DNA of 64,000 bases, taken from Actinopolymorpha sp. NPDC004070 (lineage in GTDB: Bacteria; Actinomycetota; Actinomycetes; Propionibacteriales; Actinopolymorphaceae). The DNA lies in the NCBI RefSeq assembly GCF_040610475.1, contig NZ_JBEXMJ010000006.1:62001-126000 (forward strand), given 5' to 3'. The notes under the pieces were generated by a model. That model was not told the DNA's origin and did no database searches. It saw only the letters and a program-made list of their open reading frames with translations. Of the stretch, positions 1 through 64,000 are shown piece after piece. A program made the translations under genes and the position numbers. Each line of letters opens with the position of its first letter. Positions within the stretch are counted from its first letter, which is position 1.

Positions 1-404
1 GGATTGTCGCGGTTGGTGTCGACCAGGCACACGCGCTGCCAGGTGCCGAGCGCCAACCGGCCGGCCACGACAGGAAGCGTTGCATACGGCGGAACGAACG
101 CGGGCACCACGTGGTCGCGGCCGTGTCCGGGCGAACCGTGCCGGTGCCGCCAGCCGAAGTCGGCCGGCAACACCGCGCCGAGCACGGCGAGCAGGTCGTC
201 GTCGCTTCCGGAGCCGGTCTCGATCACGGCCACGCCGGCGGTCGCGTGCGGGGCGAACACGTGCAGGAGCCCGTCGGCATCCTCGGTTCCGTCGGCGCCG
301 TCAGCGCCGTCGAAGGCCGACGCGAGGAACCGCTCGCACTCGTCGGTGAGGTCGAGCACCACCTCGCCGGAGCCGGTGCGGACCTCCACGATCTCACTGC
401 GCAT
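1..404 (-). CDS. yjbQ: YjbQ/UPF0047 family protein (partial, runs off the left edge)
   Basis: About 134 codons are visible from an ATG at 404; the 3' end lies outside the window. The translation carries the family's conserved blocks: FAPHATAGVAVIETGS, then WRHRHGSPGHG, then LALGTWQ followed by VDTNRDN, in the family's usual order. The family is a small soluble trimer of about 135-140 residues with metal-binding histidines. A weak thiamine-phosphate-synthase-like activity has been described for E. coli YjbQ, but its physiological role is not settled. The reading frames listed on the plus strand here are shadows of this gene. It diverges from aceE, and the roughly 355 bp between them hold an inverted repeat at 471-500. 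Confidence 0.85.
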   Translation of the reverse strand, partial: MRSEIVEVRTGSGEVVLDLTDECERFLASAFDGADGADGTEDADGLLHVFAPHATAGVAVIETGSGSDDDLLAVLGAVLPADFGWRHRHGSPGHGRDHVVPAFVPPYATLPVVAGRLALGTWQRVCLVDTNRDN

Positions 405-470
405 ATCGGCCTTTCGGGGCGAGAGCGGTCGAGAACGGACAACTTTGGGTGAGTACTGACCGCAACGGTG

Positions 471-500
471 GTTTCCGGCATGGTGCCCGAGTCCGGAAAC
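471..500. promoter_or_regulatory. Inverted repeat in the yjbQ/aceE divergent region
   Basis: GTTTCCGG at 471-478 is matched by its exact reverse complement CCGGAAAC at 493-500, with a 14-base spacer. It lies 67 bases upstream of the yjbQ start and about 260 bases upstream of aceE. The position suits a regulator site, but no known site is recognised, and an 8-bp dyad can occur by chance. Confidence 0.3.
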
Positions 501-703
501 AGACCAGACACTGGTACCCGCCCGCGGATGGGACGACGTAGGGTTGGCTCCCGGTTTCGCCCTGACGCCGGTGCGGGCTCTGGGTCGAGGCCACGGGCCG
601 CCACCATGGCCCGGTGTCGGCGTTCGGCCCCCGGAAAGGCACCACCGGGACCGGGGACGACTCCTGCTCTCCCGCGAGAGACTATGAGAGTCAGGACGAC
701 GAT

Positions 704-723
704 GCACTACCTGGCACTACCTG
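704..723 (+). repeat. Tandem 10-bp repeat in the aceE leader
   Basis: GCACTACCTG occurs twice in direct tandem (704-713 and 714-723), about 40 bases upstream of the chosen aceE start. It is followed by a C/A-rich run and then the ribosome binding site. This may be slippage, or a pair of half-sites for a regulator of aceE. Confidence 0.6.
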
Positions 724-760
724 GTGGGAGCACCCCCACACCCCCGAGAAAGGGATCGCC

Positions 761-3526
761 GTGGCTTCCGGAGCAGAGCGTAGGCCCATCATCACAGATG
801 GACTTCCCACCCAGCTCCCCGACATCGATCCGGACGAGACCCGTGAATGGATCGAGTCGCTCGACGCGGTACTCGACGAGCGCGGACAGGAGCGTGCGCG
901 CTACCTGATGCTGCGCCTGCTGGAACGCGCGCGCGAGCGGCAGGTGGGCGTCCCCGCGTTGCGGAGCACCGACTACATCAACAGCATCCCGCCCGACCGC
1001 GAGCCGTGGTTCCCCGGCGACGAGCACGTCGAACGCCGCATCCGCGCCTACATCCGCTGGAACGCCGCGATCATGGTGTCGCGCGCCAACCGCAAGGGCC
1101 TGGAGGTCGGCGGGCACATCGCCACCTACCAGTCCGCGGCCAGCCTGTACGAGGTGGGCTTCAACCACTTCTTCCGCGGCAAGGACCACCCCGGCGGCGG
1201 CGACCAGATCTTCATCCAGGGCCACGCGTCCCCGGGCATCTACGCCCGCGCGTTCCTGGAGGGCCGGCTGAGCGAGGACCAGCTGAACGCCTTCCGCCAG
1301 GAGGTGTCGCAGGGCGCCGGCAACGGCCTGTCCAGCTACCCGCACCCGCGGCTGATGCCGAACTTCTGGGAGTTCCCCACCGTCTCGATGGGGCTCACCG
1401 CGGTCAACGCGATCTACCAGGCGCGGTTCAACCGCTACCTCCGCAACCGCGGGATCAAGGACACCAGCCAGCAGCACGTGTGGGCGTTCCTCGGTGATGG
1501 CGAGATGAGCGAGCCGGAGTCCCTCGGCGCGATCGGGGTGGCGTCGCGGGAGGAGCTGGACAACCTCACGTTCGTCATCAACTGCAACCTCCAGCAGCTC
1601 GACGGTCCGGTGCGCGGCAACGGCAAGGTGATCCAGGAGCTGGAGTCCTACTTCCGGGGCGCCGGGTGGAACGTCATCAAGGTCATCTGGGGCCGCGACT
1701 GGGACCCGCTGCTGGCCCAGGACGTCGACGGCGTGCTGGTCAACAAGATGAACACCACCCCCGACGGTCAGTTCCAGACGTTCTCGGTGGAGACCGGGGA
1801 GTACATCCGCGAGCACTTCTTCGGCGGTGACCGGCGTCTGGGCAAGATGGTCGAGGGGCTGTCCGACGACGACCTGCGCAAGCTCTCGCGCGGCGGCCAC
1901 GACTACCGCAAGGTCTACGCCGCGTTCAAGGCGGCGACCGAGCACGTCGGCCAGCCGACGGTCATCCTGGCGCACACGATCAAGGGCTGGACGATCGAGG
2001 CGCTGGAGGGCCGCAACGCGACCCACCAGATGAAGAAGCTCACCAAGGACGACGTCAAGAAGTTCCGGGACCGGCTGTATCTCCCGATCTCGGACAAGGA
2101 GATCGACGAGAACGACCTCCCGCCCTACTACCACCCTGGCAAGGACTCCGACGAGATCGCCTACATGCTCGAACGCCGCCGCCAGCTCGGCGGGCCGGCA
2201 CCGGAGCGCCGGGTCAGCCCCACGCCGCTGAAGCTGCCCGGCGACGCCGTGTACAGCGAGCTGCGCAAGGGGTCGGGCAAGCAGCGGGTGGCCACCACGA
2301 TGGCGTTCGTACGGCTGCTCAAGGACCTCATGCGCGACAAGGGCATCGGCGCGCGGTTCGTGCCGATCGCACCGGACGAGTTCCGCACGTTCGGCATGGA
2401 CTCGATGTTCCCGACGGCGAAGATCTACGACCCGTTCGGTCAGACGTACGAAGGTGTCGACCGCAAGCTGCTGTTGTCGTACAAGCAGTCGGAGAAGGGC
2501 CAGCTGCTGCACGAGGGCATCAGCGAGGCCGGCGCCATGGGCTCGGTGACGGCGGCGGGCACGGCCTACGCCACTCACGGCGAGCCGATGATCCCGGTCT
2601 ACATCTTCTACTCGATGTTCGGGTTCCAGCGCACCGGCGACTTCATGTGGGCGCTCGGTGACCAGCTCGCCCGGGGCTTCCTGATCGGTGCCACCGCCGG
2701 GCGCACCACGCTCACCGGCGAGGGTCTGCAGCACGCCGACGGGCACTCCCACCTGCTGGCCTCGACCAACCCGGCCTGTGTGGCCTACGACCCGGCGTTC
2801 GCGTTCGAGCTGTCCTACATCGTCAAGGACGCCTTGCGGCGGATGTACGGCTCCAGTGAGGAGCACCCGAACGGCGAGGACGTCTTCTACTACCTCACCG
2901 TCTACAACGAGCCGCTGGTGCAGCCGGCCGAGCCGGAGAACGCCGACGTCGAGGGCATCCTGCGCGGCGTCTACCGCTACTCCGAGCACACCGGCGAGGT
3001 CGACGACCGCACTCCGCGGGCGCAGATCCTCGCCTCCGGCGTGGGCATGCCATGGGCGTTGGACGCGCAGCGGATGCTGTCGCAGGACTGGGGCATTGCC
3101 GCCGACGTGTGGTCGGTGACGTCGTGGAACGAGCTGCGCCGGGACGCCGTGGAGGCGGAGAAGTGGAACCTCCGCAACCCCGACAGCGAGGCGAAGGTGC
3201 CCTACATCTCGCAGAAGCTCGCGGGTGCGGCCGGTCCGTTCGTGGCGGTCAGCGACTGGATGCGGGCGGTGCCCGACCAGATCTCGCGCTGGGTGCCCGG
3301 CGACTACTCCTCACTCGGCACCGACGGATACGGCTTCGCCGACACCCGGCCGGCGGCGCGGCGGTTCTTCAACGTCGACGCCGCCTCGGTGGTGGTCGGC
3401 GTGCTGGCCGCGCTGGCGCGCCGCGGTGAGGTCAAGCAGTCGACCGTACGCGAGGCCGCCGACAGGTATGCCATCACCGACCCGACGGCGGTCGCCGACG
3501 TGGCCCAGGAGGGCGGCGACGCGTAG
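761..3526 (+). CDS. aceE: Pyruvate dehydrogenase E1 component, homodimeric type
   Basis: Encodes a 921-residue thiamine-diphosphate enzyme that decarboxylates pyruvate and passes the acetyl group to the lipoyl E2 of the pyruvate dehydrogenase complex, in the cytoplasm. The length fits the homodimeric AceE family (about 890-930 residues). The TPP motif begins [10 protein letters not shown] and ends [10 protein letters not shown]. Other AceE hallmarks are [20 protein letters not shown] near the N terminus and [12 protein letters not shown] in the transketolase-like centre. GTG 761 is preferred because GAGAAAGGG sits just upstream; the open frame continues to 614 without family similarity. No E2 or E3 gene is adjacent, which is usual in actinobacteria, where AceE serves a shared complex. 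A strong hairpin terminator follows. Confidence 0.97.
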
Positions 3527-3557
3527 GAGTTCGTACGGCAGATTCGCGAAACCACGA

Positions 3558-3585
3558 AGGTCCCCGGCTCACGAGCCGGGGACCT
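3558..3585. terminator. Bidirectional hairpin terminator after aceE
   Basis: A perfect 12-bp stem, AGGTCCCCGGCT (3558-3569) with AGCCGGGGACCT (3574-3585), is closed by a CACG tetraloop. It lies between convergent aceE and the PHP gene. There is no U-tract, as is usual for actinobacterial terminators. Confidence 0.85.
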
Positions 3586-3663
3586 ACGCGTTGTGGCAAG
3601 TCCCGCGCTGCTGTCCTGGGCTGTCCCTGCCCGTCGGGGCCTGGGCGGTGGCCGGGCAGGGTG

Positions 3664-4719
3664 TCAACCGGCGCTTGACCTGGCGGCGCGCCGCTCGCGG
3701 CGGTCGCGGTTGCGGTCCAGGAGGTCGGCCGCCGGCAGCGTGTTGATCACCCGGTCGGCCGGGACCTCGCACTCCTCGGCGCGGGCGCAGCCGTACGGCT
3801 GCCAGTCCAGCTGACCGGGCGCGTGCGCGTCGGTGTCGATGGAGAACACACACCCCTGCTCGACCGCCTGCCGCAGCAGCCGTCGAGGTGGGTCCAGGCG
3901 TTCGGGCCGGGAGTTGATCTCCACCGCGACCCCGAACCTCCGGCAGGCCTCGAACACGATGTCGGCCTCGAACGAGGACTCCGGCCGGGTGCCGCGCCCA
4001 CCGGTCACGAGCCGGCCGGTGCAGTGGCCCAGCACGGTGACCAGCGGGTTGGCGATCGCGGCCACCATTCGGGGCGTCATGTCCGATGCCGGCATCCGCA
4101 GCTTGGAGTGCACGCTTGCCACCACGATGTCGAGGGACGCGAGGAGCTCGGGATCCTGGTCCAGCGAGCCGTCCTCGAGAATGTCCACCTCGATGCCGGT
4201 GAGGATGCGGAACGGCGCGAGCTCGGCGTTCAGGTCGCGGACGACCTCCAGCTGCCGGCGCAGCCGCTCCGCGGACAGTCCGTTGGCGACCTTCAGCCTG
4301 GGCGAGTGGTCGGTGAGCGCGACGTACTCGTGGCCGAGGTCGCGGGCCGTGCGGGCCATCTCCTCGATCGGGCTGCCGCCATCGGACCACTCGGAGTGGG
4401 TGTGCAGGTCACCGCGCAGCGCCGCGCGCAGGGACACCCCACCTGTCACCAGTGGCGCGTGCTCGCCTTCCAGCCGGGCCAGGTAGCCCGCGGTCTCCCC
4501 CGCGTACGCCTCGGTGGCGACCTTCGCCGACGACGGCCCGATGCCGGCCAGCTCGGTGAGCGTTCCGTCCCCGACCCGGCGGGCGAACTCGTCCTCAGGT
4601 AGCTCGGCAAGGGTCTGCGCGGCCCTCCGGAACGCCCGCACCCGCGGGGTCTCGGCGCGCCCGCGTTCGAGCAGGAACGCGATACGGCGCAGCTGGTCGA
4701 TCGCCTCGGTCGCGGTCAC
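3664..4719 (-). CDS. PHP-domain metal-dependent phosphoesterase, PolX-C-like
   Basis: 351 residues from GTG 4719. The first ~90 residues are an alpha-helical region with an AGIGPSSAKVA helix-hairpin-helix-like motif, as in DNA polymerase X. From about residue 100 there is a PHP domain with its metal ligands in order: GDLHTHSEWSDGG, ALTDHS, GIEVDIL, VVASVHSK, LGHCTGR, EINSRPERLD and IDTDAHAPGQL. PHP domains hydrolyse phosphoester bonds with three metals; in PolX the domain is a 3'-5' exonuclease or phosphatase. The polymerase palm is absent, so this is a stand-alone form common in actinobacteria. A role in nucleic-acid repair or nucleotide phosphate release is an inference. Confidence 0.85.
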   Translation of the reverse strand: MTATEAIDQLRRIAFLLERGRAETPRVRAFRRAAQTLAELPEDEFARRVGDGTLTELAGIGPSSAKVATEAYAGETAGYLARLEGEHAPLVTGGVSLRAALRGDLHTHSEWSDGGSPIEEMARTARDLGHEYVALTDHSPRLKVANGLSAERLRRQLEVVRDLNAELAPFRILTGIEVDILEDGSLDQDPELLASLDIVVASVHSKLRMPASDMTPRMVAAIANPLVTVLGHCTGRLVTGGRGTRPESSFEADIVFEACRRFGVAVEINSRPERLDPPRRLLRQAVEQGCVFSIDTDAHAPGQLDWQPYGCARAEECEVPADRVINTLPAADLLDRNRDRRERRAARSSAG

Positions 4720-4966
4720 CCGCCCACACTAATGCTCCCGGCCGGCGGTGCGAACGCGTCGGCCGGCGTGTGGATGACCGGGGCGCGCCTGGTGTCGACG
4801 TTGTCGGTCGACGTTTTCGGTCGGTGCCCGAGGATGCCCGGCAGCCCGGCCACCGTCTCCTCGGGCAGCCCGGTGACGGTCTCCTCCGCCAGGTCGCGCC
4901 ACAGCCGCATGACCCAGCGAGGGCACACACGGCCGTCGGTGGTCGGCCAGGGATGTCCGTTCACCC

Positions 4967-5353
4967 CGGGGGCTGTACTCCGCCGCGCAGGTCGCCGCCT
5001 CGCGCAAGGTCACCGACGCGGTGCACGCGGCCGGCGGAAGAATCTTCGCCCAGCTTCTGCACACCGGCCGGATCGGCCACCCCGCTCTGCTTCCCGGCGG
5101 GCTCGAGCCCGCGCCGTCGGCCGTCGCCGCGCGAGGGCAGGTGTTCACCCCCGACGGCATGCGCGGCTTCGTCACTCCGCGGGAGTTGACCGAGGCGGAC
5201 ATCCGGCAGACCGTGGCCGGCCGCGTGGCCGCCGCCCGCAACGCCGTCGACGCCGGCTTCGACGGGGTGGAACTGCACGGCGCCAACGGCTACCTGATCC
5301 ACGCTGCCGCGGGACCGGCCCGGCTGACCGCGCCCCGGCACGGCACACCGTGA
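4967..5353 (+). pseudogene. Remnant of an old-yellow-enzyme (NADH:flavin oxidoreductase) gene
   Basis: Only an internal block of about 115 residues of this FMN-dependent enzyme survives. The frame reads RGLYSAAQVAASRKVTDAVH, then GGRIFAQLLHTGRIGHP, VTPRELTEADI and finally FDGVELHGANGYLIH. These match the part of the TIM barrel running to the substrate-site HGANGYLI motif. The N-terminal FMN-binding strands are missing. After GYLIH the frame leaves the family (which normally continues QFL) and stops at 5351-5353, so about 200 C-terminal residues are lost. No plausible start or ribosome site precedes it. The rest of 4720-5545 holds no gene I can support. Confidence 0.8.
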
Positions 5354-5545
5354 CAGCGCGCGCAACCGAGAAAACGGCTTGAAAACGTGCGAACCAGCAG
5401 AACCTCAGCAGATCGGACAAAAGCCACCGGTCAGGCCGGATTGCCGTACGACGTCGTGGCCGTGTCCCCCGCCGGCCCGGCCGACGCTCACCATGTGTCA
5501 CCACGAGCGTGGGTGTCGGGACACGGTGCGTGGGACACTTCGCAG

Positions 5546-6718
5546 GTGCCGAGTCTTCACCGAACGTCCACCGCGGGACATCTGGAGCGCGCGAGCGGGG
5601 TGCTCGCCTCCGCCACGATCGAACGGATGGGGGAACGCCTGTCGTGGTTCCGCCGGATGAACCCGCAGGACAGATCCTGGATCGGCCTGGTCGCGCAGAC
5701 GTTCTTCGCGGCGTTCGTCGCGTGGTTCCGCGACCCCGGCCGGGGCCCGATCTTCACCGCGGACGTCCTCGGAACCGCGCCCCGCGAGCTGACCCGCAAG
5801 GTCACCCTGCACCAGACCGTCGAGATGATCCGGATCGGCATCGAGGTCGCCGAGGAACGCGTCGACCAGATCGTCCCAGAGGAGGACGTGGCCCGGGTAC
5901 GCGAGGCGGTCCTGCTGTACTCCCGGGAGATCGCCTTCAGCGCAGCCGAGCTGTACGCCCGGGCGGCGGAGATGCGCGGCGCATGGGACGCCCGACTGGA
6001 GGCGCTCATCGTGGACGCCGTTCTGCGTGGCGAGACCGACGACGCGGTGCGGTCCCGCGTGGCGGCCCTCGGATGGTCGGAGTCCGCGCCCGTCCTGGTG
6101 GTGGTGGGCGCCACTCCCGCGGGTGACCCGGAGGCGGGTGTGGAGCTGATCCGGCGGGACGCCCGGCAGGCCAGGCTGGACGTCCTGACCGGCGTGCAGG
6201 GCGACCGGCTGATCGTCATCCTCGGCGGCGAGGCCGACCCGGCCAAGACCACCGCCCGGTTCGCGGCCCACTTCGGTCCGGGCCCGGTCGTCTACGGGCC
6301 GGTGGTGACCGACCTGATGGGTGCGTCCCGGGCGGCCCGCGCCGCGATCGCGGGATACCTCGCCGCACCGGCGTGGCTGGACGCGCCGCGCCCCGTCGGC
6401 GCGGAGGAACTGCTCCCCGAGCGGGCGCTGTCGGCGGACGAGACGGCCCGCCGTCAGCTGGTCGTCGACATCTACACCCCGCTCGCGCAGGCCGGCCCGG
6501 TGCTGCTGGAGACGCTGGCGGCGTTCTTCGAGAACGGCGGCTCGGTGGAGGCCACGTCCCGGATGCTGTTCGTGCACGCCAACACCGTGCGTTATCGGCT
6601 CCGGCGGATCACCGAGCTCAGCGGTTACTCTCCGTCGAACCCGCGCCATGCGTACACGCTTCGGATCGCGCTCACCCTGGGCCGCCTGCACGCCCACCAG
6701 GAAGCGTCCCCGCACTGA
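5546..6718 (+). CDS. fasR: FasR-type transcriptional regulator of fatty acid synthesis (PucR family)
   Basis: 390 residues from GTG 5546. This start matches the usual N terminus, leading into LERASGVLASATIERM and then a SWFRRMNPQDRSWIGLVAQ block. The C terminus holds the PucR helix-turn-helix, with VEATSRMLFVHANTVRYRLR and RITELSGYSP. In Streptomyces, FasR lies directly upstream of fabD-fabH-acpP-fabF and activates that operon; the same order is present here. The gene ends 87 bases before fabD, and that gap holds two inverted repeats. The longer open frame back to 5387 lacks family similarity and reads through the intergenic region, so I do not extend it. Confidence 0.9.
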   Translation: MPSLHRTSTAGHLERASGVLASATIERMGERLSWFRRMNPQDRSWIGLVAQTFFAAFVAWFRDPGRGPIFTADVLGTAPRELTRKVTLHQTVEMIRIGIEVAEERVDQIVPEEDVARVREAVLLYSREIAFSAAELYARAAEMRGAWDARLEALIVDAVLRGETDDAVRSRVAALGWSESAPVLVVVGATPAGDPEAGVELIRRDARQARLDVLTGVQGDRLIVILGGEADPAKTTARFAAHFGPGPVVYGPVVTDLMGASRAARAAIAGYLAAPAWLDAPRPVGAEELLPERALSADETARRQLVVDIYTPLAQAGPVLLETLAAFFENGGSVEATSRMLFVHANTVRYRLRRITELSGYSPSNPRHAYTLRIALTLGRLHAHQEASPH

Positions 6719-6721
6719 CTT

Positions 6722-6754
6722 TGTAGGGTTCCTACAGAGAAGTTCGCGAAACTT
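6722..6754. promoter_or_regulatory. Two inverted repeats in the fabD promoter region (candidate FasR operator)
   Basis: TGTAGG (6722-6727) pairs with CCTACA (6731-6736) across a 3-base spacer, making a 15-bp dyad. Four bases later AAGTT (6740-6744) pairs with AACTT (6750-6754) across CGCGA. Both lie in the 87-base gap between fasR and fabD. FasR is known in Streptomyces to act on this promoter; that these dyads are its site is inferred from position. Confidence 0.5.
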
Positions 6755-6805
6755 TCGTCTGCCCGGGGCGCCCTTCGGGACCGTTCAGCCGTCAAGGTGG
6801 ATTTC

Positions 6806-7996
6806 GTGCTCGTCATCGTCGCGCCTGGACAAGGGGCGCAAACGCCTGGATTCCTCGCACCGTGGCTCGAGGACCCGACTTTTGCCGACCGCATCAACTG
6901 GCTGTCCGCGGTCTGCGACACCGACCTCGCCCACTACGGCACCGATGCGGACGCGGACACCATCCGCGACACCGCGATCGCCCAGCCCCTGCTGGTGGCG
7001 TCCGGACTCGTCGCCGCGCTCGCGTTGTTCCCGCACCCCGCCGACGCGTTCCGCACCATCGACCTCGCCGCCGGCCACAGCGTCGGTGAGATCACCGCGG
7101 CCGCCGGTGTCGGTGTGATCAGCGCGGAGCAGGCGATGGTTTTCGTCCGCCAGCGTGGCAAGGCGATGGCCGCGGCAGCGGCCGAGCACCGCTCCGGGAT
7201 GATGGCCGTCCTCGGCGGCGACCCCGAGGAGGTGCTCGCCGCGATCGCCCGGCACGACCTCGTGGCCGCCAACAACAACGGCCCCGGCCAGGTGGTGGCC
7301 GCCGGCACCCTGGAGGCCCTGGAACGCTTCAGCGCCGACCCGCCGACCCGCACCCGGCTCGTCCCGCTGCAGGTCGCGGGGGCCTTCCACACCAACTACG
7401 TCGCCCACGCGGTCCCCCTGCTCGGCGGCTTCGCCCGGGCCATCACCACCCACGATCCGCGCACCCGCCTGCTGTCCAACCGCGACGGCCACGTCGTCCA
7501 CGACGGCCGCGAGGTCCTCGACCGGATCGTCACCCAGGTGAGCTCCCCGGTGCGGTGGGACCTGTGCATGCGCACCATGGAGGACCTCGGCGTCACCGGC
7601 ATGCTGGAGATGCCGCCTGCCGGCACCCTCACCGGGATCGCCCGCCGCGCCCTGCGCGGGGTGGAGACGTTCGCGCTGAAGACGCCGGACCAACTCGACG
7701 ACGCGCGTGCGTTCGTGGAGAAGCACGGCGAGGGCGGCCCGCTGGAGGGCAACCCGACCTGGCGGCTGCTGGTCGCACCGGCCAAGGGCGTGTTCAGCCT
7801 GGCCGCCGAGCAGCCCGCGGGCGCCGCACTGGCCCCGGGCGCGGTCGTGGGCAGCGTGAAGAGCCTGCGCGACGACCTGCAGGTGGCCGCGCCGCACGGC
7901 GGCACGATCGTCGAGTGGCTGGTCGAGGACGGCGACCCGGTCTCCCCCGGCCAGCCGTTGGTACGCCTGCACCCGACGGCGGTGAGCGCCCAGTGA
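6806..7996 (+). CDS. fabD: Malonyl-CoA:ACP transacylase with a C-terminal biotinyl-like domain
   Basis: 396 residues from GTG 6806, set by AAGGTGG ending five bases upstream. It transfers malonyl from CoA to the ACP phosphopantetheine in type II fatty acid synthesis. The N terminus LVIVAPGQGAQTPGFL, the nucleophile motif AGHSVGEI (Ser near residue 92), GAFHTNYV with the catalytic His, and NNNGPGQ are all present. Ordinary FabD ends near residue 300-310. Here about 85 further residues follow, with a beta-rich segment VVGSVKSLRDDLQVAAPHGG and then GDPVSPGQPLVRLHP, which is the hammerhead pattern of a biotinyl/lipoyl domain. The usual AMKM lysine position reads SLRD, so it cannot be biotinylated there. 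The stop overlaps the fabH start (GTGA). Confidence 0.95.
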   Translation: MLVIVAPGQGAQTPGFLAPWLEDPTFADRINWLSAVCDTDLAHYGTDADADTIRDTAIAQPLLVASGLVAALALFPHPADAFRTIDLAAGHSVGEITAAAGVGVISAEQAMVFVRQRGKAMAAAAAEHRSGMMAVLGGDPEEVLAAIARHDLVAANNNGPGQVVAAGTLEALERFSADPPTRTRLVPLQVAGAFHTNYVAHAVPLLGGFARAITTHDPRTRLLSNRDGHVVHDGREVLDRIVTQVSSPVRWDLCMRTMEDLGVTGMLEMPPAGTLTGIARRALRGVETFALKTPDQLDDARAFVEKHGEGGPLEGNPTWRLLVAPAKGVFSLAAEQPAGAALAPGAVVGSVKSLRDDLQVAAPHGGTIVEWLVEDGDPVSPGQPLVRLHPTAVSAQ

Positions 7997-8991
7997 CGGG
8001 TGCGATCCGCACCTTCGACGGCACCCGCCACGCCGGCGTGCTGGGCATCGGCTCGTACCGGCCTCACCGGATCGTCACCAACGCCGAGATCTGTGAGCGG
8101 ATCGACTCCTCCGACGAGTGGATCCGCACCCGCTCCGGCATCGTGAGCAGGCGCTGGGCCGGCCCGGAGGAGACGGTCACCGCAATGTCGGTCGCGGCTG
8201 CCGGCAAGGCACTGGCTGCCGCGGGGATCCAGGCCGACCAGCTGGGCTGCGTGCTGGTGGCCACGGTCTCGCACCTGTCCCAGACCCCGGCCGCGGCGCC
8301 GGTCATCGCCACCGAACTCGGTGCGCAGGGCGTGGCCGCGTTCGACATCTCCGCCGCCTGCGCGGGCTTCTGCTACGGCCTCGAGCTCGCCCGTTCCATG
8401 GTCAGCTCCGGCACCGCGACGTACGTCCTGGTCGTCGGGGTGGAACGCCTGTCCGACCTCACCGACCCCGAGGACCGGTCCACGGCGTTCCTGTTCGGCG
8501 ACGGTGCGGGTGCTGCCGTGGTCGGCCCCGCCGACGAGCCGGGCATCGGCCCGGTGGTGTGGGGCTCCGACGGCGCCCAGGCAGAGGTCATCCGGCAGAA
8601 GGAGACCTGGGACGAGGCCGTGTCCGACGGCGACTTCCCGCATCTCACCATGCAGGGCAACCCGGTCTTCCGGTGGGCGTCGTACGAGATGGCGAAGGTC
8701 GCCCAGCAGGCGCTCGACCGGGCCGGCGTCACCGCACAGGACCTGGACGCCTTCGTCCCCCACCAGGCCAACAACCGCATCACCGACGCCATGGTCAAGG
8801 CCCTGAAGCTGCCCGGCCACGTCGTGATCGCACGCGACATCGCCGAGCAGGGCAACACCTCGGCGGCGTCCATCCCACTCGCCCTCGACCGGCTGCTGGC
8901 CGCGTCGGAGGTCAGGAGCGGCGACATCGCGCTCGTCATCGGTTTCGGAGCCGGGCTGGTCTACGCCGCCCAGGTCATCCGAATTCCCTGA
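7993..8991 (+). CDS. fabH: 3-oxoacyl-ACP synthase III
   Basis: 332 residues from GTG 7993, overlapping the fabD stop by four bases. It starts fatty-acid chains by condensing acyl-CoA with malonyl-ACP. In branched-chain-fatty-acid actinobacteria it prefers branched primers, though substrate range cannot be read here. The Cys nucleophile is in DISAACAGFCYG. The His and Asn of the triad are in VPHQANNRI and EQGNTSAAS. The C-terminal FGAGLVYAAQV is typical. It is the second gene of the fab operon; 81 bases separate it from acpP. Confidence 0.97.
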   Translation: MTGAIRTFDGTRHAGVLGIGSYRPHRIVTNAEICERIDSSDEWIRTRSGIVSRRWAGPEETVTAMSVAAAGKALAAAGIQADQLGCVLVATVSHLSQTPAAAPVIATELGAQGVAAFDISAACAGFCYGLELARSMVSSGTATYVLVVGVERLSDLTDPEDRSTAFLFGDGAGAAVVGPADEPGIGPVVWGSDGAQAEVIRQKETWDEAVSDGDFPHLTMQGNPVFRWASYEMAKVAQQALDRAGVTAQDLDAFVPHQANNRITDAMVKALKLPGHVVIARDIAEQGNTSAASIPLALDRLLAASEVRSGDIALVIGFGAGLVYAAQVIRIP

Positions 8992-9072
8992 AGTACCCAG
9001 CGCCCCCGCCCTCGTCCCCCGCGGGCGCGGCACCTGAAAAGCGGCATCCACGAGAAGAAGGAGCACCAAGGC

Positions 9073-9318
9073 ATGGCCACTACCGAGGAAATCCGCGCCG
9101 GGCTTGCAGAGATCGTCAACGAGGTCGCAGGCATCCCGGCCGACGACGTGCAGATGGACAAGTCGTTCACCGACGACCTGGACGTCGACTCCCTGTCGAT
9201 GGTCGAGGTGGTCGTCGCCGCCGAGGAAAAGTTCGGCGTCAAGATCCCCGACGACGAGGTGAAGAACCTCAAGACCGTCGGGGACGCGGTCGGCTACATC
9301 GAGCGTTCGCAGGGCTGA
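9073..9318 (+). CDS. acpP: Acyl carrier protein
   Basis: 81 residues, with a strong purine-rich ribosome site (GAAGAAGGAG) about 9-14 bases upstream of the ATG. The phosphopantetheine attachment serine lies in DDLDVDSLSMVE, and KNLKTVGDAVGYI forms helix IV. It carries growing acyl chains for FabD, FabH and FabF in the cytoplasm and sits in the conserved fabH-acpP-fabF order. Confidence 0.98.
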   Translation: MATTEEIRAGLAEIVNEVAGIPADDVQMDKSFTDDLDVDSLSMVEVVVAAEEKFGVKIPDDEVKNLKTVGDAVGYIERSQG

Positions 9319-9473
9319 GGACGACGGGTGGCCGGTGGCTCGGCCGGCCCGCGGGAGCGGACGAGGTGACGTGACCCGTCACACCGACGCCCCGCGGCGC
9401 CGACCGGCACCCACCGGCTCGGGCCCCGGCCACCCTTACCCGGCGTAGGACGCGGAGACGCAAGGAGAACCCG

Positions 9474-10709
9474 ATGAGCACCAAAGTTGTCGTCACCGGC
9501 CTGGGCGCCACCACGCCGCTCGGCGGTGACGTCCCCTCGACCTGGGACGGCCTGCTGGCCGGACGGTCGGGAGCGAAGGCCCTGACCGCGCCGGAGTACG
9601 CCGACCTGCCCTCCCGGATCGCGGCACCGGCCGCGATCGAGCCCGGCGAGGTACTTCGCCGGGTCGAGGCCCGCAAGATGGACCGCTACCAGCAGTTCGC
9701 GGTGATCGCCGCCCGCGAGGCCTGGTCCGACTCCGGGCTGGAGAAGGACGAGGTTCCCGGTGAGCGGCTGGCCGTCTCGATCGCCTCCGGCATCGGCGGC
9801 CTGATCAGCCTGCTCGACACCTACGACGTACTGCGGACCAAGGGCCCCCGCCACGTCACGCCGTTCACCATCCCGATGCTCATGCCCAACGGCGGCGCGG
9901 CCCTGGTGGGCCTGGAGTTCGGGGCGAAGGCCAGCGTGCAGACACCGGTGGCCGCCTGCGCGTCCGGCAACGAGGCCATCCGGCACGGGCTGGACCTCAT
10001 CCACTCCGGCAAGGCCGACGTCGTGGTGGTCGGCGGCGCGGAGGCGATCATCCATCCGCTGCCGATGGCGGCGTTCGGGGCGATGATGGCGCTGTCGCGG
10101 CGCAACGACGACCCCGAGCACGCCTCCCGGCCCTTCGACAAGTCCCGCGACGGGTTCCTGCTCGGCGAGGGCGCCGCGGTGATGGTGCTGGAGTCCGCCG
10201 AGCACGCCGAGCGGCGTGGCGCGCGGGTGTACGCCGAGATCGCCGGCGCCGGCGCGTCGGCCGACAGCCACCACATCGTGCAGCCGGACCCCGACGCCAA
10301 GGGCAACACGGCCGCCATGGCCGAGGCTCTCGACAACGCGGGGATCGCACCCGGCGAGGTCACCCACATCAACGCGCACGCCACCTCCACCTCCGTCGGC
10401 GACCTCGCCGAGGCGGCCGGGATCCGGGCCGTGCTCGGGGACGCGGCCGACGACGTGGTGGTGACCGCACCCAAGGGGGCGCTCGGGCACATGCTCGGCG
10501 CGGCCGGCGTCGCCGAGTGCATCGCCACCGTGCTGTCGCTCTACCACCGGATCGTCCCGCCCACCGCGAACCTGGTGGACGTCGACGAGCGGGTGAACCT
10601 CGACATCGCCGTGGAGCCGCGCAAGCTTCCCGACGGCACCCTCACCGCCCTGAACAACTCGTTCGGGTTCGGTGGTCACAACCTCACGATCGCCGTCCGG
10701 AGCGTCTGA
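9474..10709 (+). CDS. fabF: 3-oxoacyl-ACP synthase II
   Basis: 411 residues. This is the elongating ketosynthase of type II fatty acid synthesis. The catalytic Cys lies in VAACASGNEAI and the two His residues in NAHATSTS and KGALGHMLGAAG. The C-terminal NNSFGFGGHN closes the thiolase fold. AGGAG lies 8 bases upstream of ATG 9474. The 155-base gap after acpP is GC-rich with short dyads and no visible gene. The downstream carboxyltransferase begins about 17 bases after the stop. Confidence 0.97.
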   Translation: MSTKVVVTGLGATTPLGGDVPSTWDGLLAGRSGAKALTAPEYADLPSRIAAPAAIEPGEVLRRVEARKMDRYQQFAVIAAREAWSDSGLEKDEVPGERLAVSIASGIGGLISLLDTYDVLRTKGPRHVTPFTIPMLMPNGGAALVGLEFGAKASVQTPVAACASGNEAIRHGLDLIHSGKADVVVVGGAEAIIHPLPMAAFGAMMALSRRNDDPEHASRPFDKSRDGFLLGEGAAVMVLESAEHAERRGARVYAEIAGAGASADSHHIVQPDPDAKGNTAAMAEALDNAGIAPGEVTHINAHATSTSVGDLAEAAGIRAVLGDAADDVVVTAPKGALGHMLGAAGVAECIATVLSLYHRIVPPTANLVDVDERVNLDIAVEPRKLPDGTLTALNNSFGFGGHNLTIAVRSV

Positions 10710-10726
10710 GCAGAAGGGACGCGACC

Positions 10727-12196
10727 GTCACCGAGAACCCCACCGGCGCGAGGCCGGCGGACGGCAACCCCGCCGCCGAGCCGAGGACGCCGGCCACGCG
10801 AGACAGGCCGCCCCGCGAGCAGGACCCGCGCCACCCGCGCAACCGGCTCGCGGGACTGCTCGACCCGGGCAGTCTCGAACTCCTCACACCCGAGGACCGA
10901 AGCGGCATGCTCGCCGTCACCGGCACCGTCGACGGCACTCCCGTCGTCGCCTTCTGCTCCGACCCGACCATCCAGGGCGGTGCGATGGGTCACGAGGGCT
11001 GCGACGTCGTGGTGCGGGCGTACGACCGTGCGCTGTCCGACGGCGTACCCGTCATCGGCCTGTGGCACAACGGCGGCGCCCGGCTCGCCGAGGGCGTGCT
11101 GTCCCTGCACGCCGTCGGCCGGATCTTCCACGCCATGACGCGGGCGTCCGGCCGGATCCCGCAGATCTCGGTGGTGCTCGGCCCCGCGGCCGGAGGTGCG
11201 GCGTACGGTCCGGCGCTCACCGACGTGGTGGTGCTGGGGCCGGAGGGCCGCATCTTCGTCACCGGCCCGGACGTCGTCCGCTCGGTCACCGGCGAGGACG
11301 TCGACATGCTCCGGCTCGGCGGTCCGGAGCCGCACGGGCGCCGGTCCGGCGTCGTGCACGTCGTCACCGACTCCGAGCAGGCCGCGCTCGACGAGGGCCG
11401 CCGGCTGGCCGGTCTGCTCGGCGCGCAAGGAGAGCTTGACACCTCCTCGGTGACCGACGCCGACCTGTCCGACCTGTTGCCGGACTCACCGCGCCGGGCG
11501 TACGACGTTCATCCCCTGATCGACCACCTGCTCGACGAGGGCACCGCGCTCGAACTCCACCCGCGCTGGGCGCCCAACATCGTCACCACGCTGGGCCGGT
11601 TCGCCGGGCGCACGGTCGGCGTCGTCGCCAACAACCCACTCCGGCTGGGCGGCTGCCTGGACTCCACGTCCGCGGAGAAGGCCGCGCGGTTCGTGCGGAT
11701 GTGTGACGCGTTCGGCGTACCCCTCGTGGTGGTCGTGGACGTGCCCGGCTACCTGCCCGGCGTCGGCCAGGAGTGGGACGGCGTGGTGCGGCGGGGCGCG
11801 AAACTGCTGCACGCGTTCGGGGAGGCCGTCGTCCCGCGGGTAACGCTGGTGACCCGGAAGGCCTACGGCGGTGCGTACATCGCGATGAACTCGCGTGCGC
11901 TCGGCGCGACGAAGGTGCTCGCCTGGCCGACCGCGGAGATCGCGGTGATGGGCTCGGTCGCCGCGATCCGCATCCTGCACCGCCGCAGACTGGCCGAGGT
12001 CGAGCCGGCGGTCCGCCCGCGGGTCGAGACCGAACTCGCCGCCGAGCACGAACAACTCGTCGGCGGCCTCGACAAGGCCCTGTCGATCGGGGTGATCGAC
12101 GAGGTGGTCGAGCCCGCGCTCACCCGTAGCCGGTTGGCCGCGGCTCTTGCCGAGGCGCCGGACAAGCGCGGCGCGCACGGCAACATCCCGCTGTGA
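10727..12196 (+). CDS. Biotin-dependent acyl-CoA carboxylase, carboxyltransferase (beta) subunit; non-standard start
   Basis: About 489 residues. It transfers CO2 from carboxybiotin to acetyl- or propionyl-CoA, supplying malonyl- or methylmalonyl-CoA. It carries both carboxyltransferase halves: the oxyanion-hole glycine motif GPAAGGAAYGPALTD in the N half and VDVPGYLPGVGQEWDG plus TRKAYGGAYIAMNS in the C half. The start is odd. After the fabF stop no ATG, GTG or TTG occurs in this frame before residue ~60, deep inside the conserved region. A good ribosome site (AGAAGGGA, 10712-10719) points to GTC 10727, in GTC-ACC-GAG, where relatives have GTG-ACC. CTG 10706 is the only other candidate. The biotin carrier is not adjacent. 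Confidence 0.88.
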   Translation, partial: VTENPTGARPADGNPAAEPRTPATRDRPPREQDPRHPRNRLAGLLDPGSLELLTPEDRSGMLAVTGTVDGTPVVAFCSDPTIQGGAMGHEGCDVVVRAYDRALSDGVPVIGLWHNGGARLAEGVLSLHAVGRIFHAMTRASGRIPQISVVLGPAAGGAAYGPALTDVVVLGPEGRIFVTGPDVVRSVTGEDVDMLRLGGPEPHGRRSGVVHVVTDSEQAALDEGRRLAGLLGAQGELDTSSVTDADLSDLLPDSPRRAYDVHPLIDHLLDEGTALELHPRWAPNIVTTLGRFAGRTVGVVANNPLRLGGCLDSTSAEKAARFVRMCDAFGVPLVVVVDVPGYLPGVGQEWDGVVRRGAKLLHAFGEAVVPRVTLVTRKAYGGAYIAMNSRALGATKVLAWPTAEIAVMGSVAAIRILHRRRLAEVEPAVRPRVETELAAEHEQLVGGLDKALSIGVIDEVVEPALTRSRLAAALAEAPDKRGAHGNIPL

Positions 12197-12203
12197 CGGG
12201 TTC

Positions 12204-13064
12204 CTACAGATCGTCCAGGCGCAACATGTCGAGGGTCGGCCACGGAGGGCCGGCGCGCAGCAGGCGCAGGAGTTCCTCGCCGAACCGCCTGCCGTTCGGA
12301 AACTGGTCGCCACGGTCCCAGCGCCATGCCGCGACCATCGCGAGAACCAGCTGCCGGCACTCGTCCAGTAAGCCGTGGTCCACGCCGGGATAGTGCTCGC
12401 ACACAGCCTCGGGAACATGGGCGAGATCGAACTCGACGGGGCCACGGCAGCACGTCTCGAGGTCGATGAACAACGGGCCGTTCCCCGTGCTGAGCACGTT
12501 GCCCGGATGCGGCTCACCGTGCAGCAGTTGCTCCGCCGCGCCGCGGTCCTCGATCGCCTGTCGCAGGCTCTGCAGTCTGCTGCCGAGGAAGACGCGGTCC
12601 GCGCCGGCGAGCTCCGGTGAGAGATCCTTGTCGGCGACGATTGCTTCCGCCTCGGTGACCCGGTCCGTGAACCGTGGGCTCGTCAGCTCGATCTCGCGCA
12701 TTCCTGCGTGCAGCCGCTCCAGCGCCCCGGCGAAGTCGGCCGGGCGGACCTGGGGTGTCACGGACTCGTGGTAGGTCCACAGCGTCACCGCGAAGCCGTC
12801 GCGGGTGTACACGAGCGGGTCCACCCGAGGATCCGGAGTGGCAACCGGGCATCCGGCCTCGGCCAGCCGTTGAGCCAGCTCGACCTCGAACCCCGCGACC
12901 TCCTGCCCCACGCGAGCGACCCGGGCGAGGACGTCGCACGGCGTCAGCCGCAGCGCCAGCTTGTTCGAGTTGTGGAGAACAACCGCGTCATCGGCCGCCA
13001 GGCCGAGCGATGCGGCGATCGACGTGACAGCCGCGATCGCACGCGTGACCTCGGGCCTCTCCAT
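12204..13064 (-). CDS. Aminoglycoside phosphotransferase-family kinase
   Basis: 286 residues, convergent with the carboxyltransferase gene and only 7 bases from its end. The fold is protein-kinase-like: the phosphate-transfer motif reads HGEPHPGNVL and the metal motif FIDLETCCRGPVEFDLAH. The usual catalytic Asp of HGDxHxxN is Glu here, a variant I believe recurs in actinobacterial relatives. Substrates in this family range from antibiotics to choline, homoserine and sugars. Nothing nearby reveals the substrate, so a resistance function should not be assumed. Confidence 0.75.
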   Translation of the reverse strand: MERPEVTRAIAAVTSIAASLGLAADDAVVLHNSNKLALRLTPCDVLARVARVGQEVAGFEVELAQRLAEAGCPVATPDPRVDPLVYTRDGFAVTLWTYHESVTPQVRPADFAGALERLHAGMREIELTSPRFTDRVTEAEAIVADKDLSPELAGADRVFLGSRLQSLRQAIEDRGAAEQLLHGEPHPGNVLSTGNGPLFIDLETCCRGPVEFDLAHVPEAVCEHYPGVDHGLLDECRQLVLAMVAAWRWDRGDQFPNGRRFGEELLRLLRAGPPWPTLDMLRLDDL

Positions 13065-13100
13065 GGTTTGCCAGGCTAACGCCTGCGAACGGAGCTTCTT

Positions 13101-14252
13101 CTACAGGCCGAACGCCGAACGCATCGACGAGGCGTCCGCCGCGCAACCCAGTGTTGACACGCCGAGAATCTCCTCCGTGGTCCGCAACAGCGAACAGTGC
13201 GTGAAGGCGCGGTCGGTGGACACCTGCTTGGTGTGCGGGGAGATGACGATCGTCGGGATGTGGTTGGACGAGGAGGAGCCCTCGTCCCAGGTGATCACGA
13301 CGGCGAGCCGGCCGGCGCGGTAGTCGGGTCCGGCGAGGATGCGCGGAACCCACCGGGCCAGCCAGTCGTCACCGGTACCGATCCGGCCGCCGTCGCACCC
13401 GGACGCGCCGTGCATGTCGTTGCACAGATCCGGCGCGACGAAGGAGTACGCCGGCAGGCCGTTGTCGATGCCGTTGCGCAGCGCACCTGAGCCGGTGGTG
13501 CCCAGCGGAACGTCCCAGTCGGCGCACCGGTTGGCGATCGAGCTGTAGTACGGCGCGGGCGCGTGCCGGGGCACGTACGTGCCGGAGTTGCCCTTGGCGC
13601 ACGCCTGCGGCATCGACTCCGCGTACACCCGCCACTGACGACCGGACGTCTGCACCTGGGAGAAGATGCTCGGCCCGCTGATCTGGTGGGAGTAGGCGTC
13701 GGCGTCGTCGCAGATGCCGTGGGTGGAGCCGCTGGTCAGCAACAGGTAGCCGGGCAGGGACGGACAGCCGGTGGAGTAGCCGGCCTGGTAGTTCGTCGCG
13801 GTGCCGTAGGTGCGGGCGAGCTTGGAGATGTACGGCGCGTTGCCGCCGTTCAGCACCGAGCCGTACTCCTCGTTCTCCTCCACGATCACCAGCACCTTGG
13901 TCGGCCGGACGCGCGAGGCGGGCCTGGCGGCCTTCGCCGGCTTGGAGGCCTCAAGCGGCTTGGCGGGTTCGGCCGCACGGGCGGTGGGCGGACGGTGGTG
14001 CTTGGCGTGAGTGGGCCGCGGGCTCTTCCGGTGCGCGGACTTCGCCGGGGACGGGGACGGCGTGGTCGGGGTGGGCGTGGCGGTGTGCGGGGTGGCCGCC
14101 GGTGAAGTGTGGGACGGTGACGGGGCGGCGGTCCGGCGCGCTGCGGGGCCACCGGCCGAGGCGTTGCGGGTGCCACCGAAGCCGAGCGACGAGCAACCCG
14201 CGAGCACGAGCGCCAGGGATGCCAGGGCGATCAGATAGGTACGTCCGCGCAC
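13101..14252 (-). CDS. Secreted lipoprotein, phosphoesterase (acid phosphatase/phospholipase C-like) family
   Basis: 383 residues from GTG 14252, chosen because it places the signal peptide at the very start; GAAGGAAAG lies about 12 bases upstream. The signal ends in the lipobox LVLAGC, so the mature protein is predicted to be lipid-anchored outside the membrane. A Ser/Thr/Pro/Ala/Lys-rich linker of roughly 90 residues follows. The enzyme domain has VLVIVEENEEYGSVL, a GYSTGCPSLPGYL nucleophile region, DLCNDMHG and VITWDEGSSSSNHIPTIVISP, all typical of the phosphoesterase family PF04185. It probably cleaves phosphomonoesters or phosphodiesters at the cell surface. Confidence 0.85.
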   Translation of the reverse strand: MRGRTYLIALASLALVLAGCSSLGFGGTRNASAGGPAARRTAAPSPSHTSPAATPHTATPTPTTPSPSPAKSAHRKSPRPTHAKHHRPPTARAAEPAKPLEASKPAKAARPASRVRPTKVLVIVEENEEYGSVLNGGNAPYISKLARTYGTATNYQAGYSTGCPSLPGYLLLTSGSTHGICDDADAYSHQISGPSIFSQVQTSGRQWRVYAESMPQACAKGNSGTYVPRHAPAPYYSSIANRCADWDVPLGTTGSGALRNGIDNGLPAYSFVAPDLCNDMHGASGCDGGRIGTGDDWLARWVPRILAGPDYRAGRLAVVITWDEGSSSSNHIPTIVISPHTKQVSTDRAFTHCSLLRTTEEILGVSTLGCAADASSMRSAFGL

Positions 14253-14616
14253 GGTGACCGACCACTTTCCTTCGTTCGGTTCCACTTCCTTTCCGCGCCG
14301 AAGGAACGGTGGGCGATATCGCGAACTGGCCTTTTTCGGCCGTCCGACTCTCCGCACGATTGTCACCGCCGGCGCGGCGAAGCCCGTATGGTGACACCCC
14401 TTCCTGGGTTGGATTCCGGCGGGTCTTCGATCGGCGCACAACCGCCCGCGGACGGCTCGAAAAGCGAAATCATCACGGTCATGAAGCGGAGGGGAAAAGC
14501 GACGAAATGTTCGGTCCGAAGCATTGCGGAAAGCCCGAAATCTCCAGCTCCGGCATCACGAACAGAATCACCGCCGCCACTTTTCGCGACCGCCGGCGAA
14601 CCCCCGGGAGGGCCTG
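14253..14616. other. Divergent promoter region, no gene seen
   Basis: 364 bases between the lipoprotein phosphoesterase (minus) and the enolase-superfamily gene (plus). It is more A/T-rich than its surroundings, with A-rich stretches around 14460-14530 and a GGCC-TTTTT-CGGCC dyad near 14326-14340. Frames across it have no family similarity. I read it as two facing promoters with long leaders. Confidence 0.5.
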
Positions 14617-15744
14617 ATGTCTCCGCTCGGCGAGCACCGCGTCACCGAGATCCGGATCGTCCGAACGCGTGACCGCTACCCCCGCACGATCGGCCGCAAC
14701 GCCCGGCTCGGATCGCACGGCGACGGCGGGCCGGTCACCGCGGTGTGCCTGGCCACCGACGGCGGCGCCCGGGGATGGGGGATGGCTCTGGGATCTCCGG
14801 CCGCAGTCGAGGCGGCGGCCCGATCACTTCCCGGACGAGCGGTCGCCGACCTCTTCGCTCCCGAGGTCGGTGTCACCGACCCGGCGGCTCTTCCGTTCGA
14901 CCTCGCGCTGCACGACCTCGCCGGCCACCTGCTGGGGCAGCCCGTGTACGAGATGCTCGGTGCGACCGGGCCGCGACCGGTTCCCTGCTACGACGCGGCC
15001 ATCTACTTCGACGATCTGGACCCCGCCGACGCCCCTCGCGGGGTGGAGGCGGTGCTGGCCAACTGCCGCGCCGACGAGCGGGCCGGCCACCGAGCGTTCA
15101 AACTGAAGATCGGCCGCGGCAACCGCTGGATGTCCACCGGCGAAGGTCTGCGCCGGGACATCGAGGTCACCCGTGCCGTCCGGGCGCAGCACCCCGCCGC
15201 CCGCATCCTCGTCGACGCCAACGACGGCTACTCCCCCGACGGGCTGGTCGCCTACCTGGAGGCCGTTGCCGACTGCGGGTTGTACTGGATCGAGGAGCCG
15301 TTCCCGGAGAACCACGCCGACCTGACCCGGTTGCGGGCCGAGCTCGCCCGGCTGGGCTGCTCGGCACTGGTCGCCGACGGAGAGTACGAGCCGGACGTGC
15401 CCCTCCTGCTCGACCTCGCCGCCGAGGGCCTGGTGGACGTGCTGTTGATGGACGTGGTGTCGTTCGGCTTCACCGCGTGGCGGCGGCTGTGGCCGCGGGT
15501 GCGGTCGCTCGGCGTGCGGATCTCGCCGCATGCGTGGGGCCAGCCGCTGAAGACGCGGTACGCCGCGCACCTGGCCGCCGGTCTGGGCGGGGTGCCGATC
15601 GTGGAGGGTGTGCCCGGGCAGACCGACGGCGTCGACGCGTCCGGCTACCGACTGGTGGACGGCGCGCTGCACCTCCCGGACACCCCGGGCTTCGGCATGC
15701 CCCTGCCCGTTCTCGATCCCAGCGCCGAAGGAGCGACCCGATGA
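14617..15744 (+). CDS. Enolase-superfamily sugar-acid dehydratase or racemase (mandelate racemase subgroup)
   Basis: 375 residues. GGGAGGG lies about six bases before ATG 14617. The superfamily metal ligands appear in order in the barrel: VDAND, EEPF and ADGE. A KxK base motif lies in FKLKIGRG, and a His partner in ISPHAWGQP. The family abstracts a proton alpha to a carboxylate; most members of this subgroup dehydrate sugar acids. The next gene, an SDR, starts inside its stop codon (ATGA), and a PhyH gene follows, so the three probably degrade one carbohydrate-derived acid. The exact substrate is not readable. Confidence 0.85.
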   Translation: MSPLGEHRVTEIRIVRTRDRYPRTIGRNARLGSHGDGGPVTAVCLATDGGARGWGMALGSPAAVEAAARSLPGRAVADLFAPEVGVTDPAALPFDLALHDLAGHLLGQPVYEMLGATGPRPVPCYDAAIYFDDLDPADAPRGVEAVLANCRADERAGHRAFKLKIGRGNRWMSTGEGLRRDIEVTRAVRAQHPAARILVDANDGYSPDGLVAYLEAVADCGLYWIEEPFPENHADLTRLRAELARLGCSALVADGEYEPDVPLLLDLAAEGLVDVLLMDVVSFGFTAWRRLWPRVRSLGVRISPHAWGQPLKTRYAAHLAAGLGGVPIVEGVPGQTDGVDASGYRLVDGALHLPDTPGFGMPLPVLDPSAEGATR

Positions 15745-16568
15745 CCTCGAACGACCCGACCAGACAGCCCACCGCCCGGACCCCCGGCTCCACCAGGGTG
15801 CTGGACAGGTTCTCCCTGTCGGGCAAGGTGGCGCTGGTCACCGGGGCGAGCCGCGGCCTGGGCCGGGCGATGGCGCAGGCCCTCGGCGAGGCCGGTGCGG
15901 CGGTGGCGGTCACCGCCCGCGGCGCGGACGGCGTACGCCGGGCCGCGGAGGAGCTTCGCGCGCAGGGCATCCGGGCACATGGGGTGCAGGCGGACGTCAC
16001 CGACCCCGCCGACGTCGAACGGATGGTCGCGGAGGTGACCGGCGAACTGGGCCCGGTCGACGTACTCGTCAACAACGCCGGCATCAGCGTCCCCGGCACA
16101 GCCCTGGAGACCTCGGAGGAGACCTGGCGGGAGGTGCTCGCCACCAACCTCGACGGAGTGTGGCGCTGCAGCCGGGCGGTCGCGGCGGGCAGCGGCGGCA
16201 TGGTCGAACGCGGCTCCGGCACCATCGTCAACATCGGCTCGATGTCGGCGATGATCGTCAACCAGCCGCGCTGGCAGCCGCCGTACCTCGCGTCGAAGGC
16301 CGCCGTCCACCAGCTCACCAAGGCGCTGGCCGCCGAGTGGGCGCCGTACGGCATCCGGGTCAACGCCCTCGCTCCCGGCTACTTCCTGACCGAGGCGTCA
16401 CCCGTCGACCAGCCGGAGTACCAGCAGTGGTGCGTCGAACCCGCCGCGATGAAGCGCTACGGCCTGCCGGACGAGCTCGGGCCGGCCGTGGTCTTCCTGG
16501 CCGGCGACGCGTCCAGCTTCATGACCGGCTCGGTCGTCGTCGTCGACGGCGGGTTCACCCTCTTCTGA
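15741..16568 (+). CDS. Short-chain dehydrogenase/reductase (sugar/polyol type)
   Basis: 275 residues, coupled to the enolase gene by an ATGA overlap. The NAD(P) motif is TGASRGLGRAMA and the structural motif NNAGIS. The catalytic Ser is in NIGSMSA and the Tyr/Lys pair in YLASK. The C terminus SSFMTGSVVVVDGGFTLF is typical. Sequence style is closest to 2-deoxy-gluconate or gluconate 5-dehydrogenases. A role oxidising or reducing the keto-acid product of its neighbour is inferred from the overlap. Confidence 0.88.
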   Translation: MTSNDPTRQPTARTPGSTRVLDRFSLSGKVALVTGASRGLGRAMAQALGEAGAAVAVTARGADGVRRAAEELRAQGIRAHGVQADVTDPADVERMVAEVTGELGPVDVLVNNAGISVPGTALETSEETWREVLATNLDGVWRCSRAVAAGSGGMVERGSGTIVNIGSMSAMIVNQPRWQPPYLASKAAVHQLTKALAAEWAPYGIRVNALAPGYFLTEASPVDQPEYQQWCVEPAAMKRYGLPDELGPAVVFLAGDASSFMTGSVVVVDGGFTLF

Positions 16569-16639
16569 GGGTGCACGAAGGCCGCGAGGCGAAGGTAGGT
16601 TCGGGCCAACGATCTCGGCGGAGCTCGACAGGAGGACTC

Positions 16640-17479
16640 ATGTCCCAGACCGCGGCCGGCACGATCACCGAGGCCGAACGCCAGGAGGCGGTGGACGCCT
16701 TGATGACCGACGGGTTCATCGGCAGGAAGGGCGCCTTGTCCCGGGAGTTCGTCCAGCAGGTGCGCGAGGACGTGGACGCCGCGTTCGAGGACGCCCGTTC
16801 CCGTGAGGGTGGCGCCGTCGGGCGCGGTCCGAACCGCTACTACGTCGAGATCCACCCCGAAGCCCTGCGCGGCTTCGTGGAACTGGTGGACCACCCGTGG
16901 GTCAGGGGCGTCGCCGAGGCGGTACTCGGCCCCGACTACCAGATCGTCGAGGTCGGTTTCGACGTTCCGGGACCCGGCGCGATGAACCAGCCGTGGCACC
17001 GGGACTTCCCGATGCCGGCGCAGACCCGCGACGAGCACCGGCTGACCAGCCTGGCCTTCAACGTCACCCTGGTCGACACCGAGCCCGACATGGGCCCGTT
17101 CGAGATCGCGCCCGGCACCCAGTGGGACCGCGGCGAGGAGTTCGAGCACGGGATGTTCCCGAGCAAGGCGCGTTACGGCCGCTACGAGGAACGCACTGTG
17201 CGCACGTTTCCGCGGATGGGCGACATCTCGGCCCGCTCGGCACTCACCATCCACCGTGGCACCAAACACGTTTCCCAGAAGGCCAGGCCGGTGCTGGTGC
17301 TCGGGCTGGACGCGCCGGGCGCGGGCAACGCCGAGCACCACGACCTCGCGGTGACCAGGGGCTACTGGGAGAAGCTCCCGCAACGCGTGCGTGACCACCT
17401 GGCGTGCCCGGTCGTCGACGAGCTCACACCCATCACCCAGAAGCACACCATCGAGGGCCTGGTGATGGGCGAGGCCTGA
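16640..17479 (+). CDS. Phytanoyl-CoA dioxygenase (PhyH) family oxygenase
   Basis: 279 residues with GGAGG eight bases before the ATG. A non-haem Fe(II)/2-oxoglutarate oxygenase fold is supported by the HxD metal motif in QPWHRDFPMP and by the distal His in IHRGTKHVS, followed by ARPVLVLGLDAP where a co-substrate-binding Arg is expected. Bacterial PhyH proteins hydroxylate varied small molecules. It lies 71 bases after the SDR and is probably in the same operon. A terminator hairpin follows. Confidence 0.85.
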   Translation: MSQTAAGTITEAERQEAVDALMTDGFIGRKGALSREFVQQVREDVDAAFEDARSREGGAVGRGPNRYYVEIHPEALRGFVELVDHPWVRGVAEAVLGPDYQIVEVGFDVPGPGAMNQPWHRDFPMPAQTRDEHRLTSLAFNVTLVDTEPDMGPFEIAPGTQWDRGEEFEHGMFPSKARYGRYEERTVRTFPRMGDISARSALTIHRGTKHVSQKARPVLVLGLDAPGAGNAEHHDLAVTRGYWEKLPQRVRDHLACPVVDELTPITQKHTIEGLVMGEA

Positions 17480-17488
17480 ACCCCTGAC

Positions 17489-17513
17489 CGCCGGCGGGCC
17501 GAACCCGCCGGCG
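17489..17513. terminator. Bidirectional terminator between the PhyH gene and aceB
   Basis: A 10-bp perfect stem, CGCCGGCGGG (17489-17498) with CCCGCCGGCG (17504-17513) and a five-base loop, sits in the 44-base gap between convergent genes. Confidence 0.8.
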
Positions 17514-17523
17514 ATTGGGCGGG

Positions 17524-19122
17524 TCAGTCGATGCGTTCGTACGCCGGGACGGTCAGGAAGTCCGCGTAGTGCTCGGCGAGGGCGACCGTCTCGAACAGCT
17601 CGCGGGCCGCCTGGAACGGTGCGGCGTCGAAGGCCTCCGCGCCGAGCGCCTCGCGAATCCTGGCCAGCTCCTCGTCCTCGATGCGGTGGACCAGGTCTGC
17701 CGTGACCACGTCGCCGGTGTCCAGCCGGACCTCGTTGGCGATCCACTGCCAGATCTGCGAACGCGAGATCTCCGCGGTGGCCGCGTCCTCCATCAGGTTG
17801 AAGATGGCGACCGCGCCGTTGCCGCCGAGCCAGGACGCGAGGTACTGCAACGCCACCGAGATGTTGTTGCGCAGCCCCTCCTCGGTGACCTCGCCGGGCG
17901 TCGCCTTCACGTCGAGCAGTTGCGCGGCGGTGACCTGCACATCGTCGCGCAGGCGGTCCAACTGGTTGGGCCGGTCGCCGAGCACGGCGTCGAAGACCTC
18001 TTTGCAGATGGGCACGAGGTCGGGGTGGGCCACCCAGGAACCGTCGAACCCGTCACCGGCCTCGCGCTCCTTGTCGGCCCGCACCTTGGCCAGCGCGGTC
18101 TCGTTGACCTCCGGGTTGCGCCGGCTCGGGATGAACGCCGCCATGCCGCCCATCGCGAAGGCGCCGCGCTTGTGGCAGGTGCGCACCAGCAGCTCGGTGT
18201 AGGCGCGCATGCAGGGCGCGGTCATGGTGACGGCGTTGCGGTCGGGGAGCACGAAGTCGCGCCCGGCGTCGCGGAAGTACTTGATCAGGCTGAAGAGGTA
18301 GTCCCACCGGCCGGCGTTCAGGCCGGAGGCGTGCTCGCGCAGCTCGTAGAGGATCTCCTCCATCTCGAACGCTGCCGGGATCGTCTCGATCAGCACCGTC
18401 GCCCGCACCGATCCGGCGGGAATGCCCAGGCGCTCCTCGGCGAAGGTGAAGACGTCGTTCCACAGGCGCGCCTCGAGGTGGCTCTCCATCTTCGGCAGAT
18501 AGAAGTACGGCCCGCTACCCCGCGACAGCAGCTCGGCGGCGTTGTGGAAGAAGTGCAGGCCGAAGTCGACAAGCGCGCCCACCATCGGCCGGCCGCCGAC
18601 GAGCAGGTGGCGCTCGTCCAGGTGCCAGCCGCGCGGGCGCACGACGATCGTGGCCAGTGGGCCGTCGTCGCGCAGGGAGTAGGACTTGCCGCCGGGCGCG
18701 GAGAACGACACCTTCCGGCGTACGGCGTCGGCGAGGTTGACCTGGCCGCCGACGACGTTGGCCCAGTGCGGGGTGTTGGCGTCCTCGAGGTCTGCCAGCC
18801 AGACGTTGGCGCCGGAGTTGAGGGCGTTGACCGTCATCTTGCGTTCGGTCGGACCCGTGATCTCGACCCGCCGGTCGGTCAGGTCCGCGGGCGCCGGCGC
18901 GACCCGCCAGCTCGGATCGTCACGAACCTCGCGGGTCTGCGGCAGGAAGTCCAGCCGCCCGGTGCGGGCGACCTCCGCCCGCCGCTCCCGGCGCGCGGCC
19001 AGCAGCTCGTCGCGGCGGGCGCCGAAGCGCTCCTGCAGCTCCGCGAGGAAGGCGAGCGCCTCGTCGGTGAGGATCTCCTCGCCTCGTTCGACCTGTCCGC
19101 CCGCGACGGTGATGTCGACCAC
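17524..19122 (-). CDS. aceB: Malate synthase A
   Basis: 532 residues if translation starts at GTG 19122, which has GAAGAAGG nine bases upstream; GTG 19131 would leave that site touching the codon. It condenses glyoxylate with acetyl-CoA to malate. Conserved blocks are [23 protein letters not shown], the malate-synthase signature [33 protein letters not shown], and [18 protein letters not shown]. The length fits the A type (about 530), not G (about 720). It faces the MFS-glcDEF operon, so it can consume the glyoxylate made there. No isocitrate lyase gene is present in the window. Confidence 0.95.
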
Positions 19123-19310
19123 GATCTGCACCCTTCTTCCCGAGTGTTTCCGAGCTCCGGCCAGTTCCGGATCTTGCGCAGTGCAACGTCTAGCACACAC
19201 CACCCCCGGACGCCCGCGGCGCCGGTTGCGTCCCACCCCCTCGATGGACGGGTCCGGGCAGCGGCGAGGATTGACGGGTCAGCGGGGACGAACCGGAGGG
19301 AGCCGTACGC

Positions 19311-20822
19311 GTGCCGACACCGAGGTTCGGGGTGCCCACCAGACTGCTCGCGTCCCTCGCGTTCGGCACAGTCCTGAACCCGCTGAACTCCTCGATGATC
19401 GCGGTCGCGCTGGTCCCGCTCCAGCACGAGTTCGGTGTCGGCGTGGCGACCTCCAGTTGGCTCGTCTCCGGCTTCTACCTCGCGGCGGCCGTGGGCCAGC
19501 CGCTGATGGGGCGGCTGGTGGACCTGCTCGGCGCCCGCCGGCTGTTCGTCGCCGGTCTCGGCCTGATCTGTGCGGTCTGCGCCGCGGCACCCTTCGCCCC
19601 CGGCTTCTGGTGGCTGGTGGGCATCCGGGTGCTGATGGCGGTGGGCACATCGACTGCATTCCCCGCCGCGCTGGTCCTCATCCGTGCCGCCGTGGAAAGG
19701 GCCGAGCCCGCTGCCGGACAGAACTCACCCGGCAGTCCGGCCGGGCAGAACCCGGCCCGGCAGCACCCGTCCGGGAGCTCCGGCAACGGGTCGCGTCCCC
19801 CGGCGGGTGCGCTGGCGGCGCTCACGGTGGCCGCCTCGACCAGCGCGGCGCTCGGGCCCGTGCTCGGCGGCTTCCTGGTGGCGTTCGCCGGCTGGCAGGC
19901 CGTCTTCCTGGTCAACGTGCCGTTCACCGCCGTGGGCATCGTGCTCGCCGTCCGCCTGCTGCCGAAGGCGCCGCCGCGCACGGCGGGCACGGCTGGCACC
20001 GAGCCGTTCCTGCGGACGGTCGACCTGCCCGGGCTGCTGTTGTTCAGTGCCACCCTGACCGGCCTGCTGGTGTTCCTGCTGTCACTCGCGGACCGGCCGC
20101 AGTGGTGGCTGGTTCCCGTGGTGGTCGTGCTCGGTGCCGCGTTGGTACGTCAGGAACTGGCCACCCCGGCGCCGTTCCTGGACGTCCGCGGGCTCGCCGC
20201 CAACCGCGCGCTCTCGTCCGTCCTCGGCCAGCAGGGCGGGGTCAACCTGGTGTTCTACTGCGTCTTCTTCGGCCTGCCGCTGTGGCTGGGTTCGGTGCGC
20301 GGGTTCGGCTCGGACACCGTGGGGCTGCTGATCCTGCCGCTGGCCCTGATGGGTGTGCTGATGACGCCGGTCGCCGCCCGGGTCGTGAGCCTTCGCGGGT
20401 CGCGGGCCACGCTGGTCTTCGGCTCGGCGGTGCTGCTGGCGGGAACGCTGGTCGTCCAGCTGCTGCACGAGTCCAGTCCGGTGATCGTGATCCTGGTGGC
20501 CGCGCTGTTGTTCGGCGTCCCCGGCGGGTTCAACAACCTCGGCCTGCAGACCGCGTTGTACGAGGCCAGCCCGCCGGACCGGATGGGCTCCTCGGGTGGG
20601 TTGTTCCAGACGTTCCGGTATCTCGGGGCCATTCTGTCCACCAGCGTCCTCGGCATCGTCTTCGAACGCGATCTCAGCACCAGGGGGCTGCACCACGTCG
20701 GGTGGCTGATGACCGCGGTCGCCGCCGTCCTGCTGCTGCTGGCCCTCGTGCGGCACGGTGGTCGGCGCCGCCACGTAGGATCCGGAAACACGATGTCGAT
20801 CGCGGACGGGGAGGCGACATGA
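19311..20822 (+). CDS. MFS transporter, DHA2-like, coupled to glcDEF
   Basis: 503 residues, GTG start, GGAGGG about ten bases upstream. Many hydrophobic helices are visible. The loop between helices 2 and 3 has the MFS motif A pattern GRLVDLLGARRLF, and motif C-like ALGPVLGGFLVAFAGW follows. A Gly/Ser/Pro-rich insert of about 35 residues sits between RAAVERAEP and ALAALTVAA. The stop overlaps the glcD start as ATGA, so translation is coupled to glycolate oxidase. The family is mostly drug/H+ antiport. Transport of glycolate, lactate or another 2-hydroxy acid is suggested only by the overlap. Confidence 0.85.
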   Translation: MPTPRFGVPTRLLASLAFGTVLNPLNSSMIAVALVPLQHEFGVGVATSSWLVSGFYLAAAVGQPLMGRLVDLLGARRLFVAGLGLICAVCAAAPFAPGFWWLVGIRVLMAVGTSTAFPAALVLIRAAVERAEPAAGQNSPGSPAGQNPARQHPSGSSGNGSRPPAGALAALTVAASTSAALGPVLGGFLVAFAGWQAVFLVNVPFTAVGIVLAVRLLPKAPPRTAGTAGTEPFLRTVDLPGLLLFSATLTGLLVFLLSLADRPQWWLVPVVVVLGAALVRQELATPAPFLDVRGLAANRALSSVLGQQGGVNLVFYCVFFGLPLWLGSVRGFGSDTVGLLILPLALMGVLMTPVAARVVSLRGSRATLVFGSAVLLAGTLVVQLLHESSPVIVILVAALLFGVPGGFNNLGLQTALYEASPPDRMGSSGGLFQTFRYLGAILSTSVLGIVFERDLSTRGLHHVGWLMTAVAAVLLLLALVRHGGRRRHVGSGNTMSIADGEAT

Positions 20823-22273
20823 CGGCCATCGCGGACCTGCGCGAGACGCTCACGACGGTCCTCGGCCCGGCCGGGGTGATCTCGGATCCGGTCGAGCTGC
20901 GCACCTACGAGTGCGACGGTCTCGCCGGCTACCGCGTGGTCCCCTCGCTGGTGCTGCTGCCGACCACCACCGCCGAGGTGGCCGCGGTCGTACGCGCCTG
21001 CCACCGCGCGAAGGTGCCGTTCGTCGCCCGGGGCGCCGGCACCGGCCTGTCCGGCGGCGCGTTGCCGGTGGCCGAGGGCGTGGTGATCTCCCTGCAGCGG
21101 ATGCGTGCGCTGGTCGAGGTCGACCCGGCCAACCACCGGGCGGTCGTCCAGCCCGGGGTCACCAACCTCGCGATCAGCCGGGCGGTCGCGTCCCACGACC
21201 TTTACTACGCCCCCGACCCGTCCAGCCAGCAGGTCTGCACGATCGGCGGCAACGTCGCCGAAAACTCCGGTGGCGCCCACTGCCTGAAGTACGGCTTCAC
21301 CACCAACCACGTGCTCGCCCTGGAGACCGTGCTGCCCGACGGCAGCGTGGTCTGGCTCGGCGGCCCGTCACCGGAGGTCGCCGGGCCCGACCTGCGCGGG
21401 CTGATGGTCGGCTCGGAGGGCACCCTCGGCATCGTCACCGGCGTCGTCGTCCGCCTGCTGCGCAAGCCGGAGGCGGTGCACACCCTGCTGGCCGACTTCC
21501 CGTCCATCGAGCAGGCCGGCAACACCGTGACCGACATCATCGGCGCGGGCATCGTCCCGGCGGCGATGGAGATCATGGACCAGCTGGCGATCGAGGCGTC
21601 GGAGGCCGCGGTCGGAGCCGGTTACACGCTGGAGACGCCGGCCGCGCTGGTGATCGAGCTGGACGGCCCGGCCGACGAGTGCGGCGAGTTGTTCGAGGCC
21701 GTGCAGGAGCTGTGCCACCGCAACGGCACGACGAAGATCCGGGTGGCCGCCGACGACGCCGAGCGGGCCCGGATCTGGACCGGCCGCAAGGCGGCGTTCG
21801 CGGCGGTGGGCCGGATCAGCCCGCAGTACTTCGTCCAGGACGGCGTGGTCCCCCGCACCCGGCTGGCCGAGGCGCTGGGCACGATCGCGGCGATGGGAGC
21901 CGAGGCCGGACTCCGGGTCGCCAACGTCTTCCACGCCGGCGACGGAAACCTCCACCCGCTGGTGCTGTACGACGACGCGCGGGGCGAGCACGAGCGGGCC
22001 GAGAAGCTGTCCAAGGCGATCGCCGAGCTGTGCGTCGACCTCGGCGGGTCGTTGTCCGGCGAGCACGGGATCGGCACCGACAAGGCCTGCTCGATGCCGG
22101 TGATGTTCGGCGAGGACGACCTCGCGACCATGGACCGCGTACGCCGGGCGTTCGACCCCGACGGGCTGTGCAACCCTGGAAAGGTGCTGCCCACGCCGCG
22201 CCTGTGCGGGGAGAAGCCAGGACCCTACCGACCCCATCCGCTGGAGGCCGACGGTGTCATCGAGCGTCTCTGA
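20819..22273 (+). CDS. glcD: Glycolate oxidase FAD subunit
   Basis: 484 residues from ATG 20819 (ATGA overlap with the MFS gene). An FAD-binding PCMH-type oxidase: VARGAGTGLSGGALP and GGNVAENSGGAHCLKYG bind FAD, and VFHAGDGNLHPLVLYD plus SGEHGIGTDK are the C-terminal catalytic/FAD motifs of GlcD and D-lactate dehydrogenases. With GlcE and GlcF it oxidises glycolate (or D-lactate) to the 2-oxo acid at the membrane. The same frame is open far upstream into aceB, but the start is fixed by the overlap and the N-terminal similarity. Confidence 0.95.
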   Translation: MTAIADLRETLTTVLGPAGVISDPVELRTYECDGLAGYRVVPSLVLLPTTTAEVAAVVRACHRAKVPFVARGAGTGLSGGALPVAEGVVISLQRMRALVEVDPANHRAVVQPGVTNLAISRAVASHDLYYAPDPSSQQVCTIGGNVAENSGGAHCLKYGFTTNHVLALETVLPDGSVVWLGGPSPEVAGPDLRGLMVGSEGTLGIVTGVVVRLLRKPEAVHTLLADFPSIEQAGNTVTDIIGAGIVPAAMEIMDQLAIEASEAAVGAGYTLETPAALVIELDGPADECGELFEAVQELCHRNGTTKIRVAADDAERARIWTGRKAAFAAVGRISPQYFVQDGVVPRTRLAEALGTIAAMGAEAGLRVANVFHAGDGNLHPLVLYDDARGEHERAEKLSKAIAELCVDLGGSLSGEHGIGTDKACSMPVMFGEDDLATMDRVRRAFDPDGLCNPGKVLPTPRLCGEKPGPYRPHPLEADGVIERL

Positions 22274-23444
22274 CCGCACCTCGACCGGCGAGTTGCCGAC
22301 CGTACGCCCGACCGACCTGGCCCAGGCGCGGGACGCGATGCGCGACGCGGCGCGCGCCGGGCACCGGGTGCTCGTGCGCGGGGCGGGCACCGCCCAGTCG
22401 TGGGGCGCGCCGGTCGAGCCCGTCGACGTGGTGGTGGACACGACCGGGCTGGATCGGCTGGTGGCGTACAACCCGGCGGACATGACCGTCGCGGTGGGCG
22501 CCGGCATGACGATGGCCGACCTGCAGGACCGGCTGAAGGGCCAGCGGGTCGCGCTGGACGCCGCGCGGATCCCGGCCGGGGCGACCGTCGGCGGGCTGCT
22601 GGCCACCGGTGACGGCGGACCGCTGCGAGCCTCCTACGGCACCCTGCGCGATCTCGTCATCGGCATCACGGTGGTGCTCGCCGACGGCACCGTGGCCCGC
22701 AGCGGCGGGCACGTGATCAAGAACGTCGCCGGCTACGACCTGACGAAGCTGTTCGCCGGTTCGCTTGGGTCGTTCGGGCTGGTCGCCGAGGTGGTGCTGC
22801 GGGTGCACCCCAGGCCGGAGGCGAGCCGCACCCTCGCCGTTCCCTGTCCGGTGACCGCGGCGGTGCCGGTGGCGGGCGTCGTGCTGTCCTCACCGCTGGA
22901 ACCCGTCGCGGTCGACTGGCACGACGGCCGGTTGCTGGTGCGCTTCGAAGGCACGGCCGCGGGTGCGGCCACCCGGGCCGAGAAGGCGCGGGAGCTGCTC
23001 GGCCGCGGCGAAGTCCTCGGCGGTGACAGCGAGGAGGCCGCCTGGTCCGGCCTGGCGGCACTGGTACGCGGCGAGGAGGGCCGGACCGTGCTGCGGGCCG
23101 GCACCCGGCCCGACCAGCTCGCGGAGTTCGCCGAGCTCCTCGGGTCCCTCGCCGACCGGCACGGCGTGACGGCCGCGCTCACCGCCGGGGTCGGGGTGGG
23201 CGTCTCGACCGTCGCCCTGGCCGGCGGCACCCCGGCCGGCCACGGCGCGGTGCTCGCCGCCTGGCGGGCACGGGTGCTGGCCGCCGGCGGCAGCGTCACG
23301 GTGCACCGCGCGGCGGAGGGTGTGCTGGAGAGCGCCCCCGCCTGGGGTCCCGCGCCCGCGACGGCGCCGCTGCTGCGCGCGATCAAGCAGCAGCTGGACG
23401 CGGACCACCGGCTGGCTCCGGGGCGGTTCGCACCGTGGTTCTGA
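22254..23444 (+). CDS. glcE: Glycolate oxidase FAD-binding subunit
   Basis: 396 residues. GTG 22254 lies inside the last 20 bases of glcD, with CTGGAGG six bases upstream. The FAD motifs are weaker than in GlcD: VRGAGTAQSWGAP, then ARIPAGATVGGLLATGDGGP, and GGHVIKNVAGYDLTKLFAGS, the usual GlcE set. It lacks GlcD's C-terminal catalytic motif, as expected for the accessory subunit. Part of the glcD-glcE-glcF operon. Confidence 0.93.
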   Translation: MSSSVSDRTSTGELPTVRPTDLAQARDAMRDAARAGHRVLVRGAGTAQSWGAPVEPVDVVVDTTGLDRLVAYNPADMTVAVGAGMTMADLQDRLKGQRVALDAARIPAGATVGGLLATGDGGPLRASYGTLRDLVIGITVVLADGTVARSGGHVIKNVAGYDLTKLFAGSLGSFGLVAEVVLRVHPRPEASRTLAVPCPVTAAVPVAGVVLSSPLEPVAVDWHDGRLLVRFEGTAAGAATRAEKARELLGRGEVLGGDSEEAAWSGLAALVRGEEGRTVLRAGTRPDQLAEFAELLGSLADRHGVTAALTAGVGVGVSTVALAGGTPAGHGAVLAAWRARVLAAGGSVTVHRAAEGVLESAPAWGPAPATAPLLRAIKQQLDADHRLAPGRFAPWF

Positions 23445-23460
23445 CGAGAGGACGTTCGCG

Positions 23461-24855
23461 ATGACCGACCATCTCGCCCAGCCCGCCCCCGCGGGCGACG
23501 CCGGGTCCGAGGACATCTTCGGCCACCTTCACCCCTCGACCGGTGCGGGCCGGGCGGACGGGCCCGGCAACTTCGACGCCCACCACCCGCCGGACAAGGA
23601 CCTCCTCGACGACTGCGTGCACTGCGGGTTCTGCCTGCCCACCTGCCCCACGTACGCCCTGTGGGGTGAGGAGATGGACTCCCCGCGCGGGCGGATCTAC
23701 CTCATGGACCTCGTACGCGAGGGCTCGGCGTCCTTCGACGACCAACTGGTCCGGCACTTCGACACCTGCCTGGGCTGCATGGCCTGCGTGACGGCCTGCC
23801 CGTCTGGTGTGCAGTACGACAAGCTGCTGGAGTCGATGCGGCCGCAGATCGAGCGGCACCACGAGCGCAGCTGGTCCGACCGTACGTTCCGCGAGCTGGT
23901 CTTCGCGCTCTTCCCGCACCCGCGCAGGCTCCGCCTCGCGGCGATCGGCGGGCTGGCGTACCAGCGCAGCGGCCTGCCTCGGCTGCTGCGCCGTGGGCGA
24001 TTCCTCGACCGGCTGCCGGCCCGGCTCCGCGCGCTGGAGTCGCTGCTCCCGCCAATCCGGGCCCGCGACCTGGTGGCCGACCCGCCCGAGCGGGTGGCCG
24101 CGGTCGGCACACCCCGCCGCCGGGTGGCGGTGCTCACCGGCTGCGTGCAGCGGGTCTTCTTCTCCGGTGTCAACGCGGCGACGGTGCGCACCCTGGCGGC
24201 CGAGGGGTGCGAGGTGCTGATCCCCCCCGACCAGGGCTGCTGCGGAGCGCTCAGCATGCACACCGGACGCGAGCCCGAGGCGCTGACCAGGGCGCGCGAC
24301 ACGATCGCGACGTTCGAGCGGTACGACGTGGACACGATCGTGGTCAACGTCGCCGGCTGTGGCTCGACGATGAAGGAGTACGCCACGCTGCTGCGCGACG
24401 ACGCCGACTGGGCCGACCGGGCGGCGGCGTTCAGCGCGAAGGTGCGCGACGTCACCGAGGTGCTCGCCGAACTCGAGCCACGGGCTCCCCGTAACCCGAT
24501 CGAGGGCCGCGTCGCCTACCACGACGCCTGCCACCTGGGCCACGCCCAGGGCGTTCGGGCCGCGCCGCGGGCGATGCTGGCGACCATCCCCGGACTGGAG
24601 GTCGTCGACCTGCCCGAGGCGGAGCTGTGCTGTGGCTCGGCCGGGGTCTACAACCTGCTCGAGCCCGAGGCCGCCGCCGACCTCGGCCGGCGCAAGGTGG
24701 CCAACGTCCGCTCGGTCCAACCCGATGTGGTCGCCACCGCCAACCCCGGCTGCCTGCTGCAGATCAGGCGTCACCTCGGCGAGCAGGCGCCACCGCTGCT
24801 GCACCCGGTCGAACTCGTGGACGCCTCGATCCGCGGCGTGTCACCCCTGGGGTAG
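23461..24855 (+). CDS. glcF: Glycolate oxidase iron-sulfur subunit
   Basis: 464 residues, ATG 23461, 16 bases after glcE. Two 4Fe-4S motifs near the N terminus (CVHCGFCLPTCP and CLGCMACVTACPSGV) pass electrons from the flavin subunits to the respiratory chain. Two CCG-type domains follow, with GCCGALSMHTG and CCGSAGVYNL. The last 15 bases overlap the convergent TetR remnant. Two pieces of this gene (23690-23730 and 24277-24357) recur in inverted orientation at 25315-25433. Confidence 0.94.
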   Translation: MTDHLAQPAPAGDAGSEDIFGHLHPSTGAGRADGPGNFDAHHPPDKDLLDDCVHCGFCLPTCPTYALWGEEMDSPRGRIYLMDLVREGSASFDDQLVRHFDTCLGCMACVTACPSGVQYDKLLESMRPQIERHHERSWSDRTFRELVFALFPHPRRLRLAAIGGLAYQRSGLPRLLRRGRFLDRLPARLRALESLLPPIRARDLVADPPERVAAVGTPRRRVAVLTGCVQRVFFSGVNAATVRTLAAEGCEVLIPPDQGCCGALSMHTGREPEALTRARDTIATFERYDVDTIVVNVAGCGSTMKEYATLLRDDADWADRAAAFSAKVRDVTEVLAELEPRAPRNPIEGRVAYHDACHLGHAQGVRAAPRAMLATIPGLEVVDLPEAELCCGSAGVYNLLEPEAAADLGRRKVANVRSVQPDVVATANPGCLLQIRRHLGEQAPPLLHPVELVDASIRGVSPLG

Positions 24856-25314
24856 CCGGGCGGCGATGCCGTCCAGCATGCACTCCACGCCGAGCGCGAC
24901 GCTGTCGTCCTCGCCGGGCCCGGTCGGTGCCGACAGCCAGGCGCGCAGCAGCGGACACCGCGCGCCGTCGGCCAGGTCGGTCAGCGCCCTGATCGCGGCC
25001 ACGAAGTCGCCGGCCCCTTCCAGGCCGTATCTCACCCGCATGCGGTGCTCCTCGGCCGCCTGCAGCCCGGCGCCGACCAGGTGCCGGTCCAGCAGGGCGG
25101 CGTACGTCATCGCCTGGCCGACCGGCAGGCCCTGGCCGGTCAGCACCGCCAGGACGAACTCCGTTCGCCGCATCAGGTGCGGACCGGCCGGCGGCCTGGT
25201 GTGCACGAGTTCGGCCCACCACGGGTGCCGGACGATCATCTGCCAGGTGCGGGCGGCCAGCCCCGCGAGGTCCGCACGCCAGTCCGCGCCGCGCGCGGCG
25301 CGCCGAGCGCGGCG
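24841..25314 (-). pseudogene. Truncated TetR-family regulator (C-terminal ligand domain only)
   Basis: About 155 codons read as a TetR C-terminal helical domain: GADWRADLAGLAARTWQMI, then HPWWAELVHTRP, AAEEHRMRVRYGLEGAGDF and a final ECMLDGIAARLPQG. The N-terminal helix-turn-helix is gone. Upstream in the same frame the sequence runs into a 14-bp tandem repeat and then into inverted glcF fragments, so the break point is near 25314. An open frame to 25467 exists but its first half is not TetR. The loss of the DNA-binding domain makes a repressor function unlikely. Confidence 0.75.
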
Positions 25315-25322
25315 CGCCGAGC
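25295..25322. repeat. 14-bp tandem duplication at a rearrangement junction
   Basis: GCGGCGCGCCGAGC is present twice in exact tandem (25295-25308, 25309-25322). The second copy overlaps the start of the inverted glcF fragment at 25315, so it marks the junction between the TetR remnant and the filler DNA. Confidence 0.85.
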
Positions 25323-25355
25323 CCTCGCGCACGAGGTCCATGAGGTAGATCCGCC
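25315..25355 (-). repeat. Inverted copy of glcF 23690-23730
   Basis: The reverse complement of these 41 bases matches glcF 23690-23730, with one mismatch (G for A in the CTCGTACG stretch). It encodes RIYLMDLVREGSA in both places. It abuts the second glcF fragment with three shared bases (GGC) at the junction. Confidence 0.93.
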
Positions 25356-25433
25356 GGCGACGTTGACCACGATCGTGTCCACGTCGTACCGCTCGAACGT
25401 CGCGATCGTGTCGCGCGCCCTGGTCAGCGCCTC
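25353..25433 (-). repeat. Inverted copy of glcF 24277-24357
   Basis: The reverse complement of these 81 bases is identical to glcF 24277-24357, reading EALTRARDTIATFERYDVD in both. In glcF this segment lies about 550 bases downstream of the other copied piece; here the order of the two is reversed. The right edge meets the truncated hydrolase-like gene directly. Confidence 0.95.
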
Positions 25434-26268
25434 CATCTCCGGACCGCCCGGTCGCTGATGCGCGCACACGGCTACGAGAAGCCGGTGGTGGTCGGTGAGT
25501 ACCGCGGCCCGACGCCGTTCTGGTTTCCCGGGGCGATGGCGGTGATCAGCGAGACGATGATGTCCGCGTTCGCCGGCGCCACCGAGGCCCCGGCCGACCT
25601 CAGCACGGACGAGCTACGCGCCCAGGCCGGCCAGGAGACGCCGGAGCGCAGGGCGATGCGGGCGCTGTACGCCCGGCCGGACGTGCCGCCGGAGCTGGCG
25701 ATGTTCCTGGCGGACTGCCCACCTGGCCTGGAGGCCCGGCGACGCCGGATGGGCTGCCGGGACCTGGTGATGCGCAACCTGCTGGCGTTGTCGGCCGGGG
25801 TGCGGCGCACGATCTGCTGGGACCTCGCGCCGGAGGTCCCCGGTCGCGTCGACCACCTCACCATGGCCCACCTGATGTACGCGACGCTCCCGTTGCTGGA
25901 CTACGAGGGTACGAAGCTGAACGTGCGTCACCCGGAGGCGGAGACGTTCGCCCTGCTGGCCAAGCTGCTCGCCGGGGCCCTGACCGTCACCCGCCGCCCG
26001 CTGCCGGACCGGCCGGAGGTGGCGGCGTTCGACGTCGACCGCGGGGCGGGCGGCCCGCTGCTGGCCGTGTGGGACGAGCAGCGCGACCTGTTCGACGGTG
26101 AGGAGCTTCCCGCCCAACTGGTCGAGGTGCCCTGGCCATCGCTCGAGGGGAGCGCTGGCACACAGGTGGAGGCGGTGGACGCCTTCGGGGCCGCCGTCGC
26201 GGTAGAGAGGAGGCCGGGCTCGGTGGTGGTTCCGGTGTCCGTCACGCCGGTGCTCGTCTACCCGGCCT
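25434..26268 (+). pseudogene. 5'-truncated glycoside-hydrolase-like gene
   Basis: The frame begins directly at the junction (LRTARSLMRAHGYEKPVVVG, EYRGPTPFWFPG) and has no start signal; the ATG at 25458 looks internal. A VVVGEYRGP block resembles the end-of-barrel strand of clan-A glycosidases. Later blocks are CWDLAPEVPGRVDHL, LLAVWDEQRDLFDGE and a final VVVPVSVTPVLV beta-strand like a C-terminal sandwich domain. Similarity seems to end near 26268, yet the frame stays open to 26630, through a terminator hairpin, so the stop may be lost or a frameshift present. The hydrolase assignment is tentative; truncation is clearer than function. Confidence 0.6.
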
Positions 26269-26354
26269 CGCCCGTCTCCCCCGTCGTCGCCGGGTCGTCC
26301 CGACGTCGCCGCGACCCGGGCACGCGGACATCGGAGACGGAGCTGGAACCCCGG

Positions 26355-26557
26355 ACAACGAACGAGGGCGTGACCACTCGGAAGTGGTCACGCCCCACGT
26401 GGTGCGGCCGCGTTGCTCGGCTGCCGAGGTCGCCCAGTCGGCCCGCCGCGCGGCCACGTCTTTTGGTGAGTAGAGCCTTGGTGAGCAGAGCTTTCCGACC
26501 TCTGACCGGGAAGGTCAGCTTCGAGGACGAGATGTTTGTGTCTCGCAGCCCTGCGTC
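26355..26557 (-). ncRNA. Candidate small RNA or leader transcript with its own promoter and terminator
   Basis: On the minus strand a TTGACC box (26594-26589) is followed 17-19 bases later by GGTAATCT (26571-26564), a fair sigma-70 promoter that would start near 26557. About 165 bases downstream lies the 12-bp hairpin 26367-26394, followed on this strand by TCGTTCGTTG. The 26461-26630 part is about 54% GC against about 70% around it. It contains a near-exact repeat GCTCTGCTCACCAA / GCTCTACTCACCAA and a CTGACC/GGTCAG stem. No RNA family is recognised, and a short peptide cannot be excluded. Confidence 0.35.
26367..26394. terminator. Hairpin terminator in the rearranged region
   Basis: A 12-bp perfect stem, GGCGTGACCACT (26367-26378) with AGTGGTCACGCC (26383-26394) and loop CGGA. 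It probably ended the original hydrolase transcript on the plus strand and can also end a minus-strand transcript. Confidence 0.85.
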
Positions 26558-26645
26558 ACCGGAAGATTACCCATACGCATGGCAGTCAGGTCAACCCCAA
26601 CCAATCGGTAATATCGCAAACCTCTGGTGACGGCCCTCGCGGACC

Positions 26646-27140
26646 TCACACGACCTGGTGAAGCCACCGCACCGCGGCACCTTCACCTGCGTGCCGGAAG
26701 GGCTCCAGCTCGTCGTCCCACTGCTTGCCCAGCACTCGCTCCAGCTCGTGCTCGAGCGGGGACTCCCCCAGCCGGGCCTTCACCATCGCCGCCTTCAGCC
26801 GGTCCTCGGGGACGAGGATGTCGCCGTGCGGTCCGGTGACGGCGTGGAAGAGCCCCAGCGTCGGGGTGTAGGAGTAACGAGCACCCTCACAGCCCGGGCT
26901 GGGCTCCTCGGTCACCTCGTAGCGCAGCTGGCGCCATCCGCGAAGTGCGGACGCGATCGCCGCGGCGGTGCCGGGTTTGGCCTGCCAGGACAGCTCGGTT
27001 CGCTGGGCGCCGACGCAGGCAGGCTGCGGCGTCCAGTCGAAGGTCACGCGCACGCCAACCACGCCGGCGACTGCCCACTCCACGTGGGGACATACCGCCG
27101 ACGGCGCCGAATGGACGTACAGCACGCCTCGTGTCGTCAC
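26646..27140 (-). CDS. DUF3145 family protein
   Basis: 164 residues from GTG 27140, with GGAGAGG nine bases upstream; this gives the family N terminus TTRGVLYVHSAPSAVCPHVEW. Further blocks are VTFDWTPQPA, YEVTEEPSPGCEGARYSY and the C-terminal WDDELEPFRHAGEGAAVRWL. The family is widely conserved in actinobacteria and has no assigned function. No membrane segment or signal peptide is visible. The longer open frame to 27191 adds residues outside the family. Confidence 0.9.
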   Translation of the reverse strand: MTTRGVLYVHSAPSAVCPHVEWAVAGVVGVRVTFDWTPQPACVGAQRTELSWQAKPGTAAAIASALRGWRQLRYEVTEEPSPGCEGARYSYTPTLGLFHAVTGPHGDILVPEDRLKAAMVKARLGESPLEHELERVLGKQWDDELEPFRHAGEGAAVRWLHQVV

Positions 27141-27371
27141 CGAGACCACCTCTCCTGGTCGAGCGAGCGCCTTCCCCAGCGTCCTCGACACACGGATCAG
27201 CAGTCCGATACCGGATCAGTTTGCCGGATGCTCCCGTCGTACGCCATCCGCCCCCGCGTGTCGCGCTTCTCGGCGAGTCGCGGGACGGCTCCTCCACGCA
27301 CCCGGCGGACCGGCCGGCCGCCGGCCCGGGAGACCCGCACCGCCGGGAATCCGCGGTCGTGACCGGAACGC

Positions 27372-28148
27372 TCAGATCCCTTCCAGGGAACGCGGATCGG
27401 GCGTGCGGGTGACGGTCCGGCCGGCGGCCGCGGCCAGCCCGGCGAAGGCCGTGGCGTCCACCACCGCGGCGCAGCCCGGGTCGTTGTTGAAGTACGCGAA
27501 GACGTCGGCGCCGTCGTCGAAGACGTCCGCGATTCGCTCCACCCAGGACTTCAGCGCGGCCCGGCCGTACCGCGGCCACGGGCGCGCCCTCCCCTCGTGG
27601 AAGCGGACGTAGCCCCAGTCCGTCGTACGCCACAGCGGGGTGAGCGGGCGGCCCAGCCGATCGGTCCAGGTGAGCGCCGCGCCGCGGCGTTCGAGCAGGC
27701 GGCGTACGTCGTCGGTCCACCACGACTCGTGCCGCGGCTCGACCGCGACCCGGACACCGGCCGGGAACGCCGACAGGCACTCGTCCAGCCGCTCGGGCTC
27801 CGCGCGCAGGTTCGGCGGGAGCTGGACCAGGATCGGCCCGAGGTTTCCGGCCAGGCCGCGGGCGTGGTCCATCAGCCGGTGGACGGGTTCCTCCGGTTCG
27901 CGCAGCCGCTTGATGTGGGTGAGGAACCGGCTCGCCTTGACCGACACCGGGAAGTCGGCGGGCAGCCGGTGGTTCCACGCCTCGAAGGTTTCGTACGACG
28001 GCAGCCGGTAGAACGCGTTGTCGAGCTCGACCGTGGCGAAGCGTTCGGCATAGTGCTCCAACCACAGCCGCTGCGGCAGCTTCTCCGGGTAGAACCTCGC
28101 CCGCCAGTCGCGGTACATCCAGCCGCAGGTCCCCACCAGGATCGGCAT
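27372..28148 (-). CDS. DUF72 family protein (YecE-like)
   Basis: 258 residues. TIM-barrel protein of unknown activity. Family blocks are VGTCGWMYRDWRARFYPE, ATVELDNAFYRLPS, FPVSVKASRFLTHIKRL, ILVQLPPNL and VFAYFNNDPGCAAVVDA. The conserved polar residues suggest an enzyme, but no reaction is established. The 230 bases to DUF3145 contain short GATCAG repeats and no gene. Confidence 0.9.
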   Translation of the reverse strand: MPILVGTCGWMYRDWRARFYPEKLPQRLWLEHYAERFATVELDNAFYRLPSYETFEAWNHRLPADFPVSVKASRFLTHIKRLREPEEPVHRLMDHARGLAGNLGPILVQLPPNLRAEPERLDECLSAFPAGVRVAVEPRHESWWTDDVRRLLERRGAALTWTDRLGRPLTPLWRTTDWGYVRFHEGRARPWPRYGRAALKSWVERIADVFDDGADVFAYFNNDPGCAAVVDATAFAGLAAAAGRTVTRTPDPRSLEGI

Positions 28149-28269
28149 CCGCGCGCACTCCCCTCAGGCCCGATCACGTCCTGACGGTCAGGCTCGGACC
28201 GTCATCACCAGACGCTAGGACACTGCGGGCTCACTGGCGCGCCGGCGGGCCGCGTCGCCCGAGCAGCCG

Positions 28270-29223
28270 TCAGGGCAGGCGACCGAGGAACAGCATCGAC
28301 GCCCCGGCGGCGCACAGCGCCATCAGCAGCGCCACCCCGGTCCACCAGGAGGTGATCTCCTGCTTCTCCCGGGTGTAGCCCACCGAGGAACCGATGTCGG
28401 TGTAGACCTGCTCCAGCTCCTGGCCGGACTCCGCGGTGTAGCTGCGGCCGCCGGTGTCCTGCGCGATCTGGCGCATGGTGTCCTCGTCGACCGGAACGGG
28501 TGTGCGCTGGCCCTCGATGTCCACGGTCCCGAACGGCGTACCGAACGCGATGGTGTAGATCGGGACCTTCGCCGCCTTGGCAGCCGACACCGCCTCGTCC
28601 ACGCCGCGGCCGACGTTGCGGTAACCGTCGGACAACAGGACGATCCGCGCCGGCGGCGGGTCCCGCGGGTGGTCGGGGTCGGACGGCACCTGCTTGATCG
28701 CGTCCAGCGAGGTGAAGATGGCCTCGCCGGTGGCCGTCGACTCGGCGAGCTGCAGGCCGTTCACGGCGCGCTCCACGTCGTCGCGGTTGGTGGTGGGCGG
28801 GACCAGGATGCTCGCCGTACCCGCGAACGACACCAGCGCGACGTTGAACTTCTCCGGCAGGTCGGTGACGAACGCGTTCGCCGCCTCCTGCGCCGCCTTC
28901 AGCCGGGTGGGTGAGACGTCGTCGGCTCGCATGGAGATCGACACGTCGACCGCCACCACGATCGTGGCGCGTTCGCGGGGCACGCGCACCGTGGCCTCCG
29001 GCCGGGCGAACGCGGTGACCATCAGCCCCACGCTCGCAAGACTCAGCCCCAGCGCCACGTGCCGCCGCCAGGCCGGGCGCCTCGGCGCCACCCGGGACAG
29101 CAACGCGAGGTTGGTGAACCGCAGCGCGTACCGCCGGCGCCGCCGCTGCAGCAGGAGGTACGCCACCACCAGGGCCGGCACGATCAGCAGCAGCCACAGC
29201 CGCTCACCGGCGAGGAACGTCAT
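28270..29223 (-). CDS. VWA-domain membrane protein (BatA-like)
   Basis: 317 residues. An N-terminal membrane helix, an R-rich stretch and a second helix are followed by a von Willebrand A domain with the metal-ion motif VDVSISM (DxSxS), a Thr in TATGEAI and a distal Asp in LLSDGYRN. A C-terminal helix (WWTGVALLMALCAAGASMLF) anchors it. The start overlaps the DUF58 stop as ATGA. MoxR-DUF58-VWA clusters are thought to act as chaperone or metal-insertion modules for envelope complexes; the client here is unknown. Confidence 0.9.
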   Translation of the reverse strand: MTFLAGERLWLLLIVPALVVAYLLLQRRRRRYALRFTNLALLSRVAPRRPAWRRHVALGLSLASVGLMVTAFARPEATVRVPRERATIVVAVDVSISMRADDVSPTRLKAAQEAANAFVTDLPEKFNVALVSFAGTASILVPPTTNRDDVERAVNGLQLAESTATGEAIFTSLDAIKQVPSDPDHPRDPPPARIVLLSDGYRNVGRGVDEAVSAAKAAKVPIYTIAFGTPFGTVDIEGQRTPVPVDEDTMRQIAQDTGGRSYTAESGQELEQVYTDIGSSVGYTREKQEITSWWTGVALLMALCAAGASMLFLGRLP

Positions 29224-30215
29224 ACGCCTGCTCCTCTCGCGGGCGGGGCATGCAGCCGCTGGGCCACCCGCCGGTGGCCCAGGACGAAGCGCGCGGTGTC
29301 GGAGACCCAGTCCCGGTCGGTTCGCAGGGTGAGGTGGGCCGCACCGGAGTGGCGCAGCGCCGTCCGCACACGTGCACGGTGCGCGGCGGCTGCCTCGGCG
29401 TACCTCGCGCGCAGCCTGATGTCGCCGGTGTTCACCTCCTGCACGTCACCGGTCTCGGGGTCGGTCAGCCACACCACGCCGACGTCGGGGATCTCCAGCT
29501 CACGCGGGTCGAGCACCTCCACCACCAGCACCTGGTGCCGGGCGCACAGCAGCCGCATCGGGCGTTCCCACGCCAGCGGTGTGCCGGGATCGTCGCCGGA
29601 CCCGTCCAGGAAGTCCGACACCACGACGCGCAGCCCTCGCCGCGGGTTGGTGCGGGAGAACCGGTCCAGCGCGGAGGAGAAGTCGTCATCGGCCTCGTGC
29701 ACGGGCGTGCGCGGCTCGGTCAGCAGCGACCGCAGCAGGCCGTACAACGCCAGCCGGCCCGAACGCGCCGGCCAGCGCCGCACCCGCCCGCCGCGCAGCA
29801 CCACCCCGCCGAACCTGTCGCCCAGCCGGTGGGTCAGGAAGCCGACGGTGCCGACCGCGGCCACCGCCAGCTCGCGCTTCTCCAGTGCGGCGGTGCCGAA
29901 ATCCATCGAGGCCGACATGTCGACCAGGGTCCAGGTCTCCAGCTCCCGGTCGGAGATGACGTCGCGTACGTGCGGAGTGGTGGTACGGGCGGTGACCGAC
30001 CAGTCCATCCGGCGTACGTCGTCCTCCCCCGGCCGGTACACGCGCGCCTCGGCGAGCTCGGTGCCCGGGCCGGGCAGCAGACCGAGGTGCTCACCGTGCA
30101 GGAACCCCTCCAGCCGGCGGACGATGGTGAGCTCCAGCCGGCGCAGGGCGCGTTCGGGCGCGAGGTGAGCCAGGCTGAGCTCACCGCGTTCGTTGGTGGA
30201 AACCCGCTGGGTCAC
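29220..30215 (-). CDS. DUF58 protein (MoxR operon)
   Basis: 331 residues, GTG 30215, overlapping the MoxR stop by four bases. The DUF58 signature is RVYRPGEDDVRRMDWSVTAR, followed by a VWA-like core with VDMSASMDFG (a DxSxS metal motif) and VVSDFLDG. No membrane helix is evident, so it is probably cytoplasmic or peripheral, between MoxR and the membrane VWA protein. Confidence 0.92.
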   Translation of the reverse strand: MTQRVSTNERGELSLAHLAPERALRRLELTIVRRLEGFLHGEHLGLLPGPGTELAEARVYRPGEDDVRRMDWSVTARTTTPHVRDVISDRELETWTLVDMSASMDFGTAALEKRELAVAAVGTVGFLTHRLGDRFGGVVLRGGRVRRWPARSGRLALYGLLRSLLTEPRTPVHEADDDFSSALDRFSRTNPRRGLRVVVSDFLDGSGDDPGTPLAWERPMRLLCARHQVLVVEVLDPRELEIPDVGVVWLTDPETGDVQEVNTGDIRLRARYAEAAAAHRARVRTALRHSGAAHLTLRTDRDWVSDTARFVLGHRRVAQRLHAPPARGAGV

Positions 30216-31546
30216 CGGAACTCCGGCCGCCGCGTACCGCCGTTGCCCACGTCACCGTCGTCGCCCGGCTGGGCGGTCTGGTCGGGCTGATCGGTCTGGT
30301 TCGGCTGCTGGTTCGGCTGCTGGCTCTGCGGGGCGTGACCGGACCGGTGGTTGTGCTCGGCGGTGTCGCCGGGCTCCTGCCGCCACACCGGCCGAGGAGG
30401 GGGTACGACGGACAGGACCCGCTCGACCACGCTGGTCGCGCGTACGCCGTCCGCGACCGCGTCGAAGCCCAGCACCAGCCGATGCGGGATCACGTCGCAG
30501 GCCACCTCCTGCACGTCCTGCGGAAGCACGTAGTCGCGGCCCCGCATCAGCGCCAGCGCCCGCGCGGAGGAGACCAGCCCGAGCGAGGCACGGGGGCTCG
30601 CGCCCACCTCGATCACCGGCGCGAGCTCGGGCAGGTGGTACTCCACCGGGCGCCGGGTGGCCAGCACGAGCCGGACGATGTAGTCGGCGACCAGTCGGTG
30701 CACGAAGACCTGGTCGGTGGCGTGCTGGAGCGCGATGATGCGTTCGGGGTCGAGCACCCTGCGCGGCTTCGGCGGGTCGACGCTCATGCGTTCCAGGATC
30801 CGGAACTCCTGCTCGGCGTCGGGCAGGTGCACGTCGACCTTCACCAGGAACCGGTCGCGCTGCGCCTCCGGCAGCGGGTACACGCCTTCGGACTCGAGGG
30901 GGTTCTGGGTGGCGATGACGATGAACGGCGAGGGCAGCGGGAACGTCCGCCCGCCCACCGACACCTGGCGTTCGGCCATCAGCTCCAGCATCGCCGACTG
31001 CACCTTGGCCGGCGCGCGGTTGACCTCGTCCGCCAACACGAAGTTGACGAAGACCGGTCCGAGCTCGACGTCGAACGACTCCTTGCTCGGGCGGTAGATC
31101 CGGGTGCCCACGATGTCGGACGGAACCAGGTCGGGAGTGAACTGCAGCCGGGCGAAGTCGCCGCCGACCACCGTGGCGAACGTACGGACCGCGAGCGTCT
31201 TGGCCACGCCCGGCACGCCCTCCAGCAGGCAGTGCCCGCGAGCCAGGAGTGCGACCATCAGGCGTTCGACCATGTGGTCCTGGCCGACGATGACCCGCTT
31301 GATCTCCGCCAGCGCCTCGGCGACGAGGGACGCCTCGACCCCCGGCACCCCGGTGCCGCGTGGCGCCGCGCCGTTCCCGGTGTGGGCGGGCTCGTGCGCA
31401 CTTCGGTGGTTTGGGGCCCCCGCGACGTCCTGCCCGGACGTTTGTCCGGTTCGGTGCCCGGTCGGATGCCCGGTGGAATGCCCGGTTGGGCGATCGGCGT
31501 CAGACTTGGGCTGGCTTTCGGCCTCGCTGCGGTCAGGCGTCGTCAT
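30212..31546 (-). CDS. MoxR-family AAA+ ATPase
   Basis: 444 residues from ATG 31546, with AGAGGAA upstream. AAA core motifs are the Walker A GVPGVAKT, Walker B with LADEVNRAPAKVQSAMLE, sensor ATQNPLESEGVYPLPEAQRDRF, and a lid domain. About 75 N-terminal residues are low-complexity, with PTGHSTGHPTGHRTG from a slipped 12-base repeat at about 31440-31500. The C terminus is a Gln/Asn/Asp-rich tail. It is the first gene of the MoxR-DUF58-VWA operon and probably remodels VWA-bound client proteins using ATP. Confidence 0.93.
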   Translation of the reverse strand: MTTPDRSEAESQPKSDADRPTGHSTGHPTGHRTGQTSGQDVAGAPNHRSAHEPAHTGNGAAPRGTGVPGVEASLVAEALAEIKRVIVGQDHMVERLMVALLARGHCLLEGVPGVAKTLAVRTFATVVGGDFARLQFTPDLVPSDIVGTRIYRPSKESFDVELGPVFVNFVLADEVNRAPAKVQSAMLELMAERQVSVGGRTFPLPSPFIVIATQNPLESEGVYPLPEAQRDRFLVKVDVHLPDAEQEFRILERMSVDPPKPRRVLDPERIIALQHATDQVFVHRLVADYIVRLVLATRRPVEYHLPELAPVIEVGASPRASLGLVSSARALALMRGRDYVLPQDVQEVACDVIPHRLVLGFDAVADGVRATSVVERVLSVVPPPRPVWRQEPGDTAEHNHRSGHAPQSQQPNQQPNQTDQPDQTAQPGDDGDVGNGGTRRPEFR

Positions 31547-31696
31547 GTGGCGATTCCTCTCCGGGCGTGGGGACGTCGGTATCGTCTGCCACGCGACCAA
31601 GCGTGCCATCACTTCGCGCGCCGCACCCGGCCCGCTCCCTTTCCGCACCCTTCCGAGCACCCTTCCCAGGCGGCCTCGATCACCACGGGGGTTTCG

Positions 31697-32947
31697 ATGA
31701 CCGACCCGCTGCGCTCCAGCGACCCGCGGCAGTTCGGGCCGTTCGGGGTAGGTGGCCGACTTGCGCAGCACGCGGCAGGCGTGGTGTTCGCGGCGTACGA
31801 CCCTGCCGGGCGCCCGGTGGCGGTCACCGTTCTGCACGCGGGCGCGGCGGCCGACCCGGCGGTTCGCACGCGGTTCGCCCGTGCCGTGGACGGTCTTTCC
31901 GTGCGCGAGCCCGGCCGGATACTCGCGGCCGACCTCGGCACACAGCTGCCGTGGGCGGCGGTCGCCGACGCCGGTCCGGGCGCGGCCCGCCCTGCCGAGG
32001 CGGGTGGGCCCGCCCTCGGGCTGCTGGAGGCCGCGGCGCAGCCCGGCGCCGTCGCGAGCGGCGGGTCGTGGGGCCGGTCCAGCGGGCCGGAGTTCGCGCC
32101 CCACTGGACGGGTACAGTGGCCGCGGACACCCTCGCCTCCCCCGGCCGCCCCGCACCCGCGGCACCGGGCGCCCCGGCCGATGCCGTACCTCCGGCGAAC
32201 ACGCGAAGGTCCCTGGCGATCCTCGCCGTCGCGGTGGCGGCCGGGCTCGCCGTCATTGTGGGCGGTGCACTCGCCGCGAATCTCTGGCTGGGCAACCGGG
32301 ACGTTCGCTCCGCCGGAACCGCCCCGGCGCCGAGCTACCCGCGCGGGTCACCGGGGGCCGACGTTCCCACTGCCGTTCCCAGCGCGTTTCCCACGGTGTG
32401 GCCCCGGACGCCGTCGCCGGAGCCGACCTGGACCGGGGCGGACGGCCCTGACGGACCGGTCGCCGGACCGACGTTCGGAGCCGGCGAGCCGACCGTCACG
32501 ATGAACCTCGCCGGACTGCCGTTCGAGTTCCGGGTACCCGGCTCGTGGGGATGTCTGCGCAGCCCCCGCAGCGGCGAGGGCGTGGTGCGCTGGGTGTGCG
32601 TCGACGATTCCTACGCCCTGTCGGGAAGGACCGGAACCCCGCCCGGGGGCATCATCGAGGTCAGCCGCTGCCCGGCACCCTGCGACGGGACGGCCTGGGC
32701 GAAACTGCGTGACCAACTGCCCAGCCCGCAGACCGACTGGCGGCGTACCGACGACAGCACGACCTACGCCGAGTGGTCGGTGGGCGCCGGTGCCGAGCTT
32801 CAGGTCTCGGTGGCGATGAGCCACGTGTTCGCCGCGACCCGCGGCGGGCCGGTCGACCAGCATGTGGCGGTACGCCTGACCGGCGCGCCGGAGGACAAGA
32901 GGACGCTGCAGAAGGTTCTCAACGAGGTCCGCGCGCGGACTCCCTGA
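31697..32947 (+). CDS. Membrane protein with a degenerate Ser/Thr-kinase N-lobe and an extracytoplasmic domain
   Basis: 416 residues from ATG 31697, divergent from the moxR operon. Residues ~10-80 resemble only the N-lobe of a bacterial Ser/Thr kinase: FGPFGVGGRLAQHAAGVVFA in place of the Gly-rich loop, then GRPVAVTVLHAGA, where VAVKVL is expected, so the ATP-binding Lys is Thr. No HRD or DFG motif follows. One membrane helix lies near residue 180 (LAILAVAVAAGLAVIVGGAL), then a Pro/Thr-rich stalk and a Cys-containing domain of about 150 residues outside. It cannot be an active kinase. A decoy or structural sensor role is possible. The 3' end overlaps the convergent transglycosylase gene by 29 bases. 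Confidence 0.7.
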   Translation: MTDPLRSSDPRQFGPFGVGGRLAQHAAGVVFAAYDPAGRPVAVTVLHAGAAADPAVRTRFARAVDGLSVREPGRILAADLGTQLPWAAVADAGPGAARPAEAGGPALGLLEAAAQPGAVASGGSWGRSSGPEFAPHWTGTVAADTLASPGRPAPAAPGAPADAVPPANTRRSLAILAVAVAAGLAVIVGGALAANLWLGNRDVRSAGTAPAPSYPRGSPGADVPTAVPSAFPTVWPRTPSPEPTWTGADGPDGPVAGPTFGAGEPTVTMNLAGLPFEFRVPGSWGCLRSPRSGEGVVRWVCVDDSYALSGRTGTPPGGIIEVSRCPAPCDGTAWAKLRDQLPSPQTDWRRTDDSTTYAEWSVGAGAELQVSVAMSHVFAATRGGPVDQHVAVRLTGAPEDKRTLQKVLNEVRARTP

Positions 32948-34583
32948 CCGGGGCCCTCTCCGTTGGCGACGCACAGCCGTGCCCGGTCGGTGTCGGTGAC
33001 GGCTTCGGCGTGGGTTTCGCGGTCGGCCTCGTCGTCGGCTTCGGGGTGGGTTTCCCGGTCGGGTGTTCGGGCCTCGGTGTGGCGGTGGGACGTGGTGCCG
33101 GTGCCGGCGTGCGCCTCCCCGGGCTTCGCGAGACCGTCGGCGTCGGCGAGCGGCTCCCGTCCGGCGTACACATAGGTCCTGCTGACGAGGTCGGAGTCGG
33201 CGTCGGGGTCGCAGTGTCCGTCGGCGTCGTGGTGTACGTCTGCCGGGGCGTGCGCGCCGGCTTGCGGGTCGGTTCCGGGGTCGCCGTCGGCTTGGGCTTG
33301 GGCTTCGCGGTCGGTTTCGGTGTGGAACTCGGTGTGCGGCTCGGTCGCGCGGTCGGTCTCCTGCTCGGCTTCGCCGTTGCCGTCGGCTTGGCGGTCGGCC
33401 GTCTGGTCGGTGTCACGGTGGGGCGCGGAGTCGACGGCGGGTCGGACGTGGCGGTCGGTCTCGGATGCCCCGTCGAGGTCGGGTCGGGCGCCGGAGCGGG
33501 CACGGTCGGGACGGGCACGGGCACCGTCGGCTGACCCGGCTGCCCGGGCGCCGGCGGGTACGTCTGCCCCGGCGCCGGGACGTACGGATACGGATAGGGG
33601 TACGGGTAGGGATTGCCGGGATAGGGATAGGCGGGGTAGTTCGGATAGCCGTACGGATAGGGATAGGGGTACACCAGGCCCGGTGGCGTCGTGGGAGCAG
33701 CGGTGGGAGCGGGCACGGGCACGGGCACCTGACCCGGAACGACGGGAACGGGCGCCTGCGCCGTCGGTACGGGCGCGGGCACCCCCGTGGGCGAGGGAGC
33801 AGGCACCCCCGTCGGCGCCGAAGTGGGCAGCTGCGCACCGGCCAGCGGACCCTGGCCCTGGTCGCTGCCGGGCAGCGGCGCCGACCGGCCGGCCGTGTAC
33901 GCGTCGATCCAGGACAGGACCTTCTGCACGTACTGCGAGGAGTTGTTGTAACTGTAAAGGGCGGTGGCCAGCTCCATCCGGTTGGACAGGTCCCGGCGGC
34001 CGGTGCAGAGGTAGTTGCCGGTGGCCAGCGACGCGTCGTACACGTTGTTGACGTCGGCCACGCCGTCGCCGTTGCCGTCGGCGCGGTACCGCGCCCACGA
34101 CGCCGGGATGAACTGCATCGGGCCGACGGCGCGGTCCCAGATGGCATTGCCGTCCAGCCGGCCCCGGTCGGTGTCGGCGACCGCGACGTAGTTGCGGCCG
34201 TTCAGCACCGGGCCGAGGATCGACCGCACGGCCGTGCCCGCGCCGTCGACCGCGCCGTTGCGGGCGTGGTTGGTCTCCACCTTGCCGACGCCGGCCAGCA
34301 TCTGCCAGGTCAGCCGGCATGCCGGCGTGGTTCCGGCGAGCCGGACGGCGGCCGAGCGGTAGGCCTGCAGCACCACTCCCGGGATGCCGAACTCCGACGG
34401 CGGGGCCATGCCCGTGGACCTCCCTGGCGGCTCGACGGTGGTGATCGCCGTTCGTTGACCGTTGGCGGCGGACTGGCTGCCCTGGATGTCGGCGAAACTG
34501 TTGTACGGCTGATTGGCGGCAGCAGGGATCAGGGAAACCGCGACAGCCGCCACGGCCAACTGAACCGCCGTTCTGAGCCTCAT
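32919..34583 (-). CDS. Secreted lytic transglycosylase with a long Pro/Thr/Lys-rich tail
   Basis: 554 residues from ATG 34583. An N-terminal signal segment (RTAVQLAVAAVAVSLIPAAA) is followed by an SLT-type domain of about 200 residues: the catalytic Glu in MLAGVGKVETNHAR, then GPMQFIPASWARYRADGNGD and ATALYSYNNSSQYVQ. It cleaves the MurNAc-GlcNAc bond of peptidoglycan. The remaining 300 or so residues are low-complexity: first P/V/A repeats, then a Tyr-Pro stretch (33570-33675), then P/T/K/R repeats to the end. The tail may span or bind the wall. Repeats of this kind are prone to slippage and length variation. Confidence 0.88.
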   Translation of the reverse strand: MRLRTAVQLAVAAVAVSLIPAAANQPYNSFADIQGSQSAANGQRTAITTVEPPGRSTGMAPPSEFGIPGVVLQAYRSAAVRLAGTTPACRLTWQMLAGVGKVETNHARNGAVDGAGTAVRSILGPVLNGRNYVAVADTDRGRLDGNAIWDRAVGPMQFIPASWARYRADGNGDGVADVNNVYDASLATGNYLCTGRRDLSNRMELATALYSYNNSSQYVQKVLSWIDAYTAGRSAPLPGSDQGQGPLAGAQLPTSAPTGVPAPSPTGVPAPVPTAQAPVPVVPGQVPVPVPAPTAAPTTPPGLVYPYPYPYGYPNYPAYPYPGNPYPYPYPYPYVPAPGQTYPPAPGQPGQPTVPVPVPTVPAPAPDPTSTGHPRPTATSDPPSTPRPTVTPTRRPTAKPTATAKPSRRPTARPSRTPSSTPKPTAKPKPKPTATPEPTRKPARTPRQTYTTTPTDTATPTPTPTSSAGPMCTPDGSRSPTPTVSRSPGRRTPAPAPRPTATPRPEHPTGKPTPKPTTRPTAKPTPKPSPTPTGHGCASPTERAPVRESARGPR

Positions 34584-34671
34584 CGGCAACCCCCCGGAAC
34601 TCCCACGATTGCACGGGGCTCGCGGGCTGGCAGCCCGACTCCTCATCCGGAGCGATCGCTTCGGGGTAAGG

Positions 34672-34703
34672 CAGAAACCGATCGGTGAGTCGGTTGGTTT
34701 CTG
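34672..34703. terminator. Hairpin between the MFS gene and the transglycosylase gene
   Basis: CAGAAACC (34672-34679) pairs with GGTTTCTG (34696-34703). With two G-U pairs the stem extends to 13 bp around loop GTGAGT. It lies 52 bases past the MFS stop and upstream of the transglycosylase. It could end the MFS transcript or act as a regulatory dyad for the next gene. Confidence 0.5.
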
Positions 34704-34754
34704 TCGGTGGCCGGACGGGGGACAGTTTCCGTCGCCGGTCGCCGGCCGAACAGT

Positions 34755-36182
34755 TCAGCCGTTGTGCCGGGCGGTGTTCGTGTCCGTGCGTACCTGCCGG
34801 CTCAGCACGATCCCGGCCGCCGCCACGGCGAGCATCACGGCGTAGATCGAGCCGAACACCACAGCGGGCGTCGCGTGTGCGTGCAACGTGGCGAAGATGA
34901 CGCCGCCGAGCCCGACGAGCGCGACGTTGCCGAAGGAGTCGGCCATCTGGGCGGCCGCACCGGCGGCACCGTGCTCCTCCGGACGGGAGTATCCGAGGAC
35001 CAGCACCGACAGGCTGGCCGTCGCCAGCCCCATGCCGAGGCCGCCGAGCATGCAGCTGAGGACCGCCAGCCAGGCCGGGACGAACGGCAGCACGATGAAC
35101 ATCCACACCCCGATCGCGCAGGTGACGAACACCGCGCCGGCCCGGACCAGGCTGGGCCGGGATGCGCGCAGGGACGATCTGCTCTGCCACCACGAGCCCG
35201 CCGTCCAGCCGAACGAGCCGAGGGAGAGGGTGAGGCCCGCGATGGTGGTGGACAGCCCACGGTGCTCCACGAGCATCAGCGGGACGAACGACTGCCAGCC
35301 GAAGAAGGCGCCGGCGAAGATGCCGCGCATGCCGACCACCGCGGGCAGGCCGCGGGCGAACCGCAGCGTGCCCGGCGGGAGCAGCCTCGGCAGGCTCAGT
35401 GCCAGCGCGGCCACGCCGACCACGACCAGCAGCAGGCTCCACCAGGCGCGTTCCTGACCGGCGTACTGCAGCAGCCCGATGCCGACCGCCGCACCCAGCG
35501 CGCGCCGCTTGCGGCCCGTACGCGCGGCCGTCGGCTCGACCGTCGGAAGCCCACTCAGGCGGGGAATCACCAGGGCGAGGGGCAGCAGCGTCAGCGGCAC
35601 CAGACCGAGGAACACCAGCCGCCAGGTGAAGTGCTCGGTGACCGTGCCCGCGATCACCGGCCCGATCAGCGACGGGAGCACCCAGGCGCTGGAGATGGCG
35701 GCGAACACCCGGGGACGGAGCCGTGCGGGAAACGCGCGGCCGACGATGACGTACAGCGTGACGACGACCGCGCCGCCGCCGAGCCCCTGGATCATCCGCC
35801 CGAGGACGAACAGCGCCATCGTGGGCGCCCCGCCGGCAACCAGGAGGCCGGCACCGAACAGGATCGTGCCCACGATGAAGGGGATCCGCGGGCCGAGCCG
35901 GTCGCACAGCTCCCCGGAGATCACGGTGGCGAACATGCTGGCCGTCATGAAGCCGGAGAAGCCCCAGGCGTAGAAGGCCAGGCCGTTGAGGTCCTTGACC
36001 GCCACCGGCATGGCTGTGCCGACCGCCATGCCCTCGAACGCGACCAGCAGGACCAGGGCGACGATGCCGATCGTGAGTGCGCGGTAGGGAGGACGCAGGA
36101 TGCTGTCCTTCGGCCCGGCGGAGGTGGTCTGGTCCTCGGGGGTCTGGGGGACGGCTGCGGCCGGGGTCCTGGATGCACTCAC
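34755..36182 (-). CDS. MFS transporter, drug-efflux type
   Basis: 475 residues from GTG 36182. The first transmembrane helix begins near residue 35 (ALTIGIVALVLLVAFEGMAVG). Family features are GELCDRLGPRIPFIVG (motif A), GRMIQGLGGGAVVVTLYVIVGRAFP and WVLPSLIGPVIAGTVTEHFTWR (motif C), all typical of multidrug MFS pumps. The start lacks a clear ribosome site and could be slightly different. A perfect 22-bp palindrome 65 bases upstream (36247-36268) is a likely operator. The substrate is unknown. Confidence 0.88.
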   Translation of the reverse strand: MSASRTPAAAVPQTPEDQTTSAGPKDSILRPPYRALTIGIVALVLLVAFEGMAVGTAMPVAVKDLNGLAFYAWGFSGFMTASMFATVISGELCDRLGPRIPFIVGTILFGAGLLVAGGAPTMALFVLGRMIQGLGGGAVVVTLYVIVGRAFPARLRPRVFAAISSAWVLPSLIGPVIAGTVTEHFTWRLVFLGLVPLTLLPLALVIPRLSGLPTVEPTAARTGRKRRALGAAVGIGLLQYAGQERAWWSLLLVVVGVAALALSLPRLLPPGTLRFARGLPAVVGMRGIFAGAFFGWQSFVPLMLVEHRGLSTTIAGLTLSLGSFGWTAGSWWQSRSSLRASRPSLVRAGAVFVTCAIGVWMFIVLPFVPAWLAVLSCMLGGLGMGLATASLSVLVLGYSRPEEHGAAGAAAQMADSFGNVALVGLGGVIFATLHAHATPAVVFGSIYAVMLAVAAAGIVLSRQVRTDTNTARHNG

Positions 36183-36246
36183 GATGAGCCACGGTATCCG
36201 GCACCACCCCCGACGCCCATCGGAAATACGGCCCCATTCCCCTCCA

Positions 36247-36268
36247 CCTCCCGACCTAGGTCGGGAGG
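36247..36268. promoter_or_regulatory. Perfect 22-bp palindrome upstream of the MFS gene
   Basis: CCTCCCGACCT followed at once by AGGTCGGGAGG gives a 22-bp uninterrupted palindrome. It lies in the 288-base divergent region between the MFS pump (minus) and a secreted protein (plus), 65 bases before the MFS start. The size and symmetry suit a dimeric repressor such as a TetR or GntR protein; none is encoded next to it. Confidence 0.6.
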
Positions 36269-36470
36269 GCGGGGAAGCCGGGGCACCCGCGCTCGACCGT
36301 GTGTAGCGGTGCGGCAACCGGAGTTGGCCAGAAGTTCGTCCCGTGTCCGCTGTTTCCGCCGAAGGATTCCCACGAAGCTGGTGACCCTCACCCGATCTTG
36401 GCATCAACCGCCTGGAGCCCGGCTCGACCCGGGCTCGAACCCGGGCTTGCACCCGGCTTGGAGGAAGCAG

Positions 36471-37943
36471 ATGCGTGTTCGTCGTTCCGGTGTCCTCACC
36501 GCGGCGGTGGGAGCAGCGTCCCTCGCCGCCCTCACCTGCCTCGCCGCCCCGGCGAGCGCGCTGGCCGGCCCGGCCGCCAAGGCCGAATCCGCCGTCGCAC
36601 CCGCCGCCGGGGCGGGCCAGTCGGATCGTCAACCGTCGTCGTTCGCGGTGCACCGGGACGGCCGGCCGGTACGGGTCCCCGTGCGGGCGGCCACCTCCGG
36701 GGAGGCCCTGCTGGACCTGACCGTCGCCGCGCCGGGCACCGACTGGGCGGTGAGCGGCAAGGAGTCGGCCCTGCTGTCGGTGTACGTCGACCGCCGGTAC
36801 GAGACCGACGTCGTGGTCACCGGCGACGCTCCGGTCGCGCAGCAGGTCGCGCTCGGCCACCTGAACCGGGGCGCGCACATCGTCGAGCTGAGGTTCGCCG
36901 ACGAGCGTTCGGCGGACGCCGCGCGGCGGGTCGACGTGTCCCACTTCGCCCTCGACGTGCACGGCCGCTCCGACGCGGACTACTCCGCGCTTCGGTTCGC
37001 GCCGATCCTGCACGGCCGCGACCTCGCGGAGTACGGCGACGCGAACCAGAACGCCACCACCGACACCCCGCTGATCGCCTGGCACGAGTCCTCGTCGGCC
37101 GCCCAGCCCGGGCACACCCGGCTGACGTACTCGATCATCTGGAGCAACGAGGACGGCGGCACCAACACCCCCGCGCTGATGGCGCGCTGGGGGCGCACCA
37201 CCGACATCGAGTGGATCTACGCGGTCGAGCTGGACCAGAACGGCGAGCGGGTGCCGGGCAGCGACACCTACCAGGCGCCGAACCACCAGACGCTGCACTT
37301 CCAGGGCAGTTACGAGGGCGACCACCCGCAGCTGCAGACGTGCACCTCCAACAACAACGTCTGCGACGCGGTGGACAACCCGATGCGGTTCTTCCCCTCG
37401 GCGCTCGGGACCAGGCCCGACGGCCGGGCCCGCGAGGCGGTCATGGACGCCAATCCCTGGACCTACCTCGTGATGGCCAAGGAGATGATCCGCGAGGGCA
37501 AGATCGAACCGCCGTCGCCGGGCACGCCGTCCACGCCCGAGGTCAGCGACCAGCGCAACTACCTGTACGCGGTGGTGAAGAAGTCCACCGACGGACCCAA
37601 CTCGGGCTCGTCGTGGGTGGGCGTCGCGCTGGGCGTACGCCTGAGGTCCGGTGAGACGGTCTACCTGTCCCACCACGGCCGGCCGGACTGGTCGCTGCAG
37701 CGCGACGACCCCGCCGCGACCACCGTGGAACTGCCGGCCGGCACGACGCAGGACGACATCGCCGAGATCACCGCCCAGCGGGTGGTGGTCGGGACCGACT
37801 CCGGCGCCACCATCCACGTCACCGGCATCCAGCGCGGCTTCCTGCTGGGGCAGGACTACCTCCCCCAGCCGTCGTTCGTGTCCTGGTCCGGCGACGTGGC
37901 GCTGACCGCCGACCAGCCCTCGGCGGTGCTCTGGCGCCGGTGA
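36471..37943 (+). CDS. Large secreted protein of unknown function
   Basis: 490 residues, ATG 36471, GGAGGAAG four bases upstream. The N terminus is a Sec signal peptide (RRSGVLTAAVGAASLAALTC, then APASALAGPA). The mature protein has a beta-rich segment (VSVYVDRRYETDVVV-like alternation), then RFAPILHGRDLAEYGDANQN, TRLTYSIIWSNEDGGTN, a small Cys pair in TCTSNNNVCDAVDN, and MRFFPSALGT. No catalytic motif or known domain is recognised. It looks complete and single-copy here, exported, with a GC-rich hairpin in its leader (36428-36445). Confidence 0.8.
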   Translation: MRVRRSGVLTAAVGAASLAALTCLAAPASALAGPAAKAESAVAPAAGAGQSDRQPSSFAVHRDGRPVRVPVRAATSGEALLDLTVAAPGTDWAVSGKESALLSVYVDRRYETDVVVTGDAPVAQQVALGHLNRGAHIVELRFADERSADAARRVDVSHFALDVHGRSDADYSALRFAPILHGRDLAEYGDANQNATTDTPLIAWHESSSAAQPGHTRLTYSIIWSNEDGGTNTPALMARWGRTTDIEWIYAVELDQNGERVPGSDTYQAPNHQTLHFQGSYEGDHPQLQTCTSNNNVCDAVDNPMRFFPSALGTRPDGRAREAVMDANPWTYLVMAKEMIREGKIEPPSPGTPSTPEVSDQRNYLYAVVKKSTDGPNSGSSWVGVALGVRLRSGETVYLSHHGRPDWSLQRDDPAATTVELPAGTTQDDIAEITAQRVVVGTDSGATIHVTGIQRGFLLGQDYLPQPSFVSWSGDVALTADQPSAVLWRR

Positions 37944-37996
37944 CGCGGCTGGTGACCCGGACGTGCCGGCGTGCCCTATCCTGAGGACCGGTCCAA

Positions 37997-38073
37997 CCGG
38001 CGGTGGGGCTCGCCGGCACAAACCGCGGCACCGGCGCCGCCAACGGTCCCTGTTGCGCAGTATCCGCGCGCAA
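37997..38073 (+). promoter_or_regulatory. Fluoride-riboswitch-like leader of the crcB operon (divergent from consensus)
   Basis: The crcB leader folds like the known fluoride (crcB) riboswitch. Stem 1 is CCGGCG (37997-38002) with CGCCGG (38011-38016). Its loop GTGGGGCT can form a pseudoknot with GGTCCC (38045-38050) downstream. Stem 2 is GCGGC (38025-38029) with GCCGC (38036-38040). A further hairpin, TTGCGC (38053-38058) with GCGCAA (38068-38073), abuts the Shine-Dalgarno TAGGAGG and could be the switch. Against it, the usual GAUG and UGAUG bases read GGTG and CAACG. Topology and position support the call; sequence conservation does not fully. Confidence 0.45.
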
Positions 38074-38084
38074 TAGGAGGAACG

Positions 38085-38633
38085 ATGAGCAGGCGCACCA
38101 CACGCACCGCGACCGGACATCCCGGCACCACGGCGGCGATCGCCGTGGGCGGCGCACTGGGCACCCTGTCCCGATACGGGCTGACCTCGGTGGTCCGGGA
38201 CGGGCCGGGGTCCTTTCCCTGGGGAACGTTCTTCGTCAACATCGCCGGCTGCGCCCTGATCGGCGTCCTGATGGCGCTCCTGCTCGAGGTGTGGGTGGCG
38301 CACCGGTTGTGGCGGCCGTTCCTCGGCATCGGTTTCCTCGGGGGCTTCACGACGTTCTCGACGTACGCCGTGCAGACGCGCGGGCTGCTGGACGCCGGGC
38401 ACGCGGCTACCGGGCTCCTCTACATGTTCGGCACCGTCGCGGCCGCCCTGGTGGCGGTGTGGCTCGGCACCCACCTGACGCGGGCCGCCGTACGCGCGTA
38501 TCCGCGGCGTTCCCGCGGCGACCGTGCGCGCGACTCGCCACCGGAGGAGGACGCGGAGGACACCGCCGCCGCGGACACCACGTCCGGGTCCTCGTCCCAG
38601 CACACCGCGAACCAGCGAGGTGACGCCCGATGA
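38085..38633 (+). CDS. crcB: Fluoride channel protein CrcB/Fluc (first copy)
   Basis: 182 residues, with AGGAGG (38075-38080) four bases before the ATG. Four membrane helices. The Fluc motifs are [25 protein letters not shown] and [15 protein letters not shown] (the Phe/Thr/Ser pore track). It has an unusual hydrophilic, acidic/Ser-rich C-terminal tail of about 45 residues after the last helix. It exports fluoride as a dual-topology dimer, here probably with the second CrcB. The stop overlaps DUF190 as ATGA. Confidence 0.95.
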
Positions 38634-38998
38634 ACCCACTCAAGGGGCCGGCCAAGCGGCTCACGGTCTTCGTCGGCGAGGACGACCGCTGGCACCACAA
38701 GCCCGTCTACGCCGAGATCGTCCACCGGGCCAGGGACGCCGGACTCGCCGGCGCCACCGTCGTCCGCGGCATCGAGGGGTACGGCGCGTCGCGGCACCTG
38801 CACACCGGACGGTTCCTCAGCCTGTCCGAGGACCTTCCCCTCTCGATCGTGATCGTCGACTCGGCGGAAAGGATCGAGGCGTTCCTCCCCCAGCTGGACG
38901 AGCTGGTCACCGAGGGTCTGGTCATCGTCGAGGACGTCGAGGTGGTGCGGTACGTCGGTCGCGCCGCACAGGACTGCGCGGACGGGCCGGGCGCATGA
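38630..38998 (+). CDS. DUF190 family protein between two crcB genes
   Basis: 122 residues, overlapping both neighbours by four bases (ATGA each side), so it is translationally coupled. Family blocks are [40 protein letters not shown] and [19 protein letters not shown]. The fold is ferredoxin-like and related to PII signalling proteins. DUF190 genes often accompany crcB in bacteria. A regulatory or accessory role in fluoride export is inferred from this linkage. Confidence 0.92.
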
Positions 38999-39375
38999 GC
39001 GTGGTGCTCGCGGTGCTGGCCGGCGGAGTGGTGGGCGCTCCCCTGCGCTACCACCTCGACCGGCTGGTGCAGCAACGCCACGAGTCCGGCTTCCCCTGGG
39101 GAACGCTCACCGTCAACGTCGTCGGCAGCCTGGTGCTCGGTGTGCTCGCCGCTGGCAGTGCGGCGCACATCCTCGGCCCGGTCACGTACGCGCTGTTGGC
39201 CACCGGCTTCTGTGGCGCGTTGACGACCTACTCCACGTTCGGTTTCGAGACCCTGCGCCTGGTGGAGGACGGTGCGTTTCTCCCGGCCGCCGCGAACGTC
39301 GGCGCCAACCTCCTGGCCGGCCTGGGCGCGGCGTTCCTCGGCTTCGCGGTCGGCGGCCTGGTCTGGCCCGGCTGA
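38995..39375 (+). CDS. crcB: Fluoride channel protein CrcB/Fluc (second copy)
   Basis: 126 residues, ATG 38995 overlapping the DUF190 stop. It has the same motifs as the first copy: [26 protein letters not shown] and [15 protein letters not shown]. The two paralogues in one operon are probably the two halves of a heterodimeric channel in which each subunit has a fixed, opposite topology. It is of standard length, without the tail of the first copy. Confidence 0.95.
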
Positions 39376-39385
39376 GACCTCGCCC

Positions 39386-39838
39386 GTGGCCGAGCACGAC
39401 GACCTTCTGCCGGATCCCGAACCGGGGCGCCGGCGGGTGTGCGCGGTGATTCTCCGCGACGCGGCCGCACCGAAGGTGCTGATGGTCCGGCACGTGGAGA
39501 GCACCCGCGCGTACTGGACGCTGCCCGGTGGAGGTGTCGAGGAAGGCGAGACCCTCGAGGAGGCCGTACTCCGTGAGGTACGCGAGGAAACCGGGCTCAT
39601 CGGGGCTGTCGGCGGGCTGCTCTATGTTCGGCGCCATCGAACGATCGACGGCGTGCCGGCGACGGAGACCTGCTTCCTGGTGAAGGTGGATTCCGCGGCG
39701 GTCGCGACGCCGGGCTTCGATCCCGAGCTCGCCGCGGACGCCCAGGTGATCACAGCCGTCGCCTGGCACCCGCTGGCCAGCCTCCACGCGGATCGCCAAG
39801 TGGGCTTGGCGATTCCTGCGTTGCGCCACCTGAGCTGA
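39386..39838 (+). CDS. NUDIX hydrolase
   Basis: 150 residues, GTG 39386, 10 bases after crcB. The complete NUDIX box is visible, from GGGVEEGETLEEAV to REVREETGL, with all catalytic Glu residues. It hydrolyses nucleoside diphosphates linked to another group; the substrate is not predictable. The close spacing suggests it is co-transcribed with the fluoride genes, perhaps only by position. Confidence 0.9.
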   Translation: MAEHDDLLPDPEPGRRRVCAVILRDAAAPKVLMVRHVESTRAYWTLPGGGVEEGETLEEAVLREVREETGLIGAVGGLLYVRRHRTIDGVPATETCFLVKVDSAAVATPGFDPELAADAQVITAVAWHPLASLHADRQVGLAIPALRHLS

Positions 39839-39916
39839 CGGCTTCCCCTTTCGACCCTTGACCGAATGGCGAGATTTGAGTCTCGCATGATGGACTTCCA
39901 GGAGTAGGTTCCTCCC

Positions 39917-40675
39917 ATGACCACGGTGAAGTGGAACGCAGATCTGTACGACGGCAAGCACGGCTTCGTCGCTGCCCGGGGCGGTGAGGCCCTGGATCTC
40001 CTCGACGCCCAGCCCGGCGAGCGCGTCCTCGACGTCGGCTCGGGCACCGGCGACCACGTGGCGGCACTGCGCGCCCGCGGCGTCGACGCGATCGGGGTCG
40101 ACGCCAGCCCGGAGATGGTCGCGCGCGCCCGGGAGAAGTATCCCGACCATCCGTTCGAGGTGGCCGACGTCTGCGCGCTCGACTACCACGCGGAGTTCGA
40201 CGCGGTCTTCAGCAACGCCACCCTGCACTGGGTCACCGATCAGGTCGCCGCCACCGAGTCGATCGCCCGCGCGCTGCGGCCCGGCGGCCGGTTCGTCACC
40301 GAGTTCGGAGGACACGGCAACATCGCCAAGATCGAGGTCGGCGTCGGCCTGACCAGGGTTGGGCTCGACATCTCCTCGACCGGTCGCCGGTGGTACTTCC
40401 CGACCATCGGTGAATACGCCTTCCTGCTGGAGGACAGGGGCGAGCTTCAGGTCGACGCCGCCTGGCTGTTCGACCGTCCCACCCCACTGGAGGGTCCGGA
40501 CGGCCTGGCCAACTGGGTGCGGATGTTCTACTCCGACCTGATCGCCGAAGTGCCCGACCAGGCCGCGTTCTTCGCCAAGCTCGAGGAGACGATGCGCAGA
40601 AGCCTCTACCGCGACGGCCGCTGGTGGATCGACTACCGCCGCATCCGGGTGCACGCCACGAAACCGGTGTTCTGA
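39917..40675 (+). CDS. Class I SAM-dependent methyltransferase
   Basis: 252 residues. The SAM-binding motif I is VLDVGSGTGDHVAAL, followed by GVDASPEMVARARE, a VADVCAL motif II region and FSNATLHWVTD, a pattern close to trans-aconitate 2-methyltransferase and small-molecule methyltransferases. The C-terminal half is helical with WVRMFYSDLIAEVP. The acceptor is unknown. It is separated from the NUDIX gene by 78 bases of lower GC. Confidence 0.85.
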   Translation: MTTVKWNADLYDGKHGFVAARGGEALDLLDAQPGERVLDVGSGTGDHVAALRARGVDAIGVDASPEMVARAREKYPDHPFEVADVCALDYHAEFDAVFSNATLHWVTDQVAATESIARALRPGGRFVTEFGGHGNIAKIEVGVGLTRVGLDISSTGRRWYFPTIGEYAFLLEDRGELQVDAAWLFDRPTPLEGPDGLANWVRMFYSDLIAEVPDQAAFFAKLEETMRRSLYRDGRWWIDYRRIRVHATKPVF

Positions 40676-40700
40676 CCGGCGCCGGCACGACGCTGCGTGC

Positions 40701-42113
40701 TCATCCCTGGTTGCTGTCGCCGACGTTCGGGAGCGCGGGGCCGAGCACCTGGCCGTCCAGGAGGTACGGCGCCCGCCGCCAGACGGCCATCTCGGCACCG
40801 CGGATCTCCCACCGCGCGTCCCAGCCCGCCTTGCGTTCGGCCTCGTCGAGCTCGTAGCAGAGCAGTCCGGTCCGGGCCCGCAGCAACTGCTGCCACCCAG
40901 CCGGAAGCCGGGTGCGCAGGCCGTGCCGCAGGCAGACACCGTGTGCGTCACGCAGCCGCTCGGCGTACGCGGGGTCGGCGGCGACCAACCCGAGCAGGCG
41001 TTCGGTGCGCTGGACCGCCGCCGTTCGCCGTTCACACAGGTGGCAGCGGATCCACTGCCCGACCTCCGCGGCGGCGGCCCGTGCCGCGCCGGCGGACGCA
41101 CCGTCCGAGCGGCCGACGAACGTGCGCAGGTCCTTGCTCCACAGCTGCGCCACGTGGTCGAGCACCTGTGCCACTGGGGCGAGGAGGCCGTCCTCGGTGA
41201 TCCGGACCGCGCCCACGTCACCGGAGGTGATCCGCACCCCGGCCAGGTCGGCCAGGTGCTCCGCGCACAGGGTCGCACCGCCGCGCAGCTCGGCTGCCTC
41301 CTCCGCGGACAGGTCGACCAGCCAGTGCAGGTAACGCCACTCGACCAGGTGGCCGGCGGCACACATCGGGCAGCACGGCCAGTCCAGTACGAGGTCGGCG
41401 TCGCCCAGTGGCCGGGCGGTCCTGCCCGCCTCCTCCGCGGCGAGCACGCTCGCGGCGGCGCGTTCACGAAGCCTGCGCCGCCGCGGGGCGTCGGGCTGCG
41501 TGCCGACCAGCACGTCGCGGGCGGTCACCGGATCCTTGCTCAGCCGCTCGTCCAGCATCATCGCCACCAGCCGGGCCTGGTCGCGTCCCGTGCGGCGCAG
41601 GATCTCCAGGCCGTGGGCGCGGCAGAAGCCGTCGCCGGCGAGCAGCAGGTCACGGACGTCCTGGTCGAACAGCCCGGAGGCGAGGTTGCGCACCGCGTCC
41701 CGTACGGCCCGCTCGACCGCCTCGCACGCCGGGCACGGCCCGGGCGCCGGCGGTTCCGGCGCCGCCAGCGCACCCACCGCGGCCCGGGCCACGTCGGCGA
41801 ACACCCAGCGGGCCAGCCAGGAGGTCGAGGCACCGAGGTCGAGCAGGTGCCGGGTGTGCGGCGCACAGAACCCGAACGAGCGTTCCAGGCGCTCGCGGAG
41901 GCCGAGATCGACGCGGGTGTCGTTCTCGTACGCGAAGAACCACCGCTGGCCGGCCTCGGAGGCGATCCGGCACACCGCGCAGCCGTCCCCGCCGAGCGCG
42001 GCCAACGCGGCCGACCGGGTGTGTGCGTCCGGCGGGCGAGCCCGGTCGCCGTCTCCGCCCAGGCCACGGACCAGGCCTCGGATCGGGTCGGACAGCCAGC
42101 CGGGGAGAGCCAT
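40701..42113 (-). CDS. Uncharacterised protein with four CxxC/CxxH modules
   Basis: 470 residues from ATG 42113. Four times the protein shows CxxC, then 32-35 residues, then CxxH: C45/C48-C83/H86, C127/C130-C164/H167, C248/C251-C283/H286 and C357/C360-C394/H397. The second half of each module reads like GFCAPHTRHLL, GFCRAHGLEIL, TLCAEHLADLA or GVCLRHGLRTR. This is a helical repeat with four probable zinc (or other metal) sites. No signal peptide, membrane helix or catalytic motif is seen. I do not recognise a characterised family. The gene is divergent from an AraC regulator. Confidence 0.8.
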   Translation of the reverse strand: MALPGWLSDPIRGLVRGLGGDGDRARPPDAHTRSAALAALGGDGCAVCRIASEAGQRWFFAYENDTRVDLGLRERLERSFGFCAPHTRHLLDLGASTSWLARWVFADVARAAVGALAAPEPPAPGPCPACEAVERAVRDAVRNLASGLFDQDVRDLLLAGDGFCRAHGLEILRRTGRDQARLVAMMLDERLSKDPVTARDVLVGTQPDAPRRRRLRERAAASVLAAEEAGRTARPLGDADLVLDWPCCPMCAAGHLVEWRYLHWLVDLSAEEAAELRGGATLCAEHLADLAGVRITSGDVGAVRITEDGLLAPVAQVLDHVAQLWSKDLRTFVGRSDGASAGAARAAAAEVGQWIRCHLCERRTAAVQRTERLLGLVAADPAYAERLRDAHGVCLRHGLRTRLPAGWQQLLRARTGLLCYELDEAERKAGWDARWEIRGAEMAVWRRAPYLLDGQVLGPALPNVGDSNQG

Positions 42114-42160
42114 GGCCCCAGTGTGGTTCATCCGGACCGGTGCCGCCGACCCGGGCGGCC

Positions 42161-42214
42161 CACGCGGTCCACGCGGTCCACCAAGCTTGTCTGTACAGCC
42201 GGACCACGCGGTCC
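42161..42214. repeat. Repeated CACGCGGTCC elements in the divergent AraC region
   Basis: CACGCGGTCC occurs at 42161-42170 and 42170-42179. A third, symmetric version GGACC-ACGC-GGTCC lies at 42201-42214. They sit between the Cys-module gene and the AraC gene, with the nearest 73 bases before the AraC start. They may be the AraC protein's binding half-sites; this is inferred from repetition and place. Confidence 0.5.
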
Positions 42215-42286
42215 GCGAAGGTTGCCCGGTCCGCGCGGGCCTCCGCCTCCCTGGGGCCTGGGGGTGGTCGGCGTTAGCGTGAGGCC

Positions 42287-43120
42287 GTGAGCACGACGTA
42301 CACCGAGGTTCCCGCACCGGCCGCCCTCGCGGGCGATGTGCGCTGCCTGTGGCGGTCGTCGTTCGGCGGCACTTCGCCGATCCTTCCCGACGGGTGCCTG
42401 GACATCGTGGTCGCGCCCGGCGAGGTGATTGTGGCCGGCCCCGACACCGGGCCCTGGGAGTCGCCGTACGACCTCGGCGCTCCCGTGCACGGACTGCGGT
42501 TCGAGATCGGGCGGGCAGCCCGGGTTCTCGGCGTGCCCGCTGAGGAGCTTCGGGACCAGCGGGTGGGTCTCGCCGACCTGTGGGGTGCGGCCGGTGCGCG
42601 GGCAGCGGCGCGGCTGGTCGAGGATCCGGGCCACCTGACCGAGATCGTGGCTCGGCGGCTCGGCGGCTCGGGGATCCGCGAGGCGGACCGGGAAGTCGAT
42701 CACGTGGTGCGGGTGCTGGGCGCGGGCGGGCGGCGGGTCCACGATGCCCTGGCGGGGCGCCCGCTGGGCGAGCGGCAGTTCCGGCGGCGGTTCAGCGCCG
42801 CGGTGGGCTACGGACCGGCGATGTTCGCCCGGGTCGCCCGGCTGGTACGCGTCCGGGACCTTGCGCGGCTGCACCCGGGGGCCACGCTCGCCGACCTCGC
42901 CGCCACGGCCGGTTACACCGACCAGGCGCACCTCGCCCGGGACTGCCGGGGGCTGGCCGGTGCCACGCCGAGCGCCCTGCTCCGGCCCGGCCCCACCTGG
43001 ATCCGAACGCCGTCTCCGGCCCGGGCTCGCGGCCCGGATCCGAGGCGTAACCCTGGGCTCGACCTGGGCTCGGGCAGGACGTCCGTTTCGTACAAGGCGG
43101 GCGTCGGCGCCGAACGATAA
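42287..43120 (+). CDS. AraC-family transcriptional regulator
   Basis: 277 residues from GTG 42287. The N-terminal domain has PILPDGCLDIVV and VHGLRFEIG, as in the DUF6597-type sensory domain of many actinobacterial AraC proteins. The C-terminal double helix-turn-helix shows LGERQFRRRFSAAVGYGPAMF and LADLAATAGYTDQAHLARDC. The last ~40 residues are a Pro/Arg-rich tail. It is followed ten bases later by the toroid protein gene, which it may regulate. Confidence 0.9.
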   Translation: MSTTYTEVPAPAALAGDVRCLWRSSFGGTSPILPDGCLDIVVAPGEVIVAGPDTGPWESPYDLGAPVHGLRFEIGRAARVLGVPAEELRDQRVGLADLWGAAGARAAARLVEDPGHLTEIVARRLGGSGIREADREVDHVVRVLGAGGRRVHDALAGRPLGERQFRRRFSAAVGYGPAMFARVARLVRVRDLARLHPGATLADLAATAGYTDQAHLARDCRGLAGATPSALLRPGPTWIRTPSPARARGPDPRRNPGLDLGSGRTSVSYKAGVGAER

Positions 43121-43129
43121 CTTCCTGCC

Positions 43130-44050
43130 ATGACCTCGCCAACCGATCCCCAGGCCGGCACCTCGGCAGCGGTGGACTTCGACCGGGCCCGGGCCTTCAT
43201 CGGGTCCGAGGGCCGGATCCTCGAACGCCGACTCGCCCAGGTCCACCTCGACGCCGACCGGTCCGCCGCACCCGCCGTCATCGCCGCTCTGCGCGCCCAC
43301 CTCAACCCCGACGGCGGCTTCGGCCACGCCCTCGAGCCGGACGCCCGCACTCCGGACAGCCAGCCGCTGTTCGCCGACTTCGCCCTCGACGTGCTGGACG
43401 GCCTCGCCGTCGCCACCGGAGACCCGGACCCGGCTCGCGACCTGCTCGCCGACACCGGCGGCTACCTCGCGAAGGTGGCCACGGACGGCGGCGGCGTACC
43501 CATCGTGCTGCCCACGGTGGCCGCCCACGCGCGGGCCGAGCACTGGGGCGCGGGTGAGTTCCCGGCCGGGCTCAATCCCACCGCCGCGCTGGCCGGGCGG
43601 TTCCGCGCGCTCGGGATCGACCATCCCTGGGTCGAGGACTCCGCCGCGTTCTGCTGGCGGCAGCTGGAGGACCCCGCCGCGGTGGCCGACGCGCACACGG
43701 CTTTGTGCGTGCTCCGGTTCCTGGAGACCGAACCCGACCGCGGGCGCGCCGAGCCGGCCTACGACGCGTTGGGTGCCCGGCTGGGCGAGCTCGCGTTGTT
43801 CCAGCTGTGGCCGGGCAGCGGCTACGGCCTCACGCCACTGCAGTTCGCACCCCACCCGGACAGCCCTCGCCGACGGTTCTTCCCCGACGACGCCGTGGAG
43901 GCGCATCTGGACGCGCTCGCGGCGGCGCAGCAGGCCGACGGCGGCTGGCCGATCTCCTGGGACGCGCCGGGTGAGACGGCGACCCGGGAGTGGCGCGGGA
44001 TCGTCACACTCGGCGCACTGCGCGTACTCAGGGCGTACGGCCGGGCCTGA
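43130..44050 (+). CDS. Alpha/alpha-toroid (terpenoid cyclase-like) protein of unknown function
   Basis: 306 residues. It carries repeats resembling the QW-type repeats of prenyltransferase and terpene-cyclase barrels: LNPDGGFGHALEPDAR and AAQQADGGWPISWDAP, each followed by a helix pair. The Asp-rich catalytic motif of squalene-hopene cyclases is not visible. It is shorter than cyclases (over 600), so I think it is a single-barrel protein, not a cyclase. It sits directly after the AraC gene. Confidence 0.7.
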   Translation: MTSPTDPQAGTSAAVDFDRARAFIGSEGRILERRLAQVHLDADRSAAPAVIAALRAHLNPDGGFGHALEPDARTPDSQPLFADFALDVLDGLAVATGDPDPARDLLADTGGYLAKVATDGGGVPIVLPTVAAHARAEHWGAGEFPAGLNPTAALAGRFRALGIDHPWVEDSAAFCWRQLEDPAAVADAHTALCVLRFLETEPDRGRAEPAYDALGARLGELALFQLWPGSGYGLTPLQFAPHPDSPRRRFFPDDAVEAHLDALAAAQQADGGWPISWDAPGETATREWRGIVTLGALRVLRAYGRA

Positions 44051-44214
44051 CCGCTACCTCCTCGTGCCGTCCCGGCTGGCCACCATCGGGCATCGGCTCG
44101 CCCTGGGCACCGACTCCTCGTCAGGCTCGTAGGGGCTGCCCGCGTTGGCAGGCCCAGTGACCGGTCGGGCGGCTGCTCCGCTCGACGGACGGACGACACG
44201 AGGAGCGCATCACC

Positions 44215-45267
44215 GTGGCACTGCGGTTGATTCATGTAGGCATCGGCGGGTGGGGCGGCGACTGGGCGGTCAACGCCGTTCCGCGCGTACCCACCATCGA
44301 ACGCGTCGCGGCCGTCGACGCCGATCCGGCCGCGCTGGCCAAGGCACGCAAGCGAGCCGGAATACCCGAGGAGCAGTGCTTCACCTCCCTGGGTGAGGCG
44401 ATGGACAAGGTGCAGGCGGACGCGGTGCTGGTCACCGCGACGGTCGGAGCACACGTCCCGCTGGCGGTCGAGGCGCTGCACGCGGGCAAGCACGTGCTGG
44501 TGGAGAAGCCGTTCGCTCCCACGGTCGCCGAGGCGCACGAGGTGCTCGCCGCGGCGGAAGAGGCCGGCCGCACCGTGATGGTGAGCCAGAACTACCGCTT
44601 CTACCCCGCTGCCCGCACCGCCGCCCGGCTGGTCGCCGACCAGGCGCTCGGCCGGCTGGGCACGGTCCACATCGACTTCCGCAAGTGGGCAAACAGCGCG
44701 CCGGAAGCGGGCCACCGCCACTACCGGCTCGTCCATCCGCTGCTGTACGACATGGCGATCCACCACTTCGACCTGATGCGGCTGGTTCTCGGCCAGGACC
44801 CGGTGTCGGTGTACGCGCAGGTCACCGACCCGCCGTGGAGCCGGTTCAAGGAGGAGGCATCGGCCGTACTCACCGTCGCCTTCGACGGGGGCAGCGTGGT
44901 CAGCTACCGCGGCAGCTGGGTGAGCTCGGGTGAGCCCACGCCCTGGTCGGGTGTGTGGCACCTGGAGTGCGAGGACGGCGAGATCTACTGGACGGGCCGG
45001 GACGGGCCCGCGGGCTCGGCCGAGGGCGACGACATCCGGGTGACCCGGCGCGGCGACGACGGCCGTACCGCCGAGCCGGTGACGATGCTCGACGTGCCCT
45101 ACATCGGCCGGGCGGGATCGCTGGCGGAGTTCGCCCGTGCCATCGAGGCCGGCGAGGAGCCGGAGAGCTCCGGGCGCCGCAACCTGGCCAGTCTCGCGCT
45201 GGCCGAGACGGCGGCACGTTCGGTGGTGTCCGGCCAGGTGGAGAAGGTGACCTGGGGCAAGGACTGA
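44215..45267 (+). CDS. Gfo/Idh/MocA-family oxidoreductase
   Basis: 350 residues, GTG 44215, with GAGGAG 9-14 bases upstream. The N-terminal Rossmann segment is LIHVGIGGWGGDWAVNAVPR, then VLVEKPFAPT (the EKP motif). The C-terminal domain has the catalytic-type His in YDMAIHHFDLMRLVLG. NAD(P)-dependent sugar or cyclitol dehydrogenase; the substrate is unknown. A very strong terminator follows, so it seems transcribed separately from the MFS gene 310 bases on. Confidence 0.9.
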   Translation: MALRLIHVGIGGWGGDWAVNAVPRVPTIERVAAVDADPAALAKARKRAGIPEEQCFTSLGEAMDKVQADAVLVTATVGAHVPLAVEALHAGKHVLVEKPFAPTVAEAHEVLAAAEEAGRTVMVSQNYRFYPAARTAARLVADQALGRLGTVHIDFRKWANSAPEAGHRHYRLVHPLLYDMAIHHFDLMRLVLGQDPVSVYAQVTDPPWSRFKEEASAVLTVAFDGGSVVSYRGSWVSSGEPTPWSGVWHLECEDGEIYWTGRDGPAGSAEGDDIRVTRRGDDGRTAEPVTMLDVPYIGRAGSLAEFARAIEAGEEPESSGRRNLASLALAETAARSVVSGQVEKVTWGKD

Positions 45268-45305
45268 TCCGAACCCGCACCGACCGCACGGGCTGAACCG
45301 ATCTC

Positions 45306-45339
45306 GTGGGGCCGACCTCGATCACGAGGGCGGCCCCAC
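45306..45339. terminator. Strong hairpin terminator after the Gfo/Idh gene
   Basis: GTGGGGCCG (45306-45314) pairs with CGGCCCCAC (45331-45339). An inner CCTCG/CGAGG stem closes on loop ATCA, with one mismatch between. It is about 40 bases after the stop. The rest of 45340-45577 is A/T-richer, with TTGACT and TTGACG boxes that may be the promoter of the following MFS gene. Confidence 0.88.
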
Positions 45340-45577
45340 CACCGGAGCGGCGTTGGACCTCCTTCGGGCCTGATCGCCCGGAGGAGTTCCTTCTTTACCT
45401 CTCTTTGACTACATTCCGTCCACATTCGGTCAGGTTTTCTTCCGCCTGAGCGTCGCCTGGTTGACGGGCGCCCCGCGACAGGATCCAGAATGGCGGCCGC
45501 TTTCCTTTGGTTCATCTGATGGTCAGCTGAATCTGCGCGACAGCGCTCGAGTGTCCGTACGGAAGTTCGGAGGATGC

Positions 45578-46918
45578 ATGGCCACGTCTTCGCAGCAGAG
45601 AACGGAGACGGCCCCCAAGCCGCCCGCCGGCGCCAGCCGGGCGCGCTACATGGTCTTGTGGATCGCGTTCGCCGGACTGACGCTCAACTACCTCGACCGG
45701 GCGAACCTCGCGGTGGCGCTGCCGTTCATGCAGGACAGCATGCACATCGAGCTCAGCCACGCCCAGCAGGGACTGATCTTCGGAGCGTTCTTCTGGGCGT
45801 ACGACGGGTTCATGCTGCTCGCGGGCTGGTTCGCCGACCGGGCCGGGCCACGGCGGGCCCTGACGTTCGCGGCGGTGTGGTGGTCGATCTTCACCATCCT
45901 CACCTCCCTCGCCCGCGGCTTCTGGTCGCTGTTCGCGGTGCGCTTCCTGCTCGGCGCCGGTGAGAGCCCGGCCTACCCGGCGGCCACGAAGGCCAACTCC
46001 CGCTGGTTTCCCCGGCACGAGCGCGCCTTCGCCGCAGCGGTCGTCGACTCCGGGTCGCGGGTCGGAAACACTCTCGCGCTGCCCATCGTCACCGGTCTGA
46101 TCGCCCTGGTCAGCTGGCACTTCTCGTTCATCGTGCTCGGCGTGGTGGGCGTGATCTGGGCGTGCGTCTGGTACCGCTTCTACCGCGACCCCACCGAGCA
46201 CCCCCGCGCCAACGACCTGGAGCGCGAGTACATCCTGGCCAACGGCGCCCGACTGGACGAGACCGACGACGCCGACGCGCCACAGGTCAAGTGGCGTTCG
46301 CTGTTCCGCTACCGCACGGTGCGCGGGATGATGCTCGGCTTCTTCTGCCTGAACTTCGTCATCTACTTCTTCCTCACGTGGTTCCCGACCTACCTCAAGG
46401 ACGCCCGCGGGATGGACCTGGCACAGATGGGCACGCTCGGCATGGTGCCCGGCATCTGCGCGGTGCTGCTCGGCTGGCTGGCCGGACGGCTCGGTGACCG
46501 GGCGGTCCAGCGGGGTGCCGACGTCACCCGCGTGCGCAAGACGGTCATGGTGGGCGGCCTGCTTGGCGGGGCGGTCATCGTGTTCGCCGCGATGGCGACG
46601 TCGATCTATCTGGCCCTGGTGTTCCTGGCCTTCTCCTACACGAGCCTGGCGGTCGCCGCCACCGGCATCTGGTCGCTGCCCGGCGACGTCGCGCCGAGTT
46701 CCCGGCACGTCGCCTCGATCGGCGGGATCCAGAACTTCGCGTCCAACATCGCCGGCATCATCAGCCCGTACGTCATGGGCGTCCTGCTGGACATGTACGA
46801 GGGCAACTACCTGCCGTCGTTCCTGGTGGCGGCCATCATCGCCGTGATCGGTGCCTTCACCTACGCGTTCATCGTCGGAAAGGCCGAACCGCTGCCCCCG
46901 CTGCCTGCCCGCCGCTGA
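45578..46918 (+). CDS. MFS transporter, anion:cation symporter type (sugar acids)
   Basis: 446 residues, ATG 45578, CGGAGG four bases upstream. It has about 12 helices. Family traits are LTLNYLDRANLAVALPFM, FFWAYDGFMLLAGWFADRAGPR and GAGESPAYPAATKANSRWFP, the pattern of D-galactonate, glucarate and hexuronate importers. It is an H+-coupled importer of a carboxylate, probably a sugar acid. The neighbouring Gfo/Idh gene, and the enolase-SDR-PhyH operon elsewhere, could use such substrates. A terminator follows. Confidence 0.9.
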   Translation: MATSSQQRTETAPKPPAGASRARYMVLWIAFAGLTLNYLDRANLAVALPFMQDSMHIELSHAQQGLIFGAFFWAYDGFMLLAGWFADRAGPRRALTFAAVWWSIFTILTSLARGFWSLFAVRFLLGAGESPAYPAATKANSRWFPRHERAFAAAVVDSGSRVGNTLALPIVTGLIALVSWHFSFIVLGVVGVIWACVWYRFYRDPTEHPRANDLEREYILANGARLDETDDADAPQVKWRSLFRYRTVRGMMLGFFCLNFVIYFFLTWFPTYLKDARGMDLAQMGTLGMVPGICAVLLGWLAGRLGDRAVQRGADVTRVRKTVMVGGLLGGAVIVFAAMATSIYLALVFLAFSYTSLAVAATGIWSLPGDVAPSSRHVASIGGIQNFASNIAGIISPYVMGVLLDMYEGNYLPSFLVAAIIAVIGAFTYAFIVGKAEPLPPLPARR

Positions 46919-46943
46919 GCGGATGGCCGGATGAACCGGATGT

Positions 46944-46973
46944 CCGGACAGGGCCTGCCCGGGCCCTGTCCGG
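46944..46973. terminator. Terminator between convergent MFS and membrane-protein genes
   Basis: CCGGACAGGGC (46944-46954) pairs with GCCCTGTCCGG (46963-46973), an 11-bp stem with an 8-base loop that can pair further. It lies 25 bases after the MFS stop. Confidence 0.85.
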
Positions 46974-47028
46974 TCTCACCGACCGGCCACACCGACCGGC
47001 CCAGCTGACCGCACCGACTGACCGGGCG

Positions 47029-47718
47029 TCAGACCAGTACACCCACCAGGGTGAGGAGTCCGGCGGCCAGCAGCGCCACCGCCCAGATCAGGTCGAGGTT
47101 GATCCAGGCCGTTCGCAGGATGGCAAGGCCGACGAACTGGTAGACCACGAACGCGATCACCGCGCCGACCGCGAGCATGGCCGCGGTGTGCACACCGGCC
47201 GCCAGCAGGCCGTGCACCGCTGCCTCCCCCAGGCCAGCGGTGCGCTGAGCGGAGCCGGCAGCCGAGACCGCCGGCTCCGTTGCCGTGGCGTGCCCCAGGT
47301 GAGGCACCGGACCCGCACGTCCGCCGGAGGCCAGGACGGGTACGAGCATCAGGCCGGCGCCGTGCACCGACGCCATCAGGAACGACCACGACGCCAACTG
47401 CCAGGCGGACAGCCGCATCCCCACCCAGGCGAAGTGACGCTTGGACAGCAGCCGCCACGTTCCCATGCCGACCAGCGCCACACCGCCCGCGACGGCCACC
47501 ACCCGGGTCGTCCAGGTGGACGCACCAACCGTCACCGCCACCGCGACCGCGGCGATCGAGGCGAGGTGTCCGGCACCGATCGGGGCCAGCGAGCGCGCCA
47601 TCGCCCATCGGCTGCGTTCCTGCAGCCCGATCGCCACCGCCAGCAGCCACCCCATGGCGGGGTTGAGTCCGTGGAAGGCGCCGAGGCCTGCCAGGGCCAG
47701 GGTCGTTCCCAGTGTCAT
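47029..47718 (-). CDS. Integral membrane protein of unknown function
   Basis: 229 residues, six or so hydrophobic helices. The N-terminal motif GLGAFHGLNPAMGWLLAVA and the following APIGAGHLASI recall HxxxPxxG-type and GHxxS-type motifs of metal or ion transporters (NicO/HupE-like), but the match is loose. A second motif, ASVHGAGLMLVP, repeats the HG pattern, and a third His lies in LLAAGVHTAAML. Conserved membrane histidines suggest metal handling. It may be co-transcribed with SBP56 upstream (same strand, 150 bases apart). Confidence 0.65.
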   Translation of the reverse strand: MTLGTTLALAGLGAFHGLNPAMGWLLAVAIGLQERSRWAMARSLAPIGAGHLASIAAVAVAVTVGASTWTTRVVAVAGGVALVGMGTWRLLSKRHFAWVGMRLSAWQLASWSFLMASVHGAGLMLVPVLASGGRAGPVPHLGHATATEPAVSAAGSAQRTAGLGEAAVHGLLAAGVHTAAMLAVGAVIAFVVYQFVGLAILRTAWINLDLIWAVALLAAGLLTLVGVLV

Positions 47719-47816
47719 CTGGTCATCGCGACGACGGCGATCAGTGCGGCCCGACGGTCGTCGGCGGCGGCACTCCTCGGCAGGTTCGGCAGCAGGGGCG
47801 GCACCGGAGCAGACAT
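47715..47816 (-). CDS. Possible small ORF overlapping the membrane-protein start
   Basis: A 33-codon frame, MSAPVPPLLP to AALIAVVAMTR, ends in a TGA that overlaps the ATG of the membrane protein (ATGA), the arrangement used for translational coupling elsewhere in this window. ATG 47840 could extend it by eight residues. No clear ribosome site is seen and I know no family, so it may be chance. Confidence 0.25.
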   Translation of the reverse strand: MSAPVPPLLPNLPRSAAADDRRAALIAVVAMTR

Positions 47817-47867
47817 CGGGGACGGCATCACAGCAGGCATCGACTCAGGCACCGGAACAGGCCGTCA

Positions 47868-49271
47868 TCAGGGGAAGCAGTAGGAGTCCGACGAGGCGTC
47901 GCCGCCCTGCAGCCGGATCTGGTGCACCCGGCGGCCCCGGAAGTCCGAGTCGTGCGGGAAGAACCGCTCGTCCGGGGTCAGCCCACCGGTGCGCGGGTCG
48001 ACGTCGAGCTTGGCCACCCAGGCGCCCACGCCGTCGGGATAGAACTGGTCGTCCCACGCGCCGTAGAGGGAGTTCGAGACGTACACCCGGGCGCCGTCGC
48101 GGCTGACCTCCACCATCTGCGGACCGCCGGACAGCGCGAGTTCCGGCGCGGCGGGATGTGGCGTACGCCGGACGACACCTCCGAGCCGGACCGATCCCGT
48201 CTTCCGCGGATGCTCGGGGTCGGTGACGTCGTACTGCAGCAACTCCCCCGTCCCCCAGGCCGAGACGTACAGGAACCGGTCGTCGACCGACAGGTCGATG
48301 TCGGTCACGAGCGGCGGCACCGCACCGAACGGCTGCAGGGCGGGCGGCAGGTCGGCTGCGTCCGCCGGCTCGGCCGGGATCTCGATCACCTTCCGCACCG
48401 CGAACGCAGAACCTTCACGCGTCCACAGCCAGACCGACGCGGACAGGTCCTCCGTGCTCACCACCACGCCGACGAAGCCGTACTGCTTCCTCGGGTCGTG
48501 GGCGGGCCGCAGCTCCAGCGCCATCTGGTGCTGCGCGCCGAGGTCGACGGTCTGGATGTTGCGTCGTCTGCGCAGGTCCCAGAAGTGCAGCCGATGGCCG
48601 TACTTGTTGGCCAGCAGGAGCTCGGGAACCACGCCGTTCTCGATCATCGACGGCGTGCCCCACTCACTGGTCACCGCGACGTCGTGGCCGATGTGCCACC
48701 ACAGGTCGTAGGCGAGGTACTGGTCGCCGCGGTCGGACTCCCAGGGCCCACGCACCTCGAACGTGGTGTGGTCCAGGATCGCGACCCCGCCCGGCCCCTC
48801 CTCGCCGTGGCCGCCGAGCGCGGACACGTAGATGCCCTCCGGCCCGCAGTGGATGGTGTGGGGGCGGGAGTAACCGGCCCGCTTGCCGAGTTCGTCGGCC
48901 TCCAGCACCTTGACGACTCGCGGGCTGGTCGGGTCGTCGCGGGTGTCGATGACGTAGATCCGGGACGAGCGGATTCCGGGGACGATGAGATAGCGGCGTT
49001 CGACGTGGGGGTGCGCCGCCGTCGGGCACAGCGCGCTGCTGCAAGCGTTCCAGCCGAAGTGGTGCACCTCGTCCCCGAGGTTCGGCAGCTCCGTCCAGCC
49101 GACCACCTCGCCGTAGGTGGCGGAGGTCTCGTCGACGTCGAGCACGGCCAGCGCGTCGGGCTTGTCGGCCGGACGGGCGAACGCCGCGACGTAGGCGAGC
49201 TTCTCCACCGGTGCGGCGGCCGCGTCACGCGGCGAGGGATAGAACGTCGGGTCCGGGGTGAACCGCGGCAC
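47868..49271 (-). CDS. Selenium-binding protein SBP56 / methanethiol oxidase family
   Basis: 467 residues from GTG 49271, which has AGGAG eight bases upstream; GTG 49280 would put the site against the codon. The family N terminus PDPTFYPSPRDA is followed by VHHFGWNACSSALCPTAAHP, the copper/selenium-linked Cys-His block, then RPHTIHCGPEGIYVSALGG, WWHIGHDVAVTSEWGTPSM and the C-terminal HQIRLQGGDASSDSYCF. The fold is a seven-bladed propeller. Bacterial members include methanethiol oxidase (MtoX), a copper enzyme oxidising methanethiol; this activity here is inferred from family. Confidence 0.93.
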   Translation of the reverse strand: MPRFTPDPTFYPSPRDAAAAPVEKLAYVAAFARPADKPDALAVLDVDETSATYGEVVGWTELPNLGDEVHHFGWNACSSALCPTAAHPHVERRYLIVPGIRSSRIYVIDTRDDPTSPRVVKVLEADELGKRAGYSRPHTIHCGPEGIYVSALGGHGEEGPGGVAILDHTTFEVRGPWESDRGDQYLAYDLWWHIGHDVAVTSEWGTPSMIENGVVPELLLANKYGHRLHFWDLRRRRNIQTVDLGAQHQMALELRPAHDPRKQYGFVGVVVSTEDLSASVWLWTREGSAFAVRKVIEIPAEPADAADLPPALQPFGAVPPLVTDIDLSVDDRFLYVSAWGTGELLQYDVTDPEHPRKTGSVRLGGVVRRTPHPAAPELALSGGPQMVEVSRDGARVYVSNSLYGAWDDQFYPDGVGAWVAKLDVDPRTGGLTPDERFFPHDSDFRGRRVHQIRLQGGDASSDSYCFP

Positions 49272-49439
49272 GTCGACCACTCCTGTCGGACGAGACAGAC
49301 AAACGAGGCGCAGACAAACGCGTCGGACCAGCGAGCCGTGACAGCGAGGTGGAACAGCGCCCGTCCCGACTCCGGCGACCCGGCAACCTTGTCACGCCGC
49401 GCGACCGCCGGGCAACAGTCGCCACGGCGTGACCCGGGC

Positions 49440-50084
49440 TCACTTCTCCAGGTGGCCCCAGCTGTCCCAGTAGGTGATCTCCTCGACCGGGCGGCGCTTC
49501 GCCGGCTTGAAGTCGGCGCCGATGGTGTAGGCGACCGGCAGCAGGGCGGCCTGGGTGACGTCGGGCGGAATGCCAAGCAGCTCCGCGGTCTCCTCCTCGT
49601 GGGCGAGGTGGAACGACGTCCACGCCGAGCCGAGGCCGCGCGAGCGCAGCGCGAGCTGGAAGCTCCAGATGGCCGGGTGGATCGAGCCGAAGAAGCCGGC
49701 GGCGTGCCGGACGTCGGTGATGCGCCCCTCGATGCACGGGATGACCAGCGCGGGGACCCGGTCGATGACCTCCATGAGGTAGCGAGCCGAATCCTGCACG
49801 CGGTCCTGCTGGGCGCCGCGCGACTCCGCCTGGCCGACGGCGCGCATGTAGGCGGCGCCGCCGGAGCGGTAGAGCTCGCCCAGCCGGGCGCGCTTGTCCT
49901 GGTCCGTCACGATCACCCAGCGCCAGCCCTGCTGGTTGCTGCCGGTCGGCGCCTGGATCGCGAGCCGGAGACAGTCCAGCAGCACCTCCCGCGGCACCGG
50001 GCGGTCGAGGTCGAGTCGCCTGCGGACCGCCCGGGTGGTGGTGAGCAGGTGGTCGGTGGCCTGGGTGTCGATGGGTGCAGACAT
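49440..50084 (-). CDS. Nitroreductase-family oxidoreductase
   Basis: 214 residues from ATG 50084; the open frame to 50108 lacks support. FMN-binding motifs are TTTRAVRRRLDLDRPVP, APTGSNQQGWRWVIV (the classic APSgxNxQpW region), IHPAIWSFQLALRSRGLGSAW and LPVAYTIGADFKPAKRRPVEE. It is an NAD(P)H-dependent FMN enzyme acting on nitro groups, quinones or enones; the substrate is unknown. Confidence 0.9.
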   Translation of the reverse strand: MSAPIDTQATDHLLTTTRAVRRRLDLDRPVPREVLLDCLRLAIQAPTGSNQQGWRWVIVTDQDKRARLGELYRSGGAAYMRAVGQAESRGAQQDRVQDSARYLMEVIDRVPALVIPCIEGRITDVRHAAGFFGSIHPAIWSFQLALRSRGLGSAWTSFHLAHEEETAELLGIPPDVTQAALLPVAYTIGADFKPAKRRPVEEITYWDSWGHLEK

Positions 50085-50169
50085 GCGTTCGACCCTACCG
50101 ACGGCCAAGTGATCGTCCGGCCCCGCGCCGTGGTGGCGCGGCGCCCGGCCGGACGTGCCTCCCGCCTTC

Positions 50170-53319
<3,150 letters not shown>

Positions 53320-53760
53320 GTGGCGGTTCCGTCCTCGGCAGCGGGATTGGTGGTCTGTGGTCGGTCTGTGATCGATCGGGGTCTGTCTGGCGTGCGTGCC
53401 GGTGATCGAATCAGCAGGTCAGCGGACCGGTGCGGGCCTCGGCCGGCCGGTCGGTGAGTGGGTTTTGTCAAGGCTTGGCCATGCTAGCCCCGCCCACCGA
53501 CAAGTCCTCCGACAAGCCCTCGCGGCCGCCTCGTTCCGTCACACGCGCTCACCCCGAGTCTTCCTCGCCTGGCCATGTGCGGCCACACGGGGCCGGTATC
53601 CCCCTCCGGGTTGGACTTGCCCCCGGCGCACCCCGAAAGAATGGTCGGAACCGCAAAATAACCGCCGAGGCGTCGCATCGGTTCCGATCACCGTCAACCG
53701 GGTCGAAGATCCGGTTCGTGCCCGGCTCGGCCTGCTCGTCCCCGTACAGAATGGGTTTCG
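53320..53760. other. Intergenic region between uvrA and a Gfo/Idh gene
   Basis: 441 bases with no gene I can support. GGTCTGT occurs three times near the uvrA start (53352, 53363 and 53380). A lower-GC patch with TTGTCA and TTGGCC lies around 53465-53490. Frames in both directions lack family similarity. Confidence 0.5.
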
Positions 53761-54762
53761 ATGATTCGTATCGCCATGCTCAGCTTCTGGCACGTCCACG
53801 CCCTCGGCTACGCCCGCCAGGCCCAGGAACACCCGGGCACGGAGATCGTGGCCGCCTGGGACGAGGACCCGGCACGCGGCCGGGCCGAGGCGGACAAGCT
53901 GGGTGTCCCCTTCCACGAGAACCTCGCCGACGTCCTCGCCCGCGACGACGTGGACGCGGTGATCGTGGACACGCCGACCAACATCCACCCCGAGGTGATC
54001 AGCGCCGCCGCGCGGGCCGGCAAGCACATCTTCACCGAGAAGGTGCTCGCCCTCACCGTTCGCGAGTGCAACGAGATCCTCGCCGAGGTCGACAAGGCGG
54101 GCGTGGCGCTGATCCTCTCGCTGCCCAGGCTCTACCACGGCTACACCAAGGCGATCCAGGAGGTGCTGGACGGAGGCCACCTCGGTGACCTCGCGGTCGT
54201 CCGCACCCGGCTCTCCCACGGCGGCGCGGTCGGCGAGGGCTGGCTGCCGGAGCACTTCTACGACCCCGAGCAGTGCGGCGGCGGCGCGCTGATCGACCTC
54301 GGTTGCCACCCGATGTACCTCACCCGGCTGTTCCTCGGCGCCATGCCGGAGTCGGTGAGCGCGAGCTACGGCCACGTCACCGGACGCCAGGTCGAGGACA
54401 ACGCGGTCGCCGTGCTCCGCTACCCGAGCGGCGCGCTCGGCGTCGTCGAGGCCGGCTTCGCCACGACGTACTCCCCCTTCAGCATCGAGATCCACGGTAC
54501 GAAGGGCAGCTTGCTGTTCGGTACGCCCGACCAGAAGCTGCTGGTGCGCAGCCCCGGGCACGAGGGCGGCGAGAAGTGGGTCGAGCTTCCCGTCCCCGAC
54601 AACGAGCCGGACGCGTTCGAGCAGTGGGTCCGGCACATCGGCGAGGGCACCCGGCCGACCGCCAACGTCGAGATGGGCGTGGACCTCACCCGGCTGATGG
54701 AGGCCGCGAACCACTCGGTCGCCGTCGACGGGCCGGTACGCATCGACAGCGTGACCGGCTGA
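53761..54762 (+). CDS. Gfo/Idh/MocA-family oxidoreductase (divergent nucleotide motif)
   Basis: 333 residues. The N terminus IRIAMLSFWHVHALGYARQA replaces the usual GxGxxG with SFWHVHA. The EKP motif reads FTEKVLALT. The C-terminal domain keeps GGGALIDLGCHPMYLTRLFLG with the catalytic-type His. This subfamily appears in sugar-utilisation loci. Loss of the canonical Gly motif raises the question of whether NAD(P) is bound in the normal way. The second Gfo/Idh gene follows after 184 bases containing a CCGGACG/CGTCCGG dyad (54809-54824). Confidence 0.88.
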   Translation: MIRIAMLSFWHVHALGYARQAQEHPGTEIVAAWDEDPARGRAEADKLGVPFHENLADVLARDDVDAVIVDTPTNIHPEVISAAARAGKHIFTEKVLALTVRECNEILAEVDKAGVALILSLPRLYHGYTKAIQEVLDGGHLGDLAVVRTRLSHGGAVGEGWLPEHFYDPEQCGGGALIDLGCHPMYLTRLFLGAMPESVSASYGHVTGRQVEDNAVAVLRYPSGALGVVEAGFATTYSPFSIEIHGTKGSLLFGTPDQKLLVRSPGHEGGEKWVELPVPDNEPDAFEQWVRHIGEGTRPTANVEMGVDLTRLMEAANHSVAVDGPVRIDSVTG

Positions 54763-54946
54763 GCATCGTACGACCTGACCAGACCCCCCCACCTGACCCC
54801 GAGCTGACCCGGACGACCGTCCGGACGAGCGGAGATCGGCAACGTCGCCGAGATCCCGTACATCCTGACCGCCGGAGACCCTGTGGCACCTCCGACCGGC
54901 CGGGACCGCGCGTCAACCCGCAGTTGCTACCAGGAGGATCTCCCCA

Positions 54947-55942
54947 ATGACCGTGAACGTCGGGCTCATCGGCTGTGGCGGCATCTCCAACCCGCACGTC
55001 CGTGGCTACCTCGAAATCCCCGACCGGGCGAAGGTGACCGCGGTCGCCGACGTGGTCGAGGAGAACGCCCGCACCCGCGCCGAGCAGGTGGGCGGCGCGC
55101 AGGTCTTCTCCGACTACCGCGACCTGATCGCCACCGCGGGTGTCGACGCGGTCGACATCTGCCTCCCGCACCACCTGCACGCGGACGCGATCCTTGCCGC
55201 CGCCGAGGCCGGCAAGCACATCCTGTGCGAGAAGCCGCTGTGCATCACCACCGACGAGGCCGCCAAGATCACCCAGGCGGTCAAGGCCAACGGCGTGACA
55301 CTCATGTGCGCGCACAACCAGTTGTTCATGCCGCCGGTGGCGAAGGCCCGCGAGCTCATCCAGAGCGGTGCGCTCGGCAAGGTCTACGAGCTGCGGACCA
55401 CCGACAGCTTCTTCAACCGCGGCCTGAACGCCGACATGGGCTGGCGCGGCAGCCTGCAGACCGCCGGTGGCGGTGAGCTGATCGACACCGGCTACCACCC
55501 GACGTACCTCCTGCTCCACCTGGCCACCGCCGAGCCGTCGGAGGTCGTGGCGATGACCAGCCGGCACCGGCTGGAGATGGAGGGCGAGGACTCCGCCCAG
55601 GTCATGGTGCGCTTCGCCGACGGCAGCGTGGGGACCATCGTCACCAGCTGGGCCTACCAGCCGGCGGCGGTGACCGAGAAGTTCTCCGTGGTGGCGGAGA
55701 AGGGCACGCTGTGGAGCGACGGCAGGACCCTGAACCACCGCACCATCGACGGCCAGCTCACGACGGTGGAGTTCCCGGAGGTGCACGCGTTCTCCGCGGA
55801 GATCGCCGACTTCATCACCTGCGTCACCGACAAGCGCCGGCCGATCAACACCGAGGTCGAGGGTGTGCACGTGCTGAAGGTCATCCTCGGCGCGTACGCC
55901 TCGGTGAAGGAGAAGCGGGTCGTCACCCTCGCCGACCTGTGA
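54947..55942 (+). CDS. Gfo/Idh/MocA-family oxidoreductase
   Basis: 331 residues with AGGAGG about ten bases upstream of the ATG. It has the canonical N terminus VNVGLIGCGGISNPHVRGYL, HILCEKPLCITTDEA (EKP motif) and GGGELIDTGYHPTYLLLHLA. NAD(P)-dependent dehydrogenase of a sugar or inositol-like substrate, not identifiable here. It is paired in tandem with the divergent Gfo/Idh protein upstream, so the two may act on successive intermediates. A strong terminator follows. Confidence 0.92.
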   Translation: MTVNVGLIGCGGISNPHVRGYLEIPDRAKVTAVADVVEENARTRAEQVGGAQVFSDYRDLIATAGVDAVDICLPHHLHADAILAAAEAGKHILCEKPLCITTDEAAKITQAVKANGVTLMCAHNQLFMPPVAKARELIQSGALGKVYELRTTDSFFNRGLNADMGWRGSLQTAGGGELIDTGYHPTYLLLHLATAEPSEVVAMTSRHRLEMEGEDSAQVMVRFADGSVGTIVTSWAYQPAAVTEKFSVVAEKGTLWSDGRTLNHRTIDGQLTTVEFPEVHAFSAEIADFITCVTDKRRPINTEVEGVHVLKVILGAYASVKEKRVVTLADL

Positions 55943-55980
55943 TCTGAACGGCGTACCGAGGTACGCGACGTAGAACCGAA

Positions 55981-56017
55981 CGAGGCCCGGCCCGCGCGAG
56001 CGCGGTGCCGGGCCTCG
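55981..56017. terminator. Strong bidirectional terminator
   Basis: CGAGGCCCGGC (55981-55991) pairs with GCCGGGCCTCG (56007-56017). The loop contains a second stem, CCGCG-CGAG-CGCGG. It separates the convergent Gfo/Idh and Pat-like genes. Confidence 0.9.
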
Positions 56018-56052
56018 TCGCGTCCGGAACCCGTAACCGGGCCTCCCCGGCG

Positions 56053-58725
56053 TCAGAGCCGGGTGAGCCGGCGGGCGTACCAGTCGGTGCGGGCCTGCGG
56101 CTCGACCGGGACCACCTGCACCCGCGCGCCGAGCACAGTGAGTCCGCTGGGGCGGGCCAGCACCGGCTGGAGGTAGGCGGTCACCACCTCCGGCAGGTCC
56201 TGCGCCAGCCGGGCCACCCGGTGCAGCAGGTCCTCCAGCGCGGCGACGTCGGCGTGCTCGCCTCCCCGGTGGCCGAACAGCAGGGGAGCCGCGCGCACCT
56301 CCCGGACCATCTCCGCCGCGTCGACGTCGGTCAGCGGCGGGATGCGGTAGGCCAGGTCGCCGAGCAGGTCGGTGGCCACGCCCGCGAGGCCGAACGACAC
56401 GATCGGGCCGAACATCTGGTCCTCCGCGCACCCGATCACCACGGGTACGCCCGGCGCGGCCATCTGCTGCACCACGAACCCGGCCCGCTCCGGCTTGCCC
56501 ATGGTGCCCGCCATCGTCGCCCAGGCGTCCCGCATCTCCGCCTCGGTGTCGATGTTGCGCCACACGTCGGCCATGTCGGGGCGCTGGCGAAGGTGCGGCG
56601 CGGTCGCCTTGAGGACGACGTTCCAGCCGAGCCGCCCGGCGGTGCCGACCGCCTCGTCGGCGGACCCGACGGGGTACGCCGGCCAGATGTCGATGCCGTA
56701 GCAGGACAGCAGGTCGTCCAGGTCCTTGTCCTCGACGTCGCCGCCGTCGGGCCGGTCGGCCAGCACGTTCGCGACGATGGACCGGGCGCGGTCGTCGTCG
56801 ATGCCTTCCAGCGGGGGGATCCGCCCGCGCGGGCTGGCCCGCCATTTCGCGTACGCGGTCACCTTGGCCAGCGCGCGCACGCCGGCGTCCGGCGAGGGGT
56901 AGGAGGGTACGGACCCGCGGACCGCCACGCCGTTCTCGTCGTAGCGGCGCAGGGGTTCGGGTACGCCCTGGCTGCCGAGGAACGTCACCACCACCGGCTT
57001 GGTGCTCTCCCCCGCCACCCGGGCGATCACCTCGGCCACGTCGGCGCCGTCGCGGTCGACCGGGGAGACCCACACGGCGAGGACCGAGTCGACCTCCCCG
57101 TCGTGGACCACCTCGCCCAGCGCGCGTTCGAAGTCCTCGGCGGTGGCGTCGGGCGGCAGCGCACCGGCCTGGCGGACGACGGTCAGCCCGGCCTCCGCGG
57201 CGGAGTCGGCGGCCAGCATCCCGAGGGAGTCGGAGTTGCCGACGATGGCGAGGTCGTCGCCGGCCGGCAGCGGTTGGTAGGCGAGCACCTGGGCGACGTC
57301 GAGCATCGCGTCCAGGGTGTCCACCAGGATCACACCGGCCTGCCGGAACATCGCGTCAACCGCGGCTTGCGGCACGGTCGTACGGTGCACCGTGTGGCCG
57401 ATCGGCACGCCCTGGGTGAACCGGCCGGACCGCACCGCCACCACCGGCTTGGTCTGCGCGAGTCTGCGGGCCACCCGGCTGAACTTCCGCGGGTTGCCGA
57501 TCGACTCCAGGAACAGCAGCACCACCTCGGTGGCCGCGTCCTCGCCCCAGTACTGCATGAGGTCGTTGCCGGACACGTCGGCGCGGTTGCCCGCGGACAC
57601 GAACGTCGACAGGCCGAGGCCGCGCCGGGCGACCGTCTCCAGGATGACCGAGCCGAGCTCGCCGGACTGGCAGAAGAAGCCGACCGCGCCGCGCGCCGGG
57701 ACCACCGGTGACAGGGACGCGTTCAGGCACAGGTCCGGCGCGGTGTTGATGACGCCGAGCGCGCTCGGCCCGATCACCCGCAGGCCGTACGCCCTCGCCA
57801 GCCGCGCAAGCTGGCGTTGACGTTCGCGTCCCTCGCGCCCGGTCTCGGCGAAACCGCTGGAGACGACGATCAGCCCGTGCACACCCTTGGCGGCGCAGTC
57901 GATCACCACGTCACGGACGGCGTCGGCGGGTACGGCCACCACGGCAAGGTCGATCTCGCCCGGGACGTCGAGCACGCTGCCGTACGCCGGCACGCCGGCC
58001 ACCGCCCGCGCGGTCGGGTTCACGGCGTACACCGGCCCGGTGAAGCCGCCGAGCACCAGGTTGCGCACCAGCGCCTGGCCCACCTTGTCCCGCGACCGGC
58101 TGGCGCCGACCACCGCGATCGACCTCGGGGTGAGCAGGCGCTCCACCGAGCGCGCCTCGGCCCGGTGCTCGCGGGCACCCATCACCGCCATGCTCATCGC
58201 GGTGGGCTCGATCTCCAGCGCGAACGTGACGACGCCGTCCTCCATGTCGCCGGTCACCTGATAGCCCGCCTCGCGGAAGACCACGGCCATCCGGCGGTTC
58301 TCCGGGAGCACCTCGGCGGTGAACTTCTCGATGCCGTTCTCCCGCGCGGCCTGGGCGAGGTGCTCGAGCAGGACACTGCCCACTCCCCGGCCCTGGTGGG
58401 CGTCCTGTACCAGGAACGCCGCCTCCGCCTCCCGGGGGCCGATCCGGTCGTAGCGGGCCACGGCGATCATCTCGTCGCCGACGGTCAGGATGAACGCCAC
58501 CCGGTCGCGGTGGTCGACCTGGGTGAAGCGTTCGACGTCGCGGTCGGACAGGTGGGGGTAGGGCGCGAAGAACCGGTAGTACTTCGATTCGTCGGACACG
58601 CGTGCGTAGAAGGACACCAGCAGGTCGGCGTCGTCGGGCCGGATCGGCCGCAGGAGGGCCGTGCCGCCGTCGCGGAGCACGACGTCGGCCTCCCAGCGGG
58701 CGGGGTACGGCAGCTCGGCGGTCAC
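56053..58725 (-). CDS. GNAT acetyltransferase fused to an NDP-forming acyl-CoA synthetase-like protein (Pat-type)
   Basis: 890 residues. An N-terminal GNAT domain (about 1-180) has the acetyl-CoA loop QDAHQGRGVGSVLLEHL. It is joined to a CoA-binding domain (SIAVVGASRSRDKVGQALVR), a succinyl-CoA-synthetase-like domain (GFFCQSGELGSVILE) and an ATP-grasp domain (GWNVVLKATAPHLRQR). This GNAT-first order is the actinobacterial version of the Pat/PatZ protein lysine acetyltransferase that inactivates acetyl-CoA synthetase. The synthetase part is usually a regulatory sensor rather than an enzyme. The GPNCLG motif reads GPSALG, supporting a non-catalytic role. Confidence 0.9.
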   Translation of the reverse strand: MTAELPYPARWEADVVLRDGGTALLRPIRPDDADLLVSFYARVSDESKYYRFFAPYPHLSDRDVERFTQVDHRDRVAFILTVGDEMIAVARYDRIGPREAEAAFLVQDAHQGRGVGSVLLEHLAQAARENGIEKFTAEVLPENRRMAVVFREAGYQVTGDMEDGVVTFALEIEPTAMSMAVMGAREHRAEARSVERLLTPRSIAVVGASRSRDKVGQALVRNLVLGGFTGPVYAVNPTARAVAGVPAYGSVLDVPGEIDLAVVAVPADAVRDVVIDCAAKGVHGLIVVSSGFAETGREGRERQRQLARLARAYGLRVIGPSALGVINTAPDLCLNASLSPVVPARGAVGFFCQSGELGSVILETVARRGLGLSTFVSAGNRADVSGNDLMQYWGEDAATEVVLLFLESIGNPRKFSRVARRLAQTKPVVAVRSGRFTQGVPIGHTVHRTTVPQAAVDAMFRQAGVILVDTLDAMLDVAQVLAYQPLPAGDDLAIVGNSDSLGMLAADSAAEAGLTVVRQAGALPPDATAEDFERALGEVVHDGEVDSVLAVWVSPVDRDGADVAEVIARVAGESTKPVVVTFLGSQGVPEPLRRYDENGVAVRGSVPSYPSPDAGVRALAKVTAYAKWRASPRGRIPPLEGIDDDRARSIVANVLADRPDGGDVEDKDLDDLLSCYGIDIWPAYPVGSADEAVGTAGRLGWNVVLKATAPHLRQRPDMADVWRNIDTEAEMRDAWATMAGTMGKPERAGFVVQQMAAPGVPVVIGCAEDQMFGPIVSFGLAGVATDLLGDLAYRIPPLTDVDAAEMVREVRAAPLLFGHRGGEHADVAALEDLLHRVARLAQDLPEVVTAYLQPVLARPSGLTVLGARVQVVPVEPQARTDWYARRLTRL

Positions 58726-58788
58726 AGGGACGAATGTAGCCGCGGTCCCTTCGACCCCCGTCCGGTCGGGGTCCGGTCACGGTTCGGT

Positions 58789-59577
58789 TCAGCTCATGAA
58801 CATCCCGCTGGTGACGTTGACGAACGTGCCCGTGATCGCCCCGGCCAGGTCCGAGGCCAGGAACGCCGCCGTACCGGCCACCTCGGCCAGCCGCGGGGAG
58901 CGCCGGGTCATCCGCATCTGGTGCAGTTGCGCCAGCAGGCCGGCGAACGCCTCCTCGTCCAGCTGCATGCCGGGGTTAACGGCGTTCAGCTTCTCCCGGC
59001 TGAACGTCTCCGGCAGCCCGGCCGTCCAGATGCCGACCACCCGCACACCCTGCGGCCCGATCTCCGCGGCCAGGTTGCGGACGAAGGTGTCGGTGGCCGC
59101 GTCGGCCGGACCGGTGCTGCCCATCATCGGGCTGCCGTGCGACGAGCCGCTGTTCAGCGCGAGGATCGTACCGGACCCCTGGGTGACCATGTGCCTGGCG
59201 GCCGCGCGGGCGGTGACGAAGTTCGTTGTCAAGCGTGTGTTGACAGCGCGCAGAAGGTCGGCCGTCGTCATGTCGACCAGCGGGATTCCCTGTACGTCGC
59301 CTCCCGGTACGAGGTTGAAGGACACGTCCACGCTGCCGGCCCGGGCGACCACGGCCCGGACGTGCTCGTCGACCGCGCCCTCGTCCAGCGCGTCGACGAC
59401 GGCGACGTCGGCCTGACCTCCCGCGGCGGAGATCTCCTTGGCCACCCGCTCCAGGCTGTCGCGGGTACGTCCTGCGAGGAAGACCCGGGCGCCCTCGCGG
59501 GCGAACGTGGTGGCCGTCGCCGCGCCGATCGACCCGCCGGCGCCGTAGATGATCGCGGTCTTGTTCTCCAGCAGCAT
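58789..59577 (-). CDS. Atypical short-chain dehydrogenase without the Tyr/Lys pair
   Basis: 262 residues from ATG 59577, with AAGG upstream. The cofactor region is present (IIYGAGGSIGAATATTFA, FLAGRTRDSLE) and the C-terminal ITGTFVNVTSGMFM is SDR-like. But where YxxxK should follow the Ser (LALNSGSSHGSPMMG), the sequence reads GSTGPADAAT, with no Tyr or Lys. It therefore probably lacks normal dehydrogenase chemistry; it could bind a nucleotide or be a different enzyme. It is divergent from the LAL remnant. Confidence 0.8.
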   Translation of the reverse strand: MLLENKTAIIYGAGGSIGAATATTFAREGARVFLAGRTRDSLERVAKEISAAGGQADVAVVDALDEGAVDEHVRAVVARAGSVDVSFNLVPGGDVQGIPLVDMTTADLLRAVNTRLTTNFVTARAAARHMVTQGSGTILALNSGSSHGSPMMGSTGPADAATDTFVRNLAAEIGPQGVRVVGIWTAGLPETFSREKLNAVNPGMQLDEEAFAGLLAQLHQMRMTRRSPRLAEVAGTAAFLASDLAGAITGTFVNVTSGMFMS

Positions 59578-59684
59578 GTGCCTTGCTCCGATTCGTACGT
59601 GAGGTTCGCGGTGTCTCGCCGGGCATTCGCCGACTGACACCGACACTAGGGACGTACGCGCACCACCGAATCCGTACCGGCATC

Positions 59685-59716
59685 AGTACTTCCGTACGCC
59701 AGTACTTCCGTACGCC
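59685..59716. repeat. Tandem 16-bp repeat upstream of the atypical SDR
   Basis: AGTACTTCCGTACGCC is present twice in exact tandem (59685-59700 and 59701-59716), followed by GTACT. Each unit contains the palindromes AGTACT and GTAC. The pair lies 108 bases before the SDR start and at the edge of the LAL remnant. Spacing of 16 bases is one and a half helical turns. It may be an operator or simply a slippage product. Confidence 0.7.
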
Positions 59717-59749
59717 GTACTCCTGTTCGCCCGCCCACCGGTACTCGCG

Positions 59750-60671
59750 CGAGCCCGGTCGGCCGCCGCCGAGGCCGGTCCCCGTGCCCTGGTCGAGGTG
59801 GCCTCCCGCGCCTTCGTCCTCGGCCGGGACGAGGAGGTCGACATCGCGGCCGGCCTGGTCGCCGACGCCCGCGGCCGGGGGATGCTGTCGGCGCTGCCAG
59901 CCGGACTCGGCTACGCCACCTTGACCCACGCCCTGCTCGGCCGGCACCGGGACGCGCTGGTGAGCGGGGACGAGGGCATGCGAATCGCCCGCGACACCGA
60001 CCAGCCGCTCTGGGAGAGCTACACCGCGGGCGCCCTGGCCCACCTCGCCGCCGTCAAGGGCGACGAGGCGCCGTGCCGGGAGTACGCCGAGGCTGCCGGC
60101 GTCGGCCGCTCCGCGCCGAACGGCTCGCTGGCCGGGCTCGCGACGGCGCACGCGGCCCTGGCCCTGCTCGATCTCGGGTACGGCCGTGTGCAGGCCGCGT
60201 TCGACCGGCTGGTCACCCTGGTGGGCGTTCGACCGCGCGCGGACCGAGCTGTCGTTCGGTGAGTGGCTGCGGCGAGGGCGGCGCCGAAGCGACGCGCGCG
60301 GGCGGCTGGCGAGCGCCCTGCGGACGTTCGAGGAGATCGGCGCACGGCCTTGGGCCGAGCGGGCGCGAGCCGAACTCGGCGCCGCCGGAGACTCCGCGGC
60401 CGCCGCATCTGTCGCCTCCTCCGCACCCGCCGGGGACTCCGGGCCCGCCCCGCACGCCGGACCCCGCGGCGCGGCCGGTGACGCCGGTGCACGGCTCACG
60501 CCGCAGGAGCTGCAGATCACCGAGCTCGCCGCCGGCGGGCTGTCCAACCGGGACATCGCCGCCCGCCTCTACCTCAGCCCGCGGACCGTGGCGTACCACC
60601 TCTACAAGGCGTACCCGAAGCTCGGCATCAGCTCCCGCGGTGAACTCGCCGCCCTGCGCGCCGGCGCCTAG
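59750..60671 (+). pseudogene. Decayed LuxR-family (LAL-type) regulator
   Basis: The left part reads in one frame as the helical TPR-like region of a large LuxR-type regulator (ALVEVASRAFVLGRDEEVDI, LGYATLTHALLGRHRDALV, HAALALLDLGYGRVQAAFDR). At about 60224-60230 the frame shifts and a stretch of roughly 80 residues seems deleted. The right part resumes as FDRARTELSFGEWLRRGRRR, then LTPQELQITELAAGGLSNRD and RTVAYHLYKAYPKLGISSR, a complete LuxR helix-turn-helix. The N-terminal ATPase is absent. The intact HTH could in principle still be made from a start near 60186. Confidence 0.75.
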
Positions 60672-60698
60672 GGCCGCTCCCTCGTCTGCCAACTTTGG

Positions 60699-60733
60699 TT
60701 GACAACCGCACGTTGTCAACCTAGATTGACAAC
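60699..60733 (+). promoter_or_regulatory. Palindromic promoter/operator of a leaderless gene
   Basis: TTGACAAC (60699-60706), spacer CGCAC, then GTTGTCAA (60712-60719) form a perfect dyad. A third TTGACAAC lies at 60726-60733, touching the GTG. The first box supplies a consensus -35 (TTGACA). Exactly 17 bases on lies TAGATT (60722-60727), a good -10. Transcription would start about at 60734, the start codon itself. The three boxes overlap both promoter elements, so a bound protein would block it. Confidence 0.75.
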
Positions 60734-60964
60734 GTGCCGGACACACTCGTGGACACCATCCGGGCGAAGGACCCACTCGAGGCGCTGGGCCAGATCGCGG
60801 CGCTCGAACGCCAACTCGACGCCGAGACCGAGATCCAGGTCCGCCGGGCCCGGGTCCAGGGCTGCTCCTGGGAGGTCATCGCCGCCGCGCTGGGAGTCAG
60901 CCGCCAGGCGGTCCACAAGCGTTTCGCCGGCCGCACCGGTCTGCTCAGACGCAAACGTACGTAG
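60734..60964 (+). CDS. Small helix-turn-helix protein
   Basis: 76 residues. An N-terminal helical stretch (DPLEALGQIAALERQLDAET) is followed by a helix-turn-helix VQGCSWEVIAAALGVSRQAV and then a basic end HKRFAGRTGLLRRKRT. This family of short HTH proteins is common in actinobacteria, often ahead of a Clp-N-like gene. No ribosome site is needed if the mRNA is leaderless, as the promoter suggests. It is a good candidate to bind the three TTGACAAC boxes over its own start. Confidence 0.85.
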   Translation: MPDTLVDTIRAKDPLEALGQIAALERQLDAETEIQVRRARVQGCSWEVIAAALGVSRQAVHKRFAGRTGLLRRKRT

Positions 60965-60972
60965 GGGGAACG

Positions 60973-61233
60973 ATGTCCGGACGGTCCCGACCACGGTCCC
61001 GCGGCGTGGGGCGTCCCGCGCGCCGGCGCGGGGGTCTGCTCTCCCGGCTGCGACGGCGCCGGACACCGTTGCCGCCCGGGCCGGGCGGACCGGGCGGGCC
61101 GCCGGACGCGGGCCCACCACCCGCCGGGGTACGCGAGCCGCGCCGCCCCGGACCCGGCCCCTCCGCCGTGAGCGCGGCCGCGGGCGAGCCGCGCGACCAG
61201 TTCGTCGACCTCGCCGCCGAGCGCGCCCGGTAG
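60973..61233 (+). CDS. Small Arg/Pro/Gly-rich protein
   Basis: 86 residues. ATG 60973 is preceded by AGGGGGAACG and lies 8 bases after the HTH gene, so the two are likely co-transcribed. The sequence begins with an Arg-rich basic half (RSRPRSRGVGRPARRRGG) and continues with a Pro/Gly-rich half and an acidic end, with no recognisable domain. It may be intrinsically disordered. In relatives this slot often holds a Clp-N-domain protein; here no such domain is visible. Confidence 0.5.
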   Translation: MSGRSRPRSRGVGRPARRRGGLLSRLRRRRTPLPPGPGGPGGPPDAGPPPAGVREPRRPGPGPSAVSAAAGEPRDQFVDLAAERAR

Positions 61234-61311
61234 CGCCGGCTCGTACGTTCCCGAACCGCCCCGGGCGACCTCGGCGCCCGCCGGTGCCGGAAGAACCCCC
61301 GAGCAGAAGTG

Positions 61312-62928
61312 TCAGACCGAACGCGGCCGTCGCGCCGGGTTGGCCACGTCGGCCTCGGTGAGGCCGGTGTTCGCCAGGATGTCGGCGAAGTGGTGCTCGA
61401 TCGTCTTCTGCACCTGGGTGGCGTACTCCTGCGGCGGTGTGCGGCGCTGCAGCACGTTGGTGAACAGCGCCTGCAGGATCTGCGTCGCGCGTCCGCCGCC
61501 TGGTCCGTTGACCCAGAAACTGCCGTACGCCGGGCCGACGATCCCCTTCTGCTGGATCTTCCCGAGCAGGTCGCTGACCTCTCGGGGGTACTCGATGCCG
61601 TTCACCATCGGCGGGCCGGCCGGCGCCAGCTCGTGCGCGTCGGACGTGCCCTGCAGAAAGGCGGTGTAGCCCGGCTTGGACAGCCAGAACATCAGGAAGT
61701 CCATCACCATCTCGGTGTGCTGAGGCTCCTTCTCCACCACCCCGAGGTGGTAGCCCGTGGTGCCTTCGGGCGGACGCGGCCGCGACTCCACCAGCGGCCC
61801 CTCCATCGGCGGGAACTCGAAGACGTCCCAGTCGAACGGCTCCAGCTTCCCGGCCTTGATCCCGAGCTTCTCGGCGCGGCTCTCCGTCAGCGACTGGAGG
61901 TCCTTGTGCAGCAGGGTCAGTGACCACGATCCGTCCACGAGCATCGCGGCCTTGCCCTGGACGAACGGGAGGTACTGGTCGGTGTAGGCGAAGAAGTCGC
62001 CGTTGGAGTACTGCGGGAAGACCCTGATCAGGTTGGTGACCAGCTCGACCATCGCCGGTGTGTCGAACCGCACCGTCTTGGCCTTCAGCGCCTGGTAGAA
62101 GCGCTGGGCGCTGTAGGTGTACTTCGCGTGCAGGGCCGGGTCGTTGGCGTCGTAGTCGAAGTCGCCGTCGAGTTCGGGGTTCCAGTTCCAGTCGCCCGGC
62201 TGCGAGCGCGCCGCGGTGGACCAGGAGGGGTGGTACTGGTCGAAGTAGACCGAGCAGATCCAGCCGGGAAGGATGTAGTCGAAGTTCGTCGACAGCGGGA
62301 TGTGACCGGCCTTCTTGAGCTTCGAGCTGACCTCGATCACCTCGCGCCAGTTCTTCGGCGGGCTGACGTTGGCCGCGGCGAAGATCTCCTTGTTGTAGTA
62401 CCACAACAGGTGCGCCTGGTCGGTGCCGAGCTGCGGCCGGGTGCCCTCGGCGGTGAGCTCGCGGTACTTTTCGAACGCGTAGTCCTTCTCCCAGGGCTGG
62501 CCGGTGTAGGGGTTGACCTGCGCGCGGTACTCGTTGAAGTCGACGAAGCCGCGGAAGTCCGGCGCGTAGCCGCTGGTGACGATGTCCGGCCCGACCCGGT
62601 TGGCCGACAGCTGGGTGTCCAGCCAGCGTGCGTAGGAGTCGGTGTCGGTGTAGTCCTTGGTCTGCCAGGAGATCCGCACGTCCGGCTGGTGCTCGCGGTA
62701 GGCCCGGGTCAGCGCCTCCTGCGCCGCCTTCGGCGGATTCTCCAACGGGGCAACGGTGATGTGCCCGCGGTAGCGCGCGGCGTCGTCGGCGCGCCGGCGG
62801 GTCGCGGGATTGCCGAACGGCCGTCCGTCGTCACCCGTGCAGCCGGTCAGCACGGACGCCACCGTGGGAGCGGACACCCCGAGGGCCAGCGAACGCAGCA
62901 AGAAGGCGCGCCTACTCGAGCCGGACAT
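61312..62928 (-). CDS. Tat-exported extracellular solute-binding lipoprotein (sugar ABC type), orphan
   Basis: 538 residues from ATG 62928, with GGGAGG about seven bases upstream. The signal has a twin-arginine motif (SSRRAFLLRSLALG) and lipobox SVLTGC, so it should be exported folded by Tat and lipid-anchored. The mature protein is a class-I/extracellular type 1 binding protein: HLLWYYNKEIFAAANVSPPK, FVQGKAAMLVDGSWSLTLL and FLMFWLSKPGYTAFLQG. It probably binds a sugar or oligosaccharide. No ABC permease or ATPase gene is adjacent, so its partner must lie elsewhere. Confidence 0.88.
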   Translation of the reverse strand: MSGSSRRAFLLRSLALGVSAPTVASVLTGCTGDDGRPFGNPATRRRADDAARYRGHITVAPLENPPKAAQEALTRAYREHQPDVRISWQTKDYTDTDSYARWLDTQLSANRVGPDIVTSGYAPDFRGFVDFNEYRAQVNPYTGQPWEKDYAFEKYRELTAEGTRPQLGTDQAHLLWYYNKEIFAAANVSPPKNWREVIEVSSKLKKAGHIPLSTNFDYILPGWICSVYFDQYHPSWSTAARSQPGDWNWNPELDGDFDYDANDPALHAKYTYSAQRFYQALKAKTVRFDTPAMVELVTNLIRVFPQYSNGDFFAYTDQYLPFVQGKAAMLVDGSWSLTLLHKDLQSLTESRAEKLGIKAGKLEPFDWDVFEFPPMEGPLVESRPRPPEGTTGYHLGVVEKEPQHTEMVMDFLMFWLSKPGYTAFLQGTSDAHELAPAGPPMVNGIEYPREVSDLLGKIQQKGIVGPAYGSFWVNGPGGGRATQILQALFTNVLQRRTPPQEYATQVQKTIEHHFADILANTGLTEADVANPARRPRSV

Positions 62929-63093
62929 GCACTGCCTCCCTGACGGTTCCGGCGCCCACACTACCGGTGGGCCTCCTCCGCCCGGCCGGAAACTCCGAGC
63001 CCGGGCGAGCGACCGGATTTGTGTCCGTCACGGCGGGCGGCGGGCCGTACCGGTTGTCGCGCACGAGCCTCGTGTCTCGGCCCCTGCACGACC

Positions 63094-63831
63094 TCACCGG
63101 GCGAGGAACAGGACCTCGGCGCCGGCCGGGCGGTAACCGGCCGCCAGCAGCGTCCGGACCGAGGCGGCGTTGCCCGGCGACACCTGGGCCCACACCGCGC
63201 CCGCGCCCGGGGGCAGCATGTGGCGTGCCGCGCGGGCCAGCGACCGGCCGAGCCCCCTGCCCTGCCGGTCGGGCTCGACCTCGAACGCCAGCTCGCATCG
63301 GCCGGCGAGCCCGCGGCCGACCAGGACGAGTCCGCCGTCGGTTCCGTACACGCGTACGTCGTCGCGGTAACGGTGTGCCCGGCGTACGCGGGGATGGTCG
63401 GAGTCGGTGACCTCCGTCAGCCGCAGCGGCGGCGGGCCGGGCAGCGGGCCGGCCAGCATCAGCTGGTCGAGCACGCCGACCCGGCGGCCCGTGTGCGCGG
63501 CCAGGGCGGACAGGAACGCCGGCTTCATCGGCGCACCCAGGTCGGTGTGGTCGACGCCTTCGGTGCCGTGGAGCACAGCGCGCACCCACTCCGGTGTCAC
63601 GTCCGCGACGACCACGGTGTGCGCGGTGAAGGCGACCACCGCCGCGGTCCGTCCGGGCGGTTGCGGAAGCACCCGGACGGTGCCGTCGGGGGGCGGCCAC
63701 CCGCCGCGTTCCGCGCGGGCCAACAGGTCGCCCAGCGCACTGCCGTCGACCAGCGCGGTGTCCGGCGGGCGGGCCGGGGGTCGCTCCGTGGGGCGCTCGG
63801 GGGGACCTGGTGGTCGGGTGTCCGCAGTCAC
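63094..63831 (-). CDS. GNAT-family N-acetyltransferase
   Basis: 245 residues from GTG 63831; ATG 63849 would overlap the divergent FetB start and is less likely. The first ~30 residues are Pro/Arg-rich and may not be translated. The C-terminal GNAT fold has CELAFEVEPDRQGRGLGRSL (acetyl-CoA loop Q/RxxGxG/A) and WAQVSPGNAASVRTLLAAGY. The N-terminal part is helical with VVVADVTPEWVRAVLHGTEG. The acceptor is unknown. Confidence 0.8.
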   Translation of the reverse strand: MTADTRPPGPPERPTERPPARPPDTALVDGSALGDLLARAERGGWPPPDGTVRVLPQPPGRTAAVVAFTAHTVVVADVTPEWVRAVLHGTEGVDHTDLGAPMKPAFLSALAAHTGRRVGVLDQLMLAGPLPGPPPLRLTEVTDSDHPRVRRAHRYRDDVRVYGTDGGLVLVGRGLAGRCELAFEVEPDRQGRGLGRSLARAARHMLPPGAGAVWAQVSPGNAASVRTLLAAGYRPAGAEVLFLAR

Positions 63832-63847
63832 GGGTCCATCCTGTCCC

Positions 63848-64000
63848 ATGCACTCCGTCGGGCTGGGTCCCACGACCCTCGTACTTCTCCCGGTCCTGGC
63901 CGGCCTCGCCGCGTTGCTGTCGAGGCTCGGCGGCCTGGGCCACCAGCGTGCCCTCCCGCTCGCCGTCGGCCGCGCGATCGTCCAGCTCGCCGCGGTGGGG
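63848..64000 (+). CDS. FetB/YbbM-like (UPF0014) ABC permease, start only
   Basis: 51 codons are in the window, starting at ATG 63848 and running off the right edge. The N terminus VGLGPTTLVLLPVLAGLAAL, followed by LSRLGGLGHQRALP and AVGRAIVQLAAVG, matches the first helix and the conserved basic/Gln motif of UPF0014 permeases (E. coli FetB, iron export). It diverges from the GNAT gene with 16 bases or fewer between starts. Confidence 0.7.
   Translation, partial: MHSVGLGPTTLVLLPVLAGLAALLSRLGGLGHQRALPLAVGRAIVQLAAVG

What the first reader, a model, noticed from the sequence alone, without database searches (positions are those of the whole stretch)
24841..26268. Two genes truncated by a rearrangement filled with inverted pieces of glcF
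Two inverted segments copied from glcF (81 bp identical to 24277-24357, and 41 bp with one mismatch to 23690-23730) are joined in reversed order by a 3-base microhomology (GGC). They lie between a TetR gene that has lost its DNA-binding domain and a hydrolase-like gene that has lost its 5' end. A 14-bp tandem duplication sits at the left junction. This is the pattern expected of templated filler DNA from replication template switching or error-prone end joining; actinobacteria have Ku/LigD end joining. The near identity suggests a recent event, and glcF itself is intact.
Basis: partly seen in the sequence, partly recalled or inferred. Interest (0 to 1): 0.72.

Follow-up and report, generated by a model that had tools for sequence, protein, structure and literature searches.

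The report
Repair scar with copied gene pieces
In one species of the soil bacterium Actinopolymorpha, about a thousand bases between two neighbouring genes were lost and the gap was patched with two short backward copies of a nearby gene, leaving both genes broken; it is a clear natural example of a kind of repair error already seen in laboratory Streptomyces.

Summary
Window 25315-25355 is an inverted copy (40/41) and 25353-25433 an inverted copy (81/81) of two parts of the adjacent glcF; they share GCC, and a 14-bp tandem duplication lies at the left edge. Three sister Actinopolymorpha genomes keep the ancestral layout: an intact TetR gene divergent from an intact glycosidase-like gene. The window lost the 944-1,052 bp between them (TetR DNA-binding domain, shared upstream region, about 218 of 495 enzyme residues) and gained about 130 bp of filler. 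It is unlikely to be an artefact: at its one mismatch the filler carries the base of four relatives' glcF while this genome's glcF has changed; at another site it carries a base unique to this genome. So it was copied here, late on this branch, and glcF mutated afterwards. The genome has two Ku and four LigD-type Prim-Pol matches. Hoff et al. 2018 found 42- and 83-bp local insertions in break scars of Streptomyces, so the kind is known. Inverted pieces from one arm suggest fold-back copying by one broken end (inferred). No other such inverted pair was found in 1.19 Mb more of this genome. A new member of a known kind.

The parts
23461..24855 (+). glcF-like gene (glycolate oxidase iron-sulfur subunit), intact; source of both filler pieces
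   Evidence: open frame; PF02754 and Fer4 domains; best NCBIfam model GlcF, below its cut-off
23690..23730 (+). source of piece A
24277..24357 (+). source of piece B
24841..25303 (-). TetR-family gene remnant: C-terminal ligand-binding part, DNA-binding part and native start lost
   Evidence: PF02909 only; sister homology up to 25303 in 3 of 3; sister proteins carry TetR_N too
25295..25322 (.). exact 14-bp tandem duplication at the left junction; its last 8 bases are also the first 8 of piece A
25315..25355 (-). filler piece A: inverted copy of 23690-23730 (40/41)
25353..25355 (.). 3-base overlap (GCC) between pieces A and B
25353..25433 (-). filler piece B: inverted copy of 24277-24357 (81/81); 1-base overlap (C, 25433) with the right flank
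25434..26268 (+). hydrolase-like gene remnant: about 218 N-terminal residues of 495 lost; frame otherwise open and running on to 26630; end given approximately
   Evidence: sister homology resumes at 25433 in 3 of 3; aligned from residue 219; protein alignment

Best explanation
A recent, lineage-specific DNA repair scar. SHOWN: an ancestral segment of about 0.95-1.05 kb joining a divergent TetR gene and a hydrolase-like gene was replaced by about 130 bp made of two inverted copies of glcF, which lies on the TetR side; the two inner junctions overlap by 3 bases and 1 base, and a short GC-rich duplication lies at the left edge; the source gene stayed intact. INFERRED: a double-strand break or collapsed fork lay between the two genes and the ends were trimmed; the TetR-side 3' end folded back on its own arm (or a sister copy), primed on glcF, copied about 41 bases, let go, re-primed through GCC, copied about 81 bases, and was then joined to the hydrolase side, most likely by Ku/LigD-type end joining. 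Fold-back on one arm would explain why both pieces are inverted and come from the same side. Both broken genes are now probably pseudogenes. The confidence given is for a real repair or replication scar with locally copied filler; for the fold-back order I would give about 0.45.
For: Exact pieces and ends. Homology with sisters stops at 25303 and resumes at 25433 in 3 of 3 sisters; 952, 944 and 1,052 bp there against 129 bp here. Filler has the ancestral base at 23715, shared by 4 of 4 relatives, and this genome's own base at 24289, absent from 4 of 4. Two Ku and four LigD_Prim-Pol matches over cut-off. Local insertions of 42 and 83 bp, deletions and 1-6 nt microhomologies in induced-break scars of Streptomyces ambofaciens (PMC5869714).
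Against: One assembly only; no reads seen; the protein fusion was not among the 120 hits listed of 167. Overlaps of 3 bases or more arise in 8.4% of random glcF junctions, so microhomology priming is not proved. The pre-event sequence at the left junction is unknown, so its overlap (4-8 nt) is uncertain. Ku/LigD presence does not show that they acted, and the Prim-Pol model also matches proteins outside LigD (it rings in Methanocaldococcus among the controls). The Streptomyces text that I read does not say that the inserts were inverted.
Confidence: 0.87

Rival explanations
1. Capture, not copying: two short glcF fragments (from a degraded sister copy) were ligated between the broken ends by Ku/LigD without templated synthesis.
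For: Same product in outline; small overlaps are usual in end joining; Hoff et al. describe inserted fragments (PMC5869714). Two pieces from one gene would fit one degraded molecule.
Against: Both pieces have the same inverted orientation and come from the same side, which capture would give only by chance (about 1 in 2 for the second piece to agree with the first); there is a GCC overlap. Weak evidence either way.
Confidence: 0.3
2. Replication template switching (FoSTeS/MMBIR-like) at a stalled fork, without a two-ended break and without Ku/LigD.
For: Two successive short copies with overlaps of 3 and 1 bases and a tandem duplication at the entry side fit serial switching. GC-rich palindromic GGCGCGCC at the left edge could stall a fork.
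Against: Net loss of about 1 kb and short inserts match the end-joining scars of Streptomyces as well; not separable from sequence alone.
Confidence: 0.3
3. Assembly or amplification artefact.
For: Draft genome in 35 contigs with assembly artefacts elsewhere: two N gaps on contig C2 flanked by exact direct repeats of about 100 bp. Inverted chimeras are known from whole-genome amplification (recalled).
Against: No N in the window; flanks collinear with three sisters apart from indels; the filler carries the ancestral base at 23715 rather than the genome's present one, which a chimera would not.
Confidence: 0.04
4. Adaptive fusion: the 208-aa frame joining the filler to the TetR C-terminal part (24841-25467, minus) is a working new protein.
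For: The frame is open through the filler. dN/dS of the TetR part in comparisons with this genome (0.24-0.35) is not above that among sisters (0.29-0.48).
Against: Open frames are common at this G+C; most of the branch predates the event, so the ratios reflect earlier constraint; native start and upstream region are gone; the fusion was not among the 120 listed of 167 hits.
Confidence: 0.04

Closest known systems
Insertion scars after I-SceI breaks in Streptomyces ambofaciens (Hoff et al. 2018, PMC5869714; sections 5 and 8 read, other passages seen)
   Same: Actinobacterium with Ku/LigD; deletion at the join; overlaps within the 1-6 nt reported; inserts of 42 or 83 bp from a region close by in two clones, like the 41 and 81 bp here.
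   Different: Here natural, two pieces in one scar, both inverted, plus a tandem duplication. The text read does not give the orientation of their inserts.
Polymerase-theta end joining of eukaryotes (templated filler; recalled)
   Same: Short local copies joined through a few bases of overlap, sometimes inverted and in several rounds.
   Different: No polymerase theta is known to me in bacteria (recalled, not searched); pieces here are long for that pathway (recalled).
FoSTeS/MMBIR serial template switching (PMC2621351, listing and start of abstract seen; otherwise recalled)
   Same: Serial short copies from nearby templates with microhomology.
   Different: Replication origin cannot be shown from this sequence.
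Quasipalindrome template switching in bacteria (recalled)
   Same: Inverted copying by a nascent strand.
   Different: Acts within existing imperfect hairpins; no separated inverted pair pre-exists in the sisters at the settings, and the templates lie 1.0 and 1.6 kb away.

Membership tests
Bacterial NHEJ scar with local insertion | Ku and LigD-type polymerase encoded | tested here: met
   2 Ku and 4 LigD_Prim-Pol matches over cut-off; full LigD architecture not checked
Bacterial NHEJ scar with local insertion | Deletion at the join, against the ancestral state | tested here: met
   944-1,052 bp replaced, 3 of 3 sisters
Bacterial NHEJ scar with local insertion | Insert from a nearby chromosomal region | tested here: met
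   glcF, spacers of 995 and 1,584 nt
Bacterial NHEJ scar with local insertion | Microhomology of 1-6 nt at joins | tested here: inconclusive
   3 and 1 nt inside; left join ambiguous; 3 or more in 8.4% of random junctions
Bacterial NHEJ scar with local insertion | Dependence on ku/ligD | not testable with these tools
   needs mutants
FoSTeS/MMBIR | Two or more serial switches with microhomology | tested here: inconclusive
   two pieces, overlaps 3 and 1 nt; overlaps compatible with chance
FoSTeS/MMBIR | Dependence on replication | not testable with these tools
   needs experiment
Quasipalindrome template switching | Pre-existing imperfect inverted repeat at the site | tested here: not met
   0 separated inverted pairs in 3 of 3 sisters (30 bp or more, 90% or more); shorter ones not excluded
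Polymerase-theta end joining | Polymerase theta present | not tested
   absence in bacteria is recalled; no search was made

The most novel reading that the evidence does not exclude
Actinobacterial end joining includes a fold-back, multi-round copying step like that of eukaryotic polymerase theta, carried out by LigD-type Prim-Pols or Pol I, and it leaves patchwork inverted filler as a mutational signature in natural genomes.
Probability: 0.25. Interest if true: 0.6.

Novelty: new member of a known kind. Interest (0 to 1): 0.36.

Why it matters
This scar keeps its source, order and ancestral state unusually legible: the source gene is intact next door, three sister species give the ancestral layout, and two diagnostic bases order the events. 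It suggests that the short local insertions seen after induced breaks in Streptomyces also occur in nature, in two pieces, and that one event can disable a regulator and its neighbouring enzyme at once. The signature (inverted near-identical pieces from one arm at a sister-polarised deletion) can be searched for in other genomes to test how bacterial ends are joined.

Tried and rejected
Misassembly or chimera: rejected on base polarity, no N in the window and collinear flanks. Another species as source: rejected, the filler carries this genome's own base at 24289. A general local-duplication habit of this genome: not supported. In 1,187,670 further bases of G000 (contig C1 whole, first 400 kb of C2) there were 0 separated inverted pairs and 14 direct pairs of 30 bp or more, 90% or more, up to 5 kb apart (one search is the same for the first 400 kb). 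In the window the similar scan (up to 10 kb) gave 3 rows: the two pieces and one self-overlapping palindrome; the sisters gave 0, 3 and 5 rows, all self-overlapping palindromes. Of 12 other inserted or unaligned stretches that I chose from the longer list, none had a local copy longer than 18 bp within 10 kb. Mobile element: no support; no megablast match of 24800-26650 in the plasmid collection (the phage collection was not searched). Selection: TetR part not raised in dN/dS (0.24-0.35 with this genome, 0.29-0.48 among sisters); hydrolase part 0.30-0.34 against 0.26-0.33; uninformative on function. A first dating used three pre-event substitutions; the codon-aware check with G002 left one certain, so its figures are used. 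Published parallels: text searches (one returned nothing); I saw listings and abstract starts, passages of PMC7719229, and PMC5869714 as told. Beyond the latter I saw no bacterial case of this kind in those listings; this is not proof that none is in print. The one genome-contig scan found only A. rutila.

Full report
WHAT IS THERE. The window lies in a draft genome of the genus Actinopolymorpha (G000, 6.37 Mb, 35 contigs; window = C6:62001-126000). The genus is inferred: one search names A. rutila DSM 18448 for the contig that is G003 (same length, 6,952,820), and named best TetR relatives are from A. cephalotaxi and A. rutila. G004 is probably A. cephalotaxi, because its TetR agrees with P0001. 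The species of the window itself was not identified.

25353-25433 is the reverse complement of glcF 24277-24357 (81 of 81). 25315-25355 is the reverse complement of 23690-23730 (40 of 41). They share GCC (25353-25355), and the next base beyond each piece differs from its source. One inverted block would show the pieces in the opposite order, so at least two copyings are needed. A 14-bp unit is doubled at 25295-25322, and its last eight bases also begin piece A.

ANCESTRAL LAYOUT. Searches of 57 genomes (the window's own and 56 others) gave five congeners, G001-G005. In G001, G003 and G004 a TetR gene (243-246 aa, leftward) and a hydrolase-like gene (495-529 aa, rightward; starts chosen by alignment) stand back to back beside glcF. 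By blastn, homology with the window stops at 25303 in 3 of 3 and resumes at 25433 in 3 of 3; between these points the sisters have 952, 944 and 1,052 bp, the window 129 bp. Lost are the TetR DNA-binding domain (PF00440 present in P0001 and P0003, not found here), the divergent intergenic region, and about 218 residues of the enzyme. The sister enzyme reaches no Pfam cut-off; weak matches are to glycoside hydrolases (GH53, E 0.0066, below cut-off; beta-mannanase 3vup, E 0.059). It has 857 relatives among the 7,997 candidates scored; of the 120 listed, those with names are mostly hypothetical proteins and a few glycoside hydrolases. An N-E-P motif, which I recall as the acid/base site of clan GH-A, lies in the deleted part, so the remnant is probably inactive.

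The other two congeners differ. G002 has a separate loss at the same place: its TetR gene runs within about 140 bp into a short match to the last bases of the hydrolase gene, with a 51% identical homologue elsewhere. G005 has no hydrolase match and only a 54% identical TetR match. So the pair has been damaged at least twice in the genus, which suggests that it is dispensable. The window is otherwise collinear with the three sisters apart from indels.

IS IT REAL, AND HOW OLD. Over the 122 source positions, two bases of this genome's glcF differ from all four relatives compared, G001-G004. At 24289 the filler has the new base: it was copied in this lineage, after that change. At 23715 (third codon position) the filler has the old base: glcF changed after the copying. 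A chimera or misassembly would repeat present-day glcF, so this argues strongly for a real event. With no apparent change in 119 filler sites and a neutral rate of half the glcF dS to G004 (0.256/2), a rough likelihood puts the event in the last 6% or so (95% range 1.5-34%) of the branch. The other polarity at 23715 (a back-change in the filler) is possible but needs two changes. At 24294 and 24297 G002 shares the window's base, so these were not used.

HOW UNUSUAL. No other separated inverted pair (30 bp or more, 90% or more) was found in the window or in 78.5 kb from each of three sisters (up to 10 kb apart), nor in 1,187,670 further bases of this genome, 19% of it (up to 5 kb apart). Of 14 direct pairs in the latter, two, of 98 and 100 bp on C2, flank runs of N and look like assembly artefacts.

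HOW IT PROBABLY AROSE. Shown: deletion, two inverted local copies, intact source, small overlaps. Inferred: break, trimming, copying and joining. Both pieces are inverted and come from the TetR-side arm. If the top strand of that arm had a free 3' end and folded back on its own strand, it would copy just such inverted pieces: first 23730 down to 23690, then, after re-priming at GCC, 24357 down to 24277, before joining the hydrolase side. The left edge offers the longest possible priming stretch (CGCC to CGCCGAGC, 4-8 nt), but the sequence there before the event is not known. Overlaps of 3 or more arise in 8.4% of random junctions, so microhomology is compatible with the data, not proved. The genome has two Ku and four LigD Prim-Pol matches over cut-off. 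Ligation of captured fragments and switching at a stalled fork remain open; sequence alone does not separate them.

WHAT IS KNOWN. Hoff et al. 2018 (PMC5869714; passages, sections 5 and 8 read) cut the Streptomyces ambofaciens chromosome with I-SceI. Deletions were 191-23,591 bp, microhomology of 1-6 nt was seen in half of the scars, and three clones had an insertion: 42 or 83 bp from a region close by in two, 30 bp of a transposase gene in the third; their discussion counts five insertion events in all. The sizes resemble the 41 and 81 bp here, which may be coincidence. The text read does not state the orientation of those inserts. So this finding is a natural, two-piece example of a known kind of scar, with the inverted orientation as its distinctive feature.

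VERDICT. Observation confirmed, interpretation supported; the break, the polymerase and the ligase are inferred. Interest is moderate: a clear case rather than a new kind.

Noticed in passing
window 26268-26630: The hydrolase remnant's frame runs past the position of the sisters' stop codon to 26630, an added sign that its end is no longer kept.
   Followed up: partly
L030 (G002:C1:6523000-6531000): Independent loss of most of the hydrolase gene and the TetR N-terminal part at the same place in another congener.
   Followed up: partly
G000 contig C2, 141371-141665 and 155346-155638: Runs of N flanked by exact direct repeats of 100 and 98 bp: likely unresolved overlaps left by the assembler.
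   Followed up: yes
L027, L028, L029 (sister TetR-hydrolase pair): The hydrolase-like protein belongs to a large family without a Pfam model above cut-off. At least ten longest-contig lengths are shared between the listed TetR hits and hydrolase hits, which suggests that the two genes travel as a pair; the contigs were not opened.
   Followed up: partly
window 4732-5365 and 58779-60686: Stretches of 634 and 1,908 bp unaligned to sister G004 (48 and 88 bp there); the second holds a reading frame that looks like a short-chain dehydrogenase (my reading), and no local template was found for either.
   Followed up: partly
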